A DNA stretch of 23,276 nucleotides from the IMG/VR virus record IMGVR_UViG_3300033153_004956, positions 1 through 23,276 of that record; one strand, given 5' to 3'. The notes beneath the pieces were generated by a model. That model worked only from the letters and a program-made list of their open reading frames with translations, was not told where the DNA came from and made no database searches. The stretch is from a virus. The number at the start of each line of letters is the position of its first letter. The stretch's first letter is position 1. This document shows positions 1-23,276 of this stretch, one piece after another. The position numbers and the translations under genes are program-made.

Positions 1-136
1 TATGTCCATACCCTACGCTCAGCTTGCCCTTATCAGCGTAAGGCGTAAGGCGCAGGCTCTCATGGGCCTTGATACGTTCCCTCAAGGGATCAGGGGCGTC
101 CGGTATTCCAGTAAAATCTATGGCAGGTTTAGGCAT
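1..136 (-). CDS. Partial gene: GH24-type lysozyme domain, probable virion-associated (gp16 position)
   Basis: Only the first 45 codons are inside the window; the gene runs off the left edge. Starting at the ATG at 136 the protein reads MPKPAIDFTG..., then a segment containing 'KAHESLRLTPYADKG' and 'LSVGYGH'. This matches the start of T4-type (GH24) lysozymes, in which the Glu in 'HE.LRL..Y' is the catalytic acid and 'GYGH' follows the Asp/Thr region. The ATG overlaps the stop of the upstream gene by one base (TAATG), which suggests translational coupling. It follows a long helical internal virion protein, the place where T7-like phages encode gp16, an ejected protein with a peptidoglycan-cutting N-terminus. 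I infer a virion lysozyme used during DNA entry. A free-standing endolysin is the alternative, since the length is unknown. Confidence 0.75.
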   Translation of the reverse strand, partial: MPKPAIDFTGIPDAPDPLRERIKAHESLRLTPYADKGKLSVGYGH

Positions 137-1848
137 TATAATTGTTCCATGACCGCGTTTATGGTCTCTTCACTGACGACCTTTTTATTTTTCATTAGAA
201 TGTCAATGGCCCTGGCTCGTTTATCTTTAGCTGTAGAATCCCCACTAACTTTAGGCGTCTTGCCTTCTTTTCCTTCAATCGTTTTAGGTGCAGCACCAAC
301 CCTTTCAGCTTCCGATAAGAGCCGTCCGCTCTGCACGTTTTCAGACGCCCAGGAAAGAAACCAATCAATGATGCTCCCAGACTCTTTAGCTGCGAAAGGT
401 TTCATGATATCTTCTAAAACTGTATAGGGCTCTTCACCCTCTTTAACTCGCGCCTCTAACTCCTCAACAAGCTTCCCGTAGGTGTATTCATTCTCAGAGG
501 CCTCAGCATCGTCAATATCATCACCGGGTTCCGCTTCTATGAAGTGCCAATTTTTCCGGAAAAGGTCTAAGCTCCCCGAGGCTTGCTTGTATGTTTCCTG
601 TTTCAATGGATTCGTTGGGTCTTCAGGCTCATTCCTCTTCCTATAATCATCAGCGTATTTTTCGGCTTGCTCGGTTGTGAGGCCACCTTGAGTCCCCTTC
701 CCCACCAGGCCATAAATATAATCCTCACCGCCCAACGCCTCAAGCCCCCGGAGGTCCGTCCTCAACAACCTCGATATCTCCGCCCTTTTCCCCGGATCAT
801 AGACTTTGAAAGGATCCTTCTCGCCCTTATTGATCGCCTTGCTTCGAGCGCTTAGCTTCGCTTTCCACTCAAATTTCTCTTTAGCGTCAAGGGTCGTGGC
901 GTCAATCTCTTCGTCCGTGGCTGTTCCATCAGATATCCGTGGAAGAAGGGCTGCCCTGTCTTGTTCTTTTATTTGGTCGGTTGCTTCTTTTTCCCGCGCC
1001 TGTTCATTTGTCAATATCCCCGTAAGGGTCTTTTTCTGTTCGGCTGTGATCCCATATTTCTTGAGCGTTTCCGGTTCACTTAATAAACCATAGGCCTTTG
1101 CGTAATCAGCCTTTCCCGTTAGCGGGTCCCTGGCCTCTTCTTTGACTCCAAGATAGGCCTCTGTAATAACCTGCTTTTCTTGTTGTCTTTGGGATTCTTT
1201 GGCCGCAGCCCCGACCTGCGCTTCAATAGCATTCTGGAATTGCTCTTTCCAGGTCTCTGCCATATGACCGGGTACCCTGAAGTTATCCCGGACATTATCT
1301 ACAGCATCATCTACAGACTGATTAATAAGGGCAAGCTTCTCTGTATCCCCCTCAATCGTGGCCCTGACCGCTTCATCTTCCATTATATGAAGATAATTAA
1401 CGGCCCCCGCAATGGTGTTTTGCCTGAATTTCTCTGTTTCAATTCTCCCTGTCCGAATCTGAGAATCTGCGCTTAGAGTGCCCCACGCCTTTTTCCAGTT
1501 CGCGGCCACCTCTGGGTTAATGTCTGAGGCTTTGCTTCCCAGTTCCTTCCTAATCCGTTCAAGGCCTTTCTTTCGCGCGTCCGATATGTCCGCGTAATCC
1601 GTAACCTGGATGAGCTGAGAGTGACCCTCCAATGCTATTTTTGCCTCATTGGTAAGATTTGTCAGGGAAACCGAGTCGTCGAAATACTTCTTTCTCAATC
1701 CAATTTCCTGAGCCACCTGGCCAACATCGCCCACGGCCTGCCCCAGTCTACCAAGGCCTTTGGCAAAGCCGGAACTGACATCTAATGGCGCGCGAACAGT
1801 AGGCGCTACGGTGGGTTCAACCGTCGATCTTATTGGTTTTATACGCAT
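136..1848 (-). CDS. Internal virion (ejection) protein, gp15 position
   Basis: 570 residues, highly charged and predicted almost entirely helical, with many Lys/Glu/Ala/Gln runs (for example 'KESQRQQEKQ' and 'ATDQIKEQDRAA'). There is no signal peptide, membrane segment or enzyme motif. The N-terminus is Pro/Val/Thr-rich ('STVEPTVAPTVRAP'), then an Ala/Gly segment and long helices. Size, composition and place (after a gp14-like protein and directly before a lysozyme-start gene) match the second internal core protein of T7-like podophages, which is ejected into the periplasm to form the DNA-entry conduit. The ATG at 1848 has an AAGGA ribosome site 8 bases upstream and starts 11 bases after the upstream HNH gene. 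Function is inferred from position and composition; I do not recognise a specific family. Confidence 0.6.
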   Translation of the reverse strand: MRIKPIRSTVEPTVAPTVRAPLDVSSGFAKGLGRLGQAVGDVGQVAQEIGLRKKYFDDSVSLTNLTNEAKIALEGHSQLIQVTDYADISDARKKGLERIRKELGSKASDINPEVAANWKKAWGTLSADSQIRTGRIETEKFRQNTIAGAVNYLHIMEDEAVRATIEGDTEKLALINQSVDDAVDNVRDNFRVPGHMAETWKEQFQNAIEAQVGAAAKESQRQQEKQVITEAYLGVKEEARDPLTGKADYAKAYGLLSEPETLKKYGITAEQKKTLTGILTNEQAREKEATDQIKEQDRAALLPRISDGTATDEEIDATTLDAKEKFEWKAKLSARSKAINKGEKDPFKVYDPGKRAEISRLLRTDLRGLEALGGEDYIYGLVGKGTQGGLTTEQAEKYADDYRKRNEPEDPTNPLKQETYKQASGSLDLFRKNWHFIEAEPGDDIDDAEASENEYTYGKLVEELEARVKEGEEPYTVLEDIMKPFAAKESGSIIDWFLSWASENVQSGRLLSEAERVGAAPKTIEGKEGKTPKVSGDSTAKDKRARAIDILMKNKKVVSEETINAVMEQL

Positions 1849-1859
1849 AGTGAATGTCC

Positions 1860-2450
1860 TTACCCGAACAACCTTAATTGATCACCCTTACCGGTGTTAT
1901 TTTTTGTTAAGTTGCAGAGGCGACAAAGGCATTGTGTATTTCTTTTGCTGTGCTCTCCACCAAGACTTAATGGGACAATATGATCCAGGTGCGGGTAAAG
2001 CGGGTGCCACTGATTGAAGTCAGGCCTTGTTTTCTTTCCGCATAGCTGACACCGGTATTTATCTCTTTCAAAAACTCTTAGGGGATTGAAGTTCTCGCAT
2101 TTCACTTTCATTTTCAAGGCCCTCCGTTTGTGTTTACTTTTGTGGCGTACCGCCTTGCCTGTATCGGTTTGGCAATATTGCTTGTAGTAAGCAGCTTTTT
2201 CCTTCTTGTGGGCATCTGCATAAATCTTATAGCGTATTGATATTTTTTCTTTATTCTCTTGATGATATTTTCTACGACGCTCCGCGGTTTCTTTTTTATG
2301 ATCTTTGCGATATTGCTTGGCCCGAGCAGAATGACAAGACCTACATGTTGAACGTAGGCCATCCTTTGCGTGATTATCCCGGCAAAATTCAGACAGCGAT
2401 TTTTCAACCTTGCATTTAGAACAAATTTTGGTTAAGACTGTTTCAGCCAT
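1860..2450 (-). CDS. HNH endonuclease with N-terminal zinc ribbon (copy 1)
   Basis: The N-terminus has a CxxC...CxxC zinc ribbon ('CSKC' and 'CRSC'), followed by a very basic linker full of Lys/Arg/Tyr. The C-terminal HNH domain has 'CQLC', 'HLDHIVPLS', 'NTQCLCRLCN' and ends 'GKGDQLRLFG'; the DH of LDHI and the Asn of CRLCN are the expected metal-site residues. It is closely related to the HNH proteins at 14475-15128 and 17209-17769, which share the same C-terminal block. It sits between a gp14-like and a gp15-like gene, the usual placing of a free-standing homing endonuclease. I chose the ATG at 2450 (MAETVL...) because the relatives start a few residues before the first Cys; an AGGAG lies 11 bases upstream. 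The frame stays open to a TTG at 2552, with ATGs at 2459 and 2543 as alternatives. Confidence 0.85.
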   Translation of the reverse strand: MAETVLTKICSKCKVEKSLSEFCRDNHAKDGLRSTCRSCHSARAKQYRKDHKKETAERRRKYHQENKEKISIRYKIYADAHKKEKAAYYKQYCQTDTGKAVRHKSKHKRRALKMKVKCENFNPLRVFERDKYRCQLCGKKTRPDFNQWHPLYPHLDHIVPLSLGGEHSKRNTQCLCRLCNLTKNNTGKGDQLRLFG

Positions 2451-2555
2451 GATGCTCATATCTCCTAAATATGGGTTATTGGTGAGGAGCGGTGCAGGGG
2501 CCGATCCCTGTATCGCTTCATTATTTATAGCAAAATCAAACATATTGGTCAAGCC

Positions 2556-3020
2556 TTATCCCCAATATTTAGCAGTTCGAGCCGCGCCACCTAAAAGCGA
2601 GGCTCCAGCCCCCAAGGCACCTTTCTCAGCCGCGCTCTTACCTGCCAAGCGTTGAATATTTGCTTCATTTAGCAGTTTCCATGCTGTCTGCTCACCCCCG
2701 CGCTTGATTCTCAGCTCGTCTTTGGCTACCTCTTCTGCCGATTCCATCAGGACCAAAAGCGGCGTGCCTTCTGTGGTTGCTACCCCCGAAGCGGCATACC
2801 CAGCCCTTATGGAGGACATCCTACGCTTCGCCTCTCGCGCGTACTGAGACGCCCGAACTTCAGCGGCCTGCTTCGCCTGCTTCGCCTGATATTCGGCCAT
2901 GCGGGCATTGGATTCAGCGACTTTATCTTGCTGCCTCCCAGACTCATAAGATGAATATGCGGCGACCCCCGCGCCAGCAACGGCGGCGACCGCTCCAACT
3001 ATTATGGCAGCAGAAGCCAT
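2556..3020 (-). CDS. Internal virion protein, T7 gp14-like
   Basis: 154 residues. The N-terminus is a hydrophobic Ala/Gly/Val segment (about residues 3-22, 'AAIIVGAVAAVAGAGVAAYS'), followed by a long helix rich in Gln/Lys/Ala/Arg ('QQDKVAESNARMAEYQAKQA'), a middle part with 'GVATTEGTPLLVLMESAEE', and a Gly/Ala-rich tail. This layout is typical of the smallest internal core protein of podophages, which enters the host outer membrane on ejection. Neighbours agree: a gp13-like gene lies directly upstream (3 bases apart) and a gp15-position gene follows after the HNH insertion. The ATG at 3020 has a GGAGAGG site 7 bases upstream. The role is inferred from family architecture and order. Confidence 0.65.
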   Translation of the reverse strand: MASAAIIVGAVAAVAGAGVAAYSSYESGRQQDKVAESNARMAEYQAKQAKQAAEVRASQYAREAKRRMSSIRAGYAASGVATTEGTPLLVLMESAEEVAKDELRIKRGGEQTAWKLLNEANIQRLAGKSAAEKGALGAGASLLGGAARTAKYWG

Positions 3021-3023
3021 GAT

Positions 3024-3476
3024 TTACCTCTCCGAATTCTTATATAGTTTAGCATAGCGGAGATAATCCCGCCCATTGAAATAGCAGCGCAATTCCCCTT
3101 CAAAGCTGAAACCTAATCGGTCTATCCATTCAATTCCCGCCCAATGATCCTTCAATACAACCGCCTGGAGTCTTTCAAGCTTAAAATCATCCGCTAACCG
3201 GTTAAGCAACCTGATTACCGTCCGGTGGATAAAAAATCCGTGTTCCTCATATCCGGCTCCGAACATGGCCCATGCCTCGCCAACCCCTGGCCATAGAATG
3301 TTGATTCCGGAAATAACGAAAAGATCACCGTCCGAAAACGCAGAGTATGCCGGGCCTCGATTTTGAAAGCCTTCACTTAGGGCATCAGCCCCTATGAAAT
3401 TGACCATTTCCGCCGTTTCAGGCCCGACTTTAAGCAGGGAAAGATGTTCTTTTTTGAATGGTATGAGTTCGTACAT
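3024..3476 (-). CDS. T7 gp13-like protein with GNAT-type fold
   Basis: About 150 residues starting MYELIPFKKEHL. It has the acetyltransferase-like (GNAT) pattern seen in the T7 gp13/DUF2833 family: 'GPAYSAFSDGDLFVISGI', then 'GVGEAWAMFG', a helix with 'RTVIRLLNRLADDFKLERLQ', and the end motif 'GIEWIDRLGFSFEGELR'. T7 gp13 is needed for virion assembly, and such proteins are not thought to be normal acetyltransferases. I chose the ATG at 3476 (TGATATG, just after the upstream stop, with GGGA before it) over the TTG at 3488. It lies in the ejection-protein block, directly before the gp14-like gene. Family assignment is fairly sure; the molecular role is not known. Confidence 0.7.
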   Translation of the reverse strand: MYELIPFKKEHLSLLKVGPETAEMVNFIGADALSEGFQNRGPAYSAFSDGDLFVISGINILWPGVGEAWAMFGAGYEEHGFFIHRTVIRLLNRLADDFKLERLQAVVLKDHWAGIEWIDRLGFSFEGELRCYFNGRDYLRYAKLYKNSER

Positions 3477-3477
3477 A

Positions 3478-4128
3478 TCAATTCCCAACCATTTTCAAAC
3501 GAATTGTCACAACTTCATCCCCGCCCTCGAAAGTCACTTTGTGAAAAGACTGGGTTGAATAGCTCCCAGGAATAGTCGCTCCGGTAGTTGTATTCGAACA
3601 AAAGGTAACTTGGGAAACATCAGTCGTGAGCAACTCTACATCGTATAGCGGAGCAATCATATCTCCATCGATATCAAACTCCAATGATTTTGAATCCCAA
3701 TTCTTAGGCATTATCTCCTGAAGACGCTCAAGCCTAAACTCAACCTTGACAATGCCATTCTCAGCCCTATTAGGGTCATCAACGTCGGGGTGGGATAAAG
3801 GCACAAACTTGAATCGTTTGCCCTCCGTCAACGATTCGCCAAGGAATCGCTCAATGTCCAGGAGGCCATCTCCGTCGATAATGAAGTTTCCCAGCTCACT
3901 AACCAACGCTCCGTCGATCCAGACTGTGGCCGAGCATCGGCGAAGGTTGTTGTTTTTCAATCGGAGCTTGTATTCAGTATTAAATTGGATTGCTACTTGA
4001 CCACTGATTTCCCTGACAGGATTATCGTCTTTAATAACCGTCAAGTTGAAACCGTTTCGTGTAACTGCAAAGGCAGAACTTACAAAACAAAGGATGCAAA
4101 TCGAGCTAATGATTAAAGTTTTCTTCAT
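3478..4128 (-). CDS. Secreted protein with Sec signal peptide, unknown role in virion operon
   Basis: 216 residues. It starts with a clear Sec signal peptide: two Lys after Met, a hydrophobic core 'TLIISSICILCFVSS', and a likely cleavage after AFA (residue ~21). The mature part looks beta-rich. It includes 'EYKLRLKNNNLRRCSATVWI', then 'DGALVSELGNFIIDGDG', 'IERF', and later 'ENGIVKVEFRLE'. This NN..RC.a.v.iDG pattern resembles small beta-sandwich proteins I recall from phages and bacteria, but I cannot name the family. It has a GGGAG ribosome site 8 bases before the ATG and lies between the tail nozzle gene and the gp13-like gene, so it belongs to the late operon. A signal peptide is unusual for a virion protein; it could act in the periplasm (exclusion or assembly). 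Confidence 0.7.
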   Translation of the reverse strand: MKKTLIISSICILCFVSSAFAVTRNGFNLTVIKDDNPVREISGQVAIQFNTEYKLRLKNNNLRRCSATVWIDGALVSELGNFIIDGDGLLDIERFLGESLTEGKRFKFVPLSHPDVDDPNRAENGIVKVEFRLERLQEIMPKNWDSKSLEFDIDGDMIAPLYDVELLTTDVSQVTFCSNTTTGATIPGSYSTQSFHKVTFEGGDEVVTIRLKMVGN

Positions 4129-4192
4129 AGCGGATCTCCCTTTTCAATGGTTTGAGTTCGTATTTTGACATTTTCTCCAACCTCCAAAGTGC

Positions 4193-7100
4193 TCAATCCG
4201 AAATTTCTAGCGTACCAAAAATCCCTAAAATTGTACACGGCAATGGACCTGAATGAATCAATTCAATCCGACCATCCCCCCAACCTAACTGTGAAACCTG
4301 GATGTTCCCCGTATAAAGTGGGATTTCTTCACCGAGAGCAACATCCGAAAATCTGCGAAAATCTATAACCTCGTTATTGATCTTCAATCCCGACGTTTCA
4401 TGAACTGACACGAAGACCTCAGCCCATTTTTTAGGTAGGCCGGCGGTTGTTCCCCTTTCTGAATTTATGATGGGCTTCATGGTAACGAGTTTCGAGGTAT
4501 AGGGAAGCCCGACCCGGATTTCGCTGGCAGCAGGATCAATGGCGACAGCCCCACTGGCAACCTCCGTTTGGTCATAAACCACCCCATCAGCGACGATATC
4601 AACCGTTTTACCTTCAAGATGGGCAAGCCCGGACACGGAACTCACCGCAACCCCGGAATAGATCAGGCCCGAATCGACCATCATGTCCGGGTCCATGTAT
4701 TCGATGTAACGACGTTCCGCAAACTCACTGGCGGGCGGAGCGAAATTAGCGGTTGATCTGGCGACGTTCGAGATTTTAAGCGCGTCCAACCAACCACCAT
4801 AATATGTACCTCCAGCAGCCGCGTTTCGGCCAATGGTTAGATCCCCGGTGAAATTCTGCATATTATGTGTAATTGCTTCCGTAACCAGCAATTCACCATC
4901 CAAAAAAATATAATAATTAGAACCATCGCCCACCACCCGGATATGTTGCCACGTTGCTGCCGTAAGAACTCCGGCAGCCGTATCGACGATTTGACTTGTG
5001 GTATCAGTAACGATAAAGGAAATATGGCCATTCAGCCAAAGGAATATATGGAACCAATGGTCAGAGTCCGTAGTTTGGGCGATAACACCGGCAGATGCCA
5101 AGGTGCTTTGATAGGTCCAAAACTCTATCGTGAAAATATTGTCAGCGCTAAAATCAAAATCGGCATGATCATGGATGGTCAAATAACCCTCGTCAGCAAG
5201 CGCAAACAGACCGGAGGACCCGCCAAACTTGCTCCGAGCCGTATCGATCTCAGCACCTCCATGGGCGGTAACAACATGGGCAGAGGCGCTTGAGTCAGGG
5301 AACGACGTGCTTTCATCATCACCGTTCATCCTAAGCAAAAGGGCAGTGTCCGAGTCAATGTCAAGCACCGTTCTTTTAACCGTGGCCCAAACCTCGTTGA
5401 AGCTGTCTGTCGGATCTGGAATAACGGCCACACTTTCGATTTTGCCATCCGTGATATGCCGACCCCAGCCCACAATTTCCTCGGGCCTCATGTAGGTCAT
5501 AGCCAAAAGAGCCCCATCGGTTCTGACGCTCCACAGGATGGAGTTTGGCTCTTGTTGCCATGCGCTGTACTTGATACCGCCCAGGGTCATATGGTCGGCT
5601 AACAGGGAAAGATCTGGCGCTACATATCCTTCATCAAAAGAATTCGGGTCATAGGTCAATTCCCGGAGTTTACGGCCCCCTTTTTGCCAATAAAGAAGGC
5701 TGTTGTTTACGCGAATTGGATCTACGTTTTTCGCACCTATAGCCATTCCTGGCCGGACCCGAACATTGGTTGGAGAAATAAAGTCGTCCATGCCACCGGT
5801 CATTTTATAGGTTCCGTCGCCAGTTCCTAAAACCAATTCCCTCAAGGCCCCCAACCACAGGATTCTATTGCTGGCCGGGATGGTATATATGAATGCGTCT
5901 GCATCATCTGCGCCAGCCTTAAAATTCTCGTAGTCTCCCTTTTGTGAAGCCCATGCCGTTTGGGGTTGGTTATTGTTTGCTACAGCAACAAGGCTTTCCT
6001 CGTTAAAGGCCCCCGCCGATGGATACCCATTGACCCCTGACCAAGCCCCTTCCTGATATTTAGTGGAAGCAGCGACATCGCCTAATGTGACAATAACCGT
6101 AGCGGTTGCAATTCGCACAGTGGTGACAGCGGTTATTTTAACATACCCCCACGCCCCATTGATGTAGAGTCGAAGCAGCGCCCCCACATGACCGCCCTGG
6201 AAGAAGTCCCCGACCGACGTCAAATCAATATCCCCGACAGCAGCGCTTGGGGTGAATACTATGTCATCTTTCACGTCAAGCCATGGGCCGTTTGTGTGAT
6301 CCACGACATCAAGAGACCATGCGGCGTGCCCGGTCCTTGTGAGTTTTCGCCATGCGTGATCCGGGTGGAAAATATACATCGTATCAAAAGATTGAAAATA
6401 CTTGAGAAGCGGCAGATCTTCTTCCAGGTATGGCGTGGCTATCTCATAAGGTGTAGTATGAGGGTATTGTGAGGCCGGCGGAACAAAGTCGTCCGTTGCC
6501 ACAGCGGCGTCCGTTATTCGAAATTCGTCCATCCAGCCGTAAAAATAAGCCGTCCCCGCGAAGTCCCCACCGATAATAAAGTCACCCGTGAAGTCCTGTA
6601 GATGGCTTGTAATGCCCTGCCCCACCTCTAAATGCCCGTTGACGAACAGAAAGTAACTGGTGCCGTCCCCCACGACCCTAACATGGGTCCAACCTAATGA
6701 GGTGATTGGCATTGTGGTTGTCGTTAAGGTTTGCCATGCTCCGGCATTTCCTACCCCGAATGTTAAATTCTGGGAGCCGTCATGGTCAAGATATACGCCG
6801 TTGTTGGCATCTGTGGAATGTGAGAATATTGTTCCAGCGGTTGAGGAGTACTTAATCCAACATTCTATCGTGAAAATGTCATCAGCGCTAAAATCAAAAT
6901 CGGCATGATCCGGGATAGTTAAATGGCAGGCCAGAACTCCACCATAAAACAGGCCCGACCCACTTCCGAACTTTTGCTCGGCTGTGTCAATCTGCGTTAT
7001 GCTTTCAGCGGTTACAGTATGCCCCGAAGGGCTTGAATCAAGGAAAGTCTGGCTACCGTCCATTCCGTCCATGTGAAGAAGCAACACATCATCCGGTTCA

Positions 7101-7399
7101 TCTTCCTGAATCTGGCCATGGTTCATGAAAAACCGCATGTATTTATGGCCGGCTTCGATGATATAGGCTTGTTCGGTGGAAAAGACAAAAGGGATCAGCC
7201 GAGCTTTCCGGGTTTCATCTCCTTGAGCCACGACGTAATGCAGACCATCACGACGGGCAACACCGCCATATGGGAGGATTATGAAATTTTCGAGAGATTC
7301 AAGAGCGTTGAAATATTTAGAAAGGTCCGACCTCCCGAATAGGCGTGGGCTCCATTCCCCGGCAGTGAAATTTTGTTGGATTGGTCGTAATTGCATCAT
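4193..7399 (-). CDS. Tail nozzle / tail tubular protein B-like, with two inserted LamG-like domains
   Basis: 1068 residues. The N-terminus ('QQNFTAGEWSPRLFGRSDLS', then 'YGGVARRDGLHYV') is typical of podophage tail nozzle proteins (T7 gp12 role), which close the tail tube. The backbone resumes with 'PYLEEDLPLLKYFQSFDTMY' and 'IFHPDHAWRKLTR', and near the end has 'LAHLEGKTVDIVADG'. Two LamG/concanavalin-like domains interrupt it, at about residues 103-308 and 665-870. Each has 'TIPDHADFDFSADDIFTIE'-type strands, 'W.H.RVVGDG..Y..F..G' and a closing 'GW.D..ri....'. Such beta-sandwiches often bind carbohydrate, so host-surface contact is plausible (inference). The start at 7399 overlaps the upstream stop (ATGA); the next ATG at 7396 is equally possible. 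The protein is much longer than the usual family member because of the insertions. Confidence 0.8.
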   Translation of the reverse strand: MMQLRPIQQNFTAGEWSPRLFGRSDLSKYFNALESLENFIILPYGGVARRDGLHYVVAQGDETRKARLIPFVFSTEQAYIIEAGHKYMRFFMNHGQIQEDEPDDVLLLHMDGMDGSQTFLDSSPSGHTVTAESITQIDTAEQKFGSGSGLFYGGVLACHLTIPDHADFDFSADDIFTIECWIKYSSTAGTIFSHSTDANNGVYLDHDGSQNLTFGVGNAGAWQTLTTTTMPITSLGWTHVRVVGDGTSYFLFVNGHLEVGQGITSHLQDFTGDFIIGGDFAGTAYFYGWMDEFRITDAAVATDDFVPPASQYPHTTPYEIATPYLEEDLPLLKYFQSFDTMYIFHPDHAWRKLTRTGHAAWSLDVVDHTNGPWLDVKDDIVFTPSAAVGDIDLTSVGDFFQGGHVGALLRLYINGAWGYVKITAVTTVRIATATVIVTLGDVAASTKYQEGAWSGVNGYPSAGAFNEESLVAVANNNQPQTAWASQKGDYENFKAGADDADAFIYTIPASNRILWLGALRELVLGTGDGTYKMTGGMDDFISPTNVRVRPGMAIGAKNVDPIRVNNSLLYWQKGGRKLRELTYDPNSFDEGYVAPDLSLLADHMTLGGIKYSAWQQEPNSILWSVRTDGALLAMTYMRPEEIVGWGRHITDGKIESVAVIPDPTDSFNEVWATVKRTVLDIDSDTALLLRMNGDDESTSFPDSSASAHVVTAHGGAEIDTARSKFGGSSGLFALADEGYLTIHDHADFDFSADNIFTIEFWTYQSTLASAGVIAQTTDSDHWFHIFLWLNGHISFIVTDTTSQIVDTAAGVLTAATWQHIRVVGDGSNYYIFLDGELLVTEAITHNMQNFTGDLTIGRNAAAGGTYYGGWLDALKISNVARSTANFAPPASEFAERRYIEYMDPDMMVDSGLIYSGVAVSSVSGLAHLEGKTVDIVADGVVYDQTEVASGAVAIDPAASEIRVGLPYTSKLVTMKPIINSERGTTAGLPKKWAEVFVSVHETSGLKINNEVIDFRRFSDVALGEEIPLYTGNIQVSQLGWGDGRIELIHSGPLPCTILGIFGTLEISD
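5124..5170. repeat. Intragenic repeat, LamG copy 2 (partner 6864-6910)
   Basis: A 47-base stretch that matches 6864-6910 in the same orientation with three mismatches. Both encode the same strand of a LamG-like domain, around 'DHADFDFSAD.IFTIE'. This shows that the two domains in the nozzle protein arose by duplication or exchange sequence by recombination. Confidence 0.85.
6864..6910. repeat. Intragenic repeat, LamG copy 1 (partner 5124-5170)
   Basis: Partner of the repeat at 5124-5170, 47 bases with three mismatches, within the first LamG-like domain of the nozzle gene. The rest of the two domains is recognisably related at the protein level but more diverged in DNA. Confidence 0.85.
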
Positions 7400-7965
7400 C
7401 TCACCGAAGTTAGAGTTTGATTGAAAAATTCTTTCTTGGTACTCTCCAGGCCATCAACCGCCTGTGCTTCCCGGATCTTGGCTTCATAGATATTCGCAGA
7501 CAGTTCAACTAACGTTTTTTGTTTTGTAAGCGCCATAGCAAAGGCCATGGCAAGACGCGCGGCCAAGGCATCCGTAAATAAAGCGTCAAAGGTGCCTGAA
7601 TCCGTGATCTGGGCAATGTATAAGATTTTGATCGAGGAGTCGTCAGTGAGCAACTTCCGGCCTTCAATGGAATAAGGGATTTGTCCGGGGAAATCCTCTT
7701 CGACCGACAGCACCCGCAGGCAGAGTGGGGAGGTCGGCAGGGTGAAATGGTAGCCCCACTCAGTTACAGGCGATCCCGCGGCCGCCGCCAGGGCAACCCT
7801 GACTTTTGCGAAGCCCCACGGGTGCGCCCTCAGAACCGCGTCCCGAGTGTCATCATAGAACCGGTTCGCAATGACCGCCCGGTCGTTATCATCGCTCAGG
7901 GCTTCAATGACCTGGTCGCCGATTAAAGTTAAAGCCTGGTTCACAATCTCAACTTTGCTTGCCAT
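7396..7965 (-). CDS. Tail tubular protein A (T7 gp11-like)
   Basis: 189 residues, close to the usual size. The start 'KVEIVNQALTLIGDQVIEAL', followed by 'FYDDTRDAVLRAHPWGFAKVR', is diagnostic of the gp11-like tail tube/adaptor family: N..L..lG, then Y...RdavLr.hpW.fA..R. Later features are 'FTLPTSPLCLRVLSV' and a closing helix. In T7 this protein forms the ring between the portal and the nozzle. It is followed with overlapping stop and start by the nozzle gene, as expected. The ATG at 7965 has an AGGGG site upstream and starts 9 bases after the previous gene. Confidence 0.85.
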   Translation of the reverse strand: MASKVEIVNQALTLIGDQVIEALSDDNDRAVIANRFYDDTRDAVLRAHPWGFAKVRVALAAAAGSPVTEWGYHFTLPTSPLCLRVLSVEEDFPGQIPYSIEGRKLLTDDSSIKILYIAQITDSGTFDALFTDALAARLAMAFAMALTKQKTLVELSANIYEAKIREAQAVDGLESTKKEFFNQTLTSVR

Positions 7966-7974
7966 GGTAGACCC

Positions 7975-8451
7975 CTATTTGGGTGTTTCTGCACTTGAAA
8001 CAATGCTTCCTAAAGAAACATCCGGCTTTGCTGCATCAAACTGGCTGAAATCCCAGACAATCAATTCCGGGATGTTGGATTTTAAGATTTCAGCTTTGTT
8101 TTTGTAGTAGTATTTCAGGCAGGCTTGGACCCACGGGAAAACTGTTTTGATTGCCGTTTTTGTTTCTTCCGGAGTGTCGTCCATGGCCAGCATCGCCTGA
8201 AATGTTTGCTGTGTACCGGGGTCATAATGTTCATAAATATAGGCACCGACATCCTGATTTAACGCCCCTGCGATCAGCGTCCGTTTTTCGGCCAAGCTCG
8301 GGCTTTTAGCGGTGAACAATTCCCGCGCCCTGTATTGCTGGACTGCCTCCTCACCTTCACCTATTGCGACTTGCTCAATGCAAAATGGCACCATGAATTT
8401 AGTATTGTCATATTTCTCAACTTCCGGTTGGTTCATGTTGTAACTGTACAT
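7975..8451 (-). CDS. Hypothetical protein overlapping the DGR reverse transcriptase gene
   Basis: 158 residues, acidic, beginning MYSYNMNQPEVEKYD. The middle reads 'LIAGALNQDVGAYIYEHYDP' and 'FQAMLAMDDTPEETK', then a Lys/Tyr-rich helix 'CLKYYYKNKAEIL'. It looks like a small helical phage protein and could be a fibre-assembly chaperone, since it follows the fibre/DGR cassette and precedes the tail genes; I do not recognise the family. Its first 35 bases overlap the 3' end of the reverse transcriptase gene in another frame, with an AAAGGGG ribosome site about 7 bases before the ATG at 8451. A second ATG lies at 8436. It is not a good match to Avd, the DGR accessory protein, which is small, basic and usually sits between VR and TR. 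Confidence 0.7.
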   Translation of the reverse strand: MYSYNMNQPEVEKYDNTKFMVPFCIEQVAIGEGEEAVQQYRARELFTAKSPSLAEKRTLIAGALNQDVGAYIYEHYDPGTQQTFQAMLAMDDTPEETKTAIKTVFPWVQACLKYYYKNKAEILKSNIPELIVWDFSQFDAAKPDVSLGSIVSSAETPK

Positions 8452-9499
8452 TTGCGGCCCCTTTCAAATATGGATTTTTGATTTTCAAACGCTGGCATGC
8501 ATCAGCAATTTGGGTTTCTGTTTTCGTTGCGTACTTCCGCCATAGATTTCGACCATTCCCGTAGAGGAACCACCCGAAATAGCTCATGACGGCACACACA
8601 TCGCTGCCATTGGCTCTATTTTTCTGTACAATTTTATTAGATCTTTGACTATATGCCGATGCAATGCGTTTTCGGATCAGGGTGTGACTCCCGTAAAACC
8701 GGTAGCCTAAGAAGTCAACGCCCCGCACTTTTGTCGGGAAAACCTGCCAGTTGCCTTTGACATCCAAGTGCAGATTGTCTTTGAAGTACACCTGGATTTC
8801 TCGCAATAAAGAATGCAGAGACTCCTTATCATGATACATGATCACGATATCGTCACAGTATCTTGAATAATACCGCAGGCCCTTTTCTTCTTTTGCCCAA
8901 TGATCAAAATACGCGAGATACAGGTTTGCGAAAAACTGGCTGAGGTAATTTCCGATAGGCACACCCGGAGAACTGTCAATAATTTCATCCAGTAGCCACA
9001 GGGTGTCCGAACATTTGATTTTCTTCCTGATAATTGCCTTCAGGATGTCGTGATTAATGGACGGATAGAACTTTCGAACATCCAGCTTTAGACAATACCT
9101 GGTCCCCGGTTTATCTTTCAAAAATCGCTTCATCCGCCGAACCCCATCGTGAATCCCGCGACCCTTCATCGAAGAGTAGGTATCCCGGATAAATAGATTC
9201 ATCCAAATGGGTTCCAGAATGTTCATAATGCAATGATGGATGATCCGATCCGGATAATAAGGCAGCTTGGCGATATCTCGCAGCTTGTTGCCTTCAACCC
9301 GCTGGAATCGTTCATAAGGCGCGTTCCTGAATGTCTTATTCTTCAACATCTCGTGGATCTCGTTAACGTATTTTTCCGGGTTTTCATCGACCATGACCAC
9401 TTCCCGATAAAACCTTTTTCCGCGTCTGGCATTTTGGTGAGCATCCAGAATGTTTTCCCGGTCGTAAATCTTCGAATACAAATTCCTATATCGTTTCAT
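8417..9499 (-). CDS. Diversity-generating retroelement reverse transcriptase
   Basis: 360 residues. It copies the TR RNA into cDNA with errors at adenines, which then replaces the VR. Motifs in order: 'SSMKGRGIHDG' (about 109-119), 'YCLKLDVRKFYPSI' with catalytic Asp140, 'IGNYLSQ' (182-188), 'YCDD' (214-217, the catalytic Asp pair) and 'VDFLGYRF' (261-268). The IGNYLSQ segment is the key one: DGR reverse transcriptases carry [I/V/L]GxxxSQ where group II intron and retron enzymes carry QGxxxSP. There is no maturase, endonuclease or thumb extension of the intron type. The gene starts 108 bases downstream of the TR, and its 3' end overlaps the next gene. Start is the ATG at 9499; no strong ribosome site is visible (GGGGG lies about 14 bases upstream). 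Confidence 0.95.
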   Translation of the reverse strand: MKRYRNLYSKIYDRENILDAHQNARRGKRFYREVVMVDENPEKYVNEIHEMLKNKTFRNAPYERFQRVEGNKLRDIAKLPYYPDRIIHHCIMNILEPIWMNLFIRDTYSSMKGRGIHDGVRRMKRFLKDKPGTRYCLKLDVRKFYPSINHDILKAIIRKKIKCSDTLWLLDEIIDSSPGVPIGNYLSQFFANLYLAYFDHWAKEEKGLRYYSRYCDDIVIMYHDKESLHSLLREIQVYFKDNLHLDVKGNWQVFPTKVRGVDFLGYRFYGSHTLIRKRIASAYSQRSNKIVQKNRANGSDVCAVMSYFGWFLYGNGRNLWRKYATKTETQIADACQRLKIKNPYLKGAANVQLQHEPTGS

Positions 9500-9606
9500 A
9501 GTGCTTGTGTTGACCCCCAGGTGTTCGGTTGCCCTACCAACCTGTAATGGGATACGTTATTTGTTCCACCAAGTGGTGAGGTTTCGAGCGGACGGAAAGA
9601 CACAAG

Positions 9607-9734
9607 AAGCTGCCCGACTGCCAATATTCGCATTGCGATTCGACCCCGTGTTATTCGTATTGCGATAAGCGAACCCCGCAATCGCGCCATTATTCAGGTT
9701 GCCCCCTGACAGGAGCGCCTGCTAACCGGCAGAA
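9607..9734 (-). repeat. DGR template repeat (TR)
   Basis: 128 bases that align with the VR at 9827-9957, with one 3-base gap near the 3' end (coding sense). From 9616 to 9734 there are 19 substitutions. Eighteen are at T on the plus strand, that is A in the coding-sense TR: 9619, 9625, 9627, 9633, 9640, 9649, 9654, 9655, 9658, 9660, 9682, 9690, 9691, 9694, 9699, 9707, 9720 and 9723. The VR bases opposite give 11 A-to-G, 4 A-to-C and 3 A-to-T changes. The only other substitution is at 9667. Read in the VR frame the TR has nine Asn (AAY) codons, typical of TRs because AAY can mutate to many residues without giving a stop. It also holds one in-frame TAG (9721-9723). Confidence 0.95.
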
Positions 9735-9767
9735 ACCGCCCAAAACCCAAAGCCCTGAGCCCGCGTG

Positions 9768-9816
9768 CGTGTTGCGTTTTGTCGTGCTGCGTTTTGCGGA
9801 CTCGTGTTGCATTAAA
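9768..9816 (-). repeat. Three related 14-base motifs in the VR-TR spacer
   Basis: On the plus strand the motif CGTGTTGCGTTTTG (9768-9781) is followed by CGTGCTGCGTTTTG (9783-9796) and a more diverged CGTGTTGCATTAAA (9803-9816). They lie between the end of the target gene and the TR. Known DGRs need sequence just past the VR, often a hairpin, for efficient homing. I see no good hairpin here, so these repeats are a candidate for that role or for binding by the RT complex. Confidence 0.6.
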
Positions 9817-9824
9817 AACCATTA

Positions 9825-11102
9825 TCAAGCTGCCGCCCGACCGCCAAGACTCGCACTGCGATACGACCCCGCGTTAGCCGCAATGCGATCAGCGAACCCC
9901 GCAAGCGCGCCAGCATCCAGGCTGCCCCCCGACAGGAGCGCCCGCAAACCGGCAGAACTGCTCGCATAATAATAATCAGTCATGTATGTTGTGGACCCAC
10001 CCGCCGCAACTGACGGCAGGAACGTCCCTGGGTGCAACGCCGATTGGTAACCGTTCGATAACGGCAGATCAATTCCCAGGTCCTCATAATCCGTCGAATC
10101 ACCATCATCATCCCAATCGGCGGGATTGTTGCTGATAAACACATTTGCATCAGTTAGCGGATCACCCACGGACTCAATTTTAATTCCATCGACCCATTTC
10201 CAGATATGCCCGAAAGGGTTTTCGATGCCGCGAAAGCTGTTCGCTACAACGATCGTTGGTGTTCCGGAAAAATCATAGGCACATCGCAGACCGGAATCCG
10301 CATCTCCCCAAGTGATTGATCCCGACTGATTCCCGAGTGTTTGCGTGATCCCGGATTTACAGCGTTTCGCTAAATCCCAGGCCCCGCCCTCTGTATACCC
10401 CGGCAAAGCCGATTGGCTGTTCCAGGTTGCGAATTCAGTCAAATACAGCATCAAAATTGCGTGATCTGACCAATATCCTTGTGAATGAAAAGGAGCGTCA
10501 ACCGTGCATCCAGCCCGAAGCTCTGTGCGGCTGATATAGGTCATGGGGAGGTATCCGGCAACGGAATGGATTTTATCGCCGGCGGTGTACAGACTGGAGC
10601 CTGTGCCGTCCACGTATGCGCTGACAGAATCGTCATAAAGGACGCCTTCAAAAGCACCGATGTATTTGTGGTCCGCTAAAGTTCCGCCCTCCCAAAACCA
10701 GGGATGGATGGTCGAAAGAACTACGGAAGCGTCTGATTTTGTGAAGTGAAAAGACCCTTGTCCAACCAATAAATATACATAGTTACCATCGGTCACATGG
10801 ATATATTCGAACTGTGCAGCTTGCACATGCACCTGTCCATCCGTGCCATCGATATTCGAAGCCGTACCATCCGACTTTTTCGTGCTGTCATCCGCACCAA
10901 GATAATACTGAAACTCTTTTGAGGCGTTCAGCACGCACCGTTTCATTTGTTGTTGAATAGGGAAATCCGCATAATCGAACGGGATGAACACGCCACCGGT
11001 TAGGATAATTCCTTTTGTCATCACTGGAGACGACTGGCTGGTATCCCATCTGACGCCATAAGCTAACGTATTTACAGTGTATTTCTTATTAACGAATGCC
11101 AT
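9825..11102 (-). CDS. DGR target: variable tail-fibre / receptor-binding protein (C-type-lectin-like end)
   Basis: 425 residues from the ATG at 11102, preceded by GGGGGG and 5 bases; an in-frame upstream ATG at 11162 lies inside the previous gene and is unlikely. The N-terminal half is a probable virion-anchoring and beta region. The second half has patterns typical of DGR target proteins: 'YIGAFEGVLYD', 'YLPMTYISRTELRAG', 'DHAILMLYLTEFATWNSQS', then 'RGIENPFGHIWKWVDGI', as in the C-type-lectin fold of Mtd-like and formylglycine-enzyme-like targets. The last 44 residues, about 382-425, are the VR, ending exactly at the TGA. Residues differing from the TR translation sit on 'GSLDAGALAGFADRIAANAG' and the following 'SYRSASLGG'. 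By analogy with BPP-1 it binds the host receptor and is varied to switch hosts; the target ligand is unknown. Confidence 0.9.
   Translation of the reverse strand: MAFVNKKYTVNTLAYGVRWDTSQSSPVMTKGIILTGGVFIPFDYADFPIQQQMKRCVLNASKEFQYYLGADDSTKKSDGTASNIDGTDGQVHVQAAQFEYIHVTDGNYVYLLVGQGSFHFTKSDASVVLSTIHPWFWEGGTLADHKYIGAFEGVLYDDSVSAYVDGTGSSLYTAGDKIHSVAGYLPMTYISRTELRAGCTVDAPFHSQGYWSDHAILMLYLTEFATWNSQSALPGYTEGGAWDLAKRCKSGITQTLGNQSGSITWGDADSGLRCAYDFSGTPTIVVANSFRGIENPFGHIWKWVDGIKIESVGDPLTDANVFISNNPADWDDDGDSTDYEDLGIDLPLSNGYQSALHPGTFLPSVAAGGSTTYMTDYYYASSSAGLRALLSGGSLDAGALAGFADRIAANAGSYRSASLGGRAAA
9827..9957 (-). repeat. DGR variable repeat (VR)
   Basis: 131 bases at the 3' end of the target gene, matching the TR at 9607-9734 apart from template-adenine positions, one other substitution (9890) and one extra GCG codon close to the stop. 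The 3' end in coding sense is GC-rich (GGTCGGGCGGCAGC before the TGA), as expected for the site where mutagenic homing starts. Identity falls off right after the stop codon on one side and at 9957 on the other. Confidence 0.95.
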
Positions 11103-11112
11103 TATTCCCCCC

Positions 11113-11724
11113 TTAATTTGCGAACCAATTAGACCCGTCTGAGTATAGGCTAATTGCTTCATAATCTGTGTTCAACGTGTAAATAGCTGCGCCGTCTATT
11201 GTTTCAGAACCTTGTGTGTCGATTGTAATATTATTTGTCCCAGCATTTCCGCCAGCATCTTTAATGAGAATTGTCCTACCACTCACACACTGAGCCGTAG
11301 GTAGGGTCAATGACGTTACAGCGCCCGTTGGGGTATAAGTAACGTGCAAAATATAGTCAGTGACTAGGAGGTCGTAGGTGGCGGCATTAACCGTTGTAAT
11401 GTTGACTGTTTGTCCGCCTTGGATATCAATGGCGGTATTTGGAGTAGTAGTTCCTATTCCAAGGGTAGTGCCTTTGAGACTAGTAAAAGACCCCGCAGCA
11501 GGTGTGGTGCCCCCAATGGCCCCAGGTGCCGCCATCAGTTCGCCCCAGGTTATCCGTTTCGTTCTCTCGTTAGCAACCGGCTCTGAGATATCAACAATGG
11601 GAGTAATGTCACCAGTTGCGACCGTCGTAAGCGCTGGCAGCTCACTGATTTTTGCCCCCCATACTGCTGAGGGAATGAATAAACAAAAGCAGGCTATCAA
11701 TGTCCATGTCCATAAGCGTTTCAT
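11113..11724 (-). CDS. Probable fibre/structural protein with N-terminal signal peptide
   Basis: 203 residues. The first 23 look like a Sec signal peptide: 'MKRLWTWTLIACFCLFIPSA', then a likely cut after VWG-A. The next part has phage fibre-type sequence: 'ISELPALTTVATGDITPIVD', then 'GAIGGTTPAAGSFTSL', common in fibre and head-fibre repeat regions. The rest is a Thr/Gly-rich beta segment ending 'SLYSDGSNWFAN', also typical of phage fibre ends. It sits 10 bases upstream of the DGR target gene and may form an adaptor or stem for it. The ATG at 11724 has AAGGAG 6 bases upstream. A secreted fibre-like protein in a virion operon is unexpected. Confidence 0.65.
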   Translation of the reverse strand: MKRLWTWTLIACFCLFIPSAVWGAKISELPALTTVATGDITPIVDISEPVANERTKRITWGELMAAPGAIGGTTPAAGSFTSLKGTTLGIGTTTPNTAIDIQGGQTVNITTVNAATYDLLVTDYILHVTYTPTGAVTSLTLPTAQCVSGRTILIKDAGGNAGTNNITIDTQGSETIDGAAIYTLNTDYEAISLYSDGSNWFAN

Positions 11725-11734
11725 AATCTTCTCC

Positions 11735-12016
11735 TTAAAAACTCAGCCTTGCAAGGATGGTTCCCGCGCTATACCCGCCAGTTTTAACGCCAATCCGGTA
11801 GATCCAGCCCCGCTCTATTTCTTCGCCTGATTCTTGTTTGTCCGCCGTGTACTCTTTCACGTCTTTCCAGAGAGCTCCATTATCAATGGACCTCTGGACG
11901 GTTACCGTATCCCCGGAAATACCAGAGATCGACACGTTGAACTTCCCGAAAATGGCCATCTCATCCGACCACACATTTTCCGCCGTTATTGTTTTTGAAA
12001 CTGATCCTATTGTCAT
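11735..12016 (-). CDS. Small beta-rich structural protein, hypothetical
   Basis: 93 residues starting MTIGSVSKTITAENVWSDEM. Alternating hydrophobic and polar residues ('GKFNVSISGISGDTVTVQRS', 'GWIYRIGVKTGGYSAGTILA') suggest a single small beta-sandwich. This type of short protein with 'V.vQRS.D.G..W.dV..yT' is common among phage head and tail decoration or fibre proteins. It lies 10 bases upstream of the signal-peptide fibre gene. The ATG at 12016 has an AGAGG site. No specific function can be assigned. Confidence 0.65.
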   Translation of the reverse strand: MTIGSVSKTITAENVWSDEMAIFGKFNVSISGISGDTVTVQRSIDNGALWKDVKEYTADKQESGEEIERGWIYRIGVKTGGYSAGTILARLSF

Positions 12017-12074
12017 TTTCTGTTACCTCTATTTATGCTTGGCTATAATAACACCTCTGCTCCCTGCCCCTCCG

Positions 12075-12248
12075 CTAAAATTCCAACTCAATAGGGTCGC
12101 CGCTTTCGGTTTCAAGCCGCTGCCCTGATTCTGTTTCTAATATTTGGGCTAAAGGCGGCGCAGGGAAGACAGGGCCAAGAATATCGTCAATCATATATTT
12201 GGAACCCAGGATCGGGGAAGGCGGCAACCATTGTTTTTCTTTTGGCAT
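12075..12248 (-). CDS. Small 57-residue protein with LETESG repeats, hypothetical
   Basis: A short open frame filling a gap that otherwise has no gene. It starts MPKEKQWLPPSPILGSKYMI and ends with two copies of a short unit ('ILETESGQR', 'LETESGDPIELEF'). Repeats such as LE.ESG..L.LE.. are frequent in small phage head and fibre proteins. An AGGT ribosome-site-like sequence lies 6 bases before the ATG at 12248, and the frame ends at TAG (12075-12077). Strand and spacing agree with the operon. It is short, so a chance frame remains possible. Confidence 0.55.
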   Translation of the reverse strand: MPKEKQWLPPSPILGSKYMIDDILGPVFPAPPLAQILETESGQRLETESGDPIELEF

Positions 12249-12300
12249 TTCGATACCTATTTTATCCCAGAGACCCGCAGGCCCCCAGGAATTTGAAGGT

Positions 12301-12617
12301 TTACGGATTAATCGTCAGATAAATCCCGTTGTACTCACCTGACGTTCCACCCGTTAAGGCTCTACCAATGGTCATTTGCTCAGTGACGGCAGTGGCCGGC
12401 AGTACAGACCCATCGGTATGGGGTATAATCGGCTCTCCGGCAACAAGGGTGCCTCCGGCTATACACGAACACGGCCCCCAGGTTTGCAGCCAGAAATAGT
12501 TATTGGCCGCCACCACCATATTCGGGAGACCTTGGACTAAGTCATTAACACCGCTTACGACATCCAGGTCATAGAACGGAGAACTGTATAGTTCGACCTC
12601 AGATGAGGTTGTCAGGG
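12301..12617 (-). pseudogene. Displaced 3' part of the gene at 12618-13010 (frameshift)
   Basis: The frame read back from the stop at 12301 continues upstream past its first ATG (12519) with sensible sequence: 'IALTTSSEVELYSSPFYDLD', then 'VVSGVNDLVQGLPNMVVAAN', 'WLQTWGPCSCIAGGTLVAGE' and '...YLTINP'. It joins the end of the upstream frame ('...ADTATSTEP', stop TAG at 12618-12620) if one base is added near 12618. The fused protein would be about 236 residues. I recall full-length phage proteins of this type, found after the capsid gene, with 'ALTTSSEV' in the middle and 'WLQTWGP' later, so this is very likely one gene. Confidence 0.7.
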
Positions 12618-13010
12618 CTATGGTTCGGTGGACGTGGCCGTGTCGGCATTGGCCACCGATTTAATGATATCACAGGTTTGTCCCTGGCCCGCGTTATCAT
12701 TCACGATCATAAGGCCACCGTCAAGGTTGGCTTCGGCAGCAGTGGTGGTGATATTCGGGACCTCAGTGGCCCCAATGGCCGCTGCTGTGCCAACAGTTAC
12801 GTTAGCTTCAGCAGGAGAGTCGGTGCTGCGAACCAATGCAGCGATGCCAAGTTCAACCCCACCGGCATACGCATAGTGGAAAGTTCTCAGGCCATACTTG
12901 AACCTGGCGCCCAAGGGATACCGCTGAGTGGCCTCAGGAACGAACAGCCCCTTCGGCTTGCCCACCACACCTAAAAGATGGGGTTCAAAGCCTTGAAATT
13001 TTGATAACAT
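12618..13010 (-). CDS. Head-associated structural protein, 5' part (gene split by a frameshift)
   Basis: 130 residues before an early stop. It begins MLSKFQGFEPHLLGVVGKPK, followed by 'RFKYGLRTFHYAYAGGVELG' and an Ala/Thr-rich beta part ending 'IVNDNAGQGQTCDIIKSV'. The ATG at 13010 has a GGAGG site 7 bases upstream. The pattern 'R.FhYaya.G.el..g.l' is common to a group of phage proteins coded just after the major capsid gene, probably decoration or cement proteins; the exact role is not known to me. The protein continues in the frame of 12301-12617 after a single-base shift, so the true product should be about 236 residues. Sequencing error, real mutation and programmed frameshift are all possible; no classical slippery heptamer is visible. 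Confidence 0.65.
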   Translation of the reverse strand: MLSKFQGFEPHLLGVVGKPKGLFVPEATQRYPLGARFKYGLRTFHYAYAGGVELGIAALVRSTDSPAEANVTVGTAAAIGATEVPNITTTAAEANLDGGLMIVNDNAGQGQTCDIIKSVANADTATSTEP

Positions 13011-13046
13011 TTTACTACCTCCAGGTGGTACGTTAGGGTTATTGGT

Positions 13047-13463
13047 TTAAGGTGCTTTAATGACCATCACATTCCAAGTGGACGTGGCTATATCGAGGGT
13101 CCCCCCTGTTTCATTAGCCATGGTTACGGTGACAGTATTAGTTGCCGACACAACGCCAGCGACTATGATGTCAGTAACGTCAATACCGGCCCCCACAAGA
13201 ACGAAGTCACCGAGTGCCGCGCCTGTAACAGTGAAGTCCTTAGACTCTTGCGCTCCATCTATAAGACTTCCAGGGTCCCAAGTCGCACTCCCGGTCAATA
13301 CTCCATCACATACGGTATTGATCTCCGCAGCCGTGGCGGTCAACCCAAGTTTTGTCAATGCCGTGGCAACCGCCACATCCACCAACTCATGGGCATCGCT
13401 CGACATAAACACCGGTTGATCTGCTGTCCCGCCTTCTGGGACAGGGACATTAAGGTTAGACAT
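13047..13463 (-). CDS. Head decoration/fibre-type protein, hypothetical
   Basis: 138 residues: MSNLNVPVPEGGTADQPVFM, then a helical 'ALTKLGLTATAAEINTVCDG', then a beta-rich C-terminus ('DFTVTGAALGDFVLVGAGID' onwards to 'TSTWNVMVIKAP'). 'LGLTATAAEIN..CDG' is a motif often met in phage head and fibre proteins. It follows the major capsid gene after 32 bases, a usual place for decoration proteins. It is preceded by a strong AAGGAG site in a leader identical over 16 bases to that of the gene at 16415-16693. The role as a decoration protein is inferred from position. Confidence 0.65.
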   Translation of the reverse strand: MSNLNVPVPEGGTADQPVFMSSDAHELVDVAVATALTKLGLTATAAEINTVCDGVLTGSATWDPGSLIDGAQESKDFTVTGAALGDFVLVGAGIDVTDIIVAGVVSATNTVTVTMANETGGTLDIATSTWNVMVIKAP

Positions 13464-13465
13464 AA

Positions 13466-13481
13466 TTTATATCTCCTTGAT
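13466..13481 (-). promoter_or_regulatory. Strong ribosome binding leader shared with 16695-16710
   Basis: Coding-sense ATCAAGGAGATATAAA directly before the ATG at 13463. The same 16 bases occur before the ATG at 16693. The core AAGGAGATAT is the same as in the well-known T7 gene 10 leader. Confidence 0.75.
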
Positions 13482-13495
13482 ATTACTCATAATTC

Positions 13496-14359
13496 CTAAC
13501 TCTCGCTACACGCGATCTCAATAACCTGCTCTTCTTCAATTCTGGTTGCGCCCATGTCCATCTTGAGCCAGACCTGCCAGGCGTAATTCTTGTCGGCCCT
13601 CTGGTCGATCTTGGCCTGGATGTCGGTCAGGACTCCGTAGCCGATTGCGCCCTTTGCGAAGGCGTAGCAGTAACGAACGTCGGACGTAAGGTCCAGAAGT
13701 TGAGTCCGGATAAACGTGAAGCCCATGAAGGTATTGATCTTGCCCTCAACGAGGGCCTTGACAGTGTTGTAATCAGCGCTCTTGACCTCTGTGGTCTCCA
13801 GGAGGTTGGTGATTTGACGAGCGGCAAGAACTATGTACCTTCCCATATCCTCATCAACCTCATCCGCGTCAAGCTGCTCCTTGGCCGTCATGAGCTTGGA
13901 TAGGGTCAGGCCTACGCCGCCATGCGCGATCTTCTGGGCAGCGGGCAGGACAACCTCAGTCGTTCCGGTCCGGCCCGAATACGAGGAACCGCCAAGCGCA
14001 GTGATAATCACCGAGTCTTTGGCCCTGTTCATGGCCATTCGGGCAATCTGGTTATAGTAGTTTTTGGGATCGACAAGCATCCGAACCTGATCTTCCTTGT
14101 CCAGCAGCGTAGCCCACACACGAGGCGTAGCAGTCTGCTTTCTCCGGGAATGATCGACTTCGATGTTCGGGGTGTCGTCGTGACGGGTTACGAGTTCAAC
14201 GGCTTCGGTGGCGCCCATTCGCTCCCAATACAAGGCATCTCCTGTCACCTGTACCGGTGGGATGGTCGTGCCCTCAAGCCTACTCGTTTTTTGCTGGGAA
14301 AGAATACGGATCGTGTTTTGGAAATTTTCTACATAATATTGTTCGATACTCTCGGCCAT
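13496..14359 (-). CDS. Major capsid protein
   Basis: 287 residues. Diagnostic parts: 'EQYYVENFQNTIRILSQQKT', 'WERMGATEAVELVTRHDDTP', 'DHSRRKQTATPRVWATLLDK', 'DQVRMLVDPKNYY' and 'ALGGSSYSGRTGTTEV'. The pattern 'F...I..L.QQk.S.L', 'GAT...e...RH.DTP', 'HsRR', 'D.ED.vRML.DP' belongs to the podophage capsid protein group often annotated phage_capsid_2 (HK97-fold shell protein). It follows the scaffolding gene, with a hypothetical gene and an HNH gene between them, and is followed by small decoration-type genes. The ATG at 14359 has a GGAG site 8 bases upstream. The 115-base leader before it contains two inverted repeats. Confidence 0.9.
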   Translation of the reverse strand: MAESIEQYYVENFQNTIRILSQQKTSRLEGTTIPPVQVTGDALYWERMGATEAVELVTRHDDTPNIEVDHSRRKQTATPRVWATLLDKEDQVRMLVDPKNYYNQIARMAMNRAKDSVIITALGGSSYSGRTGTTEVVLPAAQKIAHGGVGLTLSKLMTAKEQLDADEVDEDMGRYIVLAARQITNLLETTEVKSADYNTVKALVEGKINTFMGFTFIRTQLLDLTSDVRYCYAFAKGAIGYGVLTDIQAKIDQRADKNYAWQVWLKMDMGATRIEEEQVIEIACSES

Positions 14360-14412
14360 GATAATTCTCCAAAAAAATGATTAAGATTAACATCAAATAT
14401 TGGAGGATTACC

Positions 14413-14442
14413 GGATCTTCCGATCCCCTGCCTAAATTAGGC
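14413..14442. other. Two adjacent inverted repeats in the capsid gene leader
   Basis: GGATC / GATCC around a 4-base loop (14413-14426; the loop is GGAA in coding sense, a GNRA-type tetraloop), then the palindrome GCCTAAATTAGGC (14430-14442). They lie between the HNH gene and the capsid gene. Neither has a T-run behind it in coding sense, so they are more likely mRNA processing or stability elements, or remnants of the HNH insertion, than a terminator. Confidence 0.5.
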
Positions 14443-14474
14443 TTTGGTGGCGTTTTCGGATTCCCGTTAAGGGA

Positions 14475-15128
14475 TTATCCGAACAATCTTAATTGATCGC
14501 CCTTGCCGGTGCTACCCTTATACAGATTGCATTGTCGACAGAGACATTGTGTGTTTTGCTTAGTATGATTCCCACCCTTACTCAATGGTACGATATGATC
14601 AAGGTTTGGGTAGAGTGAATGCCATCGGTTAAAATCTGGTCTCGTTTTACGGCCACAATTTTGACAAATATAGCCATCACGTTTCAGAACTTCAACAGGA
14701 TCAAAGCTTTCAGCCTTCACACCCGCTTTTTGTGATCTCCGTTTATGGGCGGATATTCTGCTTACGCTTTTCCCATTTGGAGATTTCCAATATTGTTTGA
14801 TCTTGTTTACGTTGTCTTTGCAGTACTGTTTTCTATATTCTCTGAGCTTATCTTTATTCGCATCCCGATAATCATCCATCCTAATGGCTATTCTCTCTTT
14901 ATTATTTTCCGCCCATTGCCTATAACGTTCCGAATACTCTTCTTTATGGCCTGCTCGAAACTTTCTTACCCTTTCTGATATAGTTGGCTTATTAACCTTG
15001 TAATATCCCTTGTTATATTCTGTCCTGCAACCCTTACACCAAGGGTTAAGGCCATCTTTATACCGGCTTCCCTTACAAAAAGCTTCTATGCCTTTTTCAA
15101 CCCCACATTTCGTACATGTCTTTCTCAT
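14475..15128 (-). CDS. HNH endonuclease with N-terminal zinc ribbon (copy 2)
   Basis: 217 residues, complete. The zinc ribbon 'CTKC...CKGC' is followed by a long basic linker rich in Tyr/Arg/Lys, then the HNH domain 'CQNCGRKTRPDFNRWHSLYP', 'NLDHIVPLSKGGNH', 'NTQCLCRQCN', ending 'GKGDQLRLFG'. The C-terminal 75 residues are closely similar to the HNH proteins at 1860-2450 and 17209-17769, so the three are paralogues that spread within this phage. It sits between the hypothetical gene at 15165 and the capsid gene and likely cuts related phages that lack it. No intron is seen. Confidence 0.9.
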   Translation of the reverse strand: MRKTCTKCGVEKGIEAFCKGSRYKDGLNPWCKGCRTEYNKGYYKVNKPTISERVRKFRAGHKEEYSERYRQWAENNKERIAIRMDDYRDANKDKLREYRKQYCKDNVNKIKQYWKSPNGKSVSRISAHKRRSQKAGVKAESFDPVEVLKRDGYICQNCGRKTRPDFNRWHSLYPNLDHIVPLSKGGNHTKQNTQCLCRQCNLYKGSTGKGDQLRLFG

Positions 15129-15164
15129 AGTTTGAGGTTATCACTATTCCCCTACGTTGTCACT

Positions 15165-15518
15165 CTAATATTCGAGTAAATCGCAGTTGACTTTTCCATC
15201 CCGGAAAAGCAGACGCCTAAGCTCGACATACTCGGATTCAGCCATCCAACCTTCAACAGCTTTTCCGGCTGCCGTCTGATACGCGACTTCGTAACCAATG
15301 AAGGTCACACCGTCCGCGTTCTTGGCGTTCTTTCTGCGGCCCTTGTTAATCACCTTTATATCGTCCAGGTCGATCTTGTCAAGTTTTATGATTTTGCCAT
15401 CGACCTTTGGGGGCTTTGGCTCCGGGTGGGAACGTGGGGCTTTCTTTTGAACTCTTTGGCCCCTATCCCACCGGCTGTAGTCTTCCTCACTGACCATTTC
15501 TTTCATCGTCTGTGCCAT
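15165..15518 (-). CDS. Hypothetical protein between scaffold and capsid
   Basis: 117 residues. The N-terminal half is charged and Pro/Lys-rich ('DRGQRVQKKAPRSHPEPKPP'), the middle Lys/Asp-rich ('GKIIKLDKIDLDDIKVINKG'), and the C-terminus forms a small folded part ('GVTFIGYEVAYQTAAGKAVE', 'YVELRRLLFRDGK'). No family recognised. It has a very good AAAGGAGGG site before the ATG at 15518 and follows the scaffolding gene by 11 bases, so it is expressed with the head genes. A head assembly factor is possible, but that rests on position only. Confidence 0.7.
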   Translation of the reverse strand: MAQTMKEMVSEEDYSRWDRGQRVQKKAPRSHPEPKPPKVDGKIIKLDKIDLDDIKVINKGRRKNAKNADGVTFIGYEVAYQTAAGKAVEGWMAESEYVELRRLLFRDGKVNCDLLEY

Positions 15519-15529
15519 CCGTCCCTCCT

Positions 15530-16390
15530 TTACTTGGGAAATGCAGTCTTAAAAAGATTCGCCATTCTCTCCACTGCTTCTGCATGACCGGGCATATCCG
15601 GGTTCCAATGAGCGTGTTTCTGGTCCTCGTTTATCGCTGCTATCTCAGCCTTCGCCGATTCAGCGCCTAAGACCCCACCGGACGAAGAAGACACAATATA
15701 CCCATCTTCTTTCATTAGCTTCCCGACCTGGTAAGCGTACTTGAGCATCAGGGGGTGGTTCCCGATGCCTGACGAGTCCATGAGCGCCTTGAGCTGCGTC
15801 ACCTCTTCAGCCGGAAGAAGGCGCTCAATGCCCCTGAGCCCTAATTCAACCCGACCGTCGAACTGATCGCCCCAGGACTCTTGCAGGGCGCCAAGCTCTT
15901 GCTTCATAGTCTTCTGGGCTTCGTGGGCCTGCGAAAATTGGTTGTCGTTCCAGGCCTGCACGAGTTTCCCGGCTTGCGCCTTACTCAATCCGGCATCGTG
16001 AGCGGTTTTTCCAAACCAATCAACCAAGCCTTCATCCCATTCAACGCCCTCCGGCATCTCGGGCTTTACGAATCCATAGCCTGCCACATCGTCCGGACGG
16101 CCCATCTTGGAATGAAATTTAGCCCAATCCTCTGGCGTGGCGTCGTCTTTTGGGACCCGGACGGAACCACCTATGAGTTTTTGGCCCTCCACATAGCTCT
16201 TGGCGAGACCTCCAACGTCTTTGAAGCTCTCCAAGGACTTCTCGGTCTTTAGGTCTTCTGGAAGGCCTGAGCGCCAATCCGCTTGGCCGCCCTGGCCTTC
16301 GCCCTGGCCCGCTTCGCCATGATCCTCATGATCCTCACCGTTCTCGTGTCCTTCACTTTGGCTTTGACCATTCCCTTCTTCCTCTGGCAT
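15530..16390 (-). CDS. Capsid assembly scaffolding protein
   Basis: 286 residues, acidic. The first ~40 residues are a low-complexity Glu/Gly/His/Asp/Gln tract ('GHENGEDHEDHGEAGQGEGQ'). Then comes the conserved part: 'FKDVGGLAKSYVEGQKLIGG', 'VPKDDATPEDWAKFHSKMGR', 'PDDVAGYGF', then long helices. 'IG.....P.dda....w..f..klGRP..p..Y.f' is typical of T7 gp9-type and related scaffolding proteins, which fill the procapsid and leave before packaging. The position (after the portal block, before the capsid) is as expected. The ATG at 16390 has AAAGGA upstream. Confidence 0.85.
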   Translation of the reverse strand: MPEEEGNGQSQSEGHENGEDHEDHGEAGQGEGQGGQADWRSGLPEDLKTEKSLESFKDVGGLAKSYVEGQKLIGGSVRVPKDDATPEDWAKFHSKMGRPDDVAGYGFVKPEMPEGVEWDEGLVDWFGKTAHDAGLSKAQAGKLVQAWNDNQFSQAHEAQKTMKQELGALQESWGDQFDGRVELGLRGIERLLPAEEVTQLKALMDSSGIGNHPLMLKYAYQVGKLMKEDGYIVSSSSGGVLGAESAKAEIAAINEDQKHAHWNPDMPGHAEAVERMANLFKTAFPK

Positions 16391-16414
16391 ATCATTTTCC
16401 TTTCGTGTTGCTAC

Positions 16415-16693
16415 TTACATTGACACCAATTTCCGGCCCTTAATGGCATCTCCAGCGATTCGCACCATTGGCACAAATGCGACCGCTTCAGAGACATGTT
16501 CGCCCTGTTGGGTGGTCACCTGGACAACGCATCCGACGCCGGGAATCTCCATGGCCTTTGTTGATTTCATCCAACCTTCATTTTTCGAGCTGGCCTTGCA
16601 GAGGAGTTGGAACATATCTCCATCACCAAAGGTTTTTAGATCATTGACGTTTTTATGGGCTCCTGAAATGTCTGAGTTGTGTAAAGTTTTCAT
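16415..16693 (-). CDS. Conserved small phage protein, unknown function
   Basis: 92 residues, with 'LKTFGDGDMFQLLCKASSKN', 'EGWMKSTKAMEIPGVGCVVQ' and 'VTTQQGEHVSEAVAFVPMV'. I recognise this 'KASS..EGWMKSTKAMe..g.GCvVQVTTQQ' pattern as a short gene often found before the scaffold gene in podophages, but no function is known to me. It looks like a single small beta-rich domain. The leader has a strong AAGGAGATAT ribosome site, suggesting high expression, so a structural role is plausible. Confidence 0.75.
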   Translation of the reverse strand: MKTLHNSDISGAHKNVNDLKTFGDGDMFQLLCKASSKNEGWMKSTKAMEIPGVGCVVQVTTQQGEHVSEAVAFVPMVRIAGDAIKGRKLVSM

Positions 16694-16694
16694 C

Positions 16695-16710
16695 TTTATA
16701 TCTCCTTGAT
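16695..16710 (-). promoter_or_regulatory. Strong ribosome binding leader shared with 13466-13481
   Basis: Coding-sense ATCAAGGAGATATAAA just before the ATG at 16693; identical over 16 bases to the leader of the gene at 13047-13463. Confidence 0.75.
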
Positions 16711-16997
16711 TAAAATGTGAAGTTATCGTCTTCCGGGTTCCTGAACAAATCTTCCACCGCTTGTGGGTCTTTGCCTGTCAGGATTAAGGCCTCAATGTCT
16801 TTAACGACATTCCGTTTACCAAGGGCTATTCCAATCTTCAACATCTGGTCTTCCTCAATAGACCCACAGTAAGCCCGCCGCATATCCTTAAGAACCCGCC
16901 TACCGTGGTCGCTGGTGAAGGTCTTCAGGTAATCACCTAACCGCGCCTTGTATTCCTGTTCCTGCCTCTCCTGGAGGTCTTTGGAGTTTTCTGCCAT
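16710..16997 (-). CDS. Bbp19-like small phage protein
   Basis: 95 residues, helical. 'YLKTFTSDHGRRVLKDMRRA' and 'ALGKRNVVKDIEALI' fit the small Bbp19-like family (f.s..GrrVL.dL.r..c......l....G.R.vv..I), named after a gene of Bordetella phage BPP-1, also a DGR-bearing podophage. Function unknown; it lies in the portal-to-scaffold interval as in related phages. The ATG at 16997 follows the stop of the upstream gene directly (TAAATG), which suggests coupled translation. Confidence 0.75.
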   Translation of the reverse strand: MAENSKDLQERQEQEYKARLGDYLKTFTSDHGRRVLKDMRRAYCGSIEEDQMLKIGIALGKRNVVKDIEALILTGKDPQAVEDLFRNPEDDNFTF

Positions 16998-17192
16998 TTA
17001 GTTCGATGGCCCCCTGGGTGTGGCCGTTACGCTAATTGACGGGGTAATCTTCGGAACTAAAACACAATCGTATCGCTGTAGCACTTCATTAATCTCTGCC
17101 AGGCATTTCTGCTCTCTAAGAGCATCGTCCCCAACAATTTCCTTATGCTGCACCACTCCCTTTATCAAAATGGGACCACTTGCTTTGTTCAA
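16998..17192 (-). CDS. Conserved small phage protein, TTG start
   Basis: 64 residues from a TTG at 17192, which has an AAGGAG site 6 bases upstream. A GTG at 17231 is in frame but lies within the end of the upstream HNH gene and has no such site. The protein ('ASGPILIKGVVQHKEIVGDD', then 'CLAEINEVLQRYDCVLVPKI') fits a group of small phage proteins with the pattern EINevL.ryDC.LvP, coded near the portal and capsid genes. The role is unknown. Confidence 0.65.
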   Translation of the reverse strand: MNKASGPILIKGVVQHKEIVGDDALREQKCLAEINEVLQRYDCVLVPKITPSISVTATPRGPSN

Positions 17193-17208
17193 TTTACGCT
17201 CCTTTCTC

Positions 17209-17769
17209 TTAAAATAACCTGAGTTGATCACCTTTTCCGGTGTTATGCTTGGTCATATTACATTCACGGCAAAGACACTGCGTATTCGCCTTTGAATGAT
17301 CGCCGCCCAGGCTCAAGGGCACTATGTGGTCAAGGTTCGGATAAAGCGGATGCCATTGATTGAAATCCGGCCTTGTCTTCCTCCCACAATTTTGACAGAC
17401 ATAACGGTCTCTCTCAAGGACTTTAATTGGGTTAAAATTTTTCACTGTGGCGCCTCGTTTTAGGGCTCTGCGTTTTTGCCAAGCTTTGCGGCTTGTGGCT
17501 TTGCCTGCTTCGGTCTGGCTGTATCGCTTCTGGCGGTCAGAAATCTTTTGTTTATTATCCTTCCTATATCGTTTGCCCCGTGCGGCTATCTCTGCTTTAT
17601 TATCTTGATAGTATTGCTTCTTCCGTGCGGTTATTTCTGCTTTATGATCTTGGGAGTGTTGTTTTTGACAAGATCTGCATTGCCATCGCCATCCATCTCC
17701 CCTGCTTCTATCTTTGTCAAATTCGCCTATATCTCTCAGCGTTTCGCATGTTGGGCAGTATTTTTCCAT
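17209..17769 (-). CDS. HNH endonuclease with N-terminal zinc ribbon (copy 3)
   Basis: 186 residues. Zinc ribbon 'CPTC...CRSC', basic linker with repeated 'RKQYYQDNKAEIAAR'-like units, then the HNH domain: 'CQNCGRKTRPDFNQWHPLYP', 'NLDHIVPLSLGGDH', 'NTQCLCRECN', ending 'GKGDQLRLF'. It is a paralogue of copies 1 and 2, with near-identical C-terminal blocks. It sits directly after the portal gene, between it and the small genes leading to the scaffold. The start is the ATG at 17769; no strong ribosome site is visible. Confidence 0.88.
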   Translation of the reverse strand: MEKYCPTCETLRDIGEFDKDRSRGDGWRWQCRSCQKQHSQDHKAEITARKKQYYQDNKAEIAARGKRYRKDNKQKISDRQKRYSQTEAGKATSRKAWQKRRALKRGATVKNFNPIKVLERDRYVCQNCGRKTRPDFNQWHPLYPNLDHIVPLSLGGDHSKANTQCLCRECNMTKHNTGKGDQLRLF

Positions 17770-17806
17770 GGGTTCATGTTACCATGATTACTGCATAAAG
17801 GCAAAG

Positions 17807-18064
17807 TTATCCTGTCATCTTTTCCATAACTTCTGGCGGGAGATCTTTAACTGCAGCGGCCCCGTCCCTGCCTGCTTTCGCTGCGAGTACCGCTTGCTCC
17901 AGTTTTTCTTGTTTCGCCTGCGCTTCCGCTCTTGCCGCTCTGATTTCATCCTTTTCCTCTTTCGAGTTGATTAGCTTCGAGGGATATCCCATGACTTCCG
18001 CCACATGCACGGCGGTTTCGTCAAGCTTGAAATTATCCATAATGTCCGGCTTGAGCTCGGCCAT
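17807..18064 (-). pseudogene. Displaced C-terminal part of the portal protein
   Basis: The frame reading MAELKPDIMDNFKLDETAVH, then 'VAEVMGYPSKLINSKEEKDE' and a Gln/Ala/Lys helix, is the natural end of the portal. Removing one copy of the 17-bp tandem repeat at 18085-18118 joins it exactly to the portal frame ('EIEAINATLEAAGGMAELKP'), giving 539 residues, close to T7 gp8 (536). 'D.aV..vae..GyPskLi.s.ee' is the standard portal end. It may be translated separately if its ATG at 18064 is used, but that is unlikely to give a working protein. Confidence 0.85.
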
Positions 18065-19443
18065 GCCCCCGGCAGCTTCGAGCGTGGCGTTGATTGCCTC
18101 ATGGCGTTGATTGCCTCAATCTCTGTCACCCGTTGCGCTTTTGCCAGTGGGCTCTCATATTCGACCTTGACGCTCTCCGGGATCTCCACCGGAGGCTCTG
18201 GGAAAGCCCCGGCCCTGTTGAGCATATTGAATGTTGCCTCAATGATACGATCCAGGCCATGGAACACGATATTACCAAACGTAGGGCCAAGGAGCTGTTG
18301 AGCTAACTGGTATCGTCTCGCCACTTCATAAGCCGTCATTTGACCGGTTTGATCACGCGGTGGTATAAATTTGACCTTATCACCGTGGAAGATTTCCCGG
18401 ATCGAGGCTTTTAAATCCTCTTTTTTAACCCTGTTTTCTGAAAACTTAGCACCGGTAAGGATGGGCTTGAGGTTATTTTCTTTCTTGACGACCGTGAGGC
18501 CCCCAGGGGTCAATCTTACTGACCCGATCACACCTTGATCAACCATGGCAAGGGGTGGGAGGATTGCCAACGACCACTCTTTTAGCGCCAACTCGCTTGC
18601 CTTATGAATGGTTTTGATATCCGGTAACGCCGTCCAGCCAGGACCCCGGCCATAGCTCTCACCACTCTCTCGCCGCCAGGGGATGACAAAGTATCTGAAA
18701 TCATCATAACCACTTGTGCTCATAACAATCTTTTTTCTGACATCCACGTTGTAGCTTACAAACGGCTTTTGAGTCTCGTGATTCGCTCCAAACCAATCTT
18801 TGGGGAAGCAGGCGTGGAGGAACAAATGCATCTTAGCCGGGTTCTTTTCCGCGTCCTTCTTTATTTCGTCAGTGACCTTATCCGGCCATCGTTCAATGGC
18901 TTCCTGAGCGCGGATCTCAAATTCCCTAAATAGCCCCTGGACCCGGCCGTCGCGGCCCTCCATGATGGAGTAGGAGCCTGGAGGCATGGAAATAAAGTTG
19001 AACCCATTAAATCCGGGCTTTTTGAGCTCATTTTCCTCAACGAATAGAGCGCCGGTGCAGAATGTCACAAGATCGTTTAGAACCTCGATCCATTCTCCAG
19101 CGAAATTACTGTCCCGGAGATAGCCAAACTGGATTTGCTTGCATTCTTCAAGCCACTCCTGGACTTCCTTATCGTCGCTTAGGGTTCCGCCTACTTTGAG
19201 GCTGAACCAATCCATGCCCATTGATGTGAGATTGCCGTGTATCCAGGCTGCCAGGTCCTCAGCGGCCATGGTCGCGGTGCTGTCAAACATCTTTTGAGTG
19301 AGTTTGACCCCCGCTTCAACCTTGCCGACAATGGAAGCTTTCCGGAATACGATATTGTCGGCAATCTCACTCCATTGGGCATCCCAAAGAGACCGGTCGC
19401 TCTTGAGATTATCGTTGACTTTGCACAGCTCTTTTCCGTTCAA
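17971..19443 (-). CDS. Portal / head-to-tail connector protein (T7 gp8-like), C-terminus frameshifted
   Basis: 490 residues as it stands. The N-terminus and core ('LKSDRSLWDAQWSEIADNIV', 'MFDSTATMAAEDLAAWIHGN', 'FVIPWRRESGESYGRGPGWT', 'ALPDIKTIHKASELALKEWS', 'TAYEVARRYQLAQQLLGPTF') are typical of the podophage head-tail connector, the dodecameric ring through which DNA is packaged and ejected. After about residue 442 the sequence turns into non-native Ser/Pro/Trp-rich residues, because a perfect 17-bp tandem duplication (18085-18118) shifts the frame; the true end lies in another frame (17807-18064). The duplicated form would most likely not make a working portal. The start is the ATG at 19443. 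Confidence 0.88.
   Translation of the reverse strand: MNGKELCKVNDNLKSDRSLWDAQWSEIADNIVFRKASIVGKVEAGVKLTQKMFDSTATMAAEDLAAWIHGNLTSMGMDWFSLKVGGTLSDDKEVQEWLEECKQIQFGYLRDSNFAGEWIEVLNDLVTFCTGALFVEENELKKPGFNGFNFISMPPGSYSIMEGRDGRVQGLFREFEIRAQEAIERWPDKVTDEIKKDAEKNPAKMHLFLHACFPKDWFGANHETQKPFVSYNVDVRKKIVMSTSGYDDFRYFVIPWRRESGESYGRGPGWTALPDIKTIHKASELALKEWSLAILPPLAMVDQGVIGSVRLTPGGLTVVKKENNLKPILTGAKFSENRVKKEDLKASIREIFHGDKVKFIPPRDQTGQMTAYEVARRYQLAQQLLGPTFGNIVFHGLDRIIEATFNMLNRAGAFPEPPVEIPESVKVEYESPLAKAQRVTEIEAINAMRQSTPRSKLPGAWPSSSRTLWIISSLTKPPCMWRKSWDIPRS
18085..18118. repeat. Perfect 17-bp tandem duplication inside the portal gene
   Basis: TGGCGTTGATTGCCTCA occurs twice in a row (18085-18101 and 18102-18118). 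Since 17 is not a multiple of three, the second copy breaks the portal frame. Deleting either copy restores one continuous 539-residue protein. Confidence 0.95.
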
Positions 19444-19457
19444 TTGACTACCCTCAC

Positions 19458-19715
19458 TTACTGGCCGAGCTTGCTTTTCTTGCCCGACAATTGCCCATAC
19501 TGGGTAGTAGGCTCACCACTTAATCCCATGCCTGATGTTAAAATAGTTGAGCGTCTACCACTCCGCTTGCGTGCCAAATCACGTTCTTTCTTCGCCGCTT
19601 CTTCAGCCGCCCTTTTCATCTCCGGGCTCTCACCTGTCGGGACTGGAGGGGGAGGCGCTGGAGTGTAACCCCCGCCACCACCGAACAGTATTAGAGTAGA
19701 TTTTATTAAGTTCAT
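19458..19715 (-). CDS. Small Pro/Gly-rich protein (T7 gp7.3 position)
   Basis: 85 residues: a short hydrophobic start, a Gly run, a Pro run ('YTPAPPPPVPTGES'), a charged helix ('EMKRAAEEAAKKERDLARKR') and the motif 'SGRRSTILTSGMGLSG'. A Gly/Pro-rich small protein with R..GRrstILT...GL just before the portal is common in podophages. T7 gp7.3, a small ejected virion protein, has a similar position and Gly/Ser-rich C-terminus, so a related role is plausible, but sequence support is weak. A GGAGAGG site precedes the ATG at 19715. Confidence 0.65.
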   Translation of the reverse strand: MNLIKSTLILFGGGGGYTPAPPPPVPTGESPEMKRAAEEAAKKERDLARKRSGRRSTILTSGMGLSGEPTTQYGQLSGKKSKLGQ

Positions 19716-19717
19716 GG

Positions 19718-20245
19718 CTATGCCTCTCCGTGAAGATAGTTGTAAGCATCTGTGTGGCTATTACAACCGGGCCACCCGTGTTCGACCTCAGCTTTCCAAC
19801 GGGCTATCACTGCATCCCTAAAACGCTTAAAGTAGCCAAGATGGGCCCGGCTCCGGTTGACCATAATGCGAGCCGCCCACTTCTTCCCTGCCTTATTCCA
19901 AACAACCCCAGTGATACCGCTTGTATTATTCTTAGATCTCCCGCTATTTCTTACGTTACATTGTGGTGTGACGTGCCGAATGTTTTTCCAACGATCGTCA
20001 CCCCTAACTCTGTTTTCATGATCACATTGATTCTCCGGGAAATAGCCTTCCATGTATAACCAGGCTAAGCGGGAAGCACGGAAAGGCTTACCATCGATCA
20101 TGATTCTGCGATAACCGCTTGGACTTATACCCCCAGCCTGTGAGCCCACCCAAACACCACCCCGAGAAACCCTCCAAACAAAGACCCCTGTTTCAGGATC
20201 GTAGTCTAGCAGCTCCCTTAATCTATCCTGCGTTAACTTTGCCAT
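19718..20245 (-). CDS. HNH endonuclease with AP2-like DNA-binding domain
   Basis: 175 residues and unrelated to the three zinc-ribbon HNH proteins. N-terminal 'LRELLDYDPETGVFVWRVS' is the usual start of HNH_3-type homing endonucleases. The catalytic part is 'QCDHENRVRGDDRWKNIRHV', then 'TPQCNVRN' (His of DH, Asn of KNI, His and Asn following). The C-terminus is an AP2-type domain: 'NNTSGITGVVWNKAGKKWAA', 'RAHLGYFKRFRDAVIA'. It sits between the large terminase and portal blocks, with only 6 bases between the terminase stop and this start, so its insertion left the operon intact. The ATG at 20245 has GAGGG upstream. Confidence 0.88.
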   Translation of the reverse strand: MAKLTQDRLRELLDYDPETGVFVWRVSRGGVWVGSQAGGISPSGYRRIMIDGKPFRASRLAWLYMEGYFPENQCDHENRVRGDDRWKNIRHVTPQCNVRNSGRSKNNTSGITGVVWNKAGKKWAARIMVNRSRAHLGYFKRFRDAVIARWKAEVEHGWPGCNSHTDAYNYLHGEA

Positions 20246-20251
20246 CTTCCC

Positions 20252-21856
20252 TCACATCACTTCAAAAGCTGTCTCTGCTACCGGCGCCCTATGATCCGCA
20301 TGGAACGAATCCTTTAAGACCCCGACCCTCTTAGCGGCCAGGCAGAAATAAGCAGTCGTGTGGAAATAATGATCGGCCCCTAACTTTCGGTAACGGTACA
20401 CCCTGCCCCCGGTCTCTTTGTCCTCTTCAAGCACTTTGGCGATATTTGACATCTCATGCGCGTATTCTTCAACCTCATCGCATTTGCGGGGAATCTCCAG
20501 GCGGCCCTCTTTCGATACAAGATGGTGCGCCGTGTCGCAAGCCTCGGTTCTAAAGGCCATGATGATCCTATCGTCTTCCCTCCATGCCGCGCTCTTGGCC
20601 GGGTTATTCGCGTAATCACATAACCAAACCTCGTAAGGTTCAGCTTGCTGAAATTCCCTGACTACCCGGGTCTCTGGCTCGATATCAAGGACCGCAGCCT
20701 TGACGTTAAATCGTTGGGCCAGGTCGTGCAGATCGTTGAAGTTGCTCAATCGAGCCATCTTCAGGATCTTAAACCGTTCATTTCCGAGCTTTCCACCGAT
20801 AACTACATGCAGGATCTTCCCCACGTCCACGCCCATCGCGCACGGCCCCATGGACTTTGTTGACATCGCCTCTTGACCACAGCAAGCGTAAATATCGTTG
20901 GCTGTCAGCTTGTTCTCAGCGGCTATGTATGCCATCCCCAGCTTAGAGTTATAGACTTCCTGGATGTTCCCCTCTGGAGGATCGTTATACATGTCCAAAA
21001 TGGTCTTTGGGCTGACATATGGCGAGTTGAGTTGACTGAGCCAATATCCCTCGCTCTCAGTCCGCTCCGGATGTTTGGCCACCCATTCACCGTCCATTGT
21101 GAATATCTCTTGACGGCATTTTTTACAAAGCCGAAGCCCATCGTCACTCACGCATGCCGGGAATTCGATCTCCAAACAGGTATGCGTGTTACACTTCCGA
21201 CACTTGATCATCCAAACCATTTGGTTCGATTCGTTGTATTCTTTGTCAACGCCAAAGTCGGGGATGGTTGGAGTGGAGAACGAAGCGTACTCCTGGACCG
21301 CGCTGTGGCTCATGCGCTCCATGGCCATATCGACGGCCTTTGAGTCCATGAGGTCCCGTTCATCCAGCACAATCTTGTCAACGGGGATGGACCGCAGCTT
21401 AGAAGAGTCTTTTTTCATCCCTTCGATCACGGATGACAAACGCGCTCCCCGAAGGTACAGCATGCTTTTCCCGATCCTTTTAATATTCGTGGAGTCTGTG
21501 GACTGAACGTGCCTGCCAATGGGCCGTGGATTGTCTGCTATGAGAGGATTGAACCGGGCCTTGGCAAAATCTGAGACATCATCGCCGGTCGGAAAGAGGT
21601 AGAGACAGCCGGAGGGGTATTGGCCGTGGATCATCCCGTGGATTGTCCGCAGGACCTCCAATTCCGACCACCCGATTTGAGCGGCTTTACGGCCTACTCG
21701 GTGCTTGTGGTCTGACTCCATGGGCTTGATTTGCCATTCGTGCCCGGCCAGCTTGTATTCTGAGGCCTGGAGTTTGATCTTGTGATACCACGCCCAATGC
21801 CAAGCGGATACAGCGCTGATCTCTTCTGGAGTGATTTCAGGAGCCGTCTGTGGCAT
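20252..21856 (-). CDS. terL: Terminase large subunit (GpA-like)
   Basis: 534 residues. It is the packaging motor with ATPase and nuclease activity. The ATPase part has a degenerate Walker A-like loop 'GRKAAQIGWSE' (55-65) of the type K.AQ.G.SE seen in GpA-like terminases, and Walker B 'KIVLDERD' (161-168). A zinc-ribbon-like insertion follows, with C219, C222, C244 and C247 ('CRKC...CKKC'). The nuclease part has 'GVDVG' (Asp344) and 'VLDIEPE' (Asp391), probable metal-binding acids of the RNase H-like fold. The ATG at 21856 has GGAGGG upstream and overlaps the small terminase gene by 20 bases, the usual coupled arrangement. Confidence 0.88.
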   Translation of the reverse strand: MPQTAPEITPEEISAVSAWHWAWYHKIKLQASEYKLAGHEWQIKPMESDHKHRVGRKAAQIGWSELEVLRTIHGMIHGQYPSGCLYLFPTGDDVSDFAKARFNPLIADNPRPIGRHVQSTDSTNIKRIGKSMLYLRGARLSSVIEGMKKDSSKLRSIPVDKIVLDERDLMDSKAVDMAMERMSHSAVQEYASFSTPTIPDFGVDKEYNESNQMVWMIKCRKCNTHTCLEIEFPACVSDDGLRLCKKCRQEIFTMDGEWVAKHPERTESEGYWLSQLNSPYVSPKTILDMYNDPPEGNIQEVYNSKLGMAYIAAENKLTANDIYACCGQEAMSTKSMGPCAMGVDVGKILHVVIGGKLGNERFKILKMARLSNFNDLHDLAQRFNVKAAVLDIEPETRVVREFQQAEPYEVWLCDYANNPAKSAAWREDDRIIMAFRTEACDTAHHLVSKEGRLEIPRKCDEVEEYAHEMSNIAKVLEEDKETGGRVYRYRKLGADHYFHTTAYFCLAAKRVGVLKDSFHADHRAPVAETAFEVM

Positions 21857-22271
21857 CTTCCCTCCGCTTTTTCAATGCCAAATCCGCCCTCAATAGGGCT
21901 ATTTCCCTAAGTTCCACCTTCCGTTCGTCGGCCATATCGTTGACGTTGAGGTCTATGCCGTCTGGGGTCCGCAATTCAGTCTTGTCAGCCCAGTTGTGGC
22001 GGTTCTTCATGTTCATATACCACAAAACAGCATTAAACGTTGAATCGTTCAACGCCTTCCGGCCTTTAGACATCCACCAGGCCTCAGAAAGCTTGTCACC
22101 CCTTTTTACGGATGCGGAAAATTTCTCATATTTATTCTGCCATATCAAGAAGGTATTGTAATCTATACCTAATTCGGCGCACACTTCGACCTTTGCCATG
22201 CCGGAAGCCATGAGTTCTGGAACAAAATCACAGTATTCTTTTTTATATTTAGTTGGCCTACCTGCTGGCAT
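21837..22271 (-). CDS. terS: Terminase small subunit
   Basis: 144 residues. The N-terminal 'GRPTKYKKEYCDFVPELMAS' followed by a helix-turn-helix ('AKVEVCAELGIDYNTFLIW') is the standard start of podophage and siphophage small terminases, which recognise the packaging site. 'NAVLWYMNMKNRHNWADKTE' is also typical, and a charged coil closes the protein. I chose the ATG at 22271 because GGGAG stands 6 bases before it; a GTG at 22277 is the alternative. It overlaps the start of terL. Confidence 0.88.
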   Translation of the reverse strand: MPAGRPTKYKKEYCDFVPELMASGMAKVEVCAELGIDYNTFLIWQNKYEKFSASVKRGDKLSEAWWMSKGRKALNDSTFNAVLWYMNMKNRHNWADKTELRTPDGIDLNVNDMADERKVELREIALLRADLALKKRREDATDGS

Positions 22272-22357
22272 AACCACTCCCCGTTTGAGGTGAGGCCCTG
22301 GAGCTTCCTGGGATAAGAAACCCCAAGGCCGGTTGAAAGGAGATAAAGATAGACCGC

Positions 22358-22387
22358 ACTCTAAAACCGTGAGTTCCTAAATGTCAA
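22358..22387 (-). promoter_or_regulatory. Candidate sigma70-like promoter before the terminase genes
   Basis: Coding-sense TTGACA (22382-22387) is followed after 18 bases by TAGAGT (22358-22363, 4 of 6 to consensus). It lies in the 124-base gap between the lipoprotein gene and terS, the only sizeable gap in this part of the operon, so it could start the packaging and head transcript. The spacing is at the upper limit and the -10 box is weak. Confidence 0.35.
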
Positions 22388-22395
22388 GCTTTTTC

Positions 22396-22854
22396 TTAAA
22401 ATCCAAATTTCATCCCGATCCTGTAATTATTAGCCACCGTGCCAGCCTCAACACCGATTGTTACAGCCTGCCAATACACCCTGTATTCCTGCGGTATAAA
22501 GTGGGTAATTACAGGGTGTAAAATCCCTGTTGTTAGAAAATAGATATCCGCCCTGGACTTACTCGGTGCCCTCCCCAGGATAGGGTTTTTCTCATAGAAT
22601 TCGTTCCAGTCCGCACTCCGGGTCTGGAGCCAGTCAGCACAATGGAGGGTGAGGTAGGTGCCCTCTAAGATTTTATCTTTCTTTGTCCACGGGTCGGCGT
22701 GTAGGCACCCTTGGAGGCATAGGGTTAGCAAGATCATTACTACCGGCATTTTCTTCCACTGTTCCTTCATTCGCTTCAGGACTGCCGATAGCCTAATTAT
22801 TTTACGAGCCAGGCGCTCACGGGGGGTCGATTCTGGGTCTTTTGGCGTTTTCAT
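22396..22854 (-). CDS. Putative lipoprotein, unknown function
   Basis: 152 residues. A basic start (about 36 residues, many Arg/Lys) is followed by a short hydrophobic segment 'VVMILLTLCLQGC', with the lipobox LQGC ending at Cys50. The mature part contains 'ILEGTYLTLHCADWLQT' and 'FYEKNPILGRAPSKSRADIY', then a hydrophobic helix, ending 'GTVANNYRIGMKFGF'. The E.NPiLG..Ps pattern occurs in small membrane or envelope proteins of phages and prophages, of unknown function. The ATG at 22854 overlaps the previous gene (ATGA) and has GGGGG before it; an internal start at Met29 would give a normal lipoprotein signal length. A role in lysis (spanin-like) is possible but not supported by a visible motif. 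Confidence 0.65.
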   Translation of the reverse strand: MKTPKDPESTPRERLARKIIRLSAVLKRMKEQWKKMPVVMILLTLCLQGCLHADPWTKKDKILEGTYLTLHCADWLQTRSADWNEFYEKNPILGRAPSKSRADIYFLTTGILHPVITHFIPQEYRVYWQAVTIGVEAGTVANNYRIGMKFGF

Positions 22855-23276
22855 CGTAATCCCCCAAACGCCCGCCGTGAAGAATTCTCAACATTCACAT
22901 CCGCAACCCCCGCAGCAGTCCGAAAGTTTTCCAGCCTATGCTTTTCACAAAACCTATAATTGCCAACCGTTGGGACATCGCAATCATCATGCAAGCAAAT
23001 ATGTCCGTTCGGGCGACGGTGGGCTTTGAGCTTCTCGATGAATTTTTCCTGGCTCCAATCGTCAGCGCGAGGGATAAACGCCTCTCCTGTGGGGCCAGGG
23101 GCTTCCACGTCTTTACCTTCCGACCTTCTACGTAACCTATTTTTTTCTTTCCGCGCTTCGTTCGTAACATCGTTTCGATCCGCCCTACGGACTTCGCGTT
23201 CTACTTCCCACCATTTCGCGCACTTCGCACATGCTGGGCAGTGCAGATTGTCCTCCAGGCCAAACGCCGCGCCACA
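22851..23276 (-). CDS. Cysteine-rich (zinc-binding) protein, partial at right edge
   Basis: The frame is open from the stop at 22851 to the window edge (141 codons). The only usual start codon in it is a GTG at 23108, so the gene most likely begins outside the window. The visible N-terminal part has 'CGAAFG...HCPACAKCAKWW', with several Cys in CxxC spacing, then an Arg/Lys/Glu-rich helix ('ERE...RRADRND', 'EARKEKNRLRRRSEGK'). The C-terminal part has a second cluster, 'CLHDDCDV...RFCEKHR' (CX4C...CX2H). Two zinc-binding knuckles on a basic linker suggest nucleic acid binding. No family is recognised. Its stop overlaps the next start as ATGA. Confidence 0.6.
   Translation of the reverse strand, partial: CGAAFGLEDNLHCPACAKCAKWWEVEREVRRADRNDVTNEARKEKNRLRRRSEGKDVEAPGPTGEAFIPRADDWSQEKFIEKLKAHRRPNGHICLHDDCDVPTVGNYRFCEKHRLENFRTAAGVADVNVENSSRRAFGGLR

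Follow-up and report, generated by a model that had tools for sequence, protein, structure and literature searches.

The window, by which we mean the whole 23,276-nt stretch of DNA analysed here, almost certainly carries a complete diversity-generating retroelement (DGR) of the avd-less lineage (lineage 3, PMC7290462) in a podophage-type genome. An earlier sequence-only reading had placed all parts of the cassette on one strand in the order target-VR-TR-RT, and we located them at the places it gave, all on the minus strand of this 23-kb contig. Its description of the genome as podophage-type is supported by portal (Head-tail_con), capsid and tail tubular homologues. The cassette is an avd-less DGR, a less-studied form of a known kind of system. 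Its features and immediate flanks are as follows.

7396..7965, minus strand: tail tubular protein A (E 1e-50 to a PHROG tail protein), flanking the inserted block on its downstream side
7975..8451, minus strand: cassette-linked gene of 158 aa, which overlaps the 3' end of the RT gene (homologues in L002/L003 and L045)
8417..9499, minus strand: DGR reverse transcriptase (RT), 360 aa, with IGNYLSQ and YCDD (Pfam, PHROG, structure and tree)
9500..9595, minus strand: structured RNA (RT-17-like) in the TR-RT spacer (Rfam RF03020 match, covariation and our own model)
9519..9543, minus strand: spacer RNA helices 2 and 3, enclosing GGUAG and GAA (covariation)
9566..9579, minus strand: spacer RNA helix 1, UCACC-ACUU-GGUGG (covariation)
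9603..9734, minus strand: TR, its 3' end being the putative IMH* (repeat pair; L002 with the same layout)
9722..9724, minus strand: in-frame TAG inside TR (TTG in VR, TGG in the TR of L002)
9825..11102, minus strand: DGR target gene, 425 aa, with a predicted C-terminal C-type-lectin fold (PHROG phrog_5302 and structure model)
9826..9957, minus strand: VR, covering the final 44 codons of the target and ending 3' in the putative IMH (ungapped 132-nt repeat of TR)
11113..11724, minus strand: fibre-type protein of 203 aa, encoded by the block's first gene (PHROG baseplate/tail-fibre, E 2e-11 and 2e-5)
11735..12016, minus strand: virion-cluster gene (93 aa) that borders the inserted block upstream (homologues in L021 and L025; junction sequences)

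The adenine-biased TR/VR repeat pair

TR and VR, separated by only 91 nt, aligned without gaps over 132 nt at an offset of exactly 223 nt and were 83% identical. Nineteen of the 22 mismatches faced a template adenine (12 A>G, 4 A>C and 3 A>T), as expected of a DGR, and the remaining three fell at T; 9 of the 28 template adenines were unchanged in VR. The probability that at least 19 of 22 mismatches would face the 28 adenines among 132 positions is p = 2e-13, which rules out a chance repeat. The sequence-only reading had recognized this bias correctly, but its exact figures (19 differences, 18 of them at adenines, and 27 template adenines) became 22, 19 and 28 in the ungapped register. The earlier counts are consistent with an alignment that places a gap of 3 nt at the 3' end, the VR and TR spans of that reading being 3 nt unequal in length, and the ungapped register is backed by a 76%-identical relative (L002). 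An apparent rule of A>T change at four-fold NAT sites was dropped as it traced to one fixed difference (CTA versus CTT) at the 3' end of the repeat.

Besides its in-frame TAG, the TR of the window contains extra adenines relative to L002, and an unmutated copy of the TAG-containing stretch would truncate the target. A stem-loop like that of BPP-1 was not found after VR in the window. Hairpins in this position occurred in a few relatives (e.g. L046, L048 and L050), amounting to 14 of 130 overall compared to 4% in shuffled sequences.

Comparing the VRs of contigs that share one TR, a check proposed in the sequence-only reading, was possible in three relatives (L006, L007 and L008) in which TR was identical and the upstream part of the target differed at only 2-3 of 900 positions. 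L007 and L008 had identical spacers and RTs as well, and differed at 3 of 900 upstream target positions but at 19 of 124 VR positions, 15 of which faced a template adenine. VR thus changes while TR stays, showing one-way transfer from TR to VR in these relatives; together with the placement of the RT described below, this upholds the earlier identification of the system as a DGR. The window's own copy may be active as well. Searching the collection with a pattern of the TR/VR repeat carrying N at every template adenine returned no second contig with the TR of the window. Across the avd-less lineage, A before G was nearly always copied as G and A before C rarely became C, the pattern at AAC being the opposite of that measured for BPP-1. 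The bRT of BPP-1 has been assayed on a template that contained each of the 16 NAN contexts (PMC12875486).

Reverse transcriptase and target protein

The RT matched Pfam RVT_1 and the PHROG reverse transcriptase family phrog_1423 (E 8e-122), its open reading frame was intact, and both motifs named in the sequence-only reading were present, including the SQ motif of DGR RTs (IGxxxSQ). Its best solved match was the BPP-1 bRT structure 8ub7 (E 9e-43), with the next RTs at 2e-18. In a phylogenetic tree it fell within the DGR clade, separated from group II introns with support of 100/100, and in the comparison with retrons, made by profile only, the match was far below the cut-off. The placement that the earlier reading had proposed as a check therefore came out in favour of a DGR RT. 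An adenine-biased repeat pair, defined by at least 75% of mismatches facing adenine, was found at 90 of 100 related RT loci.

Just 5' of the ATG lies AAGGGGGG, in support of the target gene starting at 11102. The encoded protein matched PHROG tail protein phrog_5302 (E 5e-64) and models as a DGR variable protein of C-type-lectin fold (pLDDT 82), its predicted structure matching TaqVP (Z 23.9 over 263 residues), TvpA (Z 11.1) and Mtd (Z 10.3). VR therefore lies at the 3' end of a gene whose product, judged from the predicted model, has the fold typical of DGR targets. The best of these matches, TaqVP, is the variable protein of a Thermus aquaticus DGR (5vf4), with which the target shares 20% sequence identity and which is found in another genome context.

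A spacer RNA associated with avd-less DGRs

The spacer between TR and RT contains a conserved, covariation-supported RNA fold that is related to Rfam RT-17 and tied to avd-less DGRs. The window spacer scored 32.1 bits against RT-17 (RF03020; E 3e-4 in a 591-base search), below the gathering score of 40.4 bits, which ten relatives exceeded, all with the match directly upstream of the RT. Three of the five pairs of helix 1 were changed on both sides and 94% of cells were paired; in helices 2 and 3, six of seven pairs were changed on both sides, a result repeated on 63 sequences outside the training set. Overall, 42 cells were changed on both sides compared to 11.6 expected, and 135 compared to 43 expected in the 63 non-training sequences. 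Our own RNA model gave 67.6 bits for the window, which belongs to its training set, and matched 63 of 68 non-training loci of the avd-less lineage but 0 of 34 BPP-1-type loci. Rfam describes RF03020 only as 'RT-17 RNA', whereas RF03022 carries a DGR label. A literature search found no papers naming RT-17 RNA; the presumed source, reportedly Weinberg et al. 2017, lay outside that search.

Neither the missing avd nor the structured spacer RNA had been mentioned in the sequence-only reading, which was also silent on the gene at 7975-8451 and on the absence of the cassette from close relatives. Two Pfam models detected no Avd in the window or its record, a fragment, although as a positive control the bAvd model found BPP-1 Avd at E 2e-37. 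The target-TR-RT cassette thus lacks avd within this fragment, and its RT grouped with that of crAssphage LMMB apart from bRT types (support 100/99). The crAssphage LMMB RT has been classed as lineage 3 (PMC7290462), and as the one reference RT of the original classification in our tree it is the anchor for our lineage 3 placement. The fragmentary record could mean that the DGR relies on an Avd encoded by the host or by a region of the phage that was not sequenced, as might be suggested by two bacterial genomes of the lineage with Avd-like genes on other contigs. We consider this improbable, as Avd was also missing from 12 other viral records belonging to this lineage and crAssphage LMMB has an avd-less cassette of the same architecture (PMC7290462) with a spacer matching the same RNA model.

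Only slightly more probable, and still unlikely, is that the DGR was once active and is now decaying, VR keeping old changes after homing stopped. The in-frame TAG and extra adenines in TR, the lack of a stem-loop after VR in the window and the failure to find its TR in a second contig would all fit decay. Against this, the RT retains its frame and motifs and is 76% identical to that of L002, the spacer helices are retained in the window with compensatory changes, and the homologous cassettes of L006-L008 show recent VR change. That the RT serves some other purpose, as a defence RT, retron or group II intron, with the repeat being incidental, is extremely improbable: it is favoured by weak hits to profiles of several DRTs, group II introns and retrons, but these scored far below curated cut-offs, the tree and the solved-structure match group it with DGR RTs, and the biased repeat pair adjoins most related RTs. 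A group II intron or defence RT was rejected on these grounds. The points we counted against a complete avd-less DGR were the lack of a second contig carrying this TR, the fragment record, the in-frame TAG, the missing post-VR stem-loop and the three non-adenine mismatches.

In the avd-less DGR that we favour, TR and the folded spacer would be transcribed as one RNA, and the spacer fold may recruit the RT and prime cDNA synthesis without Avd. The cDNA would carry errors opposite template adenines and then replace VR, and the altered tip of the tail protein could change the receptor bound by the phage. Receptor switching by this phage, which the earlier reading also proposed, is a putative function of the system. 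More broadly, DGR template RNAs might be of two kinds, an Avd-dependent kind with a Phage_DGR spacer and an avd-less kind in which an RT-17-like spacer takes over from Avd the recruitment and priming of the RT, with an RT of different error code (NAG almost always to G, A before C rarely to C); we see this generalization as evenly balanced between right and wrong.

Related systems and the inserted block

The crAssphage LMMB DGR (PMC7290462) resembles that of the window in its target-VR-TR-RT order without avd and in its tail-collar fibre target near a tail tubular gene, but belongs to a different phage group, with an RT that is 42% identical. The BPP-1 DGR (mtd-avd-TR-brt) shares the adenine-directed TR/VR differences, a tail-tip gene with VR at its 3' end, a structured TR-RT RNA and a lectin-fold target; it also has Avd, the Phage_DGR spacer RNA (RF03022) and the post-VR stem-loop, none of which was found in the window, so the cassette is not of BPP-1 type. 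The cassette adds one phage DGR to the more than 30,000 recovered from metagenomes (PMC8144416), and its value lies in the comparison it allowed. The covariation-supported RNA module of avd-less DGRs assigns a likely function to RT-17, an orphan Rfam family, and is a concrete candidate for priming without Avd; the lineage-specific error pattern, with its reversal at AAC, is a further gain.

Sequence comparison shows the cassette block to be an insert that can move. Its site is cleanly empty in close relatives of the phage that have no DGR block: L021 and L025 have the 93-aa gene at 75-78% identity, directly before the tail tubular gene, tail tubular protein A is 73-81% identical in DGR-free relatives, and the 203-aa fibre-type gene is missing from the corresponding place in L021-L025. 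The IMG/VR contigs L002 and L003 carry the cassette in the same order (RT 76%, target 67% and 158-aa gene 71% identical) in a phage whose structural genes are unrelated (portal phrog_1497). The empty site in close relatives also shows the cassette and its tail protein moving as one unit among phages that are unrelated.

The 158-aa gene had no match among protein families and gave a poor structure model (pLDDT 57); it might be an Avd in disguise, or perhaps has a role in fibre assembly. Its L002/L003 homologue lies directly after the RT, as does a 28% identical relative in L045, and the ORF following the RT in L004/L005 showed a weak relation to it.

An avd-less retroelement on the minus strand

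The record analysed is that of a virus and comprises 23,276 bases. The sequence-only reading had described a complete diversity-generating retroelement (DGR) with target, variable repeat (VR), template repeat (TR) and reverse transcriptase (RT) on one strand in that order, and this layout was borne out:

9825-11102, minus strand: target gene
9826-9957, minus strand: VR, the last 44 codons of the target
9603-9734, minus strand: TR, between VR and the RT gene
9500-9595, minus strand: RT-17-like RNA, directly upstream of RT, as in the related loci L044-L123
8417-9499, minus strand: RT gene, last in the order

VR and TR aligned without gaps over 132 nt at an offset of 223 nt, and 19 of the 22 differing positions were TR adenines (12 to G, 4 to C, 3 to T; hypergeometric p = 2e-13), with 9 of 28 template adenines unchanged in the VR. 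The adenine bias reported earlier stood, while its exact counts did not, being slightly low in a way that would fit a 3-nt gap close to the 3' end; the ungapped register is backed by the related cassette of L002, an IMG/VR contig. The TR holds an in-frame TAG at a codon that is TTG in the VR and TGG in the L002 TR. Since faithful copying of this TAG would truncate the target, either its A, in an AG context, is nearly always changed or homing tracts often stop before it. The BPP-1-type stem-loop was absent after the VR in the window. The minus-strand stretch 9735-9824, which separates the stop codon of the target from the TR, carries repeated GCAAAACGCA/GCAGCACG-like units.

The RT matched RVT_1 and the PHROG reverse transcriptase family phrog_1423 (E 8e-122), and its best solved-structure match was the BPP-1 RT, bRT (E 9e-43; next RTs 2e-18). 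In a tree that combined BPP-1-type RTs and crAssphage LMMB with RTs of genomic and viral-contig origin and three group II intron RTs, every DGR RT fell on one side of the branch from group II (support 100/100), and the window RT clustered with L002 and with the lineage containing crAssphage LMMB; we use only the main split of this tree, given its small outgroup, some long branches and a retron comparison made by profile alone. This split and the bRT match answer the earlier question of RT placement in favour of a DGR RT outside the group II introns. An A-biased repeat pair (at least 75% of mismatches facing A) was present at 90 of 100 loci with a related RT. Our analysis confirms the observation and supports its interpretation as a DGR; the cassette belongs to the already known avd-less kind.

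Spacer RNA and the helper protein Avd

For a specialist, it is the spacer RNA and the error pattern that merit follow-up. The 103-nt gap between TR and RT carries motifs common to the lineage. Ten relatives scored above the gathering score of Rfam RT-17 (RF03020), each directly upstream of RT, and the window spacer reached 32.1 bits, below the gathering score of 40.4. Across 21 spacer sequences, 9 of 12 pairs showed changes on both sides, in 42 cells compared with 11.6 in shuffles; when the partners were slid, paired cells fell from 88% to 24-50%. A covariance model built from these sequences hit this position in 63 of 68 lineage loci outside the training set, including crAssphage LMMB. Among 34 BPP-1-type loci, three phage relatives lacking a DGR and three group II introns, it had no hits (best E 0.45). 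The 63 non-training spacers gave 135 cells changed on both sides versus 43 in shuffles, in a model-based alignment that leans towards structure. BPP-1-type loci, in contrast, have a different family at this position, Rfam Phage_DGR (RF03022). In BPP-1 the folded spacer recruits bRT-Avd and serves to prime cDNA synthesis (PMC12875486); from its position, the RT-17-like RNA is expected to take on RT recruitment and cDNA priming in the window.

Two Pfam models detected no Avd in the window record, and the bAvd model, which detects BPP-1 Avd at E 2e-37, was negative in 12 other viral records from this lineage. The DGR of crAssphage LMMB likewise has the order target-VR-TR-RT without avd and was assigned to lineage 3 (PMC7290462). 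We hypothesize that the spacer RNA might make Avd unnecessary. Because two bacterial genomes of the lineage have an Avd-like gene at another location, the window phage may also possess an unlinked Avd.

Error pattern and repeat variation in relatives

In lineage TR/VR pairs (L002-L123), template A before G was changed at 330 of 342 sites and read G in the VR at 317. The proportion read as G was similar at interior sites flanked on both sides by changed adenines (194/205), over distinct 13-mers (106/112) and at four-fold synonymous sites (87/92), whereas only 7 of 16 interior AG sites were changed in BPP-1-type relatives (p 2e-8); the effect size is approximate because some of the counts are affected by selection on conserved glycines and by common descent (64 of the loci that yielded a usable pair belong to a single TR cluster) and the BPP-1-type AG sample is small. 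In the lineage, A>C accounted for 6% of changes at the second A of AAC, compared with 41% at AAT, where the resulting amino acids are the same, and with 26% at AAC in BPP-1-type relatives. This is opposite in direction to bRT, for which misincorporation giving A>C is raised before C (PMC12875486).

Comparing VRs among contigs with the same TR, as proposed with the sequence-only reading, was feasible in relatives L006, L007 and L008 (RTs 57% identical to that of the window), whose TRs are identical. L007 and L008 were identical across the 95-nt VR-TR spacer and the 1138 nt from TR through the RT end and had 3 differences in the 900 positions preceding the VR, while their VRs differed at 19 of 124 positions, 15 facing template adenines. 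The collection yielded no other contig with the TR of the window, and the comparison thus points to activity of such cassettes in L006-L008, not of the window copy itself. Four of the 19 differences (L007:1853-1976, L008:5555-5678) lie off template A, three being T>G in codons also holding template adenines; the window has one comparable T>G beside an A (TR 9667).

Inserted block and target protein

By virion genes, the nearest relatives are the phages L021-L025 (capsid 82-86%, tail tubular A 73-81%), in which a 93-aa gene directly precedes the tail tubular gene or, in L022 and L024, is separated from it by about 0.3 kb. None has a DGR there, and neither RT nor target occurs anywhere on the 38.9-kb contig of L025. 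Exactly between these genes the window has 3.8 kb that begin with a 203-aa fibre-type gene and end with a 158-aa gene; target, VR, TR, spacer RNA and RT lie between the two. As a unit, target, RT and 158-aa gene are also found in the contigs L002/L003 (67%, 76% and 71% identity, respectively), whose structural genes are unrelated to the window's. On these sequence comparisons, the cassette block is movable; its G+C (48.2%) did not differ from the surroundings. The 158-aa gene matched no known family and has one further distant relative, after RT in L045 (28%); our guess is that it serves fibre assembly.

Elsewhere in the window, the portal gene (17807-19443, minus strand) is split by a frameshift near 18109, either a sequencing error or real; in L024 it is a single open frame of 543 codons. 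Three related HNH-type endonuclease-like genes (1860-2552, 14475-15128 and 17209-17769, minus strand; DNA 62-66% identical) are scattered among the virion genes, with a further possible HNH gene at 19718-20245.

The target matched the PHROG tail protein phrog_5302 (E 5e-64). Its AlphaFold2 model (23 sequences, pLDDT 82, pTM 0.87) best matched the DGR variable protein TaqVP (Z 23.9, 263 residues, rmsd 3.0), followed at Z 10-11 by TvpA, formylglycine-generating enzymes and the BPP-1 target Mtd. Because the model matches TaqVP, TvpA and Mtd, the VR is predicted to be part of a C-type-lectin fold like that of other DGR targets. By analogy with Mtd and from its position among tail genes, the target probably binds a host receptor. 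Two laminin-G/concanavalin-like lectin domains are present in the tail tubular B homologue (4193-7399, minus strand), which may provide a second site of adhesion.
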